The position numbers and the translations under genes are program-made. DNA of 64,000 bases from Sphingobacterium psychroaquaticum (GTDB lineage Bacteria > Bacteroidota > Bacteroidia > Sphingobacteriales > Sphingobacteriaceae): the NCBI RefSeq assembly GCF_900177625.1, contig NZ_FXAU01000005.1:186001-250000 (forward strand), given 5' to 3'. Shown here piece by piece: positions 1-64,000 of the stretch. The stretch's first letter is position 1. Every line of letters starts with the position of its first letter. The notes beneath the pieces were generated by a model. It was not told the DNA's origin. It searched no databases and saw only the letters and a list, made by a program, of their open reading frames with translations.

Positions 1-1
1 T

Positions 2-988
2 ATGGATCTACGTGTGTTGCTCAATGATATGTTGGGCGAGTTGAACGCTTCGCATTTAGGATTTAATTCATCAGGTCCAGAAGAGCGTAAGGATTTCAGA
101 ACAGCCAGCAATGAAGTGGGCTTGGAGTTTCGTACGGATCAACCGTTTACGGTAGCGCGCATTATTGCGAACAGTCCGGCTAGTCGCGTGGGAGTGGATA
201 TACAACCTGGGGATGAATTGGTTGCCGTAAATGGTGTGGAGGTTGATAAAACGCGCGATCGGGATGCTTACTTTATGCAGCCGTCGTTATTGCAGGAGAT
301 GACGTTGCGGTTAAAGCGTAACGGTAAGGACATGAATATCAATATCCGTCCCCAAACATCGGGCGCACAAAAGGAACAGCTGTACAATGAGTGGATTAAA
401 GGAAATCGTAAAAAAGTTGACGAATGGGGTAAAAATCGTATAGCATATTCGCACATGAAGAATATGGGGGGCGATCAGCTGAACCAGTTCTTGCTGGATA
501 TGGCCGAGCAGGAAAATAATAAAGAGGGTATTATTCTCGATTTACGTTTTAATACAGGTGGAAATGTACATGATGAGGTATTACGTTTCTTAGCACAACG
601 ACCTTATTTGCAATGGCAATATCGCGGCGGGAAGAAGTCGCCTCAGAGTAATTTCGCGCCCGGAGCGAAGCCAATTGTGCTCTTAATCAATGAACAATCA
701 TTGAGCGATGCGGAGATGACTGCTGCGGGATTTAAAGCTTTGAAGCTTGGGAAAATTATTGGAACCGAGACATACAGATGGATTATCTTTACTTCGGCCA
801 AAGGCTTGGTGGATGGTTCGATGTATCGGGTACCGGCTTGGGGATGTTACACATTGGACGGTCAAGATTTAGAGCTGACAGGTGTTGCACCAGATATCTA
901 CGTTAAAAATACCGTAGAAGACCGGGTGAACGATAAAGATCCGCAGTTAGAACGAGCTGTACAGGAAATTTTGAAAGATTTGAAATAG
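2..988 (+). CDS. Tricorn-like S41 family peptidase, C-terminal part (5' truncated by window)
   Basis: C-terminal 328 residues of a tricorn-protease-like serine peptidase; the ATG at position 2 is almost certainly internal and the gene continues upstream. Residues 1-20 (LLNDMLGELNASHLGF) match the helical C1 domain that precedes the PDZ. A PDZ domain covers about 40-115, with SPASRVGVDIQPGDEL as its typical loop. The S41 core follows: Ser150-His151 (AYSHMKNMG) matches the tricorn Ser-His pair, and NEQSLSDAEM (Ser235-Asp236) matches the nucleophile region. Tricorn family members degrade oligopeptides; Bacteroidota homologues are usually about 1,000 residues with N-terminal propellers, which are not visible here. 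The gene ends at a strong terminator shared with kduD. Confidence 0.85.
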   Translation: MDLRVLLNDMLGELNASHLGFNSSGPEERKDFRTASNEVGLEFRTDQPFTVARIIANSPASRVGVDIQPGDELVAVNGVEVDKTRDRDAYFMQPSLLQEMTLRLKRNGKDMNINIRPQTSGAQKEQLYNEWIKGNRKKVDEWGKNRIAYSHMKNMGGDQLNQFLLDMAEQENNKEGIILDLRFNTGGNVHDEVLRFLAQRPYLQWQYRGGKKSPQSNFAPGAKPIVLLINEQSLSDAEMTAAGFKALKLGKIIGTETYRWIIFTSAKGLVDGSMYRVPAWGCYTLDGQDLELTGVAPDIYVKNTVEDRVNDKDPQLERAVQEILKDLK

Positions 989-990
989 AG

Positions 991-1025
991 GAAACGGGGC
1001 CACGATAAATGGCCCCGTTTTTTTA
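991..1025. terminator. Bidirectional rho-independent terminator
   Basis: The inverted repeat AAACGGGGCCA / TGGCCCCGTTT with a 7-base loop is followed by a T-run. It separates the convergent tricorn-like gene and kduD; the kduD stop codon lies in the T-run. Confidence 0.85.
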
Positions 1026-1793
1026 TCGGCCCATCCAACCGCCATCGACGGTTAAGATCGTGCCGTGTACGTAATCCGATGCAGAAGAAGCAAGGAATAC
1101 GGCGGGCCCTTTAAAGTCTTGTGGTTCGCCCCAGCGACCGGCCGGAATACGACCTAAGATCGAAGCTGAGCGTTCCGGATCGTCGCGTAGCGCTTCGGTA
1201 TTGTCGGTTGCAATGTAGCCAGGAGCGATCGCATTTACATTCACTCCTTTGCTGGCCCATTCGTTAGCAAATGCTTTTGTTAAGGAACCGATCGCCCCCT
1301 TGGAAGCGGCATACCCAGGAACGTTTATTCCCCCTTGGAAGGTTAACAGCGATGCGGTGAATACGATCTTTCCCGATCCACGTGAAATCATCTCCTTCCC
1401 TAGCTCTCTGGTAAGGATAAATTGAGCATTTTGGTTTATTTCGATTATCTCGTCCCAGTAGCTGTCCGGATGCTCGGCTGCCGGAGCACGTAGGATATTG
1501 CCCGCATTGTTAAAGAGGATATCTATTGTAGGGTGATCTTTTTTTACCTGTTCAATAAAACCGTAGAGCGCTGATCGATTAGAAAAATCACATTGGTAAG
1601 GGTAAAAGTTTCGACCTTGGGCGTTAACAGCTTGCTCAACTTTGGAGCCGGACGATTCCAGACTTGCTGACACACCGATAACATCCGCACCCGCCTCGGC
1701 CAAAGCTTCCGCAATAGCAAGGCCAATACCTCGCTTACAGCCTGTTACTAAGGCGATTTTACCGGTTAAATCAAAGGAAGATAAGATTGACAT
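1023..1793 (-). CDS. kduD: 2-deoxy-D-gluconate 3-dehydrogenase / 2-dehydro-3-deoxy-D-gluconate 5-dehydrogenase (SDR family)
   Basis: Short-chain dehydrogenase of 256 residues, the family's usual length. The NAD(P)-binding motif VTGCKRGIG lies near residue 17, NNAG near 96, the catalytic Ser in FTASLLT and the YxxxK pair in YAASKGA. KduD reduces 2,5-diketo-3-deoxygluconate to 2-keto-3-deoxygluconate, following KduI in the breakdown of unsaturated uronates from pectin or glycosaminoglycans. It is third in the operon kduI-DUF4861-kduD; its ATG overlaps the upstream stop by one base (TAATG), indicating translational coupling. The exact SDR substrate is inferred from the kduI neighbour and overall similarity. 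Confidence 0.88.
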   Translation of the reverse strand: MSILSSFDLTGKIALVTGCKRGIGLAIAEALAEAGADVIGVSASLESSGSKVEQAVNAQGRNFYPYQCDFSNRSALYGFIEQVKKDHPTIDILFNNAGNILRAPAAEHPDSYWDEIIEINQNAQFILTRELGKEMISRGSGKIVFTASLLTFQGGINVPGYAASKGAIGSLTKAFANEWASKGVNVNAIAPGYIATDNTEALRDDPERSASILGRIPAGRWGEPQDFKGPAVFLASSASDYVHGTILTVDGGWMGR

Positions 1794-2923
1794 TATTTGT
1801 TGTATTTAATAGTTAAAGGATGGTGTAGATGTTCTGCTTTTGTCAGGAGATACATATGCCATTGCTCGTCAGAAGTAATAGCACCAGCTTTATTGAATGC
1901 CGCGCCCATGTAGTACTCCAGCGGCTGATTGTTTTGCTGTGTTATTTTAAACAGGAATTGTGTCGGACTTTGGATTAATGCAGCTCGATCATCAGGCAAA
2001 ATTAAGCCTGTTCCCGTTATATTGCCATTCTGAGCGGGTTCCCAGTAGCTGAAAACTCCGTCGTCAGAAGCCCATTGAAAATCAGGCCTTTCCTCCTTTC
2101 GTTTGGCTATACCCACGACCAATGGGGTACGTTCGGCATTGGTATTTTTTACCGAGAGTGATACTTTGCTTAGTTGGCTTCCGGCGTCCAAGGAAATCGT
2201 CTTTTCCAATACGATAGTCTCGCCGGCAATAGCTTGCGGTTCGAAAATCAATTTGAATGTGGAACGTAGCGGGCCATTGTCTAGTATTTCAAAATGGCGA
2301 TAATGTTTGGTGTAGTGTACTTTGTCACCAAAATATAAGGCCACATCTCCCACCCCCAATGTTTGCCCTACGCTATAATAATCAAGTCCTTTTCCATGGT
2401 CTGCATGGTAGTCGCCTGTCGCATACCATTCGTTGATAATGAGGTCGCTGGTGCGTTTTGCCCAGAAGTCAAAACCTTGTGCATCTTCAGATGTTCCTTC
2501 CAGCGCTTTTCCGTAGGCACGAAAAGCCACAACATTATTCTCCCAGGCAAAGTCATCTTTTCTTTCCGGAACGTAGCGCGCATATGTTTTTTGTATAGCG
2601 ACAGGTGCTTTTTCTTGCACAACAACAAGCTCTAGCTTTCCCTTTCCCGCGATAGAAGCTTCGATCAAGACATTTTGAACATGCTGTTTTCCTAGTCTTT
2701 CAAACTGGATGGGTAACACCTCTCCGCTCTTTTTATTCTTAATTACAAAAACGGTGTCTTTCAGTCCAAACTGTTGTTTTAATGTTTGGAAAGGAATAGT
2801 TACCAGTTCCTGTCGATCGGCTGCACTTGGGTTTGAGATGGTAATTGTTTTCTTCTGTTGTGCATGCAGCGACATCGCAACGGCTAACGTGACTGCTGTT
2901 ATCCCTAATTTTCGCATGAGCAT
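1793..2923 (-). CDS. Secreted DUF4861-family protein of the uronate operon
   Basis: Protein of 376 residues with a Sec signal peptide (MRKLGITAVTLAVAMSLHA, cleaved near AQQ). The body is beta-rich with repeated aromatic and charged patches and no catalytic motif that I recognise. Sequence style and context match the DUF4861 family, often found in Bacteroidota polysaccharide-utilisation and uronate loci; function unproven. It sits between kduI and kduD with one-base TAATG overlaps at both junctions, so it is made together with the two cytoplasmic enzymes although it is exported. The start may be the first ATG (2923) or the third codon (2917), which gives a cleaner signal peptide. A periplasmic or surface sugar-acid binding or lyase-type role is only inference. 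Confidence 0.72.
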   Translation of the reverse strand: MLMRKLGITAVTLAVAMSLHAQQKKTITISNPSAADRQELVTIPFQTLKQQFGLKDTVFVIKNKKSGEVLPIQFERLGKQHVQNVLIEASIAGKGKLELVVVQEKAPVAIQKTYARYVPERKDDFAWENNVVAFRAYGKALEGTSEDAQGFDFWAKRTSDLIINEWYATGDYHADHGKGLDYYSVGQTLGVGDVALYFGDKVHYTKHYRHFEILDNGPLRSTFKLIFEPQAIAGETIVLEKTISLDAGSQLSKVSLSVKNTNAERTPLVVGIAKRKEERPDFQWASDDGVFSYWEPAQNGNITGTGLILPDDRAALIQSPTQFLFKITQQNNQPLEYYMGAAFNKAGAITSDEQWHMYLLTKAEHLHHPLTIKYNK

Positions 2924-3771
2924 TAACGCAATTCGGTGATAGGCGATTTATCCATATCATCATAGTCGAGGTTCTCTCCTGCCATGCCCCAAATAAAGGT
3001 ATAGTTGCTTGTACCTGCGCCCGCATGTATTGACCAAGGGGGAGAGATTACAGCCTGTTCATTCTGCATCCAAATGTGTCGGGTTTCGTCGGTCGGCCCC
3101 ATAAAGTGAGAAACAGATTGACCCTCAGGGACCTCAAAATAGAAGTAAACCTCCATACGGCGGTCGTGTGTATGCGCTGGCATGGTGTTCCATACCGATC
3201 CTGGCTTCAGCTCGGTCATCCCCATTTGTAACTGACAGGTGTCGATCACTTTATTCAACAACATCTGATTGATCGTGCGATGGTTAGCCGTTTCTAAAGC
3301 TCCCAGTTCAATTTTATTAGCTTCATCTTTGGTTACTCGTTTGGTTGGATAGCTGTGATGAGCCGGAGTAGAGTTTAAATAAAATTTTGCAGGATTGTTT
3401 TTATCATTGCTTGAAAAGTAAACCTCCTGTGCTCCCTTTCCAATGTATAGTGCTTCTTTATGGCCAATTTCATAACTTGTTCCATCAACATCAACTAAAC
3501 CAGCACCTCCGACATTGATAATGCCTAATTCACGACGAGAAAGGAAGAAAGGCTCCTTTAGAAGTGGTTCGATGGTTTCTAGCTTTATTGGTCCTGATAC
3601 AGGCATGGCACCGCCTGCCATATATCGATCGTAGTGTGAATAAACAAAATGAATTTTATCGGCGGTGAAGATCTTTTCTATCAGGAAGTTTTTGCGTAGT
3701 CCTTGTGTATCTAAAGTTTTGGCTTCGTTGGGGCCAATGGCATATCTGCTTTCAAAAATTGTCGTACTCAT
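2923..3771 (-). CDS. kduI: 5-dehydro-4-deoxy-D-glucuronate isomerase
   Basis: Cupin-fold isomerase of 282 residues (E. coli KduI is 278). It converts 5-keto-4-deoxyuronate to 2,5-diketo-3-deoxygluconate in the cytoplasm. The zinc site is visible: HTHDRRMEVYFYF supplies two His and a Glu, and the later SIHAGAG supplies the last His. The family stretch YMAGGAMPV lies near residue 50. First gene of the kduI-DUF4861-kduD operon. Upstream, at 3842-3857, is a sequence resembling a LacI-family operator that shares a 10-base core with one upstream of uxaC. No good TAnnTTTG box was found for this gene. Confidence 0.93.
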   Translation of the reverse strand: MSTTIFESRYAIGPNEAKTLDTQGLRKNFLIEKIFTADKIHFVYSHYDRYMAGGAMPVSGPIKLETIEPLLKEPFFLSRRELGIINVGGAGLVDVDGTSYEIGHKEALYIGKGAQEVYFSSNDKNNPAKFYLNSTPAHHSYPTKRVTKDEANKIELGALETANHRTINQMLLNKVIDTCQLQMGMTELKPGSVWNTMPAHTHDRRMEVYFYFEVPEGQSVSHFMGPTDETRHIWMQNEQAVISPPWSIHAGAGTSNYTFIWGMAGENLDYDDMDKSPITELR

Positions 3772-3841
3772 AAACGTAAAAAAAATAAGGTTGGTTTATG
3801 TCTAAGGTACTGTTTAAAATGCGCTTATGATAATGGAATCT

Positions 3842-3857
3842 ACGAAAACGTTATCAG
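3842..3857. promoter_or_regulatory. Candidate LacI/PurR-like operator upstream of kduI
   Basis: ACGAAAACGTTATCAG shares the core AAACGTTATC with the site at 22300-22315 upstream of uxaC and has the central CpG typical of LacI-family operators. It lies about 70 bases upstream of the kduI start. The right half is degenerate, so this rests mainly on the match with the uxaC site. Confidence 0.35.
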
Positions 3858-3955
3858 AGAAACAAAGTATTCTCCTCAGGCGACACCCTGGGTTGTTAAG
3901 GAACGCGAGAGGCTTTGTGCGGGGAACATGTGATGATTTCCGTCCAGTGCTGTCT

Positions 3956-6622
3956 CTACAGATTAAAGATTACTCGGGCGACAAGCATACGTCCACGCAG
4001 GTCGTAACTGTTTTGATTTTGTTGATTGGCCGATATACTGTAGGTGTTAAACGTCTTGATATTAGCTAGATTACTCATGTTCAATTCAAAATCTGTTTTC
4101 CATTTTACATGACGGTAACGGGCAAAAGCATCGATAAAAAAGTAATTTATATCCTGTTGACCTGGTTGTTTGCTATAGAGATGTCTACCACTGACGCGGA
4201 CATAGGTGCGTTTAATGGTATAGAATGGAAGTCCAATATTCTGCGATGCGCTGAAGACGTTGTTATTTAAGGTCGAGTTATCTTTTTGTTTGGATGTGGA
4301 CCAGGACAAGGAGCTTTGGTAAGACAATTTGAGATCTTTCCAAAGCTTTATCTCCGCATCCGGTTGTACAGAAAAACTTGTGTTCTGAAATGGTAGTAAT
4401 GTGCCATTAAAGAGCTGATTGAAATCGCTATAAGACCAAGATGCTCGTAGTTTTACGGTGCTGGCAAGGGCAAAGATATACTTGTCGAATCCGGCACTGA
4501 CCTGAAAACTGTTCACTTTGTTTTTAATGGGTACAAGGATCGTTTGCGATATATCGTTTGAAATGACTTGTGAGAATAAGGCGTTACGTATGGTCTGCGA
4601 ATAGTTGATCCCTCCATGGGCATAAAGCAGCTTTAAGGTACGACTCAGCCTATAATTCAGGCCGGCACTATGTGATGAGCTTTCATTGATAGAGGCGTTG
4701 TTTTGGGATATATTTCGATAGCTGCGGATAATTGTTCCACGATAAATATCTTGGATGTTACCAAAGGTATTACTATAGTTGTAAGTAAAATCCATTTCGT
4801 CCTCCATTCCTATGCGTTGCTTCAGTCGAAATGAAGGATTGAATAAAAGATCATTTTCTTTATTGTTCAGAGCATAACCCGCATCTTTAAATGTGGTTTG
4901 CTGCAAGGCTACTGGCAGCATCAAGGATGCTTCTACTCGGTTGATTTTCCAACTGTACTCACCCGTGATGTTATAGAGAATGCGGCGCCAATGTAGATCA
5001 TTAACTGTAGAATCAATCTGTGGTACAACAAGTGTTCCGTTCTCGATATTGAGTGCAATATCGGAGGATAAGCGTTGATCTTCCAAGCTTATACCGACGC
5101 CGTAATATTGGTTTATTTTCCCTTTAGGAATACGGTATCCTGTTGTTAAACGGGTAAATAGGTTGGGAACATTAACATGTTGTCTTGTTTCTTCATACGG
5201 TTGACCTTGGTTTAAAAGGGATGCATACACGCCGGGACGGATCATCAAATCTTGTGGCTTTTCCCCGTAATTGAAGATCCAGTTAAATTGGATAACATCC
5301 CCATTTTTTAGTTGAGGGACATATTCCAACTTGTTACTGATGCCTGAAATACGATGGTTACGATTTACAGAAATAGGATTGTTGTTGCTTTCGATAGTCG
5401 CTTGTCCATTCTCTTTTTCATACTCAAAGGAAAGGGCATTGCTGATAAACTTGGTGTCCATGTTTTTAGATGCCGTTAACCGGATCGCTGCCAGCCACTC
5501 TTTTATTTCGCTACGCTGCTGCTCAATAAATGAAATGGTTTCGTCCTGCGTAAAGTAGTCTGTTCGTCCACTAAAACTTTGGCTGTTTTTATCAAAAAGA
5601 GCCTGTACGTTGGATTTAAGTTGCCATTTGTTCGCTAGATTAAACAGGTTATTCGTGTTGATAGCCGCGGTGTTGTTCATAAAGTAATAGGGCTTGGCAA
5701 TGGGTGGAGCGCCGACTGTTCCGAGGGATAATAGGTTATTTATGGGCGACGTACCTAGCCGACTCAAGGTGTTCTCTCTATTGTATCCGACCAAATCACC
5801 CGTTAAATCTTTACCGGTGTTATTCCCATTCAACACATTCAACATTTTGTACTTCTTGTTAAACAGAATGTTGTTGAGTTCACTATCATATTGTTCGGGT
5901 AGCCCCGCCCCTATTTTTGCTTCACCTGTCATCTTTAGCTTAGCATCTTCTTTTATGACTAGGTTGATTGCGACTTGATCGCTAAATCGCTTGTTTTTCA
6001 ACACTTTTAGATGTTCGTGGTTGTTCAATACCTGGATGTCCTGGACCATTTTGTGTGGTATGGTCCGTGTTCCAATGTTGTAACGGTCATCTAAGAGATC
6101 GTCGCCATCGATGTAAAAATTAGAAATAGCTTTACCTTGGTATTTGATCTGTCCCGATTCTGTGACTTCCATCCCAGGCATGCGTTTTAGAACATCGCCA
6201 ATACTGCGGTCTTCTTCCTGTGCGAAACTTCCTACATTATAAGCGAGTGTATCCCCGAGTCGGCGTACTTGCGGTCTGCTTTTAACATGGATATCATCTA
6301 ATACAATTTTCTTCTGTTTCAGTTCAATGAAAAGTCCGGTGAGCTTGCTGGTCAATACTTCCTTATGTTTGTTGTAACCGAGGTGGTTAATTTCAAGAAA
6401 GCAGCTTTCTAGACTTTTATCGGTTGTAATAGAGAAATTTCCCTCCTTATCTGTTGCTTTGAAAGCAATGATTTTTTGATCATTGTTTTTCACCATGACG
6501 CTGGCAGAGGCGATTGGTTTTTGGGTCGACTGATCCACCAATCGACCTACTATTTGTTTGTTCTGTGCCAGCGCGTACAACTGGATCAACATAAAAAAAG
6601 AAAAGAGGGAAGCGCGCATCAT
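3956..6622 (-). CDS. Outer-membrane beta-barrel protein with carboxypeptidase-regulatory and TonB plug-like domains (GLPGLI partner)
   Basis: 888-residue outer-membrane protein with a Sec signal peptide (cleaved near ALAQ). Residues about 22-110 form a carboxypeptidase-regulatory-like beta-sandwich (VGRLVDQSTQKPIASASVMV). About 110-230 resemble a TonB receptor plug (DVLKRMPGMEV, YIDGDDLLDDRYNIG). The remainder alternates short aromatic beta strands, as in a large barrel, and ends in the typical terminal strand LVARVIFNL. It starts 2 bases after the stop of the GLPGLI gene, so the two form an operon. Such pairs are common in Bacteroidota, but the substrate is unknown. A classical TonB box was not identified. 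Confidence 0.78.
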   Translation of the reverse strand: MMRASLFSFFMLIQLYALAQNKQIVGRLVDQSTQKPIASASVMVKNNDQKIIAFKATDKEGNFSITTDKSLESCFLEINHLGYNKHKEVLTSKLTGLFIELKQKKIVLDDIHVKSRPQVRRLGDTLAYNVGSFAQEEDRSIGDVLKRMPGMEVTESGQIKYQGKAISNFYIDGDDLLDDRYNIGTRTIPHKMVQDIQVLNNHEHLKVLKNKRFSDQVAINLVIKEDAKLKMTGEAKIGAGLPEQYDSELNNILFNKKYKMLNVLNGNNTGKDLTGDLVGYNRENTLSRLGTSPINNLLSLGTVGAPPIAKPYYFMNNTAAINTNNLFNLANKWQLKSNVQALFDKNSQSFSGRTDYFTQDETISFIEQQRSEIKEWLAAIRLTASKNMDTKFISNALSFEYEKENGQATIESNNNPISVNRNHRISGISNKLEYVPQLKNGDVIQFNWIFNYGEKPQDLMIRPGVYASLLNQGQPYEETRQHVNVPNLFTRLTTGYRIPKGKINQYYGVGISLEDQRLSSDIALNIENGTLVVPQIDSTVNDLHWRRILYNITGEYSWKINRVEASLMLPVALQQTTFKDAGYALNNKENDLLFNPSFRLKQRIGMEDEMDFTYNYSNTFGNIQDIYRGTIIRSYRNISQNNASINESSSHSAGLNYRLSRTLKLLYAHGGINYSQTIRNALFSQVISNDISQTILVPIKNKVNSFQVSAGFDKYIFALASTVKLRASWSYSDFNQLFNGTLLPFQNTSFSVQPDAEIKLWKDLKLSYQSSLSWSTSKQKDNSTLNNNVFSASQNIGLPFYTIKRTYVRVSGRHLYSKQPGQQDINYFFIDAFARYRHVKWKTDFELNMSNLANIKTFNTYSISANQQNQNSYDLRGRMLVARVIFNL

Positions 6623-6624
6623 GC

Positions 6625-7539
6625 TTATGGAGTTAATTCAATAGGATTGTTTGTGTCGCGGGAAGGTTTGTAGCTCTCTGCATTTTGAACGGAAAATGAT
6701 TTTATTCTACTCATATCGAGTGCTCCCTTTGCGGCAGGACCATTTGATTTAGATCCTGTTGCGATGACTGTTGTTCCGCCGGTTCCGCTAATATTTATAC
6801 TTCCTCCCGAACGAGCGGCTTTCGATTGCATATAGGCTTGTGGGTTTGCCTTGAATGCTTCCAGGAGTTTAAGCGCTTCTTTTTTCGTTGATTTCACTGC
6901 ATTTGGAGCTATTTGAATCGCCGTTTCACCATCCTCGATCTTGTCAAACCCTGCGTAACTAAAGGTTACATCCCCTTTTGCGTCAGATGCCTCTAGAATC
7001 AATCCCGGAAGACCTTGTAACTTCCATGGTCCGCTGGAAAAAGGAAGTTCGGTTGTAAACCAAGCGGTATATTGCCTTCCCTTGAAGGAGGTCGTAGCTT
7101 TCTGACAGCTGTAACCACCAATCTCTTTGGTTTCATCGGAAACGGACCAGTCTTGCTCCGGAAATGTACTGGCGATCACCAGCTGGTCCCCGGCAACAGT
7201 CATTACTTCTTGCATGTCTTTTTTTGTCTTGTCGATGAGGTAGAACTCACCGATAGCCGTTACATCACGCGAAATTTTAACGTTCCCATCGAAGGCAGGG
7301 TCATCCATCTGCTTTTTTAAGCTTTCCTGCGCCCGATTGGTAGAATTGCTGGTATAGTAACTACTGTTTGCCCCAAGATACGTAACGACCTCATCGCGCA
7401 AAAATTTATCACGCTGTGTACTATCATTGATATGTTTAAAGATGTAGTGGACCTTTGCCACAGCTTTTTCGGCCTCTTGTGCTCTTGTGTTTGCGCTTAT
7501 AGCCAAGGCGATAAGCGATACATATAATACTCTTTTCAT
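6625..7539 (-). CDS. GLPGLI family secreted protein
   Basis: Exported 304-residue protein with a signal peptide (MKRVLYVSLIALAISANTRA). It carries the diagnostic motif GLPGLILEASD near residue 180, preceded by AWFTTELPFSSGPWKLQ, both typical of the GLPGLI family. The C-terminal third contains a Gly/Ser-rich stretch (AARSGGSINISGTGG). Function is unknown; family members usually sit beside an outer-membrane barrel, as here. The TAnnTTTG box on the minus strand at 7567-7574 (TATCTTTG) lies 27 bases upstream of the start. Confidence 0.85.
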   Translation of the reverse strand: MKRVLYVSLIALAISANTRAQEAEKAVAKVHYIFKHINDSTQRDKFLRDEVVTYLGANSSYYTSNSTNRAQESLKKQMDDPAFDGNVKISRDVTAIGEFYLIDKTKKDMQEVMTVAGDQLVIASTFPEQDWSVSDETKEIGGYSCQKATTSFKGRQYTAWFTTELPFSSGPWKLQGLPGLILEASDAKGDVTFSYAGFDKIEDGETAIQIAPNAVKSTKKEALKLLEAFKANPQAYMQSKAARSGGSINISGTGGTTVIATGSKSNGPAAKGALDMSRIKSFSVQNAESYKPSRDTNNPIELTP

Positions 7540-7566
7540 GGTAATTAGATTTTTCTATGATTTAAT

Positions 7567-7574
7567 CAAAGATA
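7567..7574 (-). promoter_or_regulatory. TAnnTTTG promoter element of the GLPGLI-barrel operon
   Basis: TATCTTTG on the minus strand matches the Bacteroidota -7 consensus and lies 27 bases before the ATG of the GLPGLI gene. Confidence 0.65.
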
Positions 7575-7638
7575 TACGAAAAAATCGTAATTCAAAATAA
7601 TTTACGTCATGAAGCTAGATTTTGTGATGATTTCCCTG

Positions 7639-8862
7639 CTATTTTTTATTCTTTTCCTCGATCCATAGCGACATGTATTTCAGGCTATTATGAGCTTGGG
7701 TATTTAAGATCTGTCCCATAAAATTTTTTTGACGATGGGTTGAGATTTTTGACTGTAATGTTGTTATAGTTTGGAGAAAGTCCCTGGTGTGCTGTGTCTT
7801 GCTAAATAGACGGTTGTGGATCGTCTGTCCACGTTTTTGCGCTGCATTCCAAGCCTGCGGATCGCTATAAAGATGTTTAGCGTAGGCAACAAATTCGTCT
7901 GTGGCATCCGTGATAAAGCCGTTCCATTGGTCATCAAGCGTCATATCTTCTGCCCCAACCCTGCTGGTTATGCTTGGGGTCCCACTTTGCATGGCATCGA
8001 TGAATTTTCCCTTTATGCCCGCACCAAATGGAATTGGAGCAAGCAACACCCGATATTTCGCCATCGTTTCTTGCGCATCTTCTGCCCTATCCATAATAAA
8101 GAAGTTTTCCTTAGGCTGATGCAGCTGATAGACTTTTTCGGAAGCATATGCTCCATAGATATGCAATGCCACTCCGGGCAGTTCTTTTCGTAATATAGGC
8201 CAAATCGTTGTTTTCAGGTATTGGATCGTACGCCAGTTCGGTTCATGGATAAAATTACCAATAAACATGAAGTCTTTTCGGGTCTCGTATGAATTCCAGC
8301 GACCTAGATGCATTTCCTCTAGCGTTTCTTCCAAAAAAGGTAAATAATACAGAATTGACCCATCAATATTGAATGTATCGGTCAAGATCCGAATTTCTTC
8401 TTGTGAAATTATTAGCGACAGGTCTGTCCTCAAAATAGATGCAATCTCCCGTTTGGCAGTATCATTGTAGTAGTCTGGGGCCTCTCCTGTTTTCCATGCT
8501 TCTTGCCGGGCTTTTCGTAAGAAATGAAGATCTTCCGTGTCTAATATAGTGAGGGCCTTCGGACATTGTTCGCGTATGCGCCAACCGTATTGTTCCTCCA
8601 CCATAAATCGATCAAAGATGACAATATCGGGATTCTCCGCTTTGAACTGTGCGTCAACTTTGCTGTCGTTCAGCGCAATAGGTAGTTCGCGTACCGCAAG
8701 TGTTTCCAAGGGAAAGCTGTAGTCCGATTTACTGGCTGCGCAGGCGAAAACAACAGATGCTCCGGAGTCTAAAAACGTTTGGATCAGTTGTCGAATTCGA
8801 GACCCTGCGGCGGAAGATTGCGGTTCGGGCCATACCAAACCAATGAAAAGCACTTTTTGCAT
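7639..8862 (-). CDS. Glycosyltransferase, GT-B fold (family 4-like)
   Basis: 407-residue cytoplasmic protein with two Rossmann-like halves. The N-terminal part reads FIGLVWPEPQSSAAGSR followed by DIVIFDRFMVEEQYGW. The C-terminal nucleotide-sugar half contains FIGNFIHEPNW, LHIYGAY and APIPFGAGIKGKFIDAMQSG, the last matching the GT4-type GxGIKxKxxEAMxxGxP signature. Donor and acceptor cannot be told. It stands alone, with no other cell-wall or polysaccharide genes beside it. The promoter box TATTTTTG (minus strand, 8867-8874) is only 4 bases upstream of the ATG, so the mRNA is probably leaderless. The last 40 residues are an unassigned extension. Confidence 0.75.
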   Translation of the reverse strand: MQKVLFIGLVWPEPQSSAAGSRIRQLIQTFLDSGASVVFACAASKSDYSFPLETLAVRELPIALNDSKVDAQFKAENPDIVIFDRFMVEEQYGWRIREQCPKALTILDTEDLHFLRKARQEAWKTGEAPDYYNDTAKREIASILRTDLSLIISQEEIRILTDTFNIDGSILYYLPFLEETLEEMHLGRWNSYETRKDFMFIGNFIHEPNWRTIQYLKTTIWPILRKELPGVALHIYGAYASEKVYQLHQPKENFFIMDRAEDAQETMAKYRVLLAPIPFGAGIKGKFIDAMQSGTPSITSRVGAEDMTLDDQWNGFITDATDEFVAYAKHLYSDPQAWNAAQKRGQTIHNRLFSKTQHTRDFLQTITTLQSKISTHRQKNFMGQILNTQAHNSLKYMSLWIEEKNKK

Positions 8863-8866
8863 GTCT

Positions 8867-8874
8867 CAAAAATA
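8867..8874 (-). promoter_or_regulatory. TAnnTTTG promoter element, leaderless glycosyltransferase mRNA
   Basis: TATTTTTG on the minus strand is separated from the ATG by 4 bases; transcription should start at or next to the start codon. Confidence 0.55.
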
Positions 8875-9019
8875 GGAATTATCTTTACCTATAATGTATC
8901 AAAAATAATACTATTGATCTTGATGCCGTTTTCAAGGTAATACCTATATTTACTTTGCTAAATGGTATTAGTATCTATTTAGCCTTTGCAATTTAAACCT
9001 TAGAAGAGATAGATTTTTT

Positions 9020-10759
9020 ATGATGACCAATTACCAAATCAAAGAAAGTCCAGAAGTTTATGACGCTATTGTGGTGGGATCAGGTGCTGGGGGTGGTATG
9101 GCTGGCTATATTCTGGCACATGCAGGCTTAAAAGTATTGATGCTGGAGGCTGGGCCGTTTTTCGATCCCGCAAAAGATGCCTTGCAGCTACGTATGCCCT
9201 GGGAATCTCCACGACGAGGTGCCTCTACAACACGTCCTTTTGGAGATTTTGATGCGGCTTTTGGTGGTTGGCAGCTGGAAGGGGAGCCGTATACGACAGT
9301 GAAGGGGACTGAATTTGAATGGTTTCGCGCTCGTATGTTGGGCGGACGTACAAACCATTGGGGACGGATATCGCTACGGATGGGGCCAGATGATTTTAAA
9401 CCGACCGATGGGGAAACGGAAGCATGGCCGATAACGTATGATGAGGTGAAGCCTTTTTATGATCGTGTGGATCGTATGATTGGAATTTATGGTACGGTTG
9501 AGGGGATTCGTAATGAGCCGGATGGAATTTTTATGAAGCCGCCTAAGCCGAGGCTTAATGAATTGTATATCGCAAAAGGCGCGCGTAAAGCAGGAGTGCC
9601 TGTCATCCCAGGCCGGGGATCTGTATTAACAGAAGCTTCGCCAGAGATTAAGGGGCGAGGAGTCTGTTTTTACTGTGGACAGTGCGGGCGAGCATGTAAA
9701 GTGTATGGTGATTTCTCATCTTCTTCCTGTTTGGTTATTCCAGCAATGAAAACCGGAAACCTAAAAGTTATCGACAATGCGATGGTACGTGAAGTCTTGA
9801 CTAATGAGGAGGGAATTGCTATTGGTGTTTCCTATGTGAGCACGACAGATATGCAAGAATATGCGGTGAAAGGAAAAACAGTTATTCTTGGTGCTAGTGC
9901 GTGTGAGAGTGCGCGTATTATGCTGAATTCGAAGTCGAAAGCGCATCCGGGCGGCGTTGGGAATAGTAGTGGGTTAGTGGGGAAATATTTGCATGACTCA
10001 ACGGGAGCGAGCTTATCGGGTTTTTTACCGCAGCTCTTGGATCGTAAACGTTATAATGAGGATGGGGTAGGATCGGTACATATTTATTCGCCTTGGTGGG
10101 AAGACAATAAAAAGGTCGGGTTCCCAAGAGGCTATCACATTGAATATGGCGGTGGTATGCGGATGCCTTCTTATGGTTTTACAAATTGGATACCATCGGT
10201 TAACGATAAAGTTAAAGGGCCAGATGGGCAGGCGCGTGATAAAGGAGGGTACGGCGCATCATTAAAGCAAGATTATCGTCGTTTCTATGGTGCAAATGTT
10301 GGGATGGCAGGTCGTGGTACGGCTTTGGCAAGGAAGGACAATTATTGTGAAATAGATCCGAATAAGGTAGATAAATTTGGTATTCCCGTATTGCGTTTCC
10401 ACTACAAATGGGCGAATGAAGAAATTGCACAAGCGAAGCATATGCAAGAGACTTTTCAATCGATCATGCATGAGATGGGAGCGATCATTACCTCTACGAT
10501 TCCTGGAGCGGATACATTATACGGACTAGAAGCACCCGGAAAAATCATCCATGAGGGTGGGACAACTCGGATGGGCAATGATCCGAAATCGTCGGTACTC
10601 AATAAGTGGGGGCAGGCACACGATTGTAAGAATTTGTATGTGGTGGATGCCGGACCTTTTGTGCAACAAGGAGATAAAAACTTGACATGGACCATTTTGG
10701 CGCTTTCTATGCGTACGGCAGAGTATATTTTGGAAGAAAAGAAAAAGTTGAACGGCTAA
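9020..10759 (+). CDS. GMC family FAD-dependent oxidoreductase with Cys cluster (sugar/alcohol dehydrogenase catalytic subunit)
   Basis: 579-residue GMC oxidoreductase. The FAD-binding motif VVGSGAGGGMAGY lies near residue 18, the GMC motif GGRTNHWGRIS near 109, and the C-terminal active-site region carries HEGGTTRMG and KNLTWTILALSMRTAEYI. There is no signal peptide. Cys216, 219, 222 and 226 form a CX2CX2CX3C motif (CFYCGQCGRACK), a plausible iron-sulphur ligand set at the place where FAD glucose dehydrogenases of this type hold a 3Fe-4S cluster. It is followed after 13 bases by a subunit-3 gene with a twin-arginine-type leader. This suggests hitch-hiker export of the folded complex and periplasmic oxidation of a sugar or sugar acid. 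The substrate is not known. Confidence 0.85.
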   Translation: MMTNYQIKESPEVYDAIVVGSGAGGGMAGYILAHAGLKVLMLEAGPFFDPAKDALQLRMPWESPRRGASTTRPFGDFDAAFGGWQLEGEPYTTVKGTEFEWFRARMLGGRTNHWGRISLRMGPDDFKPTDGETEAWPITYDEVKPFYDRVDRMIGIYGTVEGIRNEPDGIFMKPPKPRLNELYIAKGARKAGVPVIPGRGSVLTEASPEIKGRGVCFYCGQCGRACKVYGDFSSSSCLVIPAMKTGNLKVIDNAMVREVLTNEEGIAIGVSYVSTTDMQEYAVKGKTVILGASACESARIMLNSKSKAHPGGVGNSSGLVGKYLHDSTGASLSGFLPQLLDRKRYNEDGVGSVHIYSPWWEDNKKVGFPRGYHIEYGGGMRMPSYGFTNWIPSVNDKVKGPDGQARDKGGYGASLKQDYRRFYGANVGMAGRGTALARKDNYCEIDPNKVDKFGIPVLRFHYKWANEEIAQAKHMQETFQSIMHEMGAIITSTIPGADTLYGLEAPGKIIHEGGTTRMGNDPKSSVLNKWGQAHDCKNLYVVDAGPFVQQGDKNLTWTILALSMRTAEYILEEKKKLNG

Positions 10760-10772
10760 ATATTATTTAGAT

Positions 10773-11408
10773 ATGAACAGAAGAGATTCCCTTAAAGCAT
10801 TGGGATTAATGGCTGCTGGATCTGGTATACTGGCCAGTTCATGCCAAACAGGAGATACGAACAAAGAGGGGGCGAAGGCTGTCTCAGATAAGCTGCCTGG
10901 TGTTCAGGACTTTGAACATGAACGGAACCTGGCGCTTGCGGAAGAGAAATTTTTCGATGCCCATGAAATGGCGACTATAACGGTATTGGCGGATATTATA
11001 ATTCCGAAAGATGAAACCTCGGGCAGTGCTTCGGATGCGGGCGTACCAGCCTTTATTGAGTTTATGGTGAAGGACTTGCCCGACAATAAGCTTCCAATGC
11101 GTGGGGGGTTGAAATGGTTGGATATACAAATGCAAAAAAGACACGGCAAGTCTTTTGTCGACTGTCAGGCAGAGCAACAATTGGCGCTCGTGGATGAGAT
11201 TGCATATCCCGATAAAGCGAAACCGGAAATGCAGCAAGGTGTAGCATTCTTTTCGCTGATGCGGAATTTTACGGCATCTGGTTTTTTTACCAGTGAGATA
11301 GGCGTGAAGGATATTGGTTATGCTGGTAATAAACCGGGGGTATGGAACGGTGTACCGGAGGATGTGCTGAAGGCACATGGCTTTGAGGTCGGGCCTTTCT
11401 TTGGATAG
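10773..11408 (+). CDS. Gluconate 2-dehydrogenase subunit 3 family protein, Tat-type lipoprotein
   Basis: 211-residue small (gamma) subunit of a membrane sugar dehydrogenase. The N-terminus MNRRDSLKALGLMAAGSG has a twin-arginine followed by a hydrophobic stretch and the lipobox LASSC (Cys near residue 24). It therefore looks exported folded through Tat and lipid-anchored. The body contains MATITVLADIIIPKDETSGSASDAGVPAFIEF, written here only as the family landmark ending in IIPKDE. It lies 13 bases after the GMC catalytic gene, the usual partner. No cytochrome subunit gene follows, so the electron acceptor is unknown. Confidence 0.85.
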   Translation: MNRRDSLKALGLMAAGSGILASSCQTGDTNKEGAKAVSDKLPGVQDFEHERNLALAEEKFFDAHEMATITVLADIIIPKDETSGSASDAGVPAFIEFMVKDLPDNKLPMRGGLKWLDIQMQKRHGKSFVDCQAEQQLALVDEIAYPDKAKPEMQQGVAFFSLMRNFTASGFFTSEIGVKDIGYAGNKPGVWNGVPEDVLKAHGFEVGPFFG

Positions 11409-11413
11409 CTTTT

Positions 11414-11547
11414 TAGTCGTTCATAGTTCGTAGTCTGTAGATCGTAGTTTAGTAGTTGGTAGATTGTAGTTCATGGTCTGTAGTTCATAGTTTCTACGAA
11501 CTAACCACTATGAACAACCAACTACGAACTAACCACTACGAACTAAA
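11414..11547. repeat. Degenerate inverted array of GTAGTTCRTAGT-type units
   Basis: The left half (about 11414-11490) is built of variants of GTAGTTCATAGT / TAGTTCGTAGT. The right half (about 11493-11547) is built of their reverse complement (ACTACGAACT, CTATGAAC). Together they could form a long imperfect hairpin. A related single-orientation patch lies at 29697-29765, and the 12-mer GTAGTTCATGGT is shared exactly (11466-11477 and 29697-29708). It fills the gap between the dehydrogenase operon and miaE and may serve as a transcription stop. No coding potential. Confidence 0.7.
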
Positions 11548-11554
11548 AAACCAC

Positions 11555-11562
11555 TATCTTTG
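11555..11562 (+). promoter_or_regulatory. TAnnTTTG promoter element of miaE
   Basis: TATCTTTG directly after the repeat array. An in-frame GTG at 11562 overlaps its last base and so cannot be the start; the ATG at 11583 is chosen. Confidence 0.7.
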
Positions 11563-11582
11563 TGGCTCAGAAAGGAAATGAT

Positions 11583-12164
11583 ATGTTAGGATTAAAACTA
11601 TTGACGGACCCTCGCTGGGCGAATATTGCGGAAGCCAATTTGGACGAAATTTTAACGGACCATGCGTGGTGTGAGCAGAAGGCCGCTTCGAACGCTATTA
11701 TGTTAATTACGCAAAATCCGGAATACGAAGATTTAGTGCATGAGCTGACAGCGATCGCGATCGAGGAGATGGAGCATTTTAAGATGGTTATCGAGATTAT
11801 TAAGGAACGCGGTTATACCTTAGGGCGTGAGCGTAAAGATGATTATGTGGGGCAGTTGATGAAGTTTTTGCGTAAGGATGGTTCCCGTAATATGGCTTTT
11901 GTTGATCGCCTGTTATTTGCGGCGATGATTGAAGCACGCAGCTGTGAGCGCTTCCGGGTCTTAACACAAAATATCAAAGATAAGGATCTTGCTAAATTTT
12001 ATTACGACCTCATGGTTTCGGAAGCAAACCATTATACAACTTTTTTGAATTTTGCGCGTAAATACAGCACAGACGTGGATGTCGATAAACGATGGAAGGA
12101 GTGGTTGGATTTTGAGGGTGAGTTGATCCAAAGTTACGGAACAAAGGAATATATCCACGGATAA
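11583..12164 (+). CDS. miaE: tRNA-(ms2io6A37) hydroxylase, MiaE-like
   Basis: Ferritin-like di-iron protein of 193 residues. MiaE hydroxylates the isopentenyl group of ms2i6A37 in tRNAs reading U-starting codons, using O2. Di-iron ligands are visible as EEMEH near residue 67, IEARSCER near 120 and SEANHY near 150. The DPRWANIAEANLDEILTDHAWCE start is family-like (WxxxAExNLxxILxDHAxCE). The ATG at 11583 has GGA eight bases upstream and lies 20 bases after the TATCTTTG box. Confidence 0.88.
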   Translation: MLGLKLLTDPRWANIAEANLDEILTDHAWCEQKAASNAIMLITQNPEYEDLVHELTAIAIEEMEHFKMVIEIIKERGYTLGRERKDDYVGQLMKFLRKDGSRNMAFVDRLLFAAMIEARSCERFRVLTQNIKDKDLAKFYYDLMVSEANHYTTFLNFARKYSTDVDVDKRWKEWLDFEGELIQSYGTKEYIHG

Positions 12165-12210
12165 GCGACACTTCTTAACCTACATCAATGCGAGCAAACA
12201 TACAGGGGGC

Positions 12211-12218
12211 TATCTTTG
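12211..12218 (+). promoter_or_regulatory. TAnnTTTG promoter element of the LLM oxidoreductase gene
   Basis: TATCTTTG 24 bases before the ATG at 12243, with AAAGGAG between them as a rare clear ribosome-binding site. An in-frame TTG at 12216 lies inside the box and is rejected as a start. Confidence 0.7.
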
Positions 12219-12242
12219 TATTATAAAAGGAGAACAAAAACA

Positions 12243-13286
12243 ATGATAGAATTAGGTATTGGTATGTTTGGCGACCTACAGGTCGACTCAGCAACAGGAA
12301 AAATTCAGCCGGCAGCACAACGCATGCGGGAGATAATCGAGGAAGTTAAATTGATGGATCAGGTTGGTTTAGATTTCTTTGGTATGGGTGAACACCACCG
12401 GGAAGACTATGCGGTGGCATCTCCCGAGATTATCCTTGCGGCGGCAGCGACAGTAACTAAAAACATTAAATTGGGAAGTGCGGTTTCTGTTATTAGCTCG
12501 GCGGATCCAGTCAAATTATTTCAGGATTTTGCATCCGTTGACATTATATCGAATGGTCGCGCCGAAATTATGGCTGGTAGAGGTTCGTTTATCGAGTCCT
12601 TTCCACTATATGGCTATGATCTTAAAGATTATGCCGACCTGTTCGACGAAAAACTCGAGCTTTTATTGCGCCTAAACAAGCAAGATACGATTACATGGTC
12701 AGGTCGGTTCCGTAAACCATTGATTAATCAGCAGATCTACCCGAGACCGGTAAACAATAGTATGCCAATTTGGGTTGCAGTGGGAGGAACAACTTCTTCT
12801 GTCATCCGTGCGGGACGCTTAGGTTTGCCAGTAATGTTTGCGATAATTGGTGGTGCACCGGAAAACTTCAAACCCTTATTTGAGGTATATGAACAAGCGT
12901 GGGTTGATAATGGGCACGATATGAAAGATTTCCAGGTTGGGGTGCATATGCATTCTTTCTTTGGCGATAACAGCAAAGCAATTGCGGATAAATACTACCC
13001 GTTTTATGCCTCACAGATGAATCGGATCGGAGCTTCTCGCGGATGGCCTCCATATCAACGGTCTCAATATGATTTCGGACGTTCGATACATGGACATTTA
13101 ATTGTTGGTGACGTAAACGAGTCGATTGATAAAATATTACATGTTATTGAGATGTTCGGATTAACCCGTTTTTCTGCTCATATGGATGTGGGAAGCCCGG
13201 ATCATGCGGATATGATGCGTGCGATTGAATTGTACGGAACGCAGATTGCACCAAAAGTTCGTGAAGCCCTGAAAAAGGCAGAATAG
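12243..13286 (+). CDS. LLM class flavin-dependent oxidoreductase (luciferase-like)
   Basis: 347-residue cytoplasmic TIM-barrel monooxygenase of the bacterial-luciferase family. Markers are IELGIGMFGDLQ at the N-terminus, FFGMGEHHREDYAVASPE near residue 46 (the EHH motif of the family), KLGSAVSVISSADPVKLFQD near 80 and GRAEIMAGRGSF near 110. It would use FMNH2 or F420H2, with the substrate not predictable from sequence. The start is the ATG at 12243, preceded by AAAGGAG. A separate promoter shows that it is its own transcription unit. Confidence 0.85.
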   Translation: MIELGIGMFGDLQVDSATGKIQPAAQRMREIIEEVKLMDQVGLDFFGMGEHHREDYAVASPEIILAAAATVTKNIKLGSAVSVISSADPVKLFQDFASVDIISNGRAEIMAGRGSFIESFPLYGYDLKDYADLFDEKLELLLRLNKQDTITWSGRFRKPLINQQIYPRPVNNSMPIWVAVGGTTSSVIRAGRLGLPVMFAIIGGAPENFKPLFEVYEQAWVDNGHDMKDFQVGVHMHSFFGDNSKAIADKYYPFYASQMNRIGASRGWPPYQRSQYDFGRSIHGHLIVGDVNESIDKILHVIEMFGLTRFSAHMDVGSPDHADMMRAIELYGTQIAPKVREALKKAE

Positions 13287-13317
13287 GAATATGATATTGA
13301 GTTAATATTTTTTGCCG

Positions 13318-13325
13318 TATCTTTG
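13318..13325 (+). promoter_or_regulatory. TAnnTTTG promoter element of rlmN (leaderless)
   Basis: TATCTTTG followed after 4 bases by GTG at 13330. An in-frame TTG at 13312 lies upstream of the box and would not be transcribed from it. Confidence 0.65.
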
Positions 13326-13329
13326 CACC

Positions 13330-14394
13330 GTGGTAGAGCAGAACAAATTAATCGATATAAGAAGTCTTTCCTTGGCACAACTCAAGGACAAGCTCGTGGA
13401 AATGGGCGAACAAGGATTTCGCGCAAAGCAAATTTACGAATGGCTTTGGGCGAAATCTTGCACTGACTTTGATGAAATGAGTAATTTAAGTAAGCCACTC
13501 CGTGAAAACTTAAAAGCACATTTTACTATACATGCTGTAAAAGTTCGAAACGCACAGATCAGTGCCGATAAGACGATTAAGAACAGTTTTACCCTGTATG
13601 ATGGCAATGTGATTGAAGGGGTATTGATTCCTGCTCCTGAGCGCATGACCGCTTGTGTCAGCTCGCAGGTGGGCTGTAGTTTGACGTGTAAATTCTGTGC
13701 GACAGGTTACATGGATCGTAAGCGTAACCTCAATGCCGATGAGATTTATGATCAGGTCGTTTTAATTGCAAAGCAGGCGGAAGAGCATTATCAACAACCC
13801 TTGACGAATATCGTGTATATGGGAATGGGGGAGCCTTTATTGAATTATAGCGGAATGATGAAGTCTGTAGAGCGTATTACATCACCTGATGGTTTGAATA
13901 TGGCTGCTAAGCGTATTACCGTATCTACGGCAGGGATTGCAAAAATGATCAAAAAGCTTGGCGATGATGAGGTTCGTTTTAATTTGGCGCTCTCGTTACA
14001 TGCGGCCAACGATAAAAAGCGGAATGAGATCATGCCGATCAATGAGCAAAACTCCTTGAAAGCATTGGCAGAGGCGCTGAAATACTTTTATGCCAAAACA
14101 AAAAATCCGGTAACCTTTGAATATATTGTCTTCCATAATTTTAATGACGAATTGGAAGATGCCAAAGAATTGGCGCGTTTTTGTAAGCATGTACCATGCA
14201 AAGTAAACATCATTGAATATAACCCGATTTCTCTAGCTGATTTTGTCAATGCAGAAGCGGATAAAATAGAGCAATTTGCTACCTACTTGCGGTCGCAAGG
14301 TGTGGTCACCAATGTTCGACGAAGCCGCGGTAAAGATATTGATGCTGCTTGCGGTCAACTTGCTATTAAAGAAAAAGAATCTGAAACCGCATAA
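13330..14394 (+). CDS. rlmN: 23S rRNA (adenine(2503)-C(2))-methyltransferase RlmN
   Basis: Radical SAM enzyme of 354 residues that methylates C2 of A2503 in 23S rRNA and A37 in some tRNAs. The N-terminal domain carries the typical FRAKQIYEWLW. The radical-SAM cluster CX3CX2C is seen in CSLTCKFC, followed by ATGYM. GMGEPLLNY binds SAM, and the C-terminal DIDAACGQL holds the second catalytic Cys. The start is GTG at 13330: the alignment-like N-terminus (IDIRSLSLAQLKDKL) begins right after it, and the promoter box lies just upstream. Confidence 0.95.
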   Translation: MVEQNKLIDIRSLSLAQLKDKLVEMGEQGFRAKQIYEWLWAKSCTDFDEMSNLSKPLRENLKAHFTIHAVKVRNAQISADKTIKNSFTLYDGNVIEGVLIPAPERMTACVSSQVGCSLTCKFCATGYMDRKRNLNADEIYDQVVLIAKQAEEHYQQPLTNIVYMGMGEPLLNYSGMMKSVERITSPDGLNMAAKRITVSTAGIAKMIKKLGDDEVRFNLALSLHAANDKKRNEIMPINEQNSLKALAEALKYFYAKTKNPVTFEYIVFHNFNDELEDAKELARFCKHVPCKVNIIEYNPISLADFVNAEADKIEQFATYLRSQGVVTNVRRSRGKDIDAACGQLAIKEKESETA

Positions 14395-14474
14395 GGGGCT
14401 GATATACATCTGTTTGATTTTTTAATGCGCTGTAATATGTGTATCTTGTAGAGATCCACATATTATAGACCCCC

Positions 14475-15166
14475 ATGCCAATTACAAACTACTGGAAAAG
14501 CTTTCTAGCTATTCTATTTCCTCCACTGTGTATTGCTTGTGAAGATGTGTTGCTTTATCAGGAACGCTTACTCTGCATTACTTGTCTTTTTCATCTCCCT
14601 GTAAATGATCATTATTTGTTTCAGGAAAATGAAATAACACGTCGCCTATTGGGTAAGATGGAGTTACACAGCGGCATGGCATATTTTTCATTTGCAAAAT
14701 CATCCTTTGTTCAGGAGATTGTTCATAAAATGAAATACCGGGGCGACAGGATATCGGTCTTCATTTTGGACAGCTGATAGGTAAGCAACTGCAGCAATCA
14801 ACGTCCTTGCCTCCGGTGGATCTTATTGTCCCGATTCCTTTACATCGAAAAAAAATGAAAGCCAGAGGCTACAATCAGTCAGATGCACTGGCAGATGGAA
14901 TTGCCAAGGTATTGTCCGTGGATGTTGATAAACTCCTTTTAGAGCGTGTGCGAAATAGTCCTAGCCAAACGAAGATGAAACGGATTGATCGGGATGAGAA
15001 CGTCGAGGGGGCATTTATTTGTCGGTCGACAAATAAACTAACAGGAAAGCACATTCTGTTAGTGGATGATGTCGTTACAACAGGAGCGACGATTGCCGCA
15101 GCAGCACAAGCGATTCAGGATGTCGCTGATTGTAAGCTTTCTGTAGCAGTCTTGGCACAGGCATAA
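14475..15166 (+). pseudogene. comF: ComF family phosphoribosyltransferase-like gene with a 1-base frameshift
   Basis: Two overlapping reading segments together make one ComF protein of about 230 residues. The first (14475 to about 14750) has the zinc-ribbon pairs CIAC and CITC and VQEIVHKMKYRGDR. The second (from about 14751) reads IGLHFGQLIGKQL, VDLIVPIPLHRKKMKARGYNQS and the PRPP-binding LLVDDVVTTGATI. The frame breaks in CGACAGGATATCGGTC. One extra G after AGG (near 14750) would restore RDIGLHFGQLIG, matching the family. ComF acts in DNA uptake or amidophosphoribosyl-type chemistry. Either a sequencing or assembly deletion in a G-run or a real inactivating mutation. As read, the upstream frame ends at 14777, and an internal ATG at 14807 opens the downstream frame. 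Confidence 0.85.
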
Positions 15167-15170
15167 CCGC

Positions 15171-15296
15171 CTATTTTCGTTTGCCGCTCGTTGCCGAAGG
15201 ACAACCACAGTCCTTTTTGAATACGGCGCAAGATTGTAACGTGAGTACGGTTAGGGCGAGGAAAGCGATCCAATAACGTAGATGTTTTGTTCTCAT
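15171..15296 (-). CDS. Small lipoprotein, 41 residues, with C-terminal CGCP
   Basis: A short gene starting 1 base after the stop of the VanZ-like gene. Its product begins MRTKHLRYWIAFLALTVL, has the lipobox LQSC (Cys23) and a 19-residue tail containing KKDCGCPS. Charge, hydrophobic stretch and lipobox are all in order, and tight coupling to the upstream gene supports it being real. Such tiny Cys-containing lipoproteins occur in Bacteroidota beside unrelated genes; function unknown. Its end lies 4 bases from the comF stop on the opposite strand. Confidence 0.65.
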   Translation of the reverse strand: MRTKHLRYWIAFLALTVLTLQSCAVFKKDCGCPSATSGKRK

Positions 15297-15297
15297 A

Positions 15298-15687
15298 TTA
15301 TTTGTAAGAAACACGTGTGCGATAAAGTAATAAATAACTGAATAAAGCCATGCCTATACCAACAAAATCAGCGAAAATATCCCACCAATCTGCCATCCGA
15401 TCTACCGAATAATAGAATTGAATTCCTTCCGTTAAAAAGGCAAAAAAAGCCGCTACAAAGAAAACAACCAAAGCAGATACAATTTTGTTTGCCCGTCTTT
15501 TAGAGTTGGCACTTGTTGCCTTTAATAAGAGCGTGGTGAAGACAAAGAAAAAGCCGCAATGAGCAAGTTTATCAAAACCTTCAAAGTAATTTGTGTTTGG
15601 TAAATCGTTCGAAGGCATAGACATCAAGGCCAACATAATTATGGACCATATGATTGCCCAAGCGTAACTATAGATAAAGCGAAGCAT
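15298..15687 (-). CDS. VanZ-like family membrane protein
   Basis: 129-residue integral membrane protein with four predicted helices. Landmarks are SMPSNDLP after helix 1, FDKLAHCGFFFVFTTLL around residue 40, EGIQFYYSVDRMADWWDIFADFVG around 90 (the EGxQ..R..DxxDxxAN-like VanZ signature; here only given in part) and a last helix. Role unknown; VanZ of enterococci gives low-level teicoplanin resistance, but most homologues are uncharacterised. First gene of a two-gene unit with the 41-residue lipoprotein. Confidence 0.82.
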   Translation of the reverse strand: MLRFIYSYAWAIIWSIIMLALMSMPSNDLPNTNYFEGFDKLAHCGFFFVFTTLLLKATSANSKRRANKIVSALVVFFVAAFFAFLTEGIQFYYSVDRMADWWDIFADFVGIGMALFSYLLLYRTRVSYK

Positions 15688-15838
15688 TGCTTATAAAAGT
15701 CGGATAAATTATGCAGACTTCAAAGGAAAGAGGGTTGAAATTTACTTTATAGGAAAATTTGCAACGGTTCGTTATTCTTTTGATTAAAATTATTCGCCTG
15801 TAAATCAGCGTGTTGCGACATTGTTTTGTATTTTTATA

Positions 15839-15859
15839 GTACTATGTATTGCATAGTAC
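15839..15859. promoter_or_regulatory. Perfect palindrome upstream of padR, candidate operator
   Basis: GTACTATG-TATTG-CATAGTAC, two 8-base arms with a 5-base spacer, ends 13 bases before the TATCTTTG box of the PadR gene and so covers the -35-like region. PadR regulators normally bind such palindromes in their own promoters. This is probably the autoregulatory site of the padR-pspC unit. Confidence 0.65.
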
Positions 15860-15872
15860 AATATAAAGCCTA

Positions 15873-15880
15873 TATCTTTG
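15873..15880 (+). promoter_or_regulatory. TAnnTTTG promoter element of padR-pspC
   Basis: TATCTTTG, 7 bases before the ATG of the PadR gene; likely leaderless or nearly so. Confidence 0.65.
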
Positions 15881-15887
15881 TATTGTT

Positions 15888-16220
15888 ATGATAGCTGAAA
15901 ACACACAAACCCAGATGAGGAAGGGGATACTAGAGTACTGTATCCTTTCTATAATTTCCCGAGGGGAAATCTATGCCTCAGATATTATCAGCGAGCTGAA
16001 AAAGGCACAGCTCCTGGTGGTGGAGGGTACGTTATATCCTTTGTTGACACGGTTAAAAAATAATGGTTTGCTGAGTTATAATTGGCAAGAGTCCAGTTCG
16101 GGGCCACCACGAAAATATTACCAGATCACCAATGAGGGACGCGACGTTCTCCAGAAACTAGATGTCACATGGAAAGAATTGGTATTTGCCGTTCAAATCT
16201 CTTTGCAAGGACGGATTTAA
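15888..16220 (+). CDS. PadR family transcriptional regulator
   Basis: 110-residue winged-helix repressor. Typical PadR features are RKGILEYCILSIISRGEIYASDII at the N-terminus (shown in part), VVEGTLYPLLTRLKNNGLL as recognition helix and start of the wing, and PPRKYYQITNEGRDVL as the wing. The C-terminal dimerisation helix is short, as in PadR subfamily 2. It is followed after 32 bases by a PspC-domain membrane protein, a common pairing in Bacteroidota in which PadR controls an envelope-stress protein. A palindrome at 15839-15859 overlaps its promoter. Confidence 0.9.
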   Translation: MIAENTQTQMRKGILEYCILSIISRGEIYASDIISELKKAQLLVVEGTLYPLLTRLKNNGLLSYNWQESSSGPPRKYYQITNEGRDVLQKLDVTWKELVFAVQISLQGRI

Positions 16221-16252
16221 CTTGATAACTAACAAATTATAAAAATACGGTC

Positions 16253-17971
16253 ATGAATAAGACAATCATAATAAACATTAACAGTATCGTTTTCCATATA
16301 GAGGAAGATGCGTATGAGACATTGCGCGCCTATATGATCGATATTAAGAAGCATTTTGGAAATACGACTGAAAGCAAGGAAATCTTAGAAGATATTGAAA
16401 ACCGCATTGCTGAAATGTTCAATGAACGCATCCAGTCGGGACGTAAGGAAGTCATTAACTTAGAAGATGTACAACAAGTCATCTTACAAATGGGTCAGGT
16501 GAGCGATTTTGAGGATCGCGGAGAGGCGGCGGATGATTTTCAGTATGAGCGTTCAAGAGATGAAAACCCATCGGACCATTTTGGGAAAAAGCTGATGCGT
16601 GACCCGGATGATAAGATCATGGGCGGTGTATGTAGCGGTTTAGCACACTATTTCGGTATGGAGCCTCGTTGGGTACGTATTTTATTGGTGTTATTTGTGC
16701 TAATTGGGGGATCAGGTTTTCTGATATATGTTATTCTGTGGATCGTGATGCCAGAGGCTGAAACGAGAGCCGATAAGATGGCTATGCGCGGTAAGGAGCC
16801 TAATTTACAGAATTTCAAAGAGTCCTTTGATGAGGAAGTAAAAAGCTTCTCAGACAATTTTGCTGGAGCAGGAGAACAGATTAGTCGTGGTGCCCGTTCG
16901 GCCGGCAGTGCGATGGGAGGCTGTCTAGGTTTTATCGGTAAAATGATTGCTTGGTTGTTGCTGATAAACACAGCGCTAAGTGTGCTCGGCTTGTTTATAT
17001 TCTATGTATTCAATTTAATGAACTTGTTTGGCTTGGAGAACCCGATGTTCTTCCCTCCATTACGGGTATTGGCGGTCGACGATGCGCTTATTGCCATTAC
17101 ATTAGGTTTCTTAGCTATTGTTATTCCCTTATTTGCGTTTGCTTTGTTACTTATTCGTATTCTTTTCAAAACAGAGAAACTCAATAATTACCTTTCGCTT
17201 TCTTTATTTGCGGCATGGGTTGTATCCATTGTCGGTGTCATCTACTACTGTGTTTATGCTTCTCAGGATTTTAGAGAAAAAAGCACGATCAGCATTCAGA
17301 AAAGTATTTCGGAGCAGGATGTGTATCATTTTACAGAGAAAGATGTTCGTGTTTTGGATGCGAATGAGAAAGATTCGATCCGATCAAAATTTAATATACA
17401 AATGGACGGGGAGGACTTACGAAACTTCTTGAATGGCAATATCGATATTTCGTTTGAGAGCATAGATTCGTTAAGCAAGCCTTATATTCAATATAACTAT
17501 TCGGCCAAAGGAAAGTCCTACCAGTTGGCCTCGGAAAGAGCTCGTAACATTGTGTATGAGGCTATTCAGGAAAAAGGAACGGTTCTATTTCCGAGTCACT
17601 TTTTGCTGAAGAAAAATGCGCTAGATCGTGATCAATATGTTCGTGTGGTCGTCTTTCTACCGGTAGGAGCAAAAGTTGCGATACACAAAGAGATGGAGTG
17701 GAAGTTAAGAGGAATATCGTATGGAGATTGCCTGATTAATTACGCCGATCCGGATCACCAAAAATTAACAGACTGGAAGATGACGAAGGCGGGTCTGGTA
17801 TGCCTGGAGCTTCCTAAGGAGGAAGATGACAAACGTGAAGAAGTCGAAGAGGAAGCAAAAGAATCTGCTGAGGTTATCACGAAGAAAGATTCGGTCATTA
17901 AAATTGATGGTGGAAATGTAACCATCGAGGTAAAGGACAACAATGTAAAAATCAATAAGAAATCAACATAG
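16253..17971 (+). CDS. PspC domain-containing membrane protein
   Basis: 572-residue protein. Residues 1-90 are a conserved N-terminal domain of Bacteroidota PspC proteins (INSIVFHIEEDAYETLRAY, ENRIAEMF). About 108-168 is the PspC domain (KLMRDPDDKIMGGVCSGLA, then YFGMEPRWVRILLVLFVLIG). Further membrane helices lie at about 225-250, 280-305 and 315-335. The last 230 residues form a soluble, probably periplasmic part with a charged Glu/Lys-rich stretch near 525-545 (EEDDKREEVEEEAKES). PspC proteins sense or buffer membrane stress. Expressed with the PadR gene and closed by a terminator at 17997-18028. Confidence 0.85.
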   Translation: MNKTIIININSIVFHIEEDAYETLRAYMIDIKKHFGNTTESKEILEDIENRIAEMFNERIQSGRKEVINLEDVQQVILQMGQVSDFEDRGEAADDFQYERSRDENPSDHFGKKLMRDPDDKIMGGVCSGLAHYFGMEPRWVRILLVLFVLIGGSGFLIYVILWIVMPEAETRADKMAMRGKEPNLQNFKESFDEEVKSFSDNFAGAGEQISRGARSAGSAMGGCLGFIGKMIAWLLLINTALSVLGLFIFYVFNLMNLFGLENPMFFPPLRVLAVDDALIAITLGFLAIVIPLFAFALLLIRILFKTEKLNNYLSLSLFAAWVVSIVGVIYYCVYASQDFREKSTISIQKSISEQDVYHFTEKDVRVLDANEKDSIRSKFNIQMDGEDLRNFLNGNIDISFESIDSLSKPYIQYNYSAKGKSYQLASERARNIVYEAIQEKGTVLFPSHFLLKKNALDRDQYVRVVVFLPVGAKVAIHKEMEWKLRGISYGDCLINYADPDHQKLTDWKMTKAGLVCLELPKEEDDKREEVEEEAKESAEVITKKDSVIKIDGGNVTIEVKDNNVKINKKST

Positions 17972-17996
17972 TCTGTCGTGTACAGTTATAGTAAAT

Positions 17997-18028
17997 AAAA
18001 AAATGGAGCATAATGCTCCATTTTTTTA
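17997..18028 (+). terminator. Rho-independent terminator after pspC
   Basis: The inverted repeat AAAAAATGGAGCAT / ATGCTCCATTTTTT is followed by T-rich sequence. Confidence 0.8.
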
Positions 18029-18098
18029 TTTATATAGACGCAACCATTCGTACGAATCTCTCGTCCCTAGTATAGCTATCGGTAAAATGCGTGAAAAT

Positions 18099-18130
18099 GG
18101 TTTCACCGACTATATTTCGGGTTTCACCGA
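18099..18130. promoter_or_regulatory. Two direct repeats GGTTTCACCGA, 21-base period, upstream of the barrel gene
   Basis: GGTTTCACCGA occurs at 18099-18109 and again at 18120-18130, exactly two helical turns apart. The pair lies about 50 bases upstream of the candidate -7 box at 18182. This layout is what LytTR-type response regulators recognise (two direct half-sites about 21 bases apart). The first copy also forms GTGAAA-ATGG-TTTCAC. The regulator is inferred, not seen in this window. Confidence 0.45.
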
Positions 18131-18181
18131 AAAAACAGAAATACTGGTCTAAAGATCGTTTTACGAGACCTTATACACCTG

Positions 18182-18189
18182 TATTTTTG
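18182..18189 (+). promoter_or_regulatory. TAnnTTTG promoter element of the outer-membrane barrel gene
   Basis: TATTTTTG, leaving a leader of about 75 bases that is rich in AAC/AAA and contains loose repeats of AACAA(G/C)AAACTA. Confidence 0.5.
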
Positions 18190-18268
18190 TATTGTTCCTT
18201 CTAGGAATAACTTACAATAAACAAAACAACTAAACAAGAAACTACTAAACAAAGCTTAACAAGAAACT

Positions 18269-20686
18269 ATGAACAAAGTCTACATTTATATCGTATTGAC
18301 CCTGAGTACACTTATCCAGTCGTTGGCCGCTTTCGCCCAACAGGCAGAAGTAAAAGGGAAGGTACTCGCGGAGGATACGAAACCGCAAGCAAGCGTTTCT
18401 GTGTATTTGATGACACCCAAAACAAATGCAATAATTAAAACATCGGTTACCGATGATAAAGGTCAATATATTTTCACAAATGTTCCGAATGGAGAGTTTG
18501 TTGTACAAGCATCCTCGGTCGGTTTTGAGGCGGCTCGCTCAAACAATTTACAACTTAATAATGCTCCCGTATTGGTGAGTGACCTGGTGCTCAAGGTGTC
18601 CTCCAACACGATTGGCGCCGTTACTGTGGAAGGAAAAGTTCCTCTTGTACAGCAACGGGATGGTAAATTGGTTCTGAATGTTGAAAATTCAACGTTAGCT
18701 GCCGGAAATACAGCGTTAGATATTATTCAGCGTGCACCCGGTGTAAGTGTCGATAAAGATAACAATCTACAGTTGATGGGGCAGGCGGGAGTAAATGTAA
18801 CGATCGATGGACGCCAGACTTATATGAGTAGTGAACAGCTTGCTACGTACTTGAAATCGATGGATGGCGGACAGATTAAAAGTGTAGAAGTAAGTACCAC
18901 TCGGAGTGCTAAAGAGGATGCTGAAGGTGCGGTGGGAACAATTAATATTGTCCTTAAAAAGAATCGTCTGGAGGGATTTAACGGAACATTTTTGGCAAGT
19001 GGCGGGTACGGGAAATATGAACGAGCAAACAGCTCTCTCAGCCTAAATTACAAAAAGAATAATACGACATTGTTTGGCTCATATGGATTTACACATAATA
19101 AGCGAGGCATCGATTTAATGGTGGACAGGGCAATGGTGGATGCAGGTAAGCAGCGTGTTTTTCATCAAGAAGCAAACTTGATTGAAAAAACGAATTCACA
19201 TAACTATAAGTTTGGAATTGAGCAACGGACGTCTCCACGCAACACCATGTTATTACAGTTTTCAGGAGATAACTATGCGGAAAACCCCGAAAATAACAGT
19301 GTGACAAATATGGGTTCTAGCCTAACGTCAATTGATTCGATCTTATATTCGGAATCCAGAAGTAAGACGCCTGTCAATCGTTATTCTGCAAATTTTAACA
19401 ACGAGTTTAAAGTGGATACGATAGGCGGAAAGCTGGTGTTGGATCTTGACTGGAGTATGTTCCGTAATGATGCGCGGGTAGACTATACATACAATACCTA
19501 TTTCCCCGACGGAAGTCTTGTTCGTCCAACGGAGCTGGAACGTAGTTATATGCCGGTAGACATCGATATTTATGTTGCTAAGTTAGACTTTCTGAAAACT
19601 ATCGGTAAAGGAAAGTTGGAACTTGGAGCGAAGTATAGTAATGTAAAATCGGACAACAATTTAGGTTTTGAGCATTTTGTGAATGGACAATGGCAGGAGT
19701 TTGAGGGCCGTCCGAACCATTTCATCTATACGGAGCAAATCGCGGCGGCATACGCTGATTATAGCCGCGTGTATGGAAAGATGAGCATTAAGGCTGGATT
19801 ACGTGGAGAGTATACATTTTCTGATGGAAATTCAATAACGATGAACAATCATGTGAAACGGGATTATTTAGATCTTTTTCCATCTGCAAATATTGGCTAT
19901 ACGGTTAATGAGAACAATATTCTTTCATTGGGATATGCACGGAAGGTGGCGCGTCCAAATTACCGGAACTTAAATCCTTTTGAATACTATATAGATAAGT
20001 TTACTTCACAACGAGGAAATCCGTATCTTAAACCCCAATATACAGATGGCTTTACATTGAACTACACGGTGAGGAAAATGTATAACATCACGCTTGGTGC
20101 TGATATTACTAACGACGCGATGGTTGAAAGTATGGGACAGAACACAGAAACAGGGCAGGCTTGGATCACAAAAGATAACTTAGGGAAATCGTGGACCAGC
20201 TACCTGAATGTTAATGTACCAGTACGCATCGGCAAAATTTGGACCATGAATAATAACCTAACAGGAATATATATGCACTTTAAAGGACCAATTGTAGGGT
20301 CGTATGTGGATGACGGTTCATTCTTCTTCCAAGGTAGAAGTATGAATAACTTTAGAATGTCAAAAGCGTTATCGGCGGAGCTTTCGGTGAACTACAACAG
20401 TGCCTTTTTGTATAATGTATACCAGATTGGGGCGCGTTGGGGAACGGATGTGGGAATAAATTATAACTTTAAAGACCAGCGAAGTTCATTGAAGCTAGCA
20501 GGTACTGATATTTTTAAAACGCAGAAAAATAATATTACAACGAATTTTGCGGAGTTCGATTCGAAGATTCGCCAATACAATGACAACCGTACAGTGCGCT
20601 TAACATACACCTATAAGTTTGGAAATCTTAAGCAACAGCTGAAAAGAAATAATACAGACTCGGATGAGAAAAACCGGGCGCAATAA
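18269..20686 (+). CDS. Outer-membrane beta-barrel family protein (TonB-receptor-like)
   Basis: 805-residue outer-membrane protein with a signal peptide ending AAFAQQ. A carboxypeptidase-regulatory domain (VKGKVLAEDTKPQASVSVYL) covers about 27-105. A plug-like domain covers about 115-235 (ALDIIQRAPGVSVDKDNN, VNVTIDGRQTYMSS, AEGAVGTINIVLKK). A long barrel follows, with the family motif SLGYARKVARPNYRNLNPF near 550 and YLKPQYTDGFTLNY after it, both usual in the outer-membrane beta-barrel type 3 family. The ligand is unknown and these proteins often lack a proven TonB box. A pair of 21-base-spaced direct repeats upstream suggests two-component control. Confidence 0.82.
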   Translation: MNKVYIYIVLTLSTLIQSLAAFAQQAEVKGKVLAEDTKPQASVSVYLMTPKTNAIIKTSVTDDKGQYIFTNVPNGEFVVQASSVGFEAARSNNLQLNNAPVLVSDLVLKVSSNTIGAVTVEGKVPLVQQRDGKLVLNVENSTLAAGNTALDIIQRAPGVSVDKDNNLQLMGQAGVNVTIDGRQTYMSSEQLATYLKSMDGGQIKSVEVSTTRSAKEDAEGAVGTINIVLKKNRLEGFNGTFLASGGYGKYERANSSLSLNYKKNNTTLFGSYGFTHNKRGIDLMVDRAMVDAGKQRVFHQEANLIEKTNSHNYKFGIEQRTSPRNTMLLQFSGDNYAENPENNSVTNMGSSLTSIDSILYSESRSKTPVNRYSANFNNEFKVDTIGGKLVLDLDWSMFRNDARVDYTYNTYFPDGSLVRPTELERSYMPVDIDIYVAKLDFLKTIGKGKLELGAKYSNVKSDNNLGFEHFVNGQWQEFEGRPNHFIYTEQIAAAYADYSRVYGKMSIKAGLRGEYTFSDGNSITMNNHVKRDYLDLFPSANIGYTVNENNILSLGYARKVARPNYRNLNPFEYYIDKFTSQRGNPYLKPQYTDGFTLNYTVRKMYNITLGADITNDAMVESMGQNTETGQAWITKDNLGKSWTSYLNVNVPVRIGKIWTMNNNLTGIYMHFKGPIVGSYVDDGSFFFQGRSMNNFRMSKALSAELSVNYNSAFLYNVYQIGARWGTDVGINYNFKDQRSSLKLAGTDIFKTQKNNITTNFAEFDSKIRQYNDNRTVRLTYTYKFGNLKQQLKRNNTDSDEKNRAQ

Positions 20687-20752
20687 AAATCTTTGTTTCA
20701 ATGTTTAGTTTATAGTGGAAAGCCGTAGGCAGCCATGCCTGCGGTCTTTCTC

Positions 20753-20792
20753 TAAAGGAGTACTACGTTGCTAGACGTACGTACTCCTTTTT
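20753..20792. terminator. Strong hairpin terminator between convergent genes
   Basis: AAAGGAGTACTACGT pairs with ACGTACGTACTCCTTT, allowing one bulge, and is followed by a T-run. A weaker hairpin (CCGTAGGCA / TGCCTGCGG) lies just before it at about 20723-20744. Serves the barrel gene (+) and probably uxaC (-). Confidence 0.75.
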
Positions 20793-20798
20793 TATATA

Positions 20799-22205
20799 TT
20801 ACCTTTTGAAATTGAAATAATTCTTTGCGTTGGAGTAGCAAATATCCTGTATTATTTTTCCGATCCATTCCAGGTCATGAGGAAGTTCTCCATTGACGAT
20901 ATCTTCCGCAAAGAGATTACACAGCAAACGCCGGAAATATTCGTGTCTAGGGAAAGAAAGGAAGCTTCGGGAGTCTGTTAACATACCGACCAGGCGACTG
21001 AGGAGCCCCATGTTGGAAAGCGTGTTAATTTGTTTCGTCATCCCATCTTTTTGATCCAGAAACCACCACGCGGATCCAAACTGAACCTTGCCGGCGACGG
21101 AGCCGTCATTGAAGTTTCCAATCATAGCTGCAATTAGCTCATTATCCGCTGGGTTGAGGTTGTATATAATGGTTTTTGCGAGTTTGTTTGTGCTATCCAG
21201 TTTGTTCAAGAATTTTGACAGCGCTTGAGCTTGGGTAAAATCACCGATAGAGTCCCATCCCGTGTCGGGTCCTAAGAGCGATAACATACGCGTATTGTTA
21301 TTGCGTAAGGCACCGAGGTGATACTGTTGTACCCAACCTTTTTCATGATCCCATTCTGCAAAGTATATCAACAAAGCGGATTTGAATTTGAGGCGTTCCG
21401 ATAGCGCCAGAGGTTGGTTGTTTCTTATTTTGCCAAATATAGCCGTAATTTCTGCCTCGGTGTAGTCTTCCGCATAGATATGTTCTAAGCCATGGTCCGA
21501 AACCGAACAGCCATGCGCCGCAAAGTAATCATGTCTCGATTTTAAAGCTGATAGGAAATCGTTTAAGGTCGTGATCGATTGATTGGTAATTTGCTCTAAT
21601 TTATTGATGTAGGCATTAAAAGTCTCTAAATTATCACAAGCCATAGCCTTGTCCGGGCGGAAAGCAGGGAGCATGATAAAGGTATCATTTTCTTTTGCAA
21701 ATGCTTGATGATGTTCTAGGCTGTCCAAGGGGTCATCTGTTGTGCAGATAGCTTCGACATTCATTTTTCGAAGCAAACTGCGGACACTATAATCTTGCGT
21801 TTGCAGCAGCTCTGAACATTGATTATAGATCTTTTCAGCAGACTTAGGTGTCAGTAGCTCATGTATGTTAAAATAGCGCTGGAGCTCCAAGTGTGTCCAA
21901 TGATAAAGCGGATTACGCATGGTATAGGGAACCGTTTCTGCCCATTTTTGAAATTTCTCTAAGTCACTCGCATGCCCCGTGACGTAGCGCTCATCCACCC
22001 CATTGGTGCGCATCGCTCTCCACTTATAGTGATCACCGTATAGCCAAATTTGTGTGAGGTTTTCGAAGTTTATATCGTGTGCAACCTGCTCCGGAATTAA
22101 ATGGTTGTGATAATCAATGATCGGTTGCTCTTTTGCATAATTATGGTATAGCTCCTGTGCAGGTTTACTATGTAACAAAAAATTCTCGTCTAAAAATGGT
22201 TTCAT
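20799..22205 (-). CDS. uxaC: Glucuronate (uronate) isomerase
   Basis: 468-residue TIM-barrel isomerase that interconverts D-glucuronate with D-fructuronate and D-galacturonate with D-tagaturonate, in the cytoplasm. The metal-binding DYHNHLIPEQVAHD lies near residue 31, followed by IWLYGDHYKWRAMR. Further markers are CTTDDPLDSLEHH near 155 and SDSRSFLSFPRHEYFRR near 410 as TDSRSFLSFPRHEYFRR. Length is normal for the family. It stands alone but shares a LacI-like upstream sequence with kduI, placing both in one uronate regulon by inference. Confidence 0.94.
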   Translation of the reverse strand: MKPFLDENFLLHSKPAQELYHNYAKEQPIIDYHNHLIPEQVAHDINFENLTQIWLYGDHYKWRAMRTNGVDERYVTGHASDLEKFQKWAETVPYTMRNPLYHWTHLELQRYFNIHELLTPKSAEKIYNQCSELLQTQDYSVRSLLRKMNVEAICTTDDPLDSLEHHQAFAKENDTFIMLPAFRPDKAMACDNLETFNAYINKLEQITNQSITTLNDFLSALKSRHDYFAAHGCSVSDHGLEHIYAEDYTEAEITAIFGKIRNNQPLALSERLKFKSALLIYFAEWDHEKGWVQQYHLGALRNNNTRMLSLLGPDTGWDSIGDFTQAQALSKFLNKLDSTNKLAKTIIYNLNPADNELIAAMIGNFNDGSVAGKVQFGSAWWFLDQKDGMTKQINTLSNMGLLSRLVGMLTDSRSFLSFPRHEYFRRLLCNLFAEDIVNGELPHDLEWIGKIIQDICYSNAKNYFNFKR

Positions 22206-22299
22206 TTATTTCTTTAAAGGGGTTTAAATTTAAAGTAGCGAATGCGGTCTTCTATGTTACAATGGTACTACGATTTTGTCACATATGGAACCTTAAAAT

Positions 22300-22315
22300 A
22301 CGCAAACGTTATCGT
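22300..22315. promoter_or_regulatory. LacI/PurR-like operator upstream of uxaC
   Basis: ACGCAAACGTTATCGT differs by one base from the classical PurR-type operator ACGCAAACGTTTTCGT and contains the inverted repeat AAACG-TTAT-CGTTT. It lies about 95 bases upstream of uxaC and 130 bases upstream of the divergent SMP-30-like gene. The core AAACGTTATC recurs upstream of kduI (3846-3855). Confidence 0.55.
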
Positions 22316-22444
22316 TTCGTGAAAGCTTCTATATCATAAGTTACCTAATTAATCGTTTTCGAACGAGAATCTGTCTTCGGATTAAAATTGCATTTCAAGG
22401 CAATATTATTTAAGTTTATCCATACGAAGTAAAAATAGTAAGGT

Positions 22445-23263
22445 ATGAAAAAAATATTCATGTTACTTGCCATGTGCAGCCTGGTTGGCAGCAGCTTTGG
22501 GCAGAAGAAGCTTGTTGAGCTGTGGGAGACAAAAGATTTGCCGACTCCGGAGTCTGTTTTGTTCTCTGCAAAGAACAAGGTGCTGTATGTGTCGCTTATT
22601 GATGGAGGCGGAGCGGATAAAGATGGCCAAGGTGGTATCGCGATCCTTAACATGGATGGCTCTGTAAAAAATAAGAATTGGATTACAGGGATGGATGCAC
22701 CAAAGGGATTGGCTATTCATAAGGACTTGCTTTATGTCGCGGATATCAATTCCGTTTCTATTATCGATATTATTACCGGTAATGAAGTCGATCGTGTTGC
22801 AGTACCTGGGTCGGTATTCTTGAATGATGTTGCGGTAGATGACAATGGTGTTGTTTATGTATCGGATACACGAGAGAGTAAGATATACGAATTAAGGGAT
22901 CATAAACCTACTGTTTTTATGGAAAACACGACAAGTGTCAACGGCTTGAAGTTTATAAACGGATATCTATATGCTTTGGTCGGACCGGAGTTATGGAAAA
23001 TAGATCGGAATAAGAAGTCTACAGTAGTTGCAAAAGGATTTGAGCTTGATGGCGATGGTGTAGAGCCTGTTGGTAATGGTGATTTTTTAGTTACCTGTTG
23101 GGGCGGACTCGTATACTATGTGAAAGCAAATGGAGAGATCCAACAGCTGTTGGATGTGCGTGGGACGATGAATACCGCTGACTTAGGGTTTCATCCCGAA
23201 ACGAATACCGTTTATATCCCAACGTTTAATAATGATAGCGTAAAGGCATATAAGCTTCAGTAA
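22445..23263 (+). CDS. Secreted SMP-30/gluconolactonase-like beta-propeller protein
   Basis: 272-residue exported protein (signal peptide MKKIFMLLAMCSLVGSSFG). The body is a six-bladed-propeller-like repeat of DG/N-rich strands: PESVLFSAKNKVLYVSLI, PKGLAIHKDLLYVAD, LNDVAVDDNGVVYVSDT and VNGLKFINGYLYAL. The family includes lactonases and metal-binding regucalcin; catalytic residues were not verified. It is divergent from uxaC with a LacI-like site between them, so a link to sugar-acid (aldonolactone) metabolism is possible. It ends at a very strong hairpin (23306-23344). Confidence 0.7.
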   Translation: MKKIFMLLAMCSLVGSSFGQKKLVELWETKDLPTPESVLFSAKNKVLYVSLIDGGGADKDGQGGIAILNMDGSVKNKNWITGMDAPKGLAIHKDLLYVADINSVSIIDIITGNEVDRVAVPGSVFLNDVAVDDNGVVYVSDTRESKIYELRDHKPTVFMENTTSVNGLKFINGYLYALVGPELWKIDRNKKSTVVAKGFELDGDGVEPVGNGDFLVTCWGGLVYYVKANGEIQQLLDVRGTMNTADLGFHPETNTVYIPTFNNDSVKAYKLQ

Positions 23264-23305
23264 GCTGGTGAGGCGGTTCGTCGCTGTAGCACGAAAATAT
23301 AAGAG

Positions 23306-23344
23306 ATAAGCATTGTTTATATAAAATAAACAATGCTTATTTTT
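23306..23344 (+). terminator. Perfect 15-bp hairpin terminator overlapping the murF promoter
   Basis: Arms ATAAGCATTGTTTAT (23306-23320) and ATAAACAATGCTTAT (23326-23340) pair perfectly across a 5-base loop and run into TTTT. The murF -7 box begins inside the 3' arm. Confidence 0.85.
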
Positions 23345-23345
23345 G
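23338..23345 (+). promoter_or_regulatory. TAnnTTTG promoter element of murF
   Basis: TATTTTTG, 15 bases before the ATG at 23361. An in-frame TTG at 23343 falls in the box and is rejected as a start. Confidence 0.6.
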
Positions 23346-23360
23346 TTTAAAATAATCAAC

Positions 23361-24668
23361 ATGGACATTCACGCGCTTTACAAGTTGTATCAGGAAAATC
23401 CTGTTATCTCGACTGACACCCGTACGATCCCGGAAGGCTCTATCTTTTTTGCGCTTCGCGGAGAAAAATTTAATGCCAACACTTTTGCCGCACAGGCATT
23501 AGCAACGGGAGCAAGTTATGTCGTCGTTGATGAAGCGAATTATGTTGTGGATGATCGTTGCATTTTAGTAGATGATGTGTTGTCGACGTTGCAGCAGCTT
23601 GCGAACTTTCATCGGCAGCAGCTGACGATTCCAGTGATTGGTGTAACGGGAACAAACGGTAAAACCACAACAAAGGAGTTGTTGTATGCTGTCCTATCGC
23701 AAAAATTTAAGACCTATGCGACAAAGGGCAATCTCAACAACCATATTGGTGTTCCTTTGACGCTTTTGGCGATTCAGGACGATGTGGAGGTTGCTATTAT
23801 AGAAATGGGGGCTAATCATCTTGGTGAGATTGGCTTTCTATGTAGTATTGCCGAACCGACCTGCGGTTTGATTACCAATGTTGGCAAAGCACATCTCGAG
23901 GGGTTTGGTTCATTTGAAGGAGTGAAAAAGACCAAAGGCGAATTGTACGATTTCTTGAAAAGGACAGATGGCCTTTTATTCTTGCAAGGGGATAATGAGC
24001 ACCTGACAGAAATGGAGAAACAGCGCGGCATAAACCACGTCGTACGCTATGGTTTTTCTTCTGCCAATGATATTATTGGGAAACTTGAAACGGCTAATCC
24101 ACTGCTGACAATTTCCTGGAGAACACATAAAGAAGGCGAAGCTGCTCTGTCCATTGTAAAGACAAACCTTACGGGGTCTTACAATACAGAGAATATATTA
24201 GCAGCTGTTGCGGTAGGGTTGCATTTTGGTTTAACAAAAGAAGAGGTAAATGTGGGGCTGGAATCGTATACCCCAACCAATAATAGGTCGCAAATTACTA
24301 AAACGGCAAACAATGTGGTGATTGCGGATTATTACAATGCCAATGCGAGCAGTATGGCTGCGGCTTTAGATAATATTGCGGTAATCGAGGCATCCAAAAA
24401 AGCGATTATTCTTGGCGATATGTTTGAGATGGGGGAAGAGTCCTTTGTCGAACACCAGAAGGTAATTGCCAAAGCACAGTCTATTGGGGTAGATCGGTTG
24501 ATTTTTGTGGGCAAGGCCTTTTATGAGCAACGAGAGGTTGCCGATGAATTTTACCAAACAACAGAAGAGGCAATAGAGGCTATATTAAGGAATCCTGTCT
24601 CGGGGTGTACCATTTTGCTCAAAGCATCTCGTGGAATGGCTTTTGAAAAGCTAATGGAAGTATTATAA
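23361..24668 (+). CDS. murF: UDP-N-acetylmuramoyl-tripeptide--D-alanyl-D-alanine ligase
   Basis: 435-residue Mur ligase that adds D-Ala-D-Ala to UDP-MurNAc-tripeptide in the cytoplasm, the last cytoplasmic step of peptidoglycan stem-peptide synthesis. The N-terminal domain has the uridine-binding ISTDTRTIPEGSIFFAL. The ATP-binding loop is GVTGTNGKTTTKELL near residue 98. IIEMGANHLGEI follows, with DYYNANASSMAAAL near 322 in place of the usual DAYNANPxSM, and ILGDMFEMGEES near 350. Transcribed from its own promoter and ended by a bidirectional terminator. It is outside the usual dcw cluster, as is common for Bacteroidota. Confidence 0.95.
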   Translation: MDIHALYKLYQENPVISTDTRTIPEGSIFFALRGEKFNANTFAAQALATGASYVVVDEANYVVDDRCILVDDVLSTLQQLANFHRQQLTIPVIGVTGTNGKTTTKELLYAVLSQKFKTYATKGNLNNHIGVPLTLLAIQDDVEVAIIEMGANHLGEIGFLCSIAEPTCGLITNVGKAHLEGFGSFEGVKKTKGELYDFLKRTDGLLFLQGDNEHLTEMEKQRGINHVVRYGFSSANDIIGKLETANPLLTISWRTHKEGEAALSIVKTNLTGSYNTENILAAVAVGLHFGLTKEEVNVGLESYTPTNNRSQITKTANNVVIADYYNANASSMAAALDNIAVIEASKKAIILGDMFEMGEESFVEHQKVIAKAQSIGVDRLIFVGKAFYEQREVADEFYQTTEEAIEAILRNPVSGCTILLKASRGMAFEKLMEVL

Positions 24669-24700
24669 CAGAAGAGCCGGTTTTAAACCGGCTCTTCTGT
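24668..24700. terminator. Bidirectional terminator between murF and the Rrf2 gene
   Basis: The 16-base arms ACAGAAGAGCCGGTTT / AAACCGGCTCTTCTGT are perfectly complementary around a single central T, so the hairpin loop must open a few A-T pairs. It separates two convergent genes. Confidence 0.8.
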
Positions 24701-24703
24701 TAT

Positions 24704-25138
24704 TTAGTCTAATGAAAGTTCTTTTTCTTTATTGATAAGGTTCGCGACACTTGTATCGTTAAGAATTTGCAGCATGGCATTTCGAACCTCGATAAAGGTA
24801 TCGCGGATTCCGCAAGCATGCTCTTCTGTACACTCTTCGCACGAACGATAAAAGTTTAAGCTTACACAAGGTAGAAGAGCAATGGGGCCATCTATTAAAC
24901 GCATTACTTGCGAGAGATAGATATCCTCCGGTGCTTTATTGAGGCTATAGCCACCACCAGCACCTTTCTTAGAATACAACATCCCTGCATTTCGCATTTC
25001 TAAGAGAATCTGCTCTAGGAATTTTTTTGGAATACGTTCCTCTTCTGCAATCTTGACAATTTGCATGGGTTCTTTTCCATAATTACGTCCCAGCACCATC
25101 AACGCTTTAATTGCGTACTTCGTTTTCTTAGAAAGCAT
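24704..25138 (-). CDS. Rrf2 family transcriptional regulator with four-Cys segment
   Basis: 144-residue winged-helix regulator: MLSKKTKYAIKALMVLG, then the recognition part IPKKFLEQILLEMRNAGML and KKGAGGGYSLNKAPEDI, all standard for Rrf2. Between about 92 and 110 it has Cys residues in LPCVSLNFYRSCEEC and HACGIRD, in the position where IscR/NsrR bind Fe-S clusters, so it may sense iron-sulphur status, NO or redox. Spacing differs from classical IscR. The minus-strand box TATCTTTG (25170-25177) lies about 31 bases upstream. Its targets are not evident; no isc or suf genes adjoin. Confidence 0.88.
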   Translation of the reverse strand: MLSKKTKYAIKALMVLGRNYGKEPMQIVKIAEEERIPKKFLEQILLEMRNAGMLYSKKGAGGGYSLNKAPEDIYLSQVMRLIDGPIALLPCVSLNFYRSCEECTEEHACGIRDTFIEVRNAMLQILNDTSVANLINKEKELSLD

Positions 25139-25200
25139 AAATTACCTTTAACTGTATATTCACCAACGACAAAGATACGGAATTTCCTTAGCTATTAAAA

Positions 25201-26841
25201 CTATTGTCCAAGGACCTCTACGATCGGTTTACCGATAGATCCATTTGGTTCCATGACATGCAATAAGGACGCAATCGTCGGTGCAATATCAACAATGTGT
25301 ACCTCTTTATTGCTGACGCCTTTCTTCACGCCCCAGCCCATAAAGATTAATGGAATGTGTGAGTCGTAGGCCGACCATACGCCGTGCGTAGTACCTGTTC
25401 CACGTGGCGTTCCGGAATACCATTGTGGCTCCGGAATGATTTGGATCGCACCACTGTTTTTGCGGTTGTAACCATTGATGATTTTCTCCCGAATTGGTGC
25501 CGGAATAAACATGTTTTGGTTTCCTTCCATATCGACTACATAGGCTATGCCTTCTTCTTTGTTAAGCTTCGTGATGATGCTTTGTTTTACCTTATCAAGA
25601 TCAAGCTGTAGAGAATCGATCAACTGGTAGTTCAAGTGAACCTGATAGTTCATCAGGCTGCGCACAATTTTGTCGGATCCGAATTTTTTTGCAAGATCAT
25701 TGTTCAAGTCGCGCTGAATCTGTCTGGTAAAGAGGTAGCCACCATTTCCTTTTTGATCGGTATAATACATCGGGTTATACGATGCGGCGTGATCTGCTGT
25801 TAAGAAAAAGGTATAGTTTCCTTTTCCGACGGTTTCGTCCAAGTACGTAATAAAGTTGGCAATATCGCGATCTAGACGAAGATACGTATCCTCGATTTCA
25901 ACAGCAGATAAAGAATACCGATGGCCTACGTAGTCGGTCGCCGATAAGCTAACACAAAGGAAATCTGTGCTGTTCGTAGGGTTGTGACCTAGTTTTTCAT
26001 TTTGTATCGCTGATTTGGCAAAATCTAACGTTAGGGTATTTCCCTGTGGCGTTGTTTTGATCAACTCATACCCGGCATCCTTCATGAGTTCAGACGTCTT
26101 TCTTGGAAAAGTAGGGCTCGCTTCGCCGGGCCATTTTCCTTCGTAAGGGTTGTTGTCTGCGATACTATTGGTGTAGGTTTCGATTGGATAGAGGGTGTTC
26201 CAGTCTTGTTTTAGGTATTTTTCAGCGAGTTTTTGTTTATTAAAGCCCTTGACCCAGTTTGGTAGGTCTTTCATGTAAAAGGTGCTGGAAATCCAATCAC
26301 CTGATTTACTCTCAAACCAGTAGGCCGCATCCGCAAAATGACCCGCAGGCAAAATGCCTCCTCTATCCTTAATGGATATACCTATAACTTTCGACTGGAA
26401 ATTGGTTGCAAGCTTTAGTTGGTCCGTGATCGTGGAGGTCAGCAAGTTGCGCGGCGATTGCTTGCCTTCTTTTTCTGTTGTGCCGACACCTTGAACATTA
26501 TCATCTTGTGTACAATACATCGCTTCGCCGGTCGACTGAATGATCCAGTCATTGGCCGCAACGCCATGAATCGAAGGAACAGAACCTGTATATACAGAGC
26601 TATGCCCAATGGCCGTGTATGTTGGAATATAGTTGATAATGGTGTTCTCGCACGAAAAGCCATCGTTCAGTAAACGCTTAAAACCATCGTTGCCATAACG
26701 ATCGGCAAAGCGGTATAAATAATCCCATCGCATTTGGTCTACCATGAGGCCAACGACGAGTTTCGGTCTGGCAGGTTGTTGAGCTGACGCTTGAAAGGCA
26801 AGCGCTAAGCTACATACACCTGTTATAAATGATTTCCACAT
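25201..26841 (-). CDS. pafA: Alkaline phosphatase PafA
   Basis: 546-residue secreted phosphomonoesterase, the same length as the Elizabethkingia enzyme. Signal peptide ends AFQASA. The metal-binding Asp lies in VVGLMVDQMRWDYLY, the nucleophile Thr in IPTYTAIGHSS (Thr76) and the phosphate-contacting Lys/Arg in ISIKDRGG (158-160). Further metal ligands are in CVSLSATDYVGHRY and FLTADHAAS. PafA releases phosphate from many phosphomonoesters in the periplasm and, in Bacteroidota, is expressed even when phosphate is plentiful. It lies 13 bases before the 3' end of uvrA, so it may be co-transcribed downstream of uvrA. Confidence 0.93.
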   Translation of the reverse strand: MWKSFITGVCSLALAFQASAQQPARPKLVVGLMVDQMRWDYLYRFADRYGNDGFKRLLNDGFSCENTIINYIPTYTAIGHSSVYTGSVPSIHGVAANDWIIQSTGEAMYCTQDDNVQGVGTTEKEGKQSPRNLLTSTITDQLKLATNFQSKVIGISIKDRGGILPAGHFADAAYWFESKSGDWISSTFYMKDLPNWVKGFNKQKLAEKYLKQDWNTLYPIETYTNSIADNNPYEGKWPGEASPTFPRKTSELMKDAGYELIKTTPQGNTLTLDFAKSAIQNEKLGHNPTNSTDFLCVSLSATDYVGHRYSLSAVEIEDTYLRLDRDIANFITYLDETVGKGNYTFFLTADHAASYNPMYYTDQKGNGGYLFTRQIQRDLNNDLAKKFGSDKIVRSLMNYQVHLNYQLIDSLQLDLDKVKQSIITKLNKEEGIAYVVDMEGNQNMFIPAPIREKIINGYNRKNSGAIQIIPEPQWYSGTPRGTGTTHGVWSAYDSHIPLIFMGWGVKKGVSNKEVHIVDIAPTIASLLHVMEPNGSIGKPIVEVLGQ

Positions 26842-26854
26842 ATTATCTCTTGGT

Positions 26855-29668
26855 TTAAGAATGAGCTGATAAATGTAGGTGATTTTTTAAAAACTTCCCT
26901 GTATAAGATTCGTTACAGAGGGTAAGATCCTCTGGTGTTCCGGCAAATACCAGCTTGCCACCATGGTTTCCACCTTCCGGACCGATATCGATCACCCAGT
27001 CAGCCGTTTTTATCATTTCCATATTATGCTCAATAACAAGAATACTATTCCCTAATGCAATTAAGGCGTCGAAAGCTTTGATCAGCTTTTGAATATCATG
27101 AAAGTGCAGTCCCGTTGTCGGTTCGTCGAAGATAAATAAGGTTCGTTTGCTGTTGTTTCCTTTAATTAAGAAAGAGGCCAATTTAATACGTTGCGCTTCA
27201 CCGCCGGAGAGCGTGCTAGACGGTTGCCCTAGCTTTACGTAACCCAGACCTACATCTTGGAGCGGTTGAATCTTTCCTAATATTTTCGGTTGATCGGCAA
27301 AGAAAACAATGGCTTCATCAACACTTAGCTCTAAAATATCGGATACAGATTTCTCCTTGTATGTAACATCAAGCACATGCTGTTTAAAGCGTTTTCCGCC
27401 ACAAGCCTCACAAGGAAGCACAATATCAGCCATAAACTGCATTTCTATTTTCACTTCTCCATCACCCTGGCAAACATCGCAGCGTCCACCTTCCACATTA
27501 AAAGAGAAAGCAGCAGGTTTGAGTCCACCAGCTTTAGCCGCAGGAAGTGCTGCATAGACCGCTCGGATCTCATCCCATCCCTTGACATATGTTACAGGAT
27601 TAGACCGCGAAGAGCGTCCAATCGGATTCTGATCGATCATCTCAATTTGTTGGATATGATCAATAGCGCCCTCAATTCCATCAAATAAACCCGTTTGTTC
27701 GCCCGAATAGTTTCCTATAGCCTTTTGTAGTGCAGGATAGAGAATGCGTTTAACGAGTGATGTTTTACCCGAACCCGAAACACCGGTTACAACGGTAAAG
27801 ACATTTAAAGGAAAAGAAGCGTCAATACCTTGGAGATTGTTTTCGCGGGCACCTTTCACGGTAATGCTCTCTGTCCAACGACGACGGCTCGCCGGAGTGG
27901 GAATGCTTTTCGCACCACTCAAGTATTGTCCGGTTAAACTTGTTTTGCTTTGTATTATTTCGTTATAGTTACCCGCAAATACCAGCTGACCACCATGAAT
28001 ACCAGCCTCGGGGCCAATATCGATAATATAGTCGGCAGCCTCCATCATTTCTTGCTCATGCTCAACCACAACGACGGTATTACCAACATCCCGTAGTGAT
28101 TTCAATACACCGATTAAGCGTTGTGTGTCGCGCGGGTGAAGACCAATGCTTGGTTCGTCAAGCACATAGATAGAGCCTACCAAGGAGCTTCCCAGCGATG
28201 TGGCTAGATTAATACGTTGCGACTCTCCGCCAGAAAGGGTATTGCTTAACCGGTTTAATGTCAGATAGCTTAAACCAACATCACATAAGAATTGCAATCT
28301 GTTCTCAATCTCTGCCAACAAACGTTTTGCAATAATCTTTTCGTTTTTGTCGAGGTCAAGACTTGTGAAAAAGGTAAGTGCTTCATCGAGCGGAAGCAAT
28401 ACAATATCGGTGATCGATTTTTCTCTTATCTTGACGTAAGTCGCATCTTTTCGTAGGCGTGAGCCCTTACACTCGGGACAATCTGTCTTACCGCGATATC
28501 TGGATAGCATCACACGGTACTGTATTTTATAGGTCTGCTGTTCTAGCTCTTCAAAAAACTGGTTCAGCCCCGTGAAATATTTATTACCTGTCCAAAGCAG
28601 TTCTTGTTGTGCTGCGGTCAGGTCACCATAAGCACGGTGAACCGGAAAGTCGAATTTTATCGCCGTCCGTGTTAATTTATCCAACCATTCGCCCATCTTC
28701 TCTCCGCGCCATGGGGCAATAGCACCATCGTACACAGATTTACTCTTATCAGGAATAACAAGGTCCGGATCGATACCAATAACCTTACCATAACCTTCAC
28801 ACTTTTTACAAGCGCCATACGGGTTGTTAAAGCTGAAAAAATTAGGGGATGGTTCTTCAAAAGTTAAGCCGTCTAATTCAAACTTATCTGAATAGTGTCT
28901 CAATTCACCATTTGTCTCGACAAAACACTCTCCTTTTCCTTCGAAAAGTGCGGTTTGCAGCGAGTCTGCTAAACGGCTGTATGTCTCCTCTTCGCTATCC
29001 AACACGATACGGTCGACCACAATTTGTATGTCGCCCGGTTGGAAGGTGTTGTTTTTGATGCCTTTGTCCTCAATAATGTTTTCGATCTTTTGGATGCTAT
29101 CCATATACTTGATCCGCACGAAACCTTTCTGCAACTGGAGGGAAAGCTCTTCCTTCAGTTTTCGGTCATTATAGGGATGCAATGGCGCGAAGATCGTTGC
29201 TGTCGTATCGTTCGGTAGCGTCATCATCTCTCCAACAATGGAGGACACCGAGTCCTTGGTTACTTCGCGGCCCGATATCGGGGAGATTGTTTTGCCGATC
29301 CGCGCAAAAAGCAGCTTTAGATAGTCATAGATCTCTGTTGATGTACCGACTGTAGAGCGGGGATTCGATGTGATTACTTTTTGCTCGATGGCAATGGCGG
29401 GAGCAATACCTTTGATATAGTCTACTTCAGGCTTGTTCATCCGTCCCATAAACTGGCGCGCATAAGAAGATAAGCTTTCTACATATCGCCTCTGCCCTTC
29501 GGCATAAAGGGTGTCAAAAGCTAACGATGATTTTCCTGAACCGGACATTCCCGTGATTACGACAAGCTTGTTCTTTGGAATATCAACATCAATGTTTTTC
29601 AGGTTGTTGACACGTGCACCTTTGATTTCGATGTATGATTTGGAGTTTTCTGTTGACTTTTTCGACAT
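26855..29668 (-). CDS. uvrA: Excinuclease ABC subunit UvrA (first of two copies)
   Basis: 937-residue UvrA with two ABC ATPase cassettes. Walker A motifs are GMSGSGKSS near residue 39 and GVSGSGKTS near 635; signatures are LSGGESQR and LSGGEAQR. Zinc-binding Cys pairs are [15 protein letters not shown] and CDVCQGDG, with CEACGGKR last. Length and the presence of the region between the first Walker A and zinc modules indicate a full-length class with the UvrB-interacting insertion, not the short UvrA2 type. UvrA recognises bulky DNA lesions and loads UvrB. A second uvrA lies at 52352-55210. The start ATG is 6 bases after the minus-strand box TACCTTTG (29675-29682), so probably leaderless. Confidence 0.93.
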
Positions 29669-29674
29669 AACTTA

Positions 29675-29682
29675 CAAAGGTA
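29675..29682 (-). promoter_or_regulatory. TAnnTTTG promoter element of the first uvrA (leaderless)
   Basis: TACCTTTG on the minus strand, 6 bases from the ATG. No SOS-type palindrome was noticed nearby. Confidence 0.65.
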
Positions 29683-29696
29683 AGCATTTCTCGCGG

Positions 29697-29765
29697 GTAG
29701 TTCATGGTGGTAGTTGATAGTCTTTACTGGATAGTTCGTCGTTTTAGAATTTTAGTTGGTCGGGG
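29697..29765. repeat. Second patch of GTAGTTCATGGT-type degenerate repeat
   Basis: Contains GTAGTTCATGGT, GTAGTTGATAGT, ATAGTTCGTCGT and TTTAGTTGGT in one orientation, like the left arm of the array at 11414-11547; no complementary arm is seen here. It occupies part of the 310-base gap between the divergent uvrA and TonB-receptor genes. The rest of the gap (29766-29926) holds nothing I recognise. Confidence 0.5.
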
Positions 29766-29926
29766 ATTCTTAGCGTTATGGAGTTAGGGTGTTCCCGCCT
29801 TTGTAGTCTTAGTCGTGGTATGCGCGGCTCTCTCGCTGGAGATAAGATGCTGTAAATTTCTTTTTGCTGTCACAACATATGTTTTTGTGCATGTTTTAAA
29901 AATAAATCGGTAAAAATGAGGTGCAT

Positions 29927-29947
29927 TATTTAGATTTTGTCTAAATA
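29927..29947. promoter_or_regulatory. Perfect 8-5-8 palindrome, candidate metalloregulator operator
   Basis: TATTTAGA-TTTTG-TCTAAATA ends 4 bases upstream of the -7 box of the TonB-receptor operon, so a bound protein would block RNA polymerase. The A/T-rich arms around TAGA/TCTA resemble operators of Fur- or DtxR-type metal repressors; the regulator is inferred and not encoded in the window. No second copy was noticed in the window. Confidence 0.6.
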
Positions 29948-29951
29948 GAAT

Positions 29952-29959
29952 TATATTTG
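29952..29959 (+). promoter_or_regulatory. TAnnTTTG promoter element of the receptor-protease operon
   Basis: TATATTTG, 19 bases before the ATG at 29979. An in-frame TTG at 29973 is rejected in favour of that ATG, which starts a proper signal peptide. Confidence 0.65.
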
Positions 29960-29978
29960 TAGCCAATCTTCGTTGAAA

Positions 29979-32723
29979 ATGAATAGAATATTAGTGGTCA
30001 TTGCGATCGGTACAGGGTTGTACTTGCCTTTTTCGGCTGCGGCAAAAGGACGTTCTTTAGAATATATTACCGTACAACAACAAGAGCAGCAAAAAGTATC
30101 GGGTAAGGTTATACACCAGGGGAAGCCTGTTCGTGGTGCAACCGTTCGATTAAAAGAATTAGAACTCTTTGCGATGACGGATGCTGAAGGAACTTTTGTG
30201 TTTCCTAATGTGCCTGTAGGAAATTATACTTTACAGGTACAATATACGGGCATGAAACCGATCGAGGTGAAGGCAATAACGGGTGCTAAGCCGGTAGAAA
30301 TTGCGCTAATCGAAAATTCTATTGCCCTCGAAGATATCCAGGTTGTGGGGCAGGTATCCAACGTAAAAGGGGCTACTTCAACTTATATCTCACGACAGGC
30401 TATTGAACACCTTCAGGCGACCAACCTCGGGGAGCTTTTGCAACTGTTGCCTGGGCAAAAAATTGGGAATCCATCTTTTTCGGGTGTCAATAAACCGCTG
30501 ATCCGTCAGATGGGGGATGTCAATGGCGACAATGTTGCTGCAATGGGAACTGCGGTCATTATTAATGGTGCTCAACTGTCCAATAATGCCGATCTCCAGG
30601 CGGCAAATACCGCTCGAGGGGGTGTGCTCTCTAACTTTTCCAATTCAACGGGGATGGGAACAGATCTACGTCAACTCTCGGCGGATAATGTGGAGTCAGT
30701 AGAGGTGATCCGAGGAATTCCTTCGGTTGAATACGGTGACCTTACATCGGGAATATTGGATGTGAAGACTAAAGCTGCTGTGGAACCCTTGCAAGCAAAA
30801 TTCAGATTGAATCCGACCATGCGCCAGGCTTGGTTGGGTCAGGGCTTTAGTACCGGAAAGAACGGAGGTGCTTTGTTCGTGGATGTGGACTATACGCATG
30901 CGTCTGACAAGCAAATCCAAACTTCAGAATCTTATCAGCGAATAAACACATCCTTGCAATATACCCATACTGTAGGCCGGAATAAAAATCTATATACGAA
31001 TACGAATCTGAGCTTTGGGGGGTATTTTGATAACAGCCGAATTGATCAGGATTTAATTATACAACAAGAGCTAAAGCGGGCGGAGAATTATGATTTACGC
31101 TTTTCGACGAACGGTCGGTGGAATATTGATAAACGTTTTGCGCGAAACATAAACTATGTGCTTTCTGCACAATATGGAATACAGCATGGATTCCAGCAGG
31201 GGATGACGAACGGACAGATTTCTGCCGTTTCCAGTGCGCTGGAGAATGGAACCAATGAAGTTCCCTATTTGCCATCTAATTATTTGGCCAAACTGTGGAT
31301 CGATGGTAAGCCGCTTAATGTGCAGGCTAAAGTTTCGGATAATTTTTATTTCTCAACGGGCGCTGTGCGTCACGGGATTGTTGTCGGTGGACAGTATAGT
31401 TTGGATAAGAATTTCGGCGTTGGTAAGACTTTTGATCCGATGGCTCCTCCAGCAGCGCTGGGTAATATCGCGACAAGGCCACGTTCTTTTAATGATATTC
31501 CAGCGATGCAGCAGTTGTCTTTTTACTTGGAAGATAAGGTGTCTGCCAATTTATTCAACAGAGAATTGAGTATTGTGGCCGGACTTCGTTATGATAATAT
31601 TCAGCCTTTTGCCGATAATAGTAAATATGCTTTTTCACCACGGATCAATGCTTCGTATACCTTGATTGATGGTTTAAATATTCGTGGGGGCTACGGACAT
31701 AGTGCGAAAGCTCCAGGACTGATTTACTTGTATCCTGAAAATGCTTATGCCGATATTTTTAGCTTAAACTACTACAAAGAAAACCCGGCAGAGAGTCTCG
31801 CTTTGATGACTACACGTGTGTTTTCTACCGAAAATAGGGACCTCCAAATTGCAAAATCTAAGAAAGCGGAAGTCGGGTTGGACTACCGATTCTTGAAGAA
31901 CAAACGGGTCTATTTAACGTATTACAACGAGCATACGAAGAACGGTTATAGCATGTTCGATCAATACAATTTTGCAACCGTGCCTATGTATACGGTATTA
32001 TCACAAGAGGCGGGTAAGAAACCGGAACTGAGCCCTGTAGTCAAAGACTCTTTGTATGTAACGGATTACAAGCGCCCGGGCAATAATGTTAACATTACGA
32101 ACAGAGGTTTTGAGTTTGATGTAGATTTTGGTCGTGTGGAAGCTATTCGTACCTCATTTACGGTGAATGGCGCCTACATGTATACCAAACGTATGGATAA
32201 TACGCCTTTAGTGTATGCACGTCGTGTCGCAGGTGAAGCGTATAACAGACTTGGTGTCTTCGAAAATCGAGGTAAGGAGTATGAACAGTTTGTAAGTACA
32301 ATCCGTGCCATCCATCATATCCCTGAGTTACGTTTGATTGTGAGTTTGACGGCACAGACAGTATGGATGGATAAAAATAGATACTTGAATTACACGAGCC
32401 GTCCCTATGCAGTTATCCCAATGGTAGAGGGTGGTGCTGGTAATATTGTTGAATTGACACCCGCTGAGATTGCTGCCATTCCAGAAACATCAGGTATTTA
32501 TCTCAGCATTGCGGATAACTATTACAAAGAAGAGTCCTGGAAACCGCTGTGGCTATTTAATATGAAGTTGACGAAAGAGTTCGGCAAAAACTATGGTTTT
32601 TCATTTTATGTGAATAATATCACCAACAGTCGGCCATTGAGAAACAGTACACGTTATCCGGATCAATATGAGAAGAGAAATATTCCGATCTTTTTTGGTA
32701 GCGAGTTAACCTTTAAGTTTTAA
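29979..32723 (+). CDS. TonB-dependent receptor, first gene of candidate uptake operon
   Basis: 914-residue outer-membrane receptor. Signal peptide MNRILVVIAIGTGLYLPFSA. Carboxypeptidase-regulatory domain at about 40-115 (VSGKVIHQGKPVRGATVRL, then FPNVPVGNYTLQV). Plug domain at about 125-270 with LGELLQLLPGQKIGNPSF, VIINGAQLSNNADLQ and VESVEVIRGIPSVEYGDLT, the last being a hallmark of TonB receptor plugs. The barrel follows and ends FFGSELTFKF. Such receptors import siderophores, heme, cobalamin or oligomers with energy from TonB. The palindrome over its promoter suggests metal control. Followed at short spacing by a DUF4876-like lipoprotein, a DUF6850-like barrel and a gingipain-like protease. 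Confidence 0.88.
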   Translation: MNRILVVIAIGTGLYLPFSAAAKGRSLEYITVQQQEQQKVSGKVIHQGKPVRGATVRLKELELFAMTDAEGTFVFPNVPVGNYTLQVQYTGMKPIEVKAITGAKPVEIALIENSIALEDIQVVGQVSNVKGATSTYISRQAIEHLQATNLGELLQLLPGQKIGNPSFSGVNKPLIRQMGDVNGDNVAAMGTAVIINGAQLSNNADLQAANTARGGVLSNFSNSTGMGTDLRQLSADNVESVEVIRGIPSVEYGDLTSGILDVKTKAAVEPLQAKFRLNPTMRQAWLGQGFSTGKNGGALFVDVDYTHASDKQIQTSESYQRINTSLQYTHTVGRNKNLYTNTNLSFGGYFDNSRIDQDLIIQQELKRAENYDLRFSTNGRWNIDKRFARNINYVLSAQYGIQHGFQQGMTNGQISAVSSALENGTNEVPYLPSNYLAKLWIDGKPLNVQAKVSDNFYFSTGAVRHGIVVGGQYSLDKNFGVGKTFDPMAPPAALGNIATRPRSFNDIPAMQQLSFYLEDKVSANLFNRELSIVAGLRYDNIQPFADNSKYAFSPRINASYTLIDGLNIRGGYGHSAKAPGLIYLYPENAYADIFSLNYYKENPAESLALMTTRVFSTENRDLQIAKSKKAEVGLDYRFLKNKRVYLTYYNEHTKNGYSMFDQYNFATVPMYTVLSQEAGKKPELSPVVKDSLYVTDYKRPGNNVNITNRGFEFDVDFGRVEAIRTSFTVNGAYMYTKRMDNTPLVYARRVAGEAYNRLGVFENRGKEYEQFVSTIRAIHHIPELRLIVSLTAQTVWMDKNRYLNYTSRPYAVIPMVEGGAGNIVELTPAEIAAIPETSGIYLSIADNYYKEESWKPLWLFNMKLTKEFGKNYGFSFYVNNITNSRPLRNSTRYPDQYEKRNIPIFFGSELTFKF

Positions 32724-32768
32724 TCAGACGATACACTGCCGAATGGCAAGTAGAAAAATAAGAAATAG

Positions 32769-33953
32769 ATGAAAAAGATATGTTTTATACTTCTGGGACT
32801 GTCGCAGCTGATGCTGGCCAGTTGTAGAAAGGAATTTGAAGTGGTGGATAGCGTGCCGGTTGTTTTTCAATTGGTTTTTCCGGAGAGTTTTAAGGAAGGC
32901 GCTGTGCCGGAAAAGGTAAATATTCAACTTAAGAATAATGTGACCGGCGAAGTGCGCCAGTTGGTTTCTGATGTGGAGGGTAAGTTGGCGTTGAATCTGA
33001 TTCCGGGAACCTATTCTCTTGCCGCGTCTCGTAGCTATACGGCGGCGGAATCAGAAGAACTGATTGGACACGCACAAGAATCTTTTGTGAATGCGAGCAT
33101 AGCCCCACTATTGGTGGAAACAAGTACGCGGGCGGTCAGTGTACCCTTGAAAGTGAGCCAAGCCGGTAGTTTGGTTATACGGGAGTACTATTATAGTGGT
33201 GTACCGAGTGTTTATTTCTATGATTTGTTTTTGGAGATATACAACAACTCGAACGAAACGGTTTACCTTGATAGTATGTATATGGGGAATACGAAGGCAG
33301 GAAGCACGTCTGCTCATGGTTTTCTGTCCAAGACAGACTCGGTTTATTTGGCACAAGTATGGATGATTCCGGGTTCAGGCAAAGACCACGCTTTAGCACC
33401 AGGAGAGTCGTTTATTATATCGATGAATGCGATCAATCACAGGGACGATCCAAAAGGGAATCCGAACTCACCGGTTAATTTAGGGAAAGGTATTTCCAAT
33501 TTTGAGACCTATTGGCCGTACACGAATCGAGATACCGATAACCCGGATGTACCAAATCTGTTTCACGCATACGCAAGTACTACAGCTGGGTTTGATTGGT
33601 TGCCAGGTTCTAATGGTGGAGGAATTGTGATTTTCGAGGGTAAGGATTTTGCAAAATGGCCAGTTGCCCGGGAGCCGAACGCTACAGGTAACACACAATA
33701 TAAGTCTGTTCCTGTGGGAGTCATTATTGATGGGGTCGACTGTGTGCCAAATGCTAACGTTGCTGCCGATAAGAAGCGTCTACCTATTTCGGTAGATGCC
33801 GGGATGACGACTACGGGAGCGATCTATAGTGGAAAATCAGTACGCCGGAAAGTAAAGCAGGTGATTGGCGGACAGACGATCTTCCAAGATACCAATAACT
33901 CGTCTCTGGATTTTGAAATTAACAATACCCCTTCACCACGTAAATGGAATTAA
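32769..33953 (+). CDS. DUF4876-like surface lipoprotein
   Basis: 394-residue lipoprotein: signal MKKICFILLGLSQLML and lipobox LASC (Cys19), followed by RKEFE. Residues about 30-130 look like a carboxypeptidase-regulatory or CNA-B-like beta-sandwich (PEKVNIQLKNNVTGEVRQL, LNLIPGTYSLAAS). The C-terminal part begins LVIREYYYSGV and continues DLFLEIYNNSNETVYLDS, in the style of lamin-tail/DUF4876 domains. It starts 45 bases after the receptor gene. A receptor plus lipoprotein layout is like SusC/SusD-type pairs, so it may be a surface ligand-binding partner; that is inference. The DUF assignment is from memory of the family. Confidence 0.65.
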   Translation: MKKICFILLGLSQLMLASCRKEFEVVDSVPVVFQLVFPESFKEGAVPEKVNIQLKNNVTGEVRQLVSDVEGKLALNLIPGTYSLAASRSYTAAESEELIGHAQESFVNASIAPLLVETSTRAVSVPLKVSQAGSLVIREYYYSGVPSVYFYDLFLEIYNNSNETVYLDSMYMGNTKAGSTSAHGFLSKTDSVYLAQVWMIPGSGKDHALAPGESFIISMNAINHRDDPKGNPNSPVNLGKGISNFETYWPYTNRDTDNPDVPNLFHAYASTTAGFDWLPGSNGGGIVIFEGKDFAKWPVAREPNATGNTQYKSVPVGVIIDGVDCVPNANVAADKKRLPISVDAGMTTTGAIYSGKSVRRKVKQVIGGQTIFQDTNNSSLDFEINNTPSPRKWN

Positions 33954-33958
33954 CAGCA

Positions 33959-35518
33959 ATGAACAGAAGAATAGTATTAGGCTTGCTCTTAACTGGGGTA
34001 ACAGGGGCCGCTATGGCGCAAGAGGGAAAGCAGGTGTTGGATAAGATGGTGCTCCAAGAAGTAAGTATAGATAGCCGTAATTCGGCTTTACTACAGACGG
34101 TGCGCACTTCGAATATTGGTGAATCAACGGTGAGTTATATGGTCGAGGATGGTGATTTCAAGCATCCTTTATTGGCGGCACAAAGTCATTACTTCGACTT
34201 CAGCTCTAAACGGTACCAGGAATTTAAAGGCTGGAAGTTGTATGGTCGATTTGACCTGCGTACAGGTATAGAAAAGGATGTGCCACATACCAGTCAGTTG
34301 GATCCTTTACGATTGAATCCGTATATCTTGATGGATTCTCTGCAGGGTGATTGGAATAAACAACGTTATGGACTAGAGGTAAAAGTCGCATCTCCGTTTT
34401 TTAAAGATCGTGTTGCCGTGGGGTTGGGCTTGAAATATGCGGTAAATACAGGTGCAAGACAACGTGACCCACGTCCAGAAAATACACAAAATGATCTGGA
34501 ATTGATCCCTTCTGTTGCCTACAAGATTAACGATCGAAATATCCTTGGGCTTTTTGGTAGTTATAATTATTTGGGTGAAGATGTGAAAATCACCAATGTA
34601 AATTATAATGTTGCTCACAACTTATATAAGCTGTTAGGGCTCGGAGAGTATGAAGGAAGTTCACCGATCTTTTTGTCGAGTGCAGACATTATTCGTCGTT
34701 ACGCGGGGAATCGTTTTGGTGGAGGATTAAATTACAGTTACGCAAACGGAGGGTTTCGTAGTCATCTAGAAGGCTTTTTTCAGCAGCATACCGAAAAAGC
34801 AACGGACGGATCGACTTATCCTAAAAATGCAGGGGAACATCGGTATAAGAGATATGGCTTCCAAGCGGATTTAAGCCAAACGACAACATCCGGAATTCAT
34901 CAACTGCGTGCAGAATGGATTCAGACCGATATAGAAAATGAAGAGTTTCATCAATATCAGGATCCGATTACACGAAACTATGTGACCTTGTTCTCGGCAG
35001 TACTGAATACCAATTTGGTAACCCAGGCAGCATTACGGTATCAGTTTGGCCGGTTAAAAGGGGATAAGCTGTCGTGGAAAGCGGGAGCAAAAGCACAATA
35101 TCATGGATGGGACAACCGGTATGCCAGCAACCGAAGTCAGCAAACTGTAGACCGGATGCAGTATGAGGTCGATTTTGATAAATATTTCACCTCAGCGGAT
35201 CAGTCCGGCCTTGTGTTGCATGCTGGCGTGGGCTATTCAGATGCTTTTAAAACGATTTTCAACTATGAAGAGAAAGCCTATTCGACAAATTTTATAGCGA
35301 AGGAAATTCTTTATCCTACGAATGCCTTTATGTCAACTGATTTTTGGCAGATCAATGCTGCGGTCCAATATGTGTTTAAGCCGACGGCTAAATCGGGAAC
35401 CCAGTTTTATATTAAAGCTAGCGGTGGATATTTAAAACCGACCGAAGGGAATGCGTATTTTGCAAAAAGTATGTCACGAATGAACGGACAGCTCGCAATT
35501 GGCATTTTTTCCTTTTAA
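33959..35518 (+). CDS. Outer-membrane beta-barrel protein, DUF6850-like
   Basis: 519-residue exported protein. The start at ATG 33959 gives the signal peptide MNRRIVLGLLLTGVTGAAMA and lies 5 bases after the preceding stop; an ATG at 33944 would overlap the upstream gene and add five residues. The rest is a series of amphipathic beta strands with aromatic girdles (GLKYAVNTGARQRDPRP, FGGGLNYSYANGGFRSHLEG) and ends MNGQLAIGIFSF, like an outer-membrane barrel C-terminus. It fits the DUF6850 family, which accompanies DUF4876 proteins and TonB receptors. Substrate unknown. Confidence 0.62.
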   Translation: MNRRIVLGLLLTGVTGAAMAQEGKQVLDKMVLQEVSIDSRNSALLQTVRTSNIGESTVSYMVEDGDFKHPLLAAQSHYFDFSSKRYQEFKGWKLYGRFDLRTGIEKDVPHTSQLDPLRLNPYILMDSLQGDWNKQRYGLEVKVASPFFKDRVAVGLGLKYAVNTGARQRDPRPENTQNDLELIPSVAYKINDRNILGLFGSYNYLGEDVKITNVNYNVAHNLYKLLGLGEYEGSSPIFLSSADIIRRYAGNRFGGGLNYSYANGGFRSHLEGFFQQHTEKATDGSTYPKNAGEHRYKRYGFQADLSQTTTSGIHQLRAEWIQTDIENEEFHQYQDPITRNYVTLFSAVLNTNLVTQAALRYQFGRLKGDKLSWKAGAKAQYHGWDNRYASNRSQQTVDRMQYEVDFDKYFTSADQSGLVLHAGVGYSDAFKTIFNYEEKAYSTNFIAKEILYPTNAFMSTDFWQINAAVQYVFKPTAKSGTQFYIKASGGYLKPTEGNAYFAKSMSRMNGQLAIGIFSF

Positions 35519-35563
35519 CTTTGTCGCAGCTGAAAAGCTACGCTACTTAGATAACATGTACTC

Positions 35564-37792
35564 ATGAGAAACAAAAAAATGTGGTCACTGGCCTTCGCAA
35601 TTTTCGCTTTTGGCAAAGTGACCGTACAAGCGCAGGAGATTCAGAAGCCTGGTATTAAATCGGCGACGAGTTTTGCTATTGTAATTGATAAAGGAACGTA
35701 TCAATATGCAAAGGCGGAGGTGGATGCCTATAAAAAGGCGGTTGAAAAAGAAGGGTTAGGGACGTATATTTTGGTGGAGCAATGGCGTTCCCCGGATCAG
35801 GTTAAGGCGGAGTTGTCTAAGTTGTATACACAAAAAGAGGCAAAACTCGAAGGTGCTGTGTTTATTGGAGAAATTCCAATCCCTATGATTCGTGATGCGC
35901 AGTTTTTAACTTCGGCATTCAAGATGAACCAAAAGATTCGTTGGGACAAGTCGTCTGTGCCATCTGACCGTTTTTATGATGACTTTGACCTTAATTTTGA
36001 TTTCATCCGTCAGGATACGGCAAAAGGAAGGGAACAATATTTTTACTACAGCTTGAATGCTGCTTCGCAACAGTTTATCGAGATGGATATCTATTCCGCT
36101 CGTATCAAACCACCTGTTTTGGCGGGAGAGGACCCGAAAGTAAAAATCAAAGATTACCTGCATAAGGTGGTACGTCTTCGTGGTGAGGATAATCCGTTAA
36201 CGGATATGATTGCCTCCACGGGACATGGCTATAACTCGAATGCTATTAATGCTGTTTCTGGGGAAGCACTGGCTTTGAAATCTCAGTTTCCAGACTTATT
36301 TAAGCCGGGAAACTCCATGAAGTTTTTAAACTACAGGAATTCAGAGTTTATGAAGTTCAATTTGTTGACGGAGTTGAAACGCCCAGGAATTGACTTTGCC
36401 TATATGACGGGACATGGGACGCCTACATTACAGTTGTTGAATGGTTATCCAGATGTATCGTCGCCCCAACCGTCAATGCAAAACGTTGCACGTTATTTAC
36501 GCTCTAAAATGCGGTCGGCTAAGGAAGATGGACGGGACTTAGAGAAGGTTAAGTCTGATTTTCAAGCGTCATTAGGCGTCAATGATAAATGGTTTGAAGC
36601 GGCATTTTCGGAAGCTTCTATTGCCAGCGATTCGATCTATAATGATAATATGGATATGCAGATCCATGATATAAAAGATGGTGGAATCCAGGCGCGTTTG
36701 GTGTATCTAAATTCCTGTTTGACGGGCTCTTTTCAACTGGAGAATTATATCGCCGGTTATTATCCTTTCTCCACAAATGAGAATATTGTTGCCGTGGCTA
36801 ATTCGGTCGGGGTGTTGCAAGATTTGTGGCCAGCGGAATTGATGGGGATTTTGCAGCATGGCGCACGCGTTGGGCATTGGGTAAAGCAGATTGCTTATTT
36901 GGAGACACATATCTTAGGTGATCCGACCTTCGCATTCAGTTCAACACGTAAGGCGGCATTGAATGAAGCGCTTGCTACTAAAACGAATGATGCAGGTTAT
37001 TGGAAGACCTTATTAAAGACGAATGATGCCGATTTACAAGCGTTATCTTTGGTGTACTTAAGTCGTTTGTTACCGAAGGACGAGGCTTCGAATCTGCTAA
37101 AAACCTATTACTTTGACTCTTCTTATGAGACCGTGCGGATGGAAGCTTTTCAGCTTTTACGTAATTTTGAGGACAAGAATTATTTTGAAGTTTTGCATGC
37201 AGCAAAAGGAGATTCATACGAGTATATCCGTCGTCGGGTCGCGTACGATTTAGCTGATTTTGGAGGAGACGATTTTGTGAAAGATCAAATTTCTTTCTAT
37301 GTTTCTGATCCGCATTCAGAACGCGTAAGCTATCGTACTCGTTGGAATTTACAGTTCTTGAATCCGGCGTTGGCACACGATGCGGTAAATGAATTGATTC
37401 GTAATAATAAAGCCTTGGTACACGGTGATACGGTGGCCAATAAATTGGATCAGGATATAGATTACCACGCGAAGAAGACGGCAGCGGCTTTAGCTATTAT
37501 CACGGATGTAACTAAATTGGACAAGGACCGTTTGAGTGAAATCAATTCCTTGCGTTTATATAGAAATCATGCAATGATTCCTGCCTTGACCGCAATCGCT
37601 ATTAATGAAGCCGATTCGGAAGAGGTACGTAAAACAGCATTGGAGGTCATGGGGTGGTTTAGCATTTCTGTACGAAGACCAGAGATTATCGCTGCTTGCG
37701 ATACGATCTTGAGTCGTGCAAACGATATAGAAGCTGTTAAGAAAGAAGCGCTGAAGACAAAGAAGCGTGTTTCTTCTAAAAAGCATTCCTAA
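35564..37792 (+). CDS. Secreted gingipain-like (clan CD, C25-type) putative cysteine peptidase with C-terminal HEAT repeats
   Basis: 742-residue protein with a Sec signal peptide ending VTVQA. Residues about 35-460 look like a caspase/gingipain fold: VFIGEIPIPMI near 99 (first beta-sheet motif of C25 peptidases), VPSDRFYDDFD at 132-142, the catalytic-type His in YMTGHGTP (His284), the catalytic-type Cys in YLNSCLTG (Cys385) and ILGDPTFAF at 450-458, the usual end of the C25 catalytic domain. Residues about 470-735 are helical repeats of HEAT type (SLVYLSRLL, RMEAFQLLRNF, IRRRVAYDLADFG). No type IX sorting domain is seen at the C-terminus, so periplasmic location is as likely as secretion. Last gene of the receptor operon. 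Peptidase activity is inferred from motifs only. Confidence 0.7.
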   Translation: MRNKKMWSLAFAIFAFGKVTVQAQEIQKPGIKSATSFAIVIDKGTYQYAKAEVDAYKKAVEKEGLGTYILVEQWRSPDQVKAELSKLYTQKEAKLEGAVFIGEIPIPMIRDAQFLTSAFKMNQKIRWDKSSVPSDRFYDDFDLNFDFIRQDTAKGREQYFYYSLNAASQQFIEMDIYSARIKPPVLAGEDPKVKIKDYLHKVVRLRGEDNPLTDMIASTGHGYNSNAINAVSGEALALKSQFPDLFKPGNSMKFLNYRNSEFMKFNLLTELKRPGIDFAYMTGHGTPTLQLLNGYPDVSSPQPSMQNVARYLRSKMRSAKEDGRDLEKVKSDFQASLGVNDKWFEAAFSEASIASDSIYNDNMDMQIHDIKDGGIQARLVYLNSCLTGSFQLENYIAGYYPFSTNENIVAVANSVGVLQDLWPAELMGILQHGARVGHWVKQIAYLETHILGDPTFAFSSTRKAALNEALATKTNDAGYWKTLLKTNDADLQALSLVYLSRLLPKDEASNLLKTYYFDSSYETVRMEAFQLLRNFEDKNYFEVLHAAKGDSYEYIRRRVAYDLADFGGDDFVKDQISFYVSDPHSERVSYRTRWNLQFLNPALAHDAVNELIRNNKALVHGDTVANKLDQDIDYHAKKTAAALAIITDVTKLDKDRLSEINSLRLYRNHAMIPALTAIAINEADSEEVRKTALEVMGWFSISVRRPEIIAACDTILSRANDIEAVKKEALKTKKRVSSKKHS

Positions 37793-37794
37793 TA

Positions 37795-37826
37795 AAAAAG
37801 CCGAATCGTTAAGATTCGGCTTTTTT
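37795..37826. terminator. Bidirectional terminator after the protease gene
   Basis: AAAAAGCCGAATC / GATTCGGCTTTTT with a short loop; separates convergent genes and ends the receptor-protease operon. Confidence 0.85.
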
Positions 37827-37829
37827 ATT

Positions 37830-38450
37830 TTAATGACCGCCGTGATTATGCTCCAATGGAGGGGTAATCATGATGTGTGCTTTATATCCTCCTTCATCCA
37901 TTAACCAAGGCATACCGATGTTGTTATGCTTGCTGGATAAGCCAATATCTTCCGCTTTAGCGAAAGGCATGTAGATTACATAACGACGTTTCGCATCTTT
38001 TATCTCACCGGTCTCTGTATTGACATTCGATGCTTCTCCCCAATAACCATATAGAATTGTTGGTGTTTGTGGGATTTTTAACTTACCAGCTTTAAACTCT
38101 TGTTCCCGGATTTCATCCCGTTGTTTGCGTTTACCCTCTGCTATCAGTTGACGCCCTCTTTCCATAAACTCATCCATAGATTGTGGGTAGGCATAGGAAT
38201 AATAGGTTGCCATTTTATAGTCGGGAGCAAGGCAAACCATTTTGCTGTTGTTCGTCGGTTCTTGCAAGACAACAAACTTGCCATTTTCGTCGTAGCCGTA
38301 TACTTTGGCCCCAGGGCGTAAATCTTCAGGAGCAGCCTGTAAGGCTAGTTTGATCTGTACATCTTTTGGTAGAGGCTTACGCTCTACTTTTTGTGCGGAA
38401 ACAGTGGAAAACGAAATTACTGTTAGCGCTATTGCGATAATTTTTTTCAT
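37830..38450 (-). CDS. Secreted protein of unknown function with His-rich C-terminus
   Basis: 206-residue protein with signal peptide MKKIIAIALTVISFSTVSA. I do not recognise the family. It has a charged helical segment in the middle (MERGRQLIAEGKRKQRDEI) and ends EHNHGGH, a possible metal-binding tail. A TATTTTTG box lies on the minus strand at 38467-38474, 16 bases before the ATG. It is convergent with the protease gene and shares its terminator. Next gene upstream is xseB, about 100 bases away, so it is a separate unit. Confidence 0.6.
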   Translation of the reverse strand: MKKIIAIALTVISFSTVSAQKVERKPLPKDVQIKLALQAAPEDLRPGAKVYGYDENGKFVVLQEPTNNSKMVCLAPDYKMATYYSYAYPQSMDEFMERGRQLIAEGKRKQRDEIREQEFKAGKLKIPQTPTILYGYWGEASNVNTETGEIKDAKRRYVIYMPFAKAEDIGLSSKHNNIGMPWLMDEGGYKAHIMITPPLEHNHGGH

Positions 38451-38551
38451 GGTCTCTATTTTAATGCAAAAATACGGAATAGTAGGTGGAAGAATAGGAC
38501 AGAAGAGTCATAAATTCAACTTTTTAAATAAAAAACTAGATGTTGTCTCTT

Positions 38552-38773
38552 TTACTCCGCATCCGAAGAAGGTGTCTCCTCCTCCAGCTTTGCAAGGAGC
38601 TTCTCTACTTCTTCTTCGGAGGCTGTGAGTTTTGCTTTACAAACGGTGATTAGCTCCGACGCCCGGCGTATTTTTTCGCCTAATGCATCAACATTAATAT
38701 CTCCGTTTTCAATATCTGAAACAATCTGTTGCAGCTCTGTGAATGCGTCGTTATAGGTTATTTTAGCGCTCAT
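38552..38773 (-). CDS. xseB: Exodeoxyribonuclease VII small subunit
   Basis: 73-residue helical protein with ITYNDAFTELQQIVSDIEN and GEKIRRASELITVCKAKL, the two conserved helices of XseB (usual length 60-85). It joins XseA in many copies to form exonuclease VII, which degrades single-stranded DNA from both ends. It starts 19 bases after xseA. The acidic tail EEVEKLLAKLEEE is typical. Confidence 0.92.
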   Translation of the reverse strand: MSAKITYNDAFTELQQIVSDIENGDINVDALGEKIRRASELITVCKAKLTASEEEVEKLLAKLEEETPSSDAE

Positions 38774-38792
38774 CTTGTCTATTTATATTGTT

Positions 38793-40049
38793 TTACGTTT
38801 TAGATTGGGTCGTACTGTGAATTGTACCATGGAGCAATTCGGTTTCTATTGTCGCGCCATCGGGCACTTCGTTGACATCGGTTATGGCTTTCCCAGCGAC
38901 GCGGGTGATACTAAATCCACGGCGTAAGATTTGTTTTGGGCTAGCCAGATTAACCAGCCGACTGGCATTTTCAATTTCTGCATAATGCTCCTTGAGGAGT
39001 TGACGGCTGAAGAGTTGTAGGTGACTTTGTATATTATCTATTTTGTTGCGTTGGGTCATGAAAATTGATTTTCCGGACCACGATATTTGTTGACTGAAGT
39101 GCTGCAGCTGCGCTTCCTGTTGGGTAAATATAGCCTGGCAGGCGCGCACCATGCGTCGTTGTGCTTCATCCACAGGAATAGCAAAATTATGAAATTTTTG
39201 AATCAGAAAGTCGGCCAGCTCACTGGGGGTGATCGCATTTTTGTAGGCGACCATTTCGCTTACTGTTTCGTTGGTGGAATGACCAATTCCGGTTAAAACC
39301 GGGATTGGAAAAATAGCAATAGCACGTGCCAGCAGGTAATTGTTGTACGAGGAAAGACCAACCTCGCCACCTCCGCCCCTAATAATGGCGACAGCATCGA
39401 ATGCTTCGGTTTGCTCTGCTATCACGGCGAGCTGCTTGATGATGGAAGGAACAGACTTGTCGCCCTGCAGTAGAGCCGGGAATAAGGTGCTTTCAAACCG
39501 ATAGCCCCAGGGATTAGCCTGTATAATCTTAAAAAAATCGGATAAACCTTTACTGGTTTCTACCGAGACAATGGCGAGTCGCTTTGGTACTGTCGGAAAG
39601 GGCAGCTTTTTATTGGCATCATAGATTCCTTCTTCCTGTAGCCTTCGGATGCTTTCTATTTTCTCTTTTTCGAGTTCTCCCAATACAAAGGTCGGGTCAA
39701 TATCTACAATCTTAAGGCTTAAACCATAAAGGGGATCATAAGAAATGCCAGCCTGAAAGAGTATTGTAATACCCTCGCGCAAGGGTTCGTTCAGGAGCTT
39801 TAAAAATTGTTGATTGATGCGTTGATAATCTGCTTTCCATAAAACGGAACGAATCTCGGCAACAACCTTACCCTCTTTCTTTTCAACAAGTTCCGGATAG
39901 CAATGGCCCGAGTGCGTATAATGATTGAGCTTGTTCATTTCCGCTTTAATCCAATATAGACTCTGATAGCGATCGGCAAGCGTTTTTTGAATGCTGCGCG
40001 TTACTTCCAGCAGGGAAAATATTGTTCTATCTTGTATTTGCTCCGGCAT
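38793..40049 (-). CDS. xseA: Exodeoxyribonuclease VII large subunit
   Basis: 418-residue nuclease subunit. N-terminal OB-fold (ADRYQSLYWIKAEMNKLNHY). The catalytic domain includes RLAIVSVETSKGLSDF, VAIIRGGGGEVGLSSYNN and FPIPVLTGIGHSTNETVSEMVA, the last being the hallmark GIGH(E/S) region. A coiled-coil follows at about 280-370, then RGFSITRVAGKAI. The box TAAGTTTG (minus strand, 40054-40061) is 4 bases before the ATG, so leaderless. Operon with xseB. Confidence 0.94.
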   Translation of the reverse strand: MPEQIQDRTIFSLLEVTRSIQKTLADRYQSLYWIKAEMNKLNHYTHSGHCYPELVEKKEGKVVAEIRSVLWKADYQRINQQFLKLLNEPLREGITILFQAGISYDPLYGLSLKIVDIDPTFVLGELEKEKIESIRRLQEEGIYDANKKLPFPTVPKRLAIVSVETSKGLSDFFKIIQANPWGYRFESTLFPALLQGDKSVPSIIKQLAVIAEQTEAFDAVAIIRGGGGEVGLSSYNNYLLARAIAIFPIPVLTGIGHSTNETVSEMVAYKNAITPSELADFLIQKFHNFAIPVDEAQRRMVRACQAIFTQQEAQLQHFSQQISWSGKSIFMTQRNKIDNIQSHLQLFSRQLLKEHYAEIENASRLVNLASPKQILRRGFSITRVAGKAITDVNEVPDGATIETELLHGTIHSTTQSKT

Positions 40050-40053
40050 ACGT

Positions 40054-40061
40054 CAAACTTA
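40054..40061 (-). promoter_or_regulatory. TAnnTTTG promoter element of xseAB (leaderless)
   Basis: TAAGTTTG on the minus strand, 4 bases from the xseA ATG. Confidence 0.6.
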
Positions 40062-40420
40062 ATGAAATTTCTCCGCTCTACCGTTAGTTTTCTGCTTTTA
40101 CAGCGTGTCATTACACAAGGTACGTCGTTATACTGAAGAGTGGTTACACTGGCTTGTCGTGACACTGGTGCGAGCCTGCCTACCGCAGGTAGGCCTGTGG
40201 CTCGTATCCCGCTATGTCGGCTCGTATTCATTGATACCAGTCAGCACCCTCCTTTGGCCTCCAATCCATAGAAAATCTAGGTCGATGAAAATTAGATCAA
40301 CCATGCGTTTTGTTGCATTATATCAGATTCTTTACGATAAAAAACAACCTCTTTGATCTGTAACACATTGGATTTGCGTATTACTTTACCTAAGTTTACA
40401 GAAGCAAACTGTCACAAATT
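40062..40420. other. Intergenic gap xseA / serine hydrolase (about 360 bases)
   Basis: No convincing gene. It contains a REP-like hairpin at 40171-40204 and otherwise unremarkable sequence. The promoter of the serine hydrolase gene is presumably in the last 100 bases; a GTAACACATTGGATTTGCGT stretch near 40361-40380 gives only a partial TAnnTTTG match. Confidence 0.5.
40171..40204. repeat. REP-like palindrome
   Basis: Inner arms GCCTACC-GCA-GGTAGGC are enclosed by outer arms CGAGCC / GGCTCG. GC-rich palindromes with CCTACCGCAGGTAGG-type cores recur between genes in many Bacteroidota genomes. Single copy in this window. Confidence 0.6.
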
Positions 40421-42157
40421 ATGAAATTCAATTCGATATGCCTTCAAGCAGTGCTTTTAAGTAGTGTGATCACCGGTAACTCGTTGTATGCGCAACAGAA
40501 ATCTATACCTACCAATCACACGGTTTTAGTGAGTAATCAAAATAGCCTGCTTCCTTTCAAGCGGTTAGATAACCTTCGGATAGCGGTAGTAACCCCATTC
40601 CCAGCACGCTATCAATCCCTTATTGAGACACTGCAACAATATGCAGAGGTGGCTAGTTTTGATTTTAATGGGTATGATGAACACACAAAATACTACAACA
40701 CGATTATAGTAGCCGGTAGTTCGGATGAGTTGCGCAATGACCTTTTGCTTATGGCGCAGCAATCGGCGGTAAACAAAAAGAACGTCATTTTACTTCGCTT
40801 TGCCGATAAGTCGACGGGTAATATGCTTGCTAAAACAGATCATAATCCACGCGTAACCGAAATGTGGTCGGGAGCACCAACAACAGCCAACCAACGGGAG
40901 GCGGCGATGTCAATTTTCGGGGGAGCGGCAATTACGGAAGGTAAGAATCGCACGAGTCAAACACGGATAGGTTATGCTGATGCTTCCCAGCGTGGTCTTC
41001 AGATTGATAAGATGACCGCAAAGATTGATGCAATTGCTGCGGAGGCGATGGCAAAGAAAGCTACGCCAGGGATGGTCGTGATGGCTGTGAAAGATGGAGA
41101 GGTCATTTTTAACAAAGCATATGGTTCACATACTTATGCGCAAACAACGCCAACGAAAACAACTGATATTTTTGATTTGGCGTCGGTGAGTAAGATTGTG
41201 GGAACAACTCCTGTTATCATGCATTTGCAAGAAGAGAAAGTCATTGACCTAGACAAGACGATGGGGGATTATCTATGGCAAGCAAAAAACACCAACAAAA
41301 AAGACATTCCACTGCGAACGGTGTTACTGCATGAGGCTGGATTTACCCCCTATATTCCTTTCTATAAAAGTTTGAAGGCTGGGGATATCCAATCGACTGA
41401 AGATGCGCAGCACCAAGTAAAAGTCGCCGACAATGCATACCTGGTCAATAACTATTATCGGGATGTAATGTGGCCAGAGATGCTTAATTCCCCGGTTAAG
41501 CCCGCTGGAAATTATGTCTACAGTGATATCAGCATGTATGTAATGAAGGAGGTTGCAGAGCATGAAACAGCCACCCCTATGGATGAATATATTCAAGAGT
41601 TTTTGTATCGACCAATTGGCATGAAGACTGCGGGGTATAACCCGAGAAAACGTTTCGATAAAGAACAGATCGTGCCGACGGAGTATGATAGTACTTTTCG
41701 TAAAGGATTGTTGGAAGGTTATGTACACGATCAAGGGGCTGCTATGGCAGGTGGGGTTGCAGGACATGCTGGATTATTTGCTACGGCGAACGATTTGGCA
41801 ATCTATGGACAATTGCTATTGAACCGAGGTACATACGGTGGCGTTCGGTATTTCAAGCCTGAAACTGTCGATCTTTTTACATCGAAACAGTCGAAGACAA
41901 GTCGTCGGGGGCTAGGTTTTGATCGCGCGGATGCTGACGTAACGAAGGAATATCCATCAAAGCTGGCAAATAGTAGTGTGTATGGTCATACCGGTTATAC
42001 GGGTACCTGTTTATGGGTTGACCCTAAAAATCAATTGGTTTATATCTTTTTATCGAATAGAGTACACCCGGAGGTATCGACCCGGTTGTTAGAATTAAAT
42101 GTACGTAGCCGTATTCAAGATGCTATTTATGAAACAATCAATGAGAGCAAACGGTAA
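40421..42157 (+). CDS. Serine hydrolase (class C beta-lactamase fold) with an N-terminal GH3 C-domain-like module
   Basis: 578-residue exported protein (signal ending NSLYAQ). Residues about 30-170 look like the C-terminal (alpha/beta sandwich) domain of family 3 glycoside hydrolases: HTVLVSNQNSLLPFKRL, then LRIAVVTPF. Residues about 195-575 are a beta-lactamase/penicillin-binding-protein fold: SVSK (Ser255-Lys258), the YSD triad in NYVYSDIS, and GHTGYTG as the third motif. In Bacteroidota a three-part protein (GH3 N-domain, GH3 C-domain, serine hydrolase) of nearly 1,000 residues is common; here the catalytic GH3 barrel is absent. A peptidoglycan-recycling or D-aminopeptidase role is likely in view of the dipeptidase that follows. 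Confidence 0.78.
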   Translation: MKFNSICLQAVLLSSVITGNSLYAQQKSIPTNHTVLVSNQNSLLPFKRLDNLRIAVVTPFPARYQSLIETLQQYAEVASFDFNGYDEHTKYYNTIIVAGSSDELRNDLLLMAQQSAVNKKNVILLRFADKSTGNMLAKTDHNPRVTEMWSGAPTTANQREAAMSIFGGAAITEGKNRTSQTRIGYADASQRGLQIDKMTAKIDAIAAEAMAKKATPGMVVMAVKDGEVIFNKAYGSHTYAQTTPTKTTDIFDLASVSKIVGTTPVIMHLQEEKVIDLDKTMGDYLWQAKNTNKKDIPLRTVLLHEAGFTPYIPFYKSLKAGDIQSTEDAQHQVKVADNAYLVNNYYRDVMWPEMLNSPVKPAGNYVYSDISMYVMKEVAEHETATPMDEYIQEFLYRPIGMKTAGYNPRKRFDKEQIVPTEYDSTFRKGLLEGYVHDQGAAMAGGVAGHAGLFATANDLAIYGQLLLNRGTYGGVRYFKPETVDLFTSKQSKTSRRGLGFDRADADVTKEYPSKLANSSVYGHTGYTGTCLWVDPKNQLVYIFLSNRVHPEVSTRLLELNVRSRIQDAIYETINESKR

Positions 42158-43313
42158 AGGAGTCTTATTATTAGCTGCGCTGGCCTTTTGTGGGGGCTAT
42201 GGGCATGGACAGACCAACATGGATTTCCACAAAAGCTTGATTGTGGTCGATGGGCATAACGATGTGATTTATGAATCGATCCTCCCGGGGCGCGATATTG
42301 GGAAACGCATGAAAGTTGGACATACGGACTTGCCACGTTTACGCGAAGGAGGCGTTGATGTACAGGTGTTTGCGGTGTGGTCCGATGATAAAAAATTTCC
42401 AAAAGGAAAGGCTTTCAAGCATGCAAATGCGCAGATCGATGCACTGGAAAAGATGGTTAAGCAAAATGAAGGAGAGATCGCGATCGCGAAGTCAGCAGAT
42501 GATGTCCAGCAGATTTTGAAGACTGGTAAAATCGTGGCGCTTATTGGGGTGGAAGGCGGCAATATGATTGAGAGCTCATTAGAAAACCTAGAGACATTGT
42601 ATCGCCGTGGTGCACGTTATTTAACCTTGACCTGGAATTATAACTTGCCGTGGGCTACGGCCGCAGCGATTGAAGTAAAAACGAAATCGGATCAGGGAAA
42701 AGGATTGACGGAGCACGGTAAAGAAATTATTCGGAAGATGAATGAATTGGGGATGATGGTCGATCTTTCTCACGGTGGGGAGCGAACTTTTTATGATGTG
42801 TTGGCGGTAACGTCCAAACCTATTTTGGTGTCACACAGTAATGCGTATGCGCTGATGCCGCACTATCGTAACTTAAAAGATGCGCAGCTGGAGGCCTTAA
42901 AGAAAAATGGTGGGGTTGTGGGGGTTAATTTCTACTCTGGTTTCCTGGATCCGGGATTCAATGCTAGGGTTGAAAAGCTATATCGTCAGCATTTCGGGGC
43001 GAAAGGAAATTACAAACTATCTGGTACACGGCAATATGAGAAACTGCCAGCGAGCATAAAACAGCAGGCAGATGCGCCGCTAGAAAAGCTACTGGAACAT
43101 ATAGACTATTTAGTTCAGAAGGTTGGGATAGATCATGTGGCTGTTGGCTCCGATTATGACGGCATCGAATCCGCTCCACAGCAGCTGAATGATGTTTCTA
43201 AATTTCCTGTATTAACGGATGCTCTGTTGAAGCGAGGATACAGTAAAGAAGATGTTGCCAAGATTATGGGACTTAATTTTCTACGTATACTGCGCGAAAA
43301 CGAAGTCCATTAA
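42129..43313 (+). CDS. Membrane dipeptidase, peptidase family M19
   Basis: 394-residue exported zinc dipeptidase. Metal-binding HND in VVDGHNDVIYE near residue 36, bridging Glu in LIGVEGG, His in VDLSHGGERT and VSHSNAYAL, and Asp in VAVGSDYDGIE. Family M19 cleaves dipeptides, often including L-D or D-D types. The first in-frame ATG that fits is 42129 (MKQSMRANGKGVLLLAAL), overlapping the preceding gene by 29 bases; 42141 is an equally good signal-peptide start. Overlap implies co-translation with the serine hydrolase; together they could trim peptidoglycan-derived peptides. Confidence 0.88.
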   Translation: MKQSMRANGKGVLLLAALAFCGGYGHGQTNMDFHKSLIVVDGHNDVIYESILPGRDIGKRMKVGHTDLPRLREGGVDVQVFAVWSDDKKFPKGKAFKHANAQIDALEKMVKQNEGEIAIAKSADDVQQILKTGKIVALIGVEGGNMIESSLENLETLYRRGARYLTLTWNYNLPWATAAAIEVKTKSDQGKGLTEHGKEIIRKMNELGMMVDLSHGGERTFYDVLAVTSKPILVSHSNAYALMPHYRNLKDAQLEALKKNGGVVGVNFYSGFLDPGFNARVEKLYRQHFGAKGNYKLSGTRQYEKLPASIKQQADAPLEKLLEHIDYLVQKVGIDHVAVGSDYDGIESAPQQLNDVSKFPVLTDALLKRGYSKEDVAKIMGLNFLRILRENEVH

Positions 43314-43314
43314 T

Positions 43315-43848
43315 CTAATCTTCCCAACGTCTTTTGGGCACACATGTAATATCTTGGGTCTTGCGGAGGACCAATGGGCGCTGATCATAGCGGCTTTCCA
43401 ACACGAGGGAATCCTTGCTGTGATAGGCTACGCGATAGCGCGGAAGATACGTTCCGGTCTTGTAGCAACCTGAAGCTTTATATTTCCCATTTGGTTTAGT
43501 GTAAATCCCTTCACCAATTAAACTATCACCGCGCATTACATAAACCCCTTTGGCATATTCTGTCCAATTCCCATCCTTGTAACAACTGTCGGGGATACGT
43601 TGGGTTTTGGCATGAACTTTCATCACGGTATACATGGAGTCACAAGTGAATTTAAATTCATGAAGCGTATAGTCCATCATCTGCGCTTGGTGTGGGATAC
43701 TGTCTTGTACCCATACGCCCTGTAAGAAGTCGGCACCCTCGGTCTGCATTTCCGAGTGGCGAACACAGGCAGACGTAGTAAAAAGCATGCCTAGCAACAG
43801 TGCTAAGCATGCCTTTTGAAAGATATTTTTCTTTGATAAATTGATCAC
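43315..43848 (-). CDS. Lipoprotein of unknown function next to fumC
   Basis: 177-residue lipoprotein: LALLLGMLFTTSAC gives the lipobox TSAC (Cys28). Contains four further Cys (FTCDSM, DSCYKDG, SGCYKTG, ITCVPKR) that could pair into disulphides, and lipocalin-like beta segments (FLQGVWVQDSI). It lies 4 bases after fumC, so co-transcribed. Small proteins at this place are sometimes labelled 'fumarate hydratase' in related genomes by proximity; nothing in this sequence supports enzymatic activity. Its stop is one base from the stop of the convergent dipeptidase gene. Confidence 0.7.
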   Translation of the reverse strand: MINLSKKNIFQKACLALLLGMLFTTSACVRHSEMQTEGADFLQGVWVQDSIPHQAQMMDYTLHEFKFTCDSMYTVMKVHAKTQRIPDSCYKDGNWTEYAKGVYVMRGDSLIGEGIYTKPNGKYKASGCYKTGTYLPRYRVAYHSKDSLVLESRYDQRPLVLRKTQDITCVPKRRWED

Positions 43849-43852
43849 TTAT

Positions 43853-45250
43853 TTATTTTAAGCTTCCTACCATTTCTTCTGGTTTCACCCATTCATCAAA
43901 TTGTTCAGCTGTGACATAGCCCAATGCTATAGCTGTTTCTTTTAATGTCGAATTATTTTTGTGTGCCGTTTGTGCTATTTCTGCTGCTTTGTAATAACCA
44001 ATTTTAGTGTTAAGCGCAGTAACGAGCATCAAGGAGTTGTCAACCAGCTCTTTAATGCGTTGGTAGTTTGGCTCAATCCCGATCGCACAGTGCTCCTCAA
44101 AAGAGACACAAGCATCCCCGATCAAACGGGCCGACTGTAAGAAGTTTGCTGCCATTACTGGTTTGAAAACATTCAGCTCATAATGACCTTGTGTGCCACC
44201 AATGGTGATAGCAACATCATTTCCCATTACCTGCGCAGCAACCATTGTTAAAGCTTCGCACTGTGTTGGGTTTACTTTTCCTGGCATGATCGATGAGCCC
44301 GGTTCATTTTCAGGAATTAAAATTTCGCCAATTCCAGAACGAGGGCCAGAGGCCATCATGCGGATATCGTTTGAAATTTTATTTAAAGCTACCGCAAGTT
44401 GTTTTAATGCACCATGTGTTTCTACGATAGCGTCATGCGCTGCTAATGCTTCAAATTTATTTTCTGCCGTCACGAACGGAAGACCTGTGAATTCGGCAAT
44501 ATATTTGGCCACGACAACATCATATCCCTTTGGGGTATTCAATCCCGTACCTACTGCTGTACCTCCCAATGCCACTTCGGATAAGTGGGACAAGGTGTTT
44601 TTAACAGCCCTAATTCCATGATTTAATTGTGCAACGTAACCAGAAAGCTCTTGACCTAATGTCAGTGGAGTTGCATCCATAAGGTGGGTACGACCAATCT
44701 TAACGACTTGCATAAATTCCTCTGATTTACGCTTGAGCGTATCGCGTAGTTTTTCTACACCAGGGATGGTTACTTCAACCACCGCTTTATAGGCCGCGAT
44801 GTGCATCCCTGTAGGGAATGTATCATTGGATGATTGCGATTTGTTGACATCATCGTTTGCTTTCAATACAGGCTCACCTTCGCCAATTTTGCCTCCAGCA
44901 AGAACTTGAGCACGGTTGGCTACAACTTCGTTCACATTCATGTTAGACTGTGTCCCGGAGCCTGTTTGCCAAATAACCAATGGGAATTGATCGTCCAACT
45001 TACCCGCTAGAATCTCATCGCATACTGCTGCAATAGCGTCGCGCTTTTCAATCGGTAAAACACCAAGCTCATGATTTGCGTAAGCTGCTGCTTTTTTCAA
45101 ATAAGCAAAACCTTCAATAATTTCTTTTGGCATGGACGCCGCAGGGCCAATCTTAAAGTTGTTGCGTGAACGTTCTGTCTGTGCTCCCCAGTATTTATCT
45201 GCAGGCACTTGAACTTCGCCCATCGTGTCTTTTTCTATTCTGAATGACAT
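43853..45250 (-). CDS. fumC: Class II fumarate hydratase
   Basis: 465-residue homotetrameric enzyme that interconverts fumarate and malate in the TCA cycle without Fe-S. Active-site motifs: [14 protein letters not shown] near residue 97, [14 protein letters not shown] near 138, [16 protein letters not shown] near 185 and the signature [11 protein letters not shown] near 316. Start set at ATG 45250 ([16 protein letters not shown]); a longer reading frame upstream has no family similarity. Box TAACTTTG (minus strand, 45274-45281) lies 23 bases upstream. Confidence 0.96.
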
Positions 45251-45273
45251 AATTAAACGTTTTAATGTGGAAA

Positions 45274-45281
45274 CAAAGTTA
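45274..45281 (-). promoter_or_regulatory. TAnnTTTG promoter element of fumC
   Basis: TAACTTTG on the minus strand, 23 bases before the ATG at 45250; rules out the longer upstream reading frame as start. Confidence 0.65.
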
Positions 45282-45324
45282 GTGAAAATATAGAAAAGCA
45301 AGGACTATTTTACGGCCTTTCCGC

Positions 45325-45894
45325 TTATCCGCCTAAACGTTTGTTGATTCGTTCTTGAATATGGTGATAAAGCTGTTTGGGTTTTAAGGTGCGCCACGGA
45401 AAGGTGTCCAATTCCCCTCCAAAATGAATGTAATAGTCAACGCCAATGGTTTTGAATTCCTGGATTACATGGTCTCTGAAATTGAGGGCCACAATCCAGC
45501 CATCTTCAATATCTTCATACCACTCTTCGTAGTAAGAGTCGTCAGAACCATGAAAATTTAGCACGTTTTCACCGATCAACAGGAATTTCTGAATACCTTC
45601 ACCGATAAGGACGTCTATAATTTCTCTTTTAAGAACCATGATGTCGTTGTAAATTGCATCATTCCATTCCCCAATAAGTTCAATGATGGAAAAGCCTTTA
45701 TCATAGTCAACATAGAGAATTTTCAGGTATAAAGTGGTGGATCCAAATTCGTCCCATTGCGGGTGCAGCAGGTAGTTATAGACCTTTTTATCGAATTCAA
45801 ATTCGCTATATACCGTCCCGTAAAATGGGGAGCGCTCATCGTCGGCGGCGATGTAGTCGTCGCGCCAATTATAGTATGGTTCTAGATCGTGCAC
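45325..45894 (-). CDS. Conserved acidic protein of unknown function
   Basis: 189-residue cytoplasmic protein, rich in Asp, Glu, Tyr and Trp (YYNWRDDYIAADDERSPFYG, DDSYYEEWYEDIEDGWIVAL), with no signal peptide or membrane segment. I do not recognise a domain. GTG start at 45894; the minus-strand box TATGTTTG at 45917-45924 lies 22 bases upstream. Convincing codon use and promoter support a real gene. About 74 bases separate it from the fumC start. Confidence 0.65.
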   Translation of the reverse strand: MHDLEPYYNWRDDYIAADDERSPFYGTVYSEFEFDKKVYNYLLHPQWDEFGSTTLYLKILYVDYDKGFSIIELIGEWNDAIYNDIMVLKREIIDVLIGEGIQKFLLIGENVLNFHGSDDSYYEEWYEDIEDGWIVALNFRDHVIQEFKTIGVDYYIHFGGELDTFPWRTLKPKQLYHHIQERINKRLGG

Positions 45895-46112
45895 CTGTTC
45901 TTCTTTGTTTGTTGATCAAACATAATTAAACTTGCTTACCTGTGCAAAAAAATCAGTTTTGATGGATATTTTTTTGTTTTTCACGGATGTAAATGCCGTG
46001 CTGGATAAAATTTTACGTAAAAATTATATAGCAATGACACTATTATAGTCTTTGGACTACATTTTGCTACTTATGGTGTTAATTAACCCCATATTATTTG
46101 AAAAAACAATAG

Positions 46113-46120
46113 TAATTTTG
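46113..46120 (+). promoter_or_regulatory. TAnnTTTG promoter element of the CtpA-type protease gene
   Basis: TAATTTTG, 16 bases before the ATG at 46137; the in-frame TTG at 46131 is less likely as start. Confidence 0.6.
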
Positions 46121-46136
46121 CACCGAAAGATTGACC

Positions 46137-47738
46137 ATGCAGAAAGGTACCAAACGTAGTTTATTTGTCGCAGCGACTTATGCTGCCGTATTGCTTTTGG
46201 GTATTCTTTTAGGACAGAATTATGTGGACGAAGAAGGAAGTAAGCCCGGGAGCAGTTTGGTGCCTATTGGCCTTTCGGATAATACCTGGAAAATCCAGCA
46301 ACTCATCGATCTGATATCCAATTCATATGTCGACAGTGTCAACGTTGATTCCGTGCAGAACGGTGCCATTAACCATATCATATCACATTTAGATCCTTAT
46401 TCCAGCTACCTGGTGCCTAACGAAGCACAGCGGCAGACCGAAATTTTAGATGGTACTTTCGAGGGGATTGGTATGGAGTATTTTAATTTAAAGGATACGC
46501 TGTTGGTCGTTTCGTTGATCAATAATGGTCCAGCGGATAAAGCGGGCTTTCGGGTTGGGGATCGTTTGTTGCGGGTGAATAACCGGACGGTGGCGGGGGT
46601 TAGTGTGTCGCAGGAAGAGATGGAGAAGCTAATTCGTGGGAAGCGTGGAACGGCGGTTAATGTGTTTGTGCAACGAAATGGTGTTGAACTGCCGAATGCA
46701 ATCAAGGTTATTCGAAATCAGGTCACCGTTAGTTCATTGGATGTGGTGTATATGATTGAACCTACGGTGGGTTATATCAAGGTTCGCCGCTTTGGCATGA
46801 ATACCGGTGAAGAATTTCAGGCTGCTATTGTTGCTTTAAAAAAGCAGGGGGCTAAACGATTAATCTTAGATCTACGCGATAATGGTGGTGGATATTTTCA
46901 TATTGCGATTAAGATGGCGAGTGAGTTTTTTAAAGACCGTCGTTTGATCGTATATACAGAGGGGGCACATGAATTGCGTCAAGATTATTTCTCGGATGAG
47001 AGTGGGGGCTTTGCGGATGGCAGCCTGGCTGTATTAATAAATGAAGAAACGGCTTCCGCGAGTGAGATTGTGACGGGAGCGATACAGGATTGGGATCGCG
47101 GTGTTGTGATTGGCCGACGTTCGTATGGGAAAGGGATTGTGCAAGAGCAGTATGATTTTTCGGACGGTTCGACAGTAAACTTGAGTATAGCGCGGTACTT
47201 TACTCCCTTAGGGCGTAGTATACAGAAAAAGTATACCCCGAACTGGTCCAATATGATGGACTTTAATACGATGTATAAAGGCTTATGGGCGCTTGATACC
47301 TTGTATAATCATGGACAAACTTATACGACGAAAGCAGGGAAAGCGGTCTATAGTGGTGGTGGTATCCTCCCGGATATTCAGATGCCTCGAGATTCTAATA
47401 TTAACGAGTCGCCGTATCAAGATCTGGTTCGGTACGGCTTTATTGATCAGTTTGTATATGGTCGATTCACAAAAAAGTTGCCGGCCTATTCCATTGAAAA
47501 CTTCCTGTCGGGATATAACTTGCCAGACAATGAATATCATGCTTTTATTGATTTTGTTCGTAAGGCTGGCATCGCTATTTCCGATAAAAAGAAGAATGAA
47601 TTAAGAAATACGATCGAAAGTGATATTGAGGCTTTGGTTGGACGTTATTACTTTGGTCGAGAGGCTTATTTCAAAGTAAAGAATAGAAGAGATCTTTTTG
47701 TGAAGCAGGCTTTACAACATTTTAGCGCGCTACCCTAG
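46137..47738 (+). CDS. Carboxy-terminal processing protease (S41, CtpA-like)
   Basis: 533-residue membrane-anchored periplasmic protease. Membrane segment at about 8-27 (SLFVAATYAAVLLLGILLG). Helical lid region to about 90, PDZ domain at about 95-185 (GIGMEYFNLKDTLLVVSLI, GPADKAGFRVGDRLL). S41 core at about 200-380 with LILDLRDNGGGYF, nucleophile Ser in ETASASEIVTGA and general-base Lys in RSYGKGIVQE. The C-terminal 130 residues are an unassigned helical domain. Such proteases trim C-termini of envelope proteins. Its stop codon overlaps the stop of the convergent gene (shared CTAG). Confidence 0.92.
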   Translation: MQKGTKRSLFVAATYAAVLLLGILLGQNYVDEEGSKPGSSLVPIGLSDNTWKIQQLIDLISNSYVDSVNVDSVQNGAINHIISHLDPYSSYLVPNEAQRQTEILDGTFEGIGMEYFNLKDTLLVVSLINNGPADKAGFRVGDRLLRVNNRTVAGVSVSQEEMEKLIRGKRGTAVNVFVQRNGVELPNAIKVIRNQVTVSSLDVVYMIEPTVGYIKVRRFGMNTGEEFQAAIVALKKQGAKRLILDLRDNGGGYFHIAIKMASEFFKDRRLIVYTEGAHELRQDYFSDESGGFADGSLAVLINEETASASEIVTGAIQDWDRGVVIGRRSYGKGIVQEQYDFSDGSTVNLSIARYFTPLGRSIQKKYTPNWSNMMDFNTMYKGLWALDTLYNHGQTYTTKAGKAVYSGGGILPDIQMPRDSNINESPYQDLVRYGFIDQFVYGRFTKKLPAYSIENFLSGYNLPDNEYHAFIDFVRKAGIAISDKKKNELRNTIESDIEALVGRYYFGREAYFKVKNRRDLFVKQALQHFSALP

Positions 47739-48859
47739 CGGCTTGTAAGCAAGATATCAGCATATACCGGATAGTGATCGGATAGTTTTTTCTTAATAAT
47801 CTTATAATTATTTACCTGGAATTGTTTACTGCATAAAATGTAATCGATTTGGAAAAACGGTAACATCTCATAGTGTGTAACACCCCATCCCTGTCCTTTT
47901 TCTTGAAACGTATTCCGTAGGTTTTTACGGATATGGTTGACACTATATGACATTGGCGTATCGTTGAAATCGCCCATAACGATGATAGGATGCTGTGTAG
48001 AATCGATATGGTTTTTCAAGGCGGTAGCCTGTTGACTACGTTTCGCAAATGCATACTTTAGCTTACGTCCTAAACGACGGGAAGCGCCCTCATTTTGTTC
48101 CGAGTTGGCGGATAGATTCTGAATAAACTCTTTGTCCTCATTTTGTAAAGCGAAGGAGCGAAGGTGAACATTGTATACCCGTATGGTATCCTCGGCCTTG
48201 ACAATATCGGCAAAGATAATGCGGTTAATACCGTACTCGTTGTGTGCAATAATCCCTGAATTTACAATGGGAAACTTCGAGTATATTATTTGACCATAAC
48301 CTTCGGAGTTACTCTTCATCGCAGGTTCAAAATAAAAGCTTCTGAAGCCGATCTGATCATTAATTTTGTCACTCAATTTTTTGGAGCCCTTTATTTTCGT
48401 GAAAAATTCCTGAAAACAGAGGACATCGGGATTGGTTTCTTTAATAATCTCCAGCACTTCTTTTTTGATATCACTGCCCGGGGTCTCTTTAACATCCTTG
48501 AATAAATGTGCGTTGAAAGTCATGACCCGCATGGCATCCTGATCCTTTTTCGGCTCTTGTTCTATTTTGCTACGGAAGCCGACATGCTGGGTCAAAAGGT
48601 TCCATCCCAACAAGATAGGTATCAACGTAAATAATGCATATTTAGGGCGACGTAAAAACCAATAGGCAACAAAGCCAAGGTTAAGGAGCAAGATAGGAAG
48701 GTAGCCTAAGCCAAAGAAAGCAATTGGCCATATCGTTTCGGGGTTGATAAATGCGGCCGAATAGCTTAGTAATAGCAGTATAACTGCAATAATATTGCAG
48801 ATAAAGACTGTTTTACTGAAAAAACCAAGATTCTTTTTGAAGAAAGTTTTTTTTGCCAT
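47735..48859 (-). CDS. Endonuclease/exonuclease/phosphatase family membrane protein
   Basis: 374-residue protein. Three N-terminal membrane helices within residues 15-95, then a C-terminal EEP domain with MRVMTFNAHLFKD near 109, CFQEFFT, VVHLRSF-like VYNVHLRS, IVMGDFNDTP and the closing LSDHYPVYADI. The domain probably faces the periplasm. EEP members cleave phosphodiesters in DNA, RNA, lipids or inositol phosphates; substrate unknown. Last gene of the mutL-rhomboid-rhomboid unit, starting 3 bases after the preceding gene. Confidence 0.87.
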   Translation of the reverse strand: MAKKTFFKKNLGFFSKTVFICNIIAVILLLLSYSAAFINPETIWPIAFFGLGYLPILLLNLGFVAYWFLRRPKYALFTLIPILLGWNLLTQHVGFRSKIEQEPKKDQDAMRVMTFNAHLFKDVKETPGSDIKKEVLEIIKETNPDVLCFQEFFTKIKGSKKLSDKINDQIGFRSFYFEPAMKSNSEGYGQIIYSKFPIVNSGIIAHNEYGINRIIFADIVKAEDTIRVYNVHLRSFALQNEDKEFIQNLSANSEQNEGASRRLGRKLKYAFAKRSQQATALKNHIDSTQHPIIVMGDFNDTPMSYSVNHIRKNLRNTFQEKGQGWGVTHYEMLPFFQIDYILCSKQFQVNNYKIIKKKLSDHYPVYADILLTSR

Positions 48860-48862
48860 TTG

Positions 48863-49741
48863 CTACGACTCGCTCTTACTTGCTTTAAATAGTACTTCTT
48901 TTTCGTGTGAAGTTAAGCTTTCGTAGCCTCCTATCGAAATTTTATCTAATATTTCATCGATCTCCACTTGATTGGGCATATCGGAGGGGTGACGATTGCC
49001 CCGTGCAGTATTGGTTTGTTTATTGTGATGTACCACACGTAGTTTGCTACGCTTTTGTTTACGTTGGAATAGTTGACTGAAGTCACGACCTGCTTGAAGC
49101 TGGTTGAGATACAGGGCGCCCCACGCGGCAGTCACTAAAACAGCAATGGCTCCCGCTTTGTTGACCAAAGCGTAGAATATTATGGATAATGCGATATAGA
49201 AAAAGGCGATATACCGAAGCTGCACATTTCCGAAAAGAAAGAGGCGTACCTCCATCTTGGGTACGAGCATGGTCGTTGCGGCAACAAGGGCTACGATCCC
49301 GAAGGTTGAGGTATGGAACGATTGCTGTACGCTACGCTGTAAGGCCGGGATACCTCCGAGCAATAGGAATGTAACGGCTCCAACCATAATGGCCGAAAAA
49401 TATAGATAGAGCATTTGCCGTTTATTCAGAAAAACGAGAAACGTATTACCGATCCAAAATAGCCAAAGGCAGTCAAACAGGAGTTGAAAGATACCCGTGT
49501 ATAAAAACGGGAAGGTCAGTAATGACCAGGGTTGTGTCAGGAACTTGTCAAAGGATAATGGAAGGCTTAGGAAGCTTACACTGTAGTCGTAGTATGGTGT
49601 TTGAGTGAGTCCAACTTCGCGGAGTAAGTCAAAAATATGAATCAGCACAAAGAGTAAGACCTGGATGGTAATAATAACAGGTATAGGGGATGCTCCCTTA
49701 TATGTATTTTGCCAAAAAGTCTTTAAACTACTTTGTTTCAT
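48863..49741 (-). CDS. Rhomboid-like pseudoprotease with C-terminal DUF6576-like segment
   Basis: 292-residue protein with six or so membrane helices in rhomboid order (PWSLLTFPFLYTGIFQLLFD corresponds to the W-R/H loop region). The catalytic GxSG is replaced by HTSTFGI and the last-helix His by AAWGALY, so it should not be a protease. The soluble tail ends VEIDEILDKISIGGYESLTS followed by HEKEVLF, a segment frequent in Bacteroidota rhomboids (DUF6576). It starts 3 bases after the active rhomboid, suggesting a partner role such as an adaptor. Confidence 0.82.
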   Translation of the reverse strand: MKQSSLKTFWQNTYKGASPIPVIITIQVLLFVLIHIFDLLREVGLTQTPYYDYSVSFLSLPLSFDKFLTQPWSLLTFPFLYTGIFQLLFDCLWLFWIGNTFLVFLNKRQMLYLYFSAIMVGAVTFLLLGGIPALQRSVQQSFHTSTFGIVALVAATTMLVPKMEVRLFLFGNVQLRYIAFFYIALSIIFYALVNKAGAIAVLVTAAWGALYLNQLQAGRDFSQLFQRKQKRSKLRVVHHNKQTNTARGNRHPSDMPNQVEIDEILDKISIGGYESLTSHEKEVLFKASKSES

Positions 49742-49744
49742 ATG

Positions 49745-50455
49745 TTAGATTCCTCTCCTTATGCCCCATATTTTTATCAAGATATAACCAAATAAAGCGC
49801 CGCCTACATGTGCTAAATGGGCAATAGAACCGCCAGCATCTGCAAAACCTAAATATATCTCTATGAGTATCAATATAGGTATAAAAATCTTTGCTTTGAT
49901 AGGGACAGGTATAAAAAAGAGATAAAGTGACATGTTTGGGAATAAGTATGCAAAAGCAAGCAGTAGACCATAGATCGCTCCCGATGCGCCCACTAATGGG
50001 GTTCCATAGATGGACGTTAATGTGGAGAAATCTGCTTCGGATACTTTAAGGTTGGACGACACCTGATTGTTCAACATATCAAAGTGTAAAAATTGTGCTG
50101 CCCGTACGGTTCCCGCAATATTGTATACCTCATAGGCTTGAACGCCATATTGTAGCACCAAGGCGCCAATTCCACAGATAAAATAGAAATTCAAAAATCT
50201 TTTCGACCCCAGTACCTGCTCAATGATAGAGCCGAACATAACCAACGAGAACATATTGAAGAAAATATGCCCCATGCTACCGTGCATAAACATGTAGGTA
50301 ATGACTTGCCAAATATGAAAGAAAGGGGAGTCTGGATAGAAAACACCAAAAAGCCGTACCGAAAGCGGGAAAATAGCAGATCCTATAAAAAAGAGGACAT
50401 TAATGATCAACAAATTCTTGACGACCGGAGTCATATTTGAAAAGAGATTATTCAT
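49745..50455 (-). CDS. Rhomboid family intramembrane serine protease
   Basis: 236-residue membrane protein with about six helices. FMHGSMGHIFFNMFSL near residue 57 is the conserved HxxxxHxxxN region. The catalytic Ser is Ser158 in VGASGAIYG and the catalytic His is His216 in AHLAHVGGALFGY. It cleaves substrates within the membrane. Part of a tight minus-strand unit after mutL (15 bases) and before a dead paralogue. Confidence 0.93.
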   Translation of the reverse strand: MNNLFSNMTPVVKNLLIINVLFFIGSAIFPLSVRLFGVFYPDSPFFHIWQVITYMFMHGSMGHIFFNMFSLVMFGSIIEQVLGSKRFLNFYFICGIGALVLQYGVQAYEVYNIAGTVRAAQFLHFDMLNNQVSSNLKVSEADFSTLTSIYGTPLVGASGAIYGLLLAFAYLFPNMSLYLFFIPVPIKAKIFIPILILIEIYLGFADAGGSIAHLAHVGGALFGYILIKIWGIRRGI

Positions 50456-50470
50456 ATATCGTTCGTATCA

Positions 50471-52339
50471 TTAGTTTTTGCCGAATCTCTCCATGAGTTC
50501 CTGCAGTGTTATGGTTATTATTACAGGTTTTCCATGTAGCGATACATTCGGAGACTCTGTCGCAAAAAGCTTATCGATAAGCTCTGCCATCTCCTGGTTA
50601 TCTAAGGACTGTCCTGCTTTGATTGATGCATTTTTTGCCAAGCTGCGTGCGAGATTCTCTCGTTTGCTTAGTTTCAACGCATCTTTATTGTTCTTAAAAT
50701 CTTCTAACAGCTGTTCTAGTATTTTTGTTTCATTAACATTGCTTCCCAAGTCCGCCGGAATCCCGTCTACAATATAAGTTGTTTTTCCGAAAGGGCGCAA
50801 TTGAAAGCCTAAGGACTGGAGCTCTGGAAGAATATCATCCATAAGGGTAAAGTCTGCTGCATTGAGTTCAATGGTTTGTGGAAACAAGCTTTGTTGACTA
50901 ATACCTTTATTGTTCTCGAGTTGTTCTTTGTAGTGCTCAAAAAGGATACGCTCGTGTCCAGCCTGCTGATCAATAAGCATTAAACCGGAATGTATCTGAG
51001 AAACTATAAAACGGTTATGAAGTTGAAAAAATTGTTTCGGAGCTTCGCTACTGCTTGTGGTTGCTGTCGATTTATCTTCTTCACTTTCTATTGGGAGCAA
51101 TGGCAGTTGCTCGGCATCGTCACGCTCGGTAATTTTATATAAGGTATCCCAGTTTTGGGGTATCCCGGCTTTCTTTTCAAAGCCTTCCGCATAAGCGGTA
51201 GATCGTGCCGAAGCATTGGACTTGATATCCTCAAAAGGATTGAAATCTGGGTTGAACGTGATGGTTGGCGCCTGTATCTCGTCCAGCGGCTTCGTCGATA
51301 TAAAACTACTGAAGCTGGTATCTTGATCAAAGTCCAGGGTTGGCGTGATATTATAGCGACCTAAAGATCGTTTGATGGCAGAACGTATAATGGCATAGAT
51401 GGCCTTATCGTCCTCGTACTTAATTTCCGTTTTCGTAGGGTGTACGTTGATATCAATCTTTGCGGGGTCGATATCGATGAACAGGACATAAAGCGGAAAT
51501 GTTTCAGCCGGAAGAATTTCTTCGTAGGCATTCATCACGGCGTGATTTAAGTACGGATCTTTGACAAAGCGCTTGTTTACGAAGAAAAATTGCTCTCCGC
51601 GTGTCTTTTTTGCGAACTCTGGCTTTCCTATAAACCCATTGATCGTAATGATGGATGTATCCTCTTCTACGGGGACAAGTCGTTGGTTATAGGTGTTTCC
51701 AAAGAGGTGTACAATGCGTTGTTTCAATGTCTCTGCCGGCAGGTGAAACAGCTCGTTCCCATCACTGTGCAGACTAAAAAAGATTGCTGGATTTGCTAAT
51801 GCAATGCGTTGAAATTCATCAATAATATGACGGAGCTCGACAGAGTTGCTTTTTAGGAAATTGCGTCGCGCAGGGATGTTGTAGAATAAATTTTTTACTG
51901 ATATGCTGGTACCTGCCGGTAGTGCTTCTGGGCGTTGATCGATAATCTTAGAACCCTCGATTTCAATGATGGTCCCGAGCTCATCTTCTACACGTCTCGT
52001 TTTTAGCTCTACTTGCGCAATGGCGGCGATAGAGGCCATAGCTTCGCCACGGAAGCCCATGGTGCGGATTGCAAATAGATCTTCGGCCTTACGGATTTTT
52101 GAGGTCGCATGCCGCTCAAAACAAAGTCGTGCATCGGTGATGCTCATACCACAACCATTATCGATGATTTGGATCAACGTCTTTCCGGCATCTTTTACAA
52201 TAAGTTTTATTTTGTCTGCTCCAGCATCGATTGCATTTTCTACAAGTTCTTTAACGGCTGAGGCTGGGCGTTGCACCACTTCCCCTGCGGCAATTTGATT
52301 GGCTACCGAATCTGGCAATAACTGAATGATATCCGACAT
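50471..52339 (-). CDS. mutL: DNA mismatch repair protein MutL
   Basis: 622-residue mismatch-repair matchmaker. N-terminal GHKL ATPase with ELVENAIDAGA, DNGCGM, ATSKI and TMGFRGEA motifs within residues 30-100; INVHPTKTEI near 297. A linker at about 340-430 is followed by the dimerisation/endonuclease domain. The metal-binding motif DQHAxxERxxxE appears as DQQAGHERILFE at 457-468, and the later C-P-H-G-R-P-type motif is reduced to SLHGKP, so nuclease activity is uncertain. Box TAACTTTG (minus strand, 52347-52354) is 7 bases from the ATG. Followed by two rhomboids and an EEP protein. Confidence 0.96.
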   Translation of the reverse strand: MSDIIQLLPDSVANQIAAGEVVQRPASAVKELVENAIDAGADKIKLIVKDAGKTLIQIIDNGCGMSITDARLCFERHATSKIRKAEDLFAIRTMGFRGEAMASIAAIAQVELKTRRVEDELGTIIEIEGSKIIDQRPEALPAGTSISVKNLFYNIPARRNFLKSNSVELRHIIDEFQRIALANPAIFFSLHSDGNELFHLPAETLKQRIVHLFGNTYNQRLVPVEEDTSIITINGFIGKPEFAKKTRGEQFFFVNKRFVKDPYLNHAVMNAYEEILPAETFPLYVLFIDIDPAKIDINVHPTKTEIKYEDDKAIYAIIRSAIKRSLGRYNITPTLDFDQDTSFSSFISTKPLDEIQAPTITFNPDFNPFEDIKSNASARSTAYAEGFEKKAGIPQNWDTLYKITERDDAEQLPLLPIESEEDKSTATTSSSEAPKQFFQLHNRFIVSQIHSGLMLIDQQAGHERILFEHYKEQLENNKGISQQSLFPQTIELNAADFTLMDDILPELQSLGFQLRPFGKTTYIVDGIPADLGSNVNETKILEQLLEDFKNNKDALKLSKRENLARSLAKNASIKAGQSLDNQEMAELIDKLFATESPNVSLHGKPVIITITLQELMERFGKN

Positions 52340-52346
52340 ACAAGAA

Positions 52347-52354
52347 CAAAGTTA
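52347..52354 (-). promoter_or_regulatory. TAnnTTTG promoter element of mutL, overlapping the uvrA stop codon
   Basis: TAACTTTG on the minus strand, 7 bases before the mutL ATG. Its upstream end coincides with the last codon of the second uvrA. Confidence 0.6.
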
Positions 52355-55210
52355 CGAAAATGATTGCATCTCTAATTTTAAAAACCGTGCGGTTTCATTT
52401 TTCTTTTCCTTGATTAGATCTTCAGGAACGCCGGCAAACATTAACTGACCACCATTTCTACCTCCTTCTGGTCCCATGTCGATAACCCAGTCGGCAGTTT
52501 TTACCACATCCAAGTTATGCTCAATAATCAGTACGGTGTTGCCGCGGTCTACTAATCGGTTGATTACCCCAAGCAAGACATTGACATCTTCAAAGTGCAG
52601 TCCTGTAGTTGGTTCATCCAAGATATAGAAGGTGTTTCCGGTATCTTTCTTGGAAAGCTCTGTCGCAAGTTTAACCCGTTGTGCCTCTCCACCAGACAAG
52701 GTTGTAGATGATTGCCCTAAGGTCAGGTATCCCAGGCCTACATCTTGCAAGGTTTTTATCTTGCGGTAGATGGAAGGGATATTTTCAAAGAATGGTACCG
52801 CCTCATCGATACTCATGTCGAGCACGTCCGAGATAGATTTTCCACGGTAGCGCACTTCCAATGTTTCGCGGTTATAACGCTTGCCCTGGCATGTTTCGCA
52901 TGGAACTTGCACATCGGGCAAGAAGTTCATCTCGATAATCTTTAGTCCGGCTCCCTGACAAGTTTCACAGCGTCCCCCTTTTACGTTAAAAGAGAACCGC
53001 CCTGGTTTGTATCCTCTGATTTTTGCTTCAGGGAGTTGTACAAAAAGGGTACGAATATCGGAAAAGACTCCCGTATAAGTCGATGGGTTAGAGCGTGGTG
53101 TGCGGCCAATCGGACTTTGGTCTATTTCGATGACTTTGTCAATATGTTCTAATCCTTCAATGCTTTTATATGGCATTGGCGTTGCTTTCGCGCGGAAAAA
53201 GTGCTTGTTTAAAATAGGGTATAATGTGCCTGTGATCAAACTCGATTTACCAGATCCCGATACCCCCGTTACTAAGGTTAAGGTACCTAGCGGAAAGTCC
53301 ACATTGACATTCTTGAGGTTGTTACCTGTCGCACCTTGGAGGGAGAGCTTCAGCCCACTTCCTTTTCGGCGTGTGGTAGGAATGGCGACTTCTTTTGAAC
53401 CATTGAGATAGCTCGTCGTTAATGTATTGGCCGCTAAAATTTCTTTTGGTGTGCCTTGTGCCACGACTTCCCCGCCGTTTACACCTGCAGCAGGTCCCAT
53501 ATCGATTACATAATCGGCATGTAGGATCATGTCCTTGTCGTGTTCGACAACCAGAACAGAGTTGCCGATATCGCGTAGGTTCTTCAATGAATTAATTAAC
53601 CGTTCGTTGTCCCGCTGGTGTAGACCGATACTCGGCTCATCTAAAATGTAGAGTACATTTACCAGTTGTGATCCGATCTGTGTGGCTAAGCGGATACGCT
53701 GTGCTTCACCTCCAGATAATGTCTTAGAGGAGCGGTCCAGGCTGAGGTAGCTCAAGCCTACATCCAAAAGGAAGCCAATGCGTGCTCTAATTTCTTTTAA
53801 GATTTCCGCGGCGATGGTATTCTGTCGATCATTAAGTCTTGTTTCGATATTTTCGAACCAAGCGCTCAACGTCGTCATATCCATGCTGGCAAGTTCAGAA
53901 ATGTTTTTGTTGTCGACTTTAAAGTGCAGGGATTCTTCCTTAAGTCGGGCGCCTTGGCAAGAAGGGCACATCACCTTTGTCCGGAAATCATCCAGTACCG
54001 GGGCGTCGTCTGATCCGCGACCATTGAGTTCTTCCAGCAGCTTGAAAATACCGGAAAAAACAACATTGTACTCGCGAGAACCATAGCTCCCATACGAAAC
54101 GGTTAGGGATATATCTTCTTCGCCTCCAAATAACAATAAGTCGATGTGTTCATCACTTAATGTGCTCGCTGGTGCTGTAAGAGAGATGTCAAATTTCTTG
54201 GCGACAGCTTTTACGACTTGAAACGTCCATGATTCACGGGCTGGTCCCAAAGGTAATATTGCACCTTTCTGAATGCTTAGCTTCTTGTCCGGAATTACAC
54301 TGTCTTTATCAATTTCAAAAATATAGCCCAGTCCGTCGCATTTCGCACACGCGCCGTAGGGTGAATTAAATGAAAAGGTGTTAGGTTGAGGCTCATCGTA
54401 AGAGATGCCGGACTCCGGATCCATTAAATAACGGCTAAAGAAGTGCTCTCTGCCCTCTTTGTTGGCAATTTTGATAATGCCTTTGGCACTCTTCATGGCC
54501 TGCATGACCGAGGTGTATAATCTTTTGCTATCGCCCTCCGTTGCATAAAGACGATCGATAACAATTTCTATGTCGTGGATCTTATAACGATCTACTTGCA
54601 TCTTTGGTGCGATATCTAAAATCTCGCCATCCACGCGTACTTTTGAGTAGCCTTGTTTACGAATTTGCTCAAATAGCTCCCGGTAATGTCCTTTCCGCCC
54701 TTTCACGGCTGGTGCAAGAATATAGATCGGTTCGTCTTTAAACTCCGTTAGGATTTTCTCGACAATTTGTTCTTCCGACATGCGCTGCATCAGCTTGCCG
54801 GTTGCGTAGGAATATGCTTCGCTGGCGCGGGCATAAAGAAGACGCAGAAAATCGTAGATCTCTGTAATCGTGCCTACAGTCGATCGCGGGTTTTTGTTTG
54901 TTGTTTTCTGTTCGATAGAGATCACGGGACTCAGTCCAGAGATTTTATCGACATCAGGGCGCTCCATACCGCCCAAGAATTGTCGGCTATAGGCCGAAAA
55001 GGTTTCCATATAGCGACGCTGTCCTTCGGCATAGATGGTGTCAAAGGCTAATGACGACTTCCCACTACCGCTCAATCCGGTGATGACTACCAGTTCATTT
55101 CTTGGAAAGGTAACATCGATGTTTTTTAGGTTGTGTACGCGGGCACCAAATACCTCAATTTCATTTTGTTCGCCTAAATCTATGTGGTCTTCTTGTTTGG
55201 AGGCACTCAT
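52352..55210 (-). CDS. uvrA: Excinuclease ABC subunit UvrA (second copy)
   Basis: 952-residue UvrA with two ABC cassettes: Walker A GLSGSGKSS and GVSGSGKSS, signatures LSGGEAQR twice, zinc Cys pairs CAKCDGLG, CPSCQGA, CETCQGAG and CETCQGKR. The region between the first Walker A and the first zinc module, which includes the UvrB-binding part, is present. Start set at ATG 55210 (MSASKQEDHID); the upstream TTG at 55240 has no family support. Clearly diverged from the first uvrA (26855-29668), so not a recent duplication. Leader of about 180 bases from the box TACCTTTG at 55390-55397. Confidence 0.93.
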   Translation of the reverse strand: MSASKQEDHIDLGEQNEIEVFGARVHNLKNIDVTFPRNELVVITGLSGSGKSSLAFDTIYAEGQRRYMETFSAYSRQFLGGMERPDVDKISGLSPVISIEQKTTNKNPRSTVGTITEIYDFLRLLYARASEAYSYATGKLMQRMSEEQIVEKILTEFKDEPIYILAPAVKGRKGHYRELFEQIRKQGYSKVRVDGEILDIAPKMQVDRYKIHDIEIVIDRLYATEGDSKRLYTSVMQAMKSAKGIIKIANKEGREHFFSRYLMDPESGISYDEPQPNTFSFNSPYGACAKCDGLGYIFEIDKDSVIPDKKLSIQKGAILPLGPARESWTFQVVKAVAKKFDISLTAPASTLSDEHIDLLLFGGEEDISLTVSYGSYGSREYNVVFSGIFKLLEELNGRGSDDAPVLDDFRTKVMCPSCQGARLKEESLHFKVDNKNISELASMDMTTLSAWFENIETRLNDRQNTIAAEILKEIRARIGFLLDVGLSYLSLDRSSKTLSGGEAQRIRLATQIGSQLVNVLYILDEPSIGLHQRDNERLINSLKNLRDIGNSVLVVEHDKDMILHADYVIDMGPAAGVNGGEVVAQGTPKEILAANTLTTSYLNGSKEVAIPTTRRKGSGLKLSLQGATGNNLKNVNVDFPLGTLTLVTGVSGSGKSSLITGTLYPILNKHFFRAKATPMPYKSIEGLEHIDKVIEIDQSPIGRTPRSNPSTYTGVFSDIRTLFVQLPEAKIRGYKPGRFSFNVKGGRCETCQGAGLKIIEMNFLPDVQVPCETCQGKRYNRETLEVRYRGKSISDVLDMSIDEAVPFFENIPSIYRKIKTLQDVGLGYLTLGQSSTTLSGGEAQRVKLATELSKKDTGNTFYILDEPTTGLHFEDVNVLLGVINRLVDRGNTVLIIEHNLDVVKTADWVIDMGPEGGRNGGQLMFAGVPEDLIKEKKNETARFLKLEMQSFS

Positions 55211-55389
55211 TTGTTTCTTGATTTTGTTTCTTTTTTGCAAATAAAACGCGCTTGAACCGTAGCTACGGCCACTTAAGTTTGACCGTGAGAACGGAAATCA
55301 CTATAGCGTTGAGCAGACCTTATTGTCGTTCGGCTACGGTGTCAACCTACTGAATACGAGGTTTTCATCGTTCGGTTTTTTGCAAGATA

Positions 55390-55397
55390 CAAAGGTA
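55390..55397 (-). promoter_or_regulatory. TAnnTTTG promoter element of the second uvrA, with a long leader
   Basis: TACCTTTG on the minus strand. The leader to the ATG at 55210 is about 180 bases and holds the perfect palindrome CCGTAGCTACGG (55257-55268) and a second GCTACGGT (55333-55340), which could pair with it. The rest of the 310-base gap up to 55520 has no other recognised feature. Confidence 0.5.
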
Positions 55398-55520
55398 CAG
55401 TTTTTTGAGCGTAGTGCAGCGGTTACGGAAGGAGGAAATAGCCATTTTTGATTTTTAGATGATGCTTAACGTTTTATTATTGTTAATTTGTAAGTTGATT
55501 CTGTAATATACACATATACC

Positions 55521-56567
55521 TTGAAAAAATTAGATTTAAGTAAGCAAGAGAAAGAGGTTGTCGAAACAGCGTTGTCCTATTGGCAGGAGGCGGATCGCCT
55601 GTCATCTGAAAAAGTGGAGGAGTTACGCGGCACAATCGATGAGAAAAGCTTTGAGTGGAAAGTATTGGCACGTTATGCCTTCTGGATAGCTTTAGTATCC
55701 TTGATTTTCGCTGTTTTTTCACTCTTTGCCGATAATACGCTCGTTCGTTTTATCGAAGGATTCTACGAGACACCCAATATTGTTTTCTGCTTGTTTTTTG
55801 GGGTCGTGGCGGTTGTGTTCTACTTCTTAGGCTTTAGGAATAAGAGCAAGTATCCGGAGAAAACCTTTTCCAACGAAACCCTGATGTTGGCAGGCGCTTT
55901 TTCTACAGCAGCGTGTATAGGCTTCTTAGGCCAGATTTTGGACCGTGGAACGAGTAATTATACATTGTGTTTCTTGCTGTCAATAGTCATTTATGCGGTG
56001 CTTTCTGTGAAGTTGGATTCGAAATTAATCTGGGTTTTTACGTTGGTTGCCTTGGGGATTTGGTTTGCTACTGAGACGGCCTATCGCAGTAATTGGGGCT
56101 TTAAATTCTGGGGGATGAATTATCCCTTGCGTTTTACGATATTCGGGTTCCTGTTGACTGCTTTTGCCGTATGGGGACAACCTCGCATCAATGCCTTGCG
56201 ACCATTTCAGTCTACAAGCTATGTGATTGGACTTTTATATACCATGATTGCGCTGTGGTGCTTGTCGATCTTTGGGAATTATTCCAGTTTTGATGACTGG
56301 TCGCAAGTGCGTCAATATCACATTCTTTACTGGGGCATTTTAGCGGTGGTACTTTCTTTGGCGTTGGCCTTATACGGAATGAAGACCAAGGATAACGCTT
56401 CCCGTGATATTGGTTTTGTGTTCTTTATATTAAACTTGTATACCCGATTTGTGGAATACCTCTGGGATAATATTAACCGGACCATCTTCTTCTTGGTGTT
56501 GGCTGTTTCTTTTTGGTTTGTGGGAAGATGGGCCGAGAAAATATGGCGTAAAGACGATGCTAGTTGA
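55521..56567 (+). CDS. DUF2157-like integral membrane protein
   Basis: 348-residue protein: a cytoplasmic helical N-terminus of about 45 residues (KLDLSKQEKEVVETALSYW) and about ten membrane helices from residue 50 to the end. The N-terminal soluble domain before a multi-helix array is like DUF2157 proteins; function unknown. TTG start at 55521, since no in-frame ATG or GTG exists nearby upstream and the reading begins with a typical N-terminus. Its 3' end overlaps that of the convergent OsmC gene by 8 bases. Confidence 0.68.
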   Translation: MKKLDLSKQEKEVVETALSYWQEADRLSSEKVEELRGTIDEKSFEWKVLARYAFWIALVSLIFAVFSLFADNTLVRFIEGFYETPNIVFCLFFGVVAVVFYFLGFRNKSKYPEKTFSNETLMLAGAFSTAACIGFLGQILDRGTSNYTLCFLLSIVIYAVLSVKLDSKLIWVFTLVALGIWFATETAYRSNWGFKFWGMNYPLRFTIFGFLLTAFAVWGQPRINALRPFQSTSYVIGLLYTMIALWCLSIFGNYSSFDDWSQVRQYHILYWGILAVVLSLALALYGMKTKDNASRDIGFVFFILNLYTRFVEYLWDNINRTIFFLVLAVSFWFVGRWAEKIWRKDDAS

Positions 56568-56976
56568 TCTTAATGCTATAGGTGATGTCAACGCCTCCCG
56601 CAGCAAGCATGTCGTGAACAGAGCAGTATTTTTTTACCGCTAATTCTGCTGCTTTCTGTGCTTTTTCAACATCAATATCTCCTTTTAGAGAGAACGAGAT
56701 GTGAATCTTTGTGAAGATATTTGGTATTTCTTCGCGACGATCTCCGGCGACCTCTACGTGTATGTCTTGTACGTCCTGGCGTTGTTTTTTCAGGATCGTG
56801 CTGAGATCGAAGACACTGCAGGAACCAAGTGCCATCAGGACCAGTTCCATCGGGCGAACACCTTTTCCTTCACCACCAATGGCTTCTGAACCGTCAATAT
56901 TTACTTTCACTGTCGACGATTCACTCGACGCTTCAAAGTGAACCGCATTATTTTTTCTCGCTAATTGAACTTTCAT
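56560..56976 (-). CDS. OsmC family peroxiredoxin-like protein
   Basis: 138-residue cytoplasmic protein. Two Cys in the family positions: ALGSCSVFDLSTIL near residue 54 and KYCSVHDML near 119. OsmC/Ohr proteins reduce organic hydroperoxides through these Cys; this one looks like the OsmC-like (YhfA) branch. Start set at ATG 56976 (MKVQLARKNNAVHFE), 6 bases after the box TAAATTTG, so leaderless; the TTG at 56985 lies inside the box. Confidence 0.9.
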   Translation of the reverse strand: MKVQLARKNNAVHFEASSESSTVKVNIDGSEAIGGEGKGVRPMELVLMALGSCSVFDLSTILKKQRQDVQDIHVEVAGDRREEIPNIFTKIHISFSLKGDIDVEKAQKAAELAVKKYCSVHDMLAAGGVDITYSIKIN

Positions 56977-56982
56977 TATAAA

Positions 56983-56990
56983 CAAATTTA
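56983..56990 (-). promoter_or_regulatory. TAnnTTTG promoter element of the OsmC gene (leaderless)
   Basis: TAAATTTG on the minus strand, 6 bases from the ATG at 56976; identical box and spacing at the metZ-like gene. Confidence 0.6.
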
Positions 56991-57046
56991 ATTATCAAAT
57001 TTAACCAAAAGAAAGGACTTTGTCTAGCGGCTTTGCTGCATATATA

Positions 57047-57089
57047 ACAAAACCCTGTTGCTATGCTTCTGCTAGCGACAGGGTTTTGT
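57047..57089 (-). terminator. Hairpin terminator after the SGNH lipoprotein gene
   Basis: ACAAAACCCTGT / ACAGGGTTTTGT, 12-base arms with a 19-base loop that can pair further; it follows the minus-strand gene ending at 57122. Confidence 0.65.
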
Positions 57090-57121
57090 CTTGTTGGGTA
57101 TCTTATACGGTGCTAATTTTC

Positions 57122-58444
57122 TTATGGGAATTTTACACCCCTGTATTGCGTCGCATCAATTTTTGTAATGCTGCTGTTGTATGTTGCATTAATGGCATCG
57201 ATAAACAAGTTTGCGATTAATGCGTTGCCCATTGGCGTCAGGTGAATGCCATCTAAGGAGAACGCATTACCGGTAATGAAATTTGCGTTGACGCTGAGTC
57301 CGTTATAAACAATGCCTGGGCTCTTAACGCGGTTCAGGTATGCATGTGCATCAGCGATAGCAAGCCCTTTTCTTTCGGCAGCCTTCTTGATGATATCGTT
57401 AAATTCCGTTGTCCGTTGTTTGATGACCGCTATTTCATCCGTGTCGAGCACATATTTGCTTTCAACAGGGTTCGAAGGGTGGAGGCCGTATGGAGCAGGG
57501 TTGCCCGGCGATGGTTTACCCAAAAGTCCGGCGGACGAGAATGGAAGGACAAACATATCGTTGTCCGTTGCTGGGCGCATGCCTTTCGACGATGTGATGT
57601 AGATGTCCTTTAATTCCGAGCCTGCGGCCGCGCTGGCAGCAGCAAGAAGCGCTTTACGGGTGACGGTTGTAAAATAAGGTACCGCGGTTACATCCGGAAT
57701 CGTTGCCACAATACCCTTTTGTTGTTTAAGCGTTAATGCATCGATAAAGCTATTATATAGCTGGTTGAAAGTCGCCGTTGATGTTAAGACCGTTGTTCCA
57801 TCACCAGGTACGGTAACAGCACCATTTGTCGCATAACCCAGGATGTCGTTATTCCCTAGCCAAAAGCTAAAGAAAGTGTGGTCCTTTGTTGTTGCAAAGT
57901 CGAAGTAGCGATAGGTTCCTGGTGTATTATCCGCCAGCAAGCGTTCAAAGAATGGATTGCCTTGAACTGTTCCAATACCCGGAGCAAAAGCCATGTCTAA
58001 GCGCATGCCTGGTACGCCAAGGTTATTTATCTCCTCGGTATATTTGGTGTATAAGGGTTTTCCCGCTGGGTTGGCTCCTCGAATAGCAAGCTCTGTGGTT
58101 ACATTTTCCATGACTGGCTGCCCGTTAACGAGGTCTTTGAGACGCAAATAGCCTGATCCGTTGCGCTGTGCTTCTGTGAAAAAAGGAGACTTAAAGTCGC
58201 TACCGCCCGTATGCTTCAGTTGGGCGGCAATTAAGTTGGGATAAGCCACTTGCTGTCCTTCTAGGTAAAGTCCGCCATCGGCAAAACCTGCCGTTAAGGA
58301 GTTTCCAATAGAAATATATTTAGAGAAGTTAGCTTCTCCAGCACTTGGTTTTACGGCATCTAGCTCCGGCTTGCATGAAAACAGAAAGGCGGTAGAGGCT
58401 GCGGCAAGCAGTAAAAACTTGTTGTAGTTGAATATCTTCTTCAT
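57122..58444 (-). CDS. SGNH/GDSL-type hydrolase lipoprotein
   Basis: 440-residue lipoprotein (lipobox FLFSC, Cys24). SGNH blocks: Ser49 in ISIGNSLTAGFADGG, Gly/Asn block WLGNNDILG near 200, and the Asp-His pair in SLDGIHLTPMGNA near 400. The insertion between blocks is long (family members are often 200-250 residues). Probably an outer-membrane-anchored esterase or lipase. Start at ATG 58444, 5 bases after the FadL-type gene, so one operon. Fatty acids released could pass through the FadL partner; inference. Confidence 0.87.
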   Translation of the reverse strand: MKKIFNYNKFLLLAAASTAFLFSCKPELDAVKPSAGEANFSKYISIGNSLTAGFADGGLYLEGQQVAYPNLIAAQLKHTGGSDFKSPFFTEAQRNGSGYLRLKDLVNGQPVMENVTTELAIRGANPAGKPLYTKYTEEINNLGVPGMRLDMAFAPGIGTVQGNPFFERLLADNTPGTYRYFDFATTKDHTFFSFWLGNNDILGYATNGAVTVPGDGTTVLTSTATFNQLYNSFIDALTLKQQKGIVATIPDVTAVPYFTTVTRKALLAAASAAAGSELKDIYITSSKGMRPATDNDMFVLPFSSAGLLGKPSPGNPAPYGLHPSNPVESKYVLDTDEIAVIKQRTTEFNDIIKKAAERKGLAIADAHAYLNRVKSPGIVYNGLSVNANFITGNAFSLDGIHLTPMGNALIANLFIDAINATYNSSITKIDATQYRGVKFP

Positions 58445-58449
58445 CGTGA

Positions 58450-59670
58450 TTACCATTTATAAGTTAACGAAATACCTGGGGCGTGGATGTTTGTCACATA
58501 TGTTCCAGAAAGATTGGTAACAGCACTGGTGACAGAACGTTTCAATAAGTGTTGAAAAACATAGGCGCCCGTCAGCGACCACTTGTCATTCACCTCGTAG
58601 GTAAATCCGGCCGAAGCCATCACCCGGTTGTTGTCTGGGGTTTCTGGAGAAACATAATTCGCCTGAACAGGAGTAAACACATAACCTGCTCCGGCGCGAA
58701 GAGCTAGTTTATCCGTTGTTTTATAATTTACGCCCACTTTACCGGAGAATGCATTTTCGTATTTTTTAGGTTGTTCGGTGTCTTGTAAGACCGCCGTATT
58801 GTCCTTATAATCGAATACCAGCTCCTTGTAGATATCGTACCCTAAGAAAGTTCCGTCGGCAGCAATATCTACACGTTCACTAACCGGGAAGCTCACTCCA
58901 ATATTAAAGGAGGCTGGCAAAGGCAGTTCCGCACTGAATGTAGTGTTTGGGAAAGAGGCAGCCAAGGCGGGAGGTACCGTGAATTCCGCATCGCCGTCTT
59001 TCAGTTTGGTGTTAATTTTTGAACGGTAGCTCAAGGATATGGCTATCGTGTTTTCTAAATGATAGTGCACGCCTACGTTATAGCCCATTCCTGTTCCTAC
59101 GCCAGAGAGCTCTGCTTTTCCTGAAGCAGCGTCTGCGGAAGCTAAAGGAATAGAGCGTCCAAGATCGACAAGGCCAATATTATAGATGAAGCCACCACCG
59201 ATACCGAAGTTTTCTGTTAATTTGAAACTGATGGTTGGTTGTATGTAGATGGCGCGCATCTGCAAATAATTTAGTTCATATTTGCCGGGCCATTGATCCC
59301 CCCAGTCTACGGATCCCCCAAATGGGGTGTATATACCTAAGCCGGCTTTCCACCACGTGTCTTTAGGGCCAAATGTGGCAAACACAGAAAAAGGTGGAGT
59401 AATCTTAAATTTGGTGTGGTGTACATCCATACTGTTTGCCTCCCGGAAGGCCGAACGGTACATAATACCACTAACACCTGCCGAAATTGCATTGTGATCC
59501 ATCTTTGACAGGGCTCCAGGACTGTAAAAAATTGAAGATTCGTCAATGAAGAGAGCTGATCCAGCGCCAGACATACCGACAGCTTTCAAGCTTTGCGTGT
59601 TTACTTGTGACCCCTGTGCAAACAGTAGTGTTGGGCTGGCAAGTAATAATCCGAGTAGTAATCTTTTCAT
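58450..59670 (-). CDS. FadL/OmpP1/TodX-type outer-membrane transport protein
   Basis: 406-residue barrel with signal peptide MKRLLLGLLLASPTLLFA. N-terminal hatch-like segment SLKAVGMSGAGSALFIDESS, then NP-type motif replaced by IFYSPGALSKM, typical of the family in Bacteroidota; ends YVTNIHAPGISLTYKW. Family members carry long-chain fatty acids or other hydrophobic molecules across the outer membrane. The start at 59670 was chosen because the residues further upstream lack a signal-peptide shape. Operon with the SGNH hydrolase. Confidence 0.88.
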   Translation of the reverse strand: MKRLLLGLLLASPTLLFAQGSQVNTQSLKAVGMSGAGSALFIDESSIFYSPGALSKMDHNAISAGVSGIMYRSAFREANSMDVHHTKFKITPPFSVFATFGPKDTWWKAGLGIYTPFGGSVDWGDQWPGKYELNYLQMRAIYIQPTISFKLTENFGIGGGFIYNIGLVDLGRSIPLASADAASGKAELSGVGTGMGYNVGVHYHLENTIAISLSYRSKINTKLKDGDAEFTVPPALAASFPNTTFSAELPLPASFNIGVSFPVSERVDIAADGTFLGYDIYKELVFDYKDNTAVLQDTEQPKKYENAFSGKVGVNYKTTDKLALRAGAGYVFTPVQANYVSPETPDNNRVMASAGFTYEVNDKWSLTGAYVFQHLLKRSVTSAVTNLSGTYVTNIHAPGISLTYKW

Positions 59671-59917
59671 ACGTTTATAATCTTTCTGTTCAATAGTCGT
59701 AAAGCTTGTTCTTGCTGTACGCTTCTTTCTTTGGTTACTGATGTTGTCCACCTTTGGCGGGTGGATGTCCCTCTTTAAATATATTATGCTAACATAGCTT
59801 TTTTTTATTTCATAAACAAATTTTAACCGCAGTTAAATAGTAACAAATTTTAGGCCATGGATTTTTAAGAAGATCTTCGTATCTTAACAGCATATATTCA
59901 TTTAACATTCTAAACAA

Positions 59918-60415
59918 ATGGCTAAAATTTCATTTAAAGGAAATAGTATAAATACACAGGGTGATTTACCTCAGGTTGGGTCGAAAGCACCAGATTTTAA
60001 GCTTACTGCGGGAGATCTTTCGGAGAAAACATTGTCAGATTTTGCCGGAAAGAAAGTGATTTTAAATATTTTTCCAAGTATAGATACCGGTACATGTGCG
60101 GCCTCAGTACGTACATTCAATGTGGAGGCTGCGGGGTTGTCAAACACTGTGGTGCTTTGTATCTCTAAGGATTTACCTTTTGCACAAGGTCGCTTCTGCG
60201 CGGCAGAGGGTATTGATAATGTTATTACACTTTCTGAATATAAGGATTCAAACTTTTCAGATGCATATCAGCTGAAGATCGTAGACGGGCCATTGGCCGG
60301 TTTGTTGAGCCGTTCGGTGGTGGTCATTGATGAAAATGGCGTGGTAACGTATACAGAACAGGTCGCGGAGACGACCGAAGAACCAAATTACAAACAAGCG
60401 CTAGCGGCATTGTAA
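59918..60415 (+). CDS. tpx: Thiol peroxidase
   Basis: 165-residue atypical 2-Cys peroxiredoxin, standard length. Peroxidatic Cys60 in [16 protein letters not shown] and resolving Cys94 in [12 protein letters not shown], with an additional Cys81 in [10 protein letters not shown]. It reduces alkyl hydroperoxides with thioredoxin. Single-gene unit, divergent from the FadL-type gene and closed by a terminator. Confidence 0.96.
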
Positions 60416-60434
60416 TTGGTAAGATATTCTAAAT

Positions 60435-60469
60435 AAAAAAGGGGTTGCGTTTTGCGCAACCCCTTTTTT
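60435..60469. terminator. Bidirectional terminator between tpx and the metZ-like gene
   Basis: AAAAAAGGGGTTGCG / CGCAACCCCTTTTTT around a TTTTG loop, with an A-run on one side and a T-run on the other. Confidence 0.88.
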
Positions 60470-61640
60470 ATTTAGAAGCTTCTAATGCCTGGAGTATGTC
60501 TCCAATAATGTCTTCTTGGTCTTCAATACCAACGGAGAGACGTATTGTACCCGGTGTGATGCCCAGTGACAAACGTTCTTCTTCACTTAGTTTAGAGTGC
60601 GTTGTTGACCCTGGGTGTGTTGCGATTGAGCGTGCATCCCCTAGGTTGGATGTGTAAAGAATCATCTCTAGAGCATCCAAGAAGCTGTAGGCGCGTTCTT
60701 TTCCACCTTTTACTTCAAATGTTACAATTCCGCCACCAGCTTTCATTTGTTTTCTTGCCAATTCATATTGTGGGTGAGAAGGCAAGAATGGGTAGTTTAC
60801 TTTGGTGATTTCGGTGTGCTGTTCTAAGGCTTCTGCCAGCGCTAGTGCATTGGAGCAATGTTTATCCATGCGGAGTCCCAGTGTATCCAAGCTCTTGGAT
60901 ATGGTCCAAGCATTGAATGCGGACATTGCAGGACCGGTATGACGGATAAAGAACATCAGCTCATTAATAAGCTGTTGCTTTCCTACAGCGACACCTCCCA
61001 AAACACGCCCTTGACCATCCATATATTTTGTTGCGGAATGAATCGATAGGTCGAACCCATAGCGTAACGGCTTTTGTAGGTATGGCGTCGCAAAGCAGTT
61101 GTCAATGATGAAAATAATCTGTGGGTATTTTTTCTTCAGCTCGCCCAGGAAACTTAAATCAGCTAGCTCTAGCCCCGGGTTGGATGGTGACTCGAGGAAA
61201 AGAATCTTTGTATTGGGTTGTATTGCTTTTTCCCAGGCCTGATTATCCACGGCATCGACGTAGGTCGTTGTTACTCCCCAACGCGGCAATAATTGGGTAA
61301 ACAACTGGTGGGTTGATCCAAAAATTGCTTTTGCAGAAACGATATGATCGCCGCTTCGTACAAATCCAGCAAAGGAAGCAAAAATAGCCGCCATGCCCGA
61401 TGCGAAAGCTAGACCTGCTTCGGCTTCTTCTAGGATGCAAACTTTGTTGATAAATTCCGTTGTATTCGGGTTTGCATAACGAGAATAAACCATGCCTTCT
61501 TCTTCATCGGCAAAAATGGCACGCCCTTGTTCTGCGCTATCAAAAATAAAGCTGGAAGTAAGGTATAGTGGAACCGAATGCTCTCGTGTAGCAGAGCGAG
61601 GAGCCTGTTCTCTAATGATTTTAGATTGATCTTTCTTCAT
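60468..61640 (-). CDS. metZ: Trans-sulfuration family PLP enzyme, probably O-succinylhomoserine sulfhydrylase
   Basis: 390-residue PLP enzyme of the Cys/Met metabolism family. Substrate loop YSRYANPNTTEF, FASGMAAI near residue 80, PLP-Asp in IIDNCFATPYLQKPL, Schiff-base Lys in SIHSATKYMDGQGRV, and the C-terminal IRLSVGIEDQEDI. The MetZ branch (direct sulfhydrylation to homocysteine) fits best, but cystathionine beta-lyase or gamma-synthase branches are close; no other methionine genes adjoin. Start at ATG 61640, 6 bases after the box TAAATTTG (61647-61654), so leaderless. Confidence 0.85.
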   Translation of the reverse strand: MKKDQSKIIREQAPRSATREHSVPLYLTSSFIFDSAEQGRAIFADEEEGMVYSRYANPNTTEFINKVCILEEAEAGLAFASGMAAIFASFAGFVRSGDHIVSAKAIFGSTHQLFTQLLPRWGVTTTYVDAVDNQAWEKAIQPNTKILFLESPSNPGLELADLSFLGELKKKYPQIIFIIDNCFATPYLQKPLRYGFDLSIHSATKYMDGQGRVLGGVAVGKQQLINELMFFIRHTGPAMSAFNAWTISKSLDTLGLRMDKHCSNALALAEALEQHTEITKVNYPFLPSHPQYELARKQMKAGGGIVTFEVKGGKERAYSFLDALEMILYTSNLGDARSIATHPGSTTHSKLSEEERLSLGITPGTIRLSVGIEDQEDIIGDILQALEASK

Positions 61641-61646
61641 GATGAA

Positions 61647-61654
61647 CAAATTTA
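61647..61654 (-). promoter_or_regulatory. TAnnTTTG promoter element of the metZ-like gene (leaderless)
   Basis: TAAATTTG on the minus strand, 6 bases before the ATG. The short distance leaves no room for a SAM riboswitch. Confidence 0.6.
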
Positions 61655-61773
61655 ATTTTTTTTGGTCTACTACTTTAGTATATTTTCTTTTTTTTCTTCC
61701 ACTATTCTCGAGATGCTCCTTTTAGGTATCGGAATAGAGCGATATTTCATTAGGTTTTTCCTAAATTCGCATT

Positions 61774-62559
61774 ATGGCAAAGAAGAATGTAAATATCTTG
61801 GTCGTTAATGACGATGGTATTACGGCTCCAGGAATCAAGGTTCTGTTGGAGGAGATGAAAAAGTTGGGAAATGTCGTTGTTGTTGCGCCCGATAGTCCAC
61901 AATCTGGGATGGGGCATGCAATTACCATTGGACGACCACTGCGCCTGGATAAGATAGATCTTTATGAAGGTGTGGAGATGTATAAGTGTTCGGGAACACC
62001 CGTGGACTGTGTGAAGCTAGCGATTCATAAAATATATAAAGGTAAGAAGCCTGACATCTGTGTTTCTGGAATTAATCATGGACTAAATTACTCCATTAAT
62101 GTGCTTTATTCGGGCACAATGTCGGCGGCTGTCGAAGGGGCGATTGAAGGAATCCCTTCGATTGGATTTTCGTTGGATGATTTCTCCCATCAGGCCGATT
62201 TTTCCTTCTGTCGCCCATACGTGTTAGGGATTACGGAACAAGTACTGAAAAATGGACTGCCGAAAAACACCCTGCTTAATGTAAACTTCCCACGAGGAGA
62301 GGAAATTAAAGGAATTAAAATCTGTCGTCAAGCGAATGGCAGTTGGGTGGAGGAGTTTGAGGAGCGTACGGATCCACATAATAGAGATTACTTCTGGATG
62401 ACGGGTAAGTTTGAGCTCAACGACCGAGGGGAGGAGACCGATGTATTTGCCTTGCATAATGGTTATGCTGCGGTTGTGCCGACCCAGTTTGATATGACGG
62501 CTCACCATGCTATTCCGGAAATAAATTCATGGAGCTTTGATATAAAGGATGAAAAATAA
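61774..62559 (+). CDS. surE: 5'/3'-nucleotidase SurE
   Basis: 261-residue metal-dependent nucleotidase. Metal-binding VVNDDGITAPGI near residue 11, SPQSGMGHAIT near 43, and SGINHGLNYSINVLYSGTMS near 100, with AVEGAIEGIPSIGFS after it. It dephosphorylates nucleoside 5'- and 3'-monophosphates in the cytoplasm and supports stationary-phase survival. Overlaps the following small membrane-protein gene by 11 bases. Confidence 0.95.
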   Translation: MAKKNVNILVVNDDGITAPGIKVLLEEMKKLGNVVVVAPDSPQSGMGHAITIGRPLRLDKIDLYEGVEMYKCSGTPVDCVKLAIHKIYKGKKPDICVSGINHGLNYSINVLYSGTMSAAVEGAIEGIPSIGFSLDDFSHQADFSFCRPYVLGITEQVLKNGLPKNTLLNVNFPRGEEIKGIKICRQANGSWVEEFEERTDPHNRDYFWMTGKFELNDRGEETDVFALHNGYAAVVPTQFDMTAHHAIPEINSWSFDIKDEK

Positions 62560-62815
62560 TTTTTGGCTCGGCCTGTTGATCGGAAGTGTCTTTCCGGGGA
62601 TTGCTTATTTATTAACACAATATAGTACGGTGGCGACCTCGCTTTTTGAGGGTAAGGAAATCGGATTCTATGTACTAGCTGTCGCTATTAATCTGTTTTT
62701 GGTGCGGCTGTTTTATCGACGTGACACGCAGCAGGATAAGGTTGCAAAAGGGATTGTTTTCGTGACTTTTATCGCCCTAATCCTTTTCCTATATACACAT
62801 AAAATTATAGCCTAA
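62549..62815 (+). CDS. Small two- or three-helix membrane protein downstream of surE
   Basis: 88-residue protein with hydrophobic segments at about 6-24, 42-57 and 68-84, and a charged loop RRDTQQDKVAKG. Start ATG overlaps surE by 11 bases, so translational coupling is likely. I do not recognise a family. Precedes mqnD by 26 bases and may share its transcript. Confidence 0.7.
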   Translation: MKNNFWLGLLIGSVFPGIAYLLTQYSTVATSLFEGKEIGFYVLAVAINLFLVRLFYRRDTQQDKVAKGIVFVTFIALILFLYTHKIIA

Positions 62816-62841
62816 TGCGTGTTCGGCTTATTTGTTAGATA

Positions 62842-63753
62842 ATGACTATGAAAACAATTACCTTGGGGTTCTCCCCATGTCCAAATGATACGTTTATTTT
62901 TGATGCGTTGATACATGGTAAGATCGATACAGGGGGATTAACCTTTGCGGTGGAGTATCATGATGTGGAAACGTTGAATCACCAAGCTTTTGCTGGCGCT
63001 TTGGATGTAACAAAGCTAAGCTATCATGCTTTTGCCTATGCTGCGGATACCTATGAACTACTTGATGCAGGGAGTGCTTTAGGATTTGGGGTAGGACCTT
63101 TGTTGATCGCAAAAGACGTGGCTTTGGTTGAGCAGCTGCAACAGGTCTTGGATGACACGACGGGGAGCAGTCTGGATCAAAGTAAAATTCGGGTCGGTAT
63201 CCCTGGAAAGTTTACGACGGCCAATTTCTTGTTGGGTCTTGCTTTTCCACAATTAGTAAACAAAGTTGAGTTGGTGTTTTCGGATATTGAAGAAGCTTTG
63301 CTTGATGGGCGGATTGATGTAGGTTTAATAATTCACGAGAATAGGTTTACTTATCAAGATAAGGGGTTACTAAAGGTGGTTGATCTGGGGGATTACTGGG
63401 AGCGTACGACCGGTTTTCCGATTCCTTTGGGTGGGATTGTAGTGAAGCGGAGCCTGGATGCTGATCTGAAGTTAAAAATCAATACATTGGTGCGGCAAAG
63501 TGTGCAGTTTGCTTTTGAAAACCCGAAGTCGGGTCTTGCCTATATCAAACAGCATGCGCAAGCGATGGAGGAAGAAGTGATGTATAAACATATTGAGCTG
63601 TATGTGAATCGTTTTTCGGAAGATTTGGGCGAAGAAGGGAGAGCTGCGATCCAATATATGTTTGATGAAGCACAACAGTTAAATATTGTTCCGGAGTCAC
63701 GTCAAAAATTGTTTTTGACAAACCGGGAGGAAAGCGAAAAAAAAACAGTGTAA
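62842..63753 (+). CDS. mqnD: 1,4-dihydroxy-6-naphthoate synthase
   Basis: 303-residue periplasmic-binding-fold enzyme of the futalosine menaquinone pathway; it converts cyclic dehypoxanthinyl futalosine to 1,4-dihydroxy-6-naphthoate. Family signature GFSPCPNDTFIFDALIHG at the N-terminus, DVTKLSYHAFAYA near 56, GVGPLLIAK near 86 and the C-terminal PIPLGGIVVKRSL region. Start may be 62842 or the ATG two codons later. Implies respiration with menaquinone made by the futalosine route; other mqn genes are outside the window. Confidence 0.93.
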   Translation: MTMKTITLGFSPCPNDTFIFDALIHGKIDTGGLTFAVEYHDVETLNHQAFAGALDVTKLSYHAFAYAADTYELLDAGSALGFGVGPLLIAKDVALVEQLQQVLDDTTGSSLDQSKIRVGIPGKFTTANFLLGLAFPQLVNKVELVFSDIEEALLDGRIDVGLIIHENRFTYQDKGLLKVVDLGDYWERTTGFPIPLGGIVVKRSLDADLKLKINTLVRQSVQFAFENPKSGLAYIKQHAQAMEEEVMYKHIELYVNRFSEDLGEEGRAAIQYMFDEAQQLNIVPESRQKLFLTNREESEKKTV

Positions 63754-63781
63754 AAGCCTGTTAGTTATCACATGTAATAAT

Positions 63782-63789
63782 TAAATTTG
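63782..63789 (+). promoter_or_regulatory. TAnnTTTG promoter element of secA
   Basis: TAAATTTG, about 80 bases before the secA ATG, giving a leader with a short open reading frame (63806-63889). Confidence 0.55.
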
Positions 63790-63805
63790 CCCGATTAGTG
63801 CCAAA

Positions 63806-63889
63806 ATGTCTGCCAAATGCAATTGGAGTCATTATTGCACAGCGGAAAACGGAGAATTAAAAAAATATTATGTTAAAATTTTTAAGTAA
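63806..63889 (+). other. Short upstream open reading frame overlapping the secA start
   Basis: ATG at 63806 opens a 27-codon frame (MSAKCNWSHYC..., ending YYVKIFK) that stops 20 bases inside secA, in another frame. It has no signal sequence, so it is not a SecM-like export sensor. May be chance. Confidence 0.25.
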
Positions 63890-64000
63890 ATTATTTGGCA
63901 GTAAGTCTGAGCGAGATATTAAATCAATCCAACCTATTGTAAACAAGATTAAGGACGAGTACGAAAAGCTGTCGGCGTTGTCGAATGATGAGCTTAGGGG
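63870..64000 (+). CDS. secA: Protein translocase subunit SecA, N-terminal fragment (cut by window end)
   Basis: First 43 codons of SecA: MLKFLSKLFGSKSERDIKSI, then IVNKIKDEYEKLSALSNDEL, which match the conserved N-terminus (helix before the first nucleotide-binding domain, ending at LSNDELR). SecA is the ATPase that drives preprotein export through SecYEG. Start ATG at 63870, preceded by GGAG 13 bases upstream. Transcribed from the TAAATTTG box at 63782-63789. Confidence 0.9.
   Translation, partial: MLKFLSKLFGSKSERDIKSIQPIVNKIKDEYEKLSALSNDELR

Follow-up and report, generated by a model that had tools for sequence, protein, structure and literature searches.

A candidate iron import operon of Sphingobacterium psychroaquaticum that encodes a predicted gingipain-fold protease

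Closest described systems

In the Fus system (FusA receptor and FusC, an M16 protease; YddB-PqqL in Escherichia coli) an iron-regulated TonB-dependent receptor is encoded together with an exported protease, and in related proteobacterial clusters the M16 protease can be swapped for cytochrome c peroxidase or other proteases (PMC6793856). The operon analysed here likewise combines a TonB-dependent receptor with a co-encoded exported protease, under iron-type control as deduced from its operator, and it therefore has the features of the protease-associated iron import class; slot exchange is also common to the Fus-related clusters and to the loci related to this one. However, the predicted protease is of the clan CD cysteine type with HEAT repeats rather than M16, which occupies the corresponding slot only in sister loci, a DUF4876 lipoprotein and a DUF6850 protein are present in addition, and the hosts are Bacteroidota and their relatives rather than the Proteobacteria covered by the Fus survey.

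A second comparison is with the gingipains RgpB and Kgp (MEROPS C25), which carry an immunoglobulin-like domain and a sorting tail. The catalytic fold predicted for the protease here is common to them (Z 29 over about 295 residues), as are the conserved His and Cys, each at the end of a strand, but HEAT repeats stand in place of the immunoglobulin-like domain and sorting tail and, unlike RgpB and Kgp, the protease is borne in an operon with a receptor.

Two loci that are homologous or partly homologous to the operon respond to iron depletion: BT1933-39 (BT_1933-1939) of Bacteroides thetaiotaomicron was 3.5-7.4-fold up in published RNA-seq, and PG1019-22 (PG1019-1022) of Porphyromonas gingivalis 20-214-fold up (PMC10434189). 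The induction in B. thetaiotaomicron is modest. That study lists the homologous loci solely as an outer membrane transport system, and the HEAT protein was not recognised there as a gingipain-fold peptidase. The P. gingivalis locus is a receptor/DUF4876 pair annotated without a co-encoded protease, the gingipains being encoded separately.

Operon layout and predicted iron control

The window, a stretch of 64,000 nucleotides of contig NZ_FXAU01000005.1, contains the following features.

29928 to 29946, no strand: candidate Fur-type operator ATTTAGATTTTGTCTAAAT, a perfect 7-5-7 palindrome (sequence, conservation, match to the Riemerella box)
29952 to 29959, plus strand: putative Bacteroidota -7 promoter element TATATTTG (sequence)
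29979 to 32723, plus strand: TonB-dependent receptor with CarbopepD_reg_2, plug and barrel (Pfam; PDB profile)
32769 to 33953, plus strand: DUF4876 lipoprotein, orthologue of BT_1938, PDB 4q1z (Pfam 6.8e-38; lipobox)
33944 to 35518, plus strand: DUF6850 family protein, probable second outer-membrane barrel (Pfam 3.6e-109)
35564 to 37792, plus strand: predicted gingipain-fold (clan CD) cysteine peptidase with C-terminal HEAT repeats (model, fold match, invariant residues)
37799 to 37821, no strand: bidirectional intrinsic-terminator-like hairpin (sequence)
37830 to 38450, minus strand: 206-residue exported protein without a Pfam family (neighbourhood, conserved motif)

Direct reading of the sequence and a check of the open reading frames in the window confirmed the operon as it had been described: four same-strand frames run in the order receptor, DUF4876, DUF6850 and 742-residue protease-like protein, with the palindrome in front and the terminator-like hairpin, followed by T6, at the end. 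The spacing claimed for the genes (45, 5 and 45 bases) stood for the receptor/DUF4876 and DUF6850/protease gaps; the gap of 5 holds only if the DUF6850 protein starts at MNRR, since with the ATG as start the gene overlaps its upstream neighbour by 10 bases. For the receptor the preferred start is the ATG at 29979, two codons inside a frame that opens with TTG at 29973. We assigned TATATTTG as a putative -7 element from knowledge of the consensus.

A 7-5-7 repeat is not by itself rare, because the window contains 11 perfect ones including ATTTAGATTTTGTCTAAAT; the palindrome is meaningful because it is conserved and because sites like it lie at iron genes. Copies with at most one mismatch occur at 15 sites in the genome, as against 3 for a reversed control pattern, whereas with two mismatches allowed the count comes close to background (57 versus 42) and such sites were left unused. 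The near-perfect copies lie mainly at iron and haem genes, the targets comprising HmuY-like, HmuT-like, AraC, FecI-like sigma, hemA and cytochrome c peroxidase/TonB-dependent receptor genes, and the palindrome recurs 5' of the orthologous operons of relatives regardless of which gene leads. A chance palindrome was rejected, as among the perfect repeats in the window only ATTTAGATTTTGTCTAAAT is both enriched at iron genes genome-wide and conserved.

The palindrome also matches the Riemerella anatipestifer box ATTTAGAATTATCCTAAAT, to which Fur binds in gel shift (PMC10986502), and the 19-base architecture is common to both. Riemerella belongs to a different order of Bacteroidota, and it is by sequence match that the box here is a candidate Fur site. 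Both features of a Fur regulon, a Fur-box sequence near a promoter and a Fur gene, are present, the genome having two Fur-family genes. We infer that Fur would bind ATTTAGATTTTGTCTAAAT and that the operon is probably under iron control, as deduced from this operator; of the metal or nutrient control originally proposed, an iron type is supported.

The predicted protease and its partner proteins

Pfam confirmed the receptor, DUF4876 and DUF6850 assignments. In a profile search against the PDB the receptor was nearest to enterobactin and Cir receptors with haem receptors lower in the ranking, which disfavours haem as the ligand, and we rejected a haem receptor identity. No FusA or YddB chain was among the matches listed for it in sequence and profile searches, so that, fold comparison aside, it is not detectably FusA-like by sequence. 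An additional N-terminal STN domain had been guessed for the receptors of about 1010 residues encoded next to genes for ECF sigma factors; Pfam detected no such domain in them. A SusC/SusD nutrient uptake system was likewise rejected, as Pfam detected no SusD-family partner in the operon, the lipoprotein being DUF4876.

The lipobox Cys19 of the DUF4876 protein is invariant in 62 sequences, and Pfam gave weak LTD and CarboxypepD_reg matches besides DUF4876; the lipoprotein may be located at the surface. Its orthologue BT_1938 is the crystallised DUF4876 protein (PDB 4q1z) and was the best Foldseek match of the model, which therefore offers no functional lead from outside the family. Nearly all DUF6850 orthologues have a signal peptide and a C-terminal aromatic residue, consistent with the probable barrel.

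The structure model of the 742-residue protein (pLDDT 95.5) comprises a gingipain catalytic domain and HEAT repeats, aligning with RgpB at Z 29.8 over 294 residues (2.6 A). RgpB and Kgp filled the top four rows of the fold comparison (Z 29.1-29.8, with Kgp at 29.3), and separase scored 16.3. The landmarks on which a clan CD, C25-type enzyme had been proposed, His284 in TGHG, Cys385 in NSC, VPSDRFYDD and LGDPTF, all occur in the protein and are conserved. Across 96 diverse homologues H284, G285 and C385 do not vary, and many homologues have a DACYNG-like Cys motif. The proposal also required that a caspase-like core bring the two catalytic residues together, and in the gingipain-type fold predicted by the model each lies just past a core strand (278-282 and 379-383). 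Pfam C25 (PF01364) did not match the protein and HEAT matched only below threshold, while one homologue reached 20.5 bits (E 3e-4) against C25, below the cut-off of 23; a HEAT-only, non-peptidase identity was rejected on the gingipain fold and the invariant dyad. We infer that the protein is proteolytic. Relatives' loci carry one to three divergent, tandem protease copies, and some Sphingobacterium have two shorter paralogues that lack both catalytic residues.

The protease has a Sec signal peptide without a lipobox and ends in HEAT-type helices, Pfam finding no T9SS sorting tail (neither Por_Secre_tail nor CHU_C), and it is therefore probably periplasmic. This makes FusC-type digestion after import a closer parallel than gingipain-type extracellular digestion. 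An unlikely alternative is that the protease reaches the surface, perhaps by a route other than T9SS, and cuts haem or iron proteins of host or environment outside the cell, the receptor taking up what is freed. The gingipain catalytic fold, the same box at HmuY-like and HmuT-like genes, and the P. gingivalis pair with its separate gingipains would fit this, but the export signals just described and a receptor that resembles those for catecholate siderophores, not haem, speak against it. Of the gingipain-like logic first suggested, the caspase/gingipain core, the synteny and the iron-type control have thus survived, while the T9SS tail is missing and digestion outside the cell is disfavoured.

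Conservation, slot exchange and readings of the module

The neighbourhood is conserved across species, as had been anticipated: the complete four-gene cluster occurs in 74 of the 80 best relatives, five of the other six being truncated by contig ends, and these loci span Bacteroidota, Ignavibacteria, KSB1 and others. In a random sample of the phylum the full protease was present in nine genomes, and in each of them DUF6850 lies no more than about 10 kb away. Elsewhere the receptor-DUF4876-DUF6850 triad has M16, M28 plus M16 or a di-haem peroxidase (CCP_MauG) in the protease slot, and some triads carry PepSY/ABC genes, non-protease enzymes or nothing there; proteolysis is therefore not required for the receptor module.

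On balance we favour the reading that the operon is a Fus-like, protease-associated iron import system that uses a clan CD protease on an iron-protein or large iron-peptide ligand. What is observed is the operon, the fold match, the invariant dyad, the Fur-type box, the synteny and the exchange of the protease for M16, M28 plus M16 or di-haem peroxidase; an iron-protein ligand and its digestion after import are what these suggest. Fur would repress the operon under iron-rich conditions. In iron shortage the receptor, helped by the surface DUF4876 lipoprotein and the DUF6850 barrel, would capture and import an iron-bearing protein or large iron-peptide, which the signal-peptide-bearing protease would cut in the periplasm to free iron or a cofactor, the HEAT repeats perhaps serving as a scaffold for substrate or partner. 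The system would be an analogue of FusA-FusC, in which M16 does the cutting, with a receptor and a protease of different lineages.

More tentatively, the triad may be a general platform by which Bacteroidota and neighbouring phyla import whole iron-bearing proteins, with a swappable iron-freeing cassette (gingipain-fold protease, M16, M28 plus M16, di-haem peroxidase or PepSY/ABC) whose chemistry suits each ligand. It would then stand beside the Fus systems of Proteobacteria as a second counterpart, assembled independently of them. If import of this kind is correct, iron piracy by protein import would extend beyond the FusA lineage to Bacteroidota, Ignavibacteria and KSB1 with a different protease, among them gut Bacteroides, in which as many as three protease copies lie in tandem; testable functions would follow for DUF4876, for DUF6850 and for a widespread family of peptidases labelled in Pfam only as HEAT repeats, and the published iron-depletion signals of B. 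thetaiotaomicron would be explained.

Some clan CD members are processing enzymes of high specificity, for example separase, which was among the fold matches here too; together with the siderophore-type receptor profile and the divergent tandem copies this lends something to the rather improbable idea that the protease trims a peptide siderophore, a small iron-peptide or a partner (lipoprotein, receptor or 206-residue protein) and not an iron protein. However, replacement by M16 or M28 plus M16 suggests general degradation, because an unrelated family is unlikely to have the same specific cut site. Uptake of another metal or cofactor, such as copper, merely co-regulated with iron is very unlikely: the sister-locus peroxidase scores with both MauG and MbnH models, below their curated cut-offs, and the MbnH family is linked to methanobactin-copper loci, but the Fur-type box and the induction of homologues in iron depletion point to iron. 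Least probable of all is that the receptor is needed for export of the protease, for which the tight operon and a TonB-dependent transporter reported as required for PopC secretion (cited in PMC6793856) might be cited, as the triad also occurs without a protease or with peroxidase, M16 or PepSY/ABC genes and the iron-type control indicates uptake.

A gene for the 206-residue protein lies near the module in 26 of the 80 best relatives' loci. In Sphingobacteriales and Chitinophagales it accompanies the module, being convergent here and within the operon elsewhere, and its product, with the conserved motif PWLM..G..KAHIMI.P, is a fifth module member in these two orders.

A gingipain-type fold in the last protein of the operon

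The four ORFs of the original prediction, with their order, spacing, palindrome and terminator, were borne out on re-reading the sequence, and ATG 29979 is most likely the receptor start. Pfam matched the TonB-dependent receptor, DUF4876 and DUF6850 in the operon; the 742-aa protein gave a weak HEAT match alone, and no NCBIfam match. The features are:

29928-29946, Fur-type palindrome ATTTAGATTTTGTCTAAAT, directly upstream of TATATTTG
29979-32723 (+), receptor
32769-33953 (+), DUF4876 lipoprotein
33944-35518 (+), DUF6850 protein
35564-37792 (+), 742-aa protease-like protein
37830-38450 (-), 206-aa exported protein

When the AlphaFold2 model of the 742-aa protein (mean pLDDT 95.5) was compared with known structures, the top four rows were the RgpB and Kgp gingipains (Z 29.1-29.8 over ~295 residues, 2.6-3.0 Å), followed by separase (16.3), a SAVED-CHAT filament protein and legumains. 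The C-terminal third matched HEAT and alphaRep proteins, HEAT also being found by profile, and structure prediction thus supports the gingipain-type peptidase with HEAT repeats proposed originally. By sequence, C25 was sub-threshold (one homologue, E 3e-4, under the cut-off). When 96 diverse homologues, 30-71% identical to the window protein, were aligned, His284, Gly285 and Cys385 proved invariant, and Asp135, Arg136, Tyr138 and the G452-D453-P454 motif were also kept. In clan CD the catalytic His and Cys each lie just after a core strand; in the model, strands 278-282 and 379-383 end just before His284 and Cys385 respectively, predicted positions that fit this requirement.

The protease carries a signal peptide, its C-terminus consists of HEAT helices and no T9SS sorting tail was detected in it, and it is therefore probably periplasmic.

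Conservation of the operon and exchange of its enzyme

Among 84,980 species genomes scanned, 523 relatives were detected, and synteny was analysed in the 80 best. These come from Bacteroidota, Ignavibacteria, Neomarinimicrobiota and KSB1 (phyla from record titles; many are MAGs). The neighbourhood held up, with receptor, DUF4876, DUF6850 and protease together in 74 of the 80. Of the remaining six loci, five are truncated at contig ends and the other, in Faecalibacter macacae (L057), is decayed, with two intact protease genes and only fragments of receptor and DUF6850. Within the genus the protease was present in 7 of 36 relatives. Even sampling of 392 genomes gave 39 with DUF6850 above cut-off and nine with the full-length protease, always with DUF6850 within ~10 kb.

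Every full-length protease copy in the 80 loci keeps the His-Cys dyad; its loss is limited to two ~635-aa paralogues adjoining the operon in some Sphingobacterium. Unusual protease arrangements are:

L019:13070-16893 (also L029, L030, L031, L038, L051), two tandem ~635-aa paralogues beside the 206-aa gene, conserved pseudo-proteases lacking both catalytic residues
L064, L066, L071, L080, L090, L104 and further loci of gut Bacteroidota, three tandem, mutually divergent copies per operon, all with the dyad, an arrangement seen in many gut genomes

Where the receptor-DUF4876-DUF6850 triad lacks this protease, another enzyme that may release iron is often encoded 3' of DUF6850. At nine loci this position holds a protein bearing a pair of CxxCH haem motifs (CCP_MauG where Pfam-tested), and at one an M16 protease. 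In six Ignavibacteria-type loci, M16 and mostly also M28 peptidases accompany a YCF48-like protein (called by Pfam at L165 and L168, elsewhere by motif or N-terminal similarity). Other contents are PepSY_TM with ABC genes, or a 300-aa lipoprotein. The source genome itself has a second, paralogous triad (L136, G000:C5:221000-237000), where the Fur box has one mismatch and the enzyme is a divergent di-haem peroxidase.

The 206-aa protein, which has no Pfam family, accompanies the operon in Sphingobacteriales and Chitinophagales (for example L019, L041, L046) in convergent, first or internal position, and has the conserved motif PWLM..G..KAHIMI.P.

Probable iron control and likeness to Fus

The palindrome had been read as metal or nutrient control, and sequence comparison favours this. 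The motif ATTTAGAN5TCTAAAT (≤1 mismatch) occurs at 15 sites in the source genome, against 3 for the reversed control. One lies within an ORF (C13:51346), and many immediately precede genes that sequence reading links to iron or haem, namely those for HmuY-like lipoproteins, HmuT-like binding proteins, AraC regulators, FecI-like sigma factors, hemA and a receptor/cytochrome c peroxidase pair. The same motif was published as the Fur box of Riemerella anatipestifer, ATTTAGAATTATCCTAAAT, for which gel shift showed Fur binding (PMC10986502); a second form is given in PMC5976166. The source genome has two Fur-family genes. The box also stands before the operon in relatives, with 0-2 mismatches and irrespective of whether receptor, 206-aa gene or protease leads; it is absent from some Pedobacter and Chitinophaga loci, which have an ECF sigma/anti-sigma pair in their flanks.

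Homologous or partly homologous genes respond to iron: transcriptomics (PMC10434189) showed B. thetaiotaomicron BT1933-39 (HEAT-repeat protein, DUF4876, receptor) to be 3.5-7.4-fold and P. gingivalis PG1019-22 20-214-fold up under iron depletion, the study labelling both simply an outer membrane transport system. DUF4876 has a crystal structure (4q1z, BT_1938). In the literature covered, mainly non-subscription journals and perhaps predating later work, we found no function for DUF4876 and no mention of DUF6850.

In Fus clusters the M16 protease FusC alternates with other proteases or with a cytochrome c peroxidase, for which a reductive release of the iron cofactor was proposed (Grinter et al., PMC6793856); this alternation matches the enzyme exchange beside this triad. 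Mainly because of this independent parallel, a Fus-like mechanism appears preferable to a purely gingipain-like one. Fur would bind the window box in S. psychroaquaticum, the ligand captured would be an iron protein or a large iron-peptide, and the protease may digest it after import, in the periplasm. We do not file the operon as a Fus member, as its protease is of a family other than M16 and a relationship of the receptor to FusA was not detected; the operon is best called a variant among protease-associated import systems, a functional class. The receptor profile is nearest to enterobactin and Cir receptors, a likeness that does not identify the ligand.

Elsewhere in the source genome, a 105-aa cysteine-containing protein lies directly 3' of a perfect Fur-type box (L014, G000:C11:339964), and three such boxes form a cluster flanked by a regulator-like gene and a SusC/SusD-like pair (L013, G000:C11:268267-268484), which suggests an iron-controlled SusCD system. 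A ~300-aa lipoprotein family without a Pfam match recurs beside the operons, with or without the protease (L142, L152, L158, L160, L042, L084, L086).
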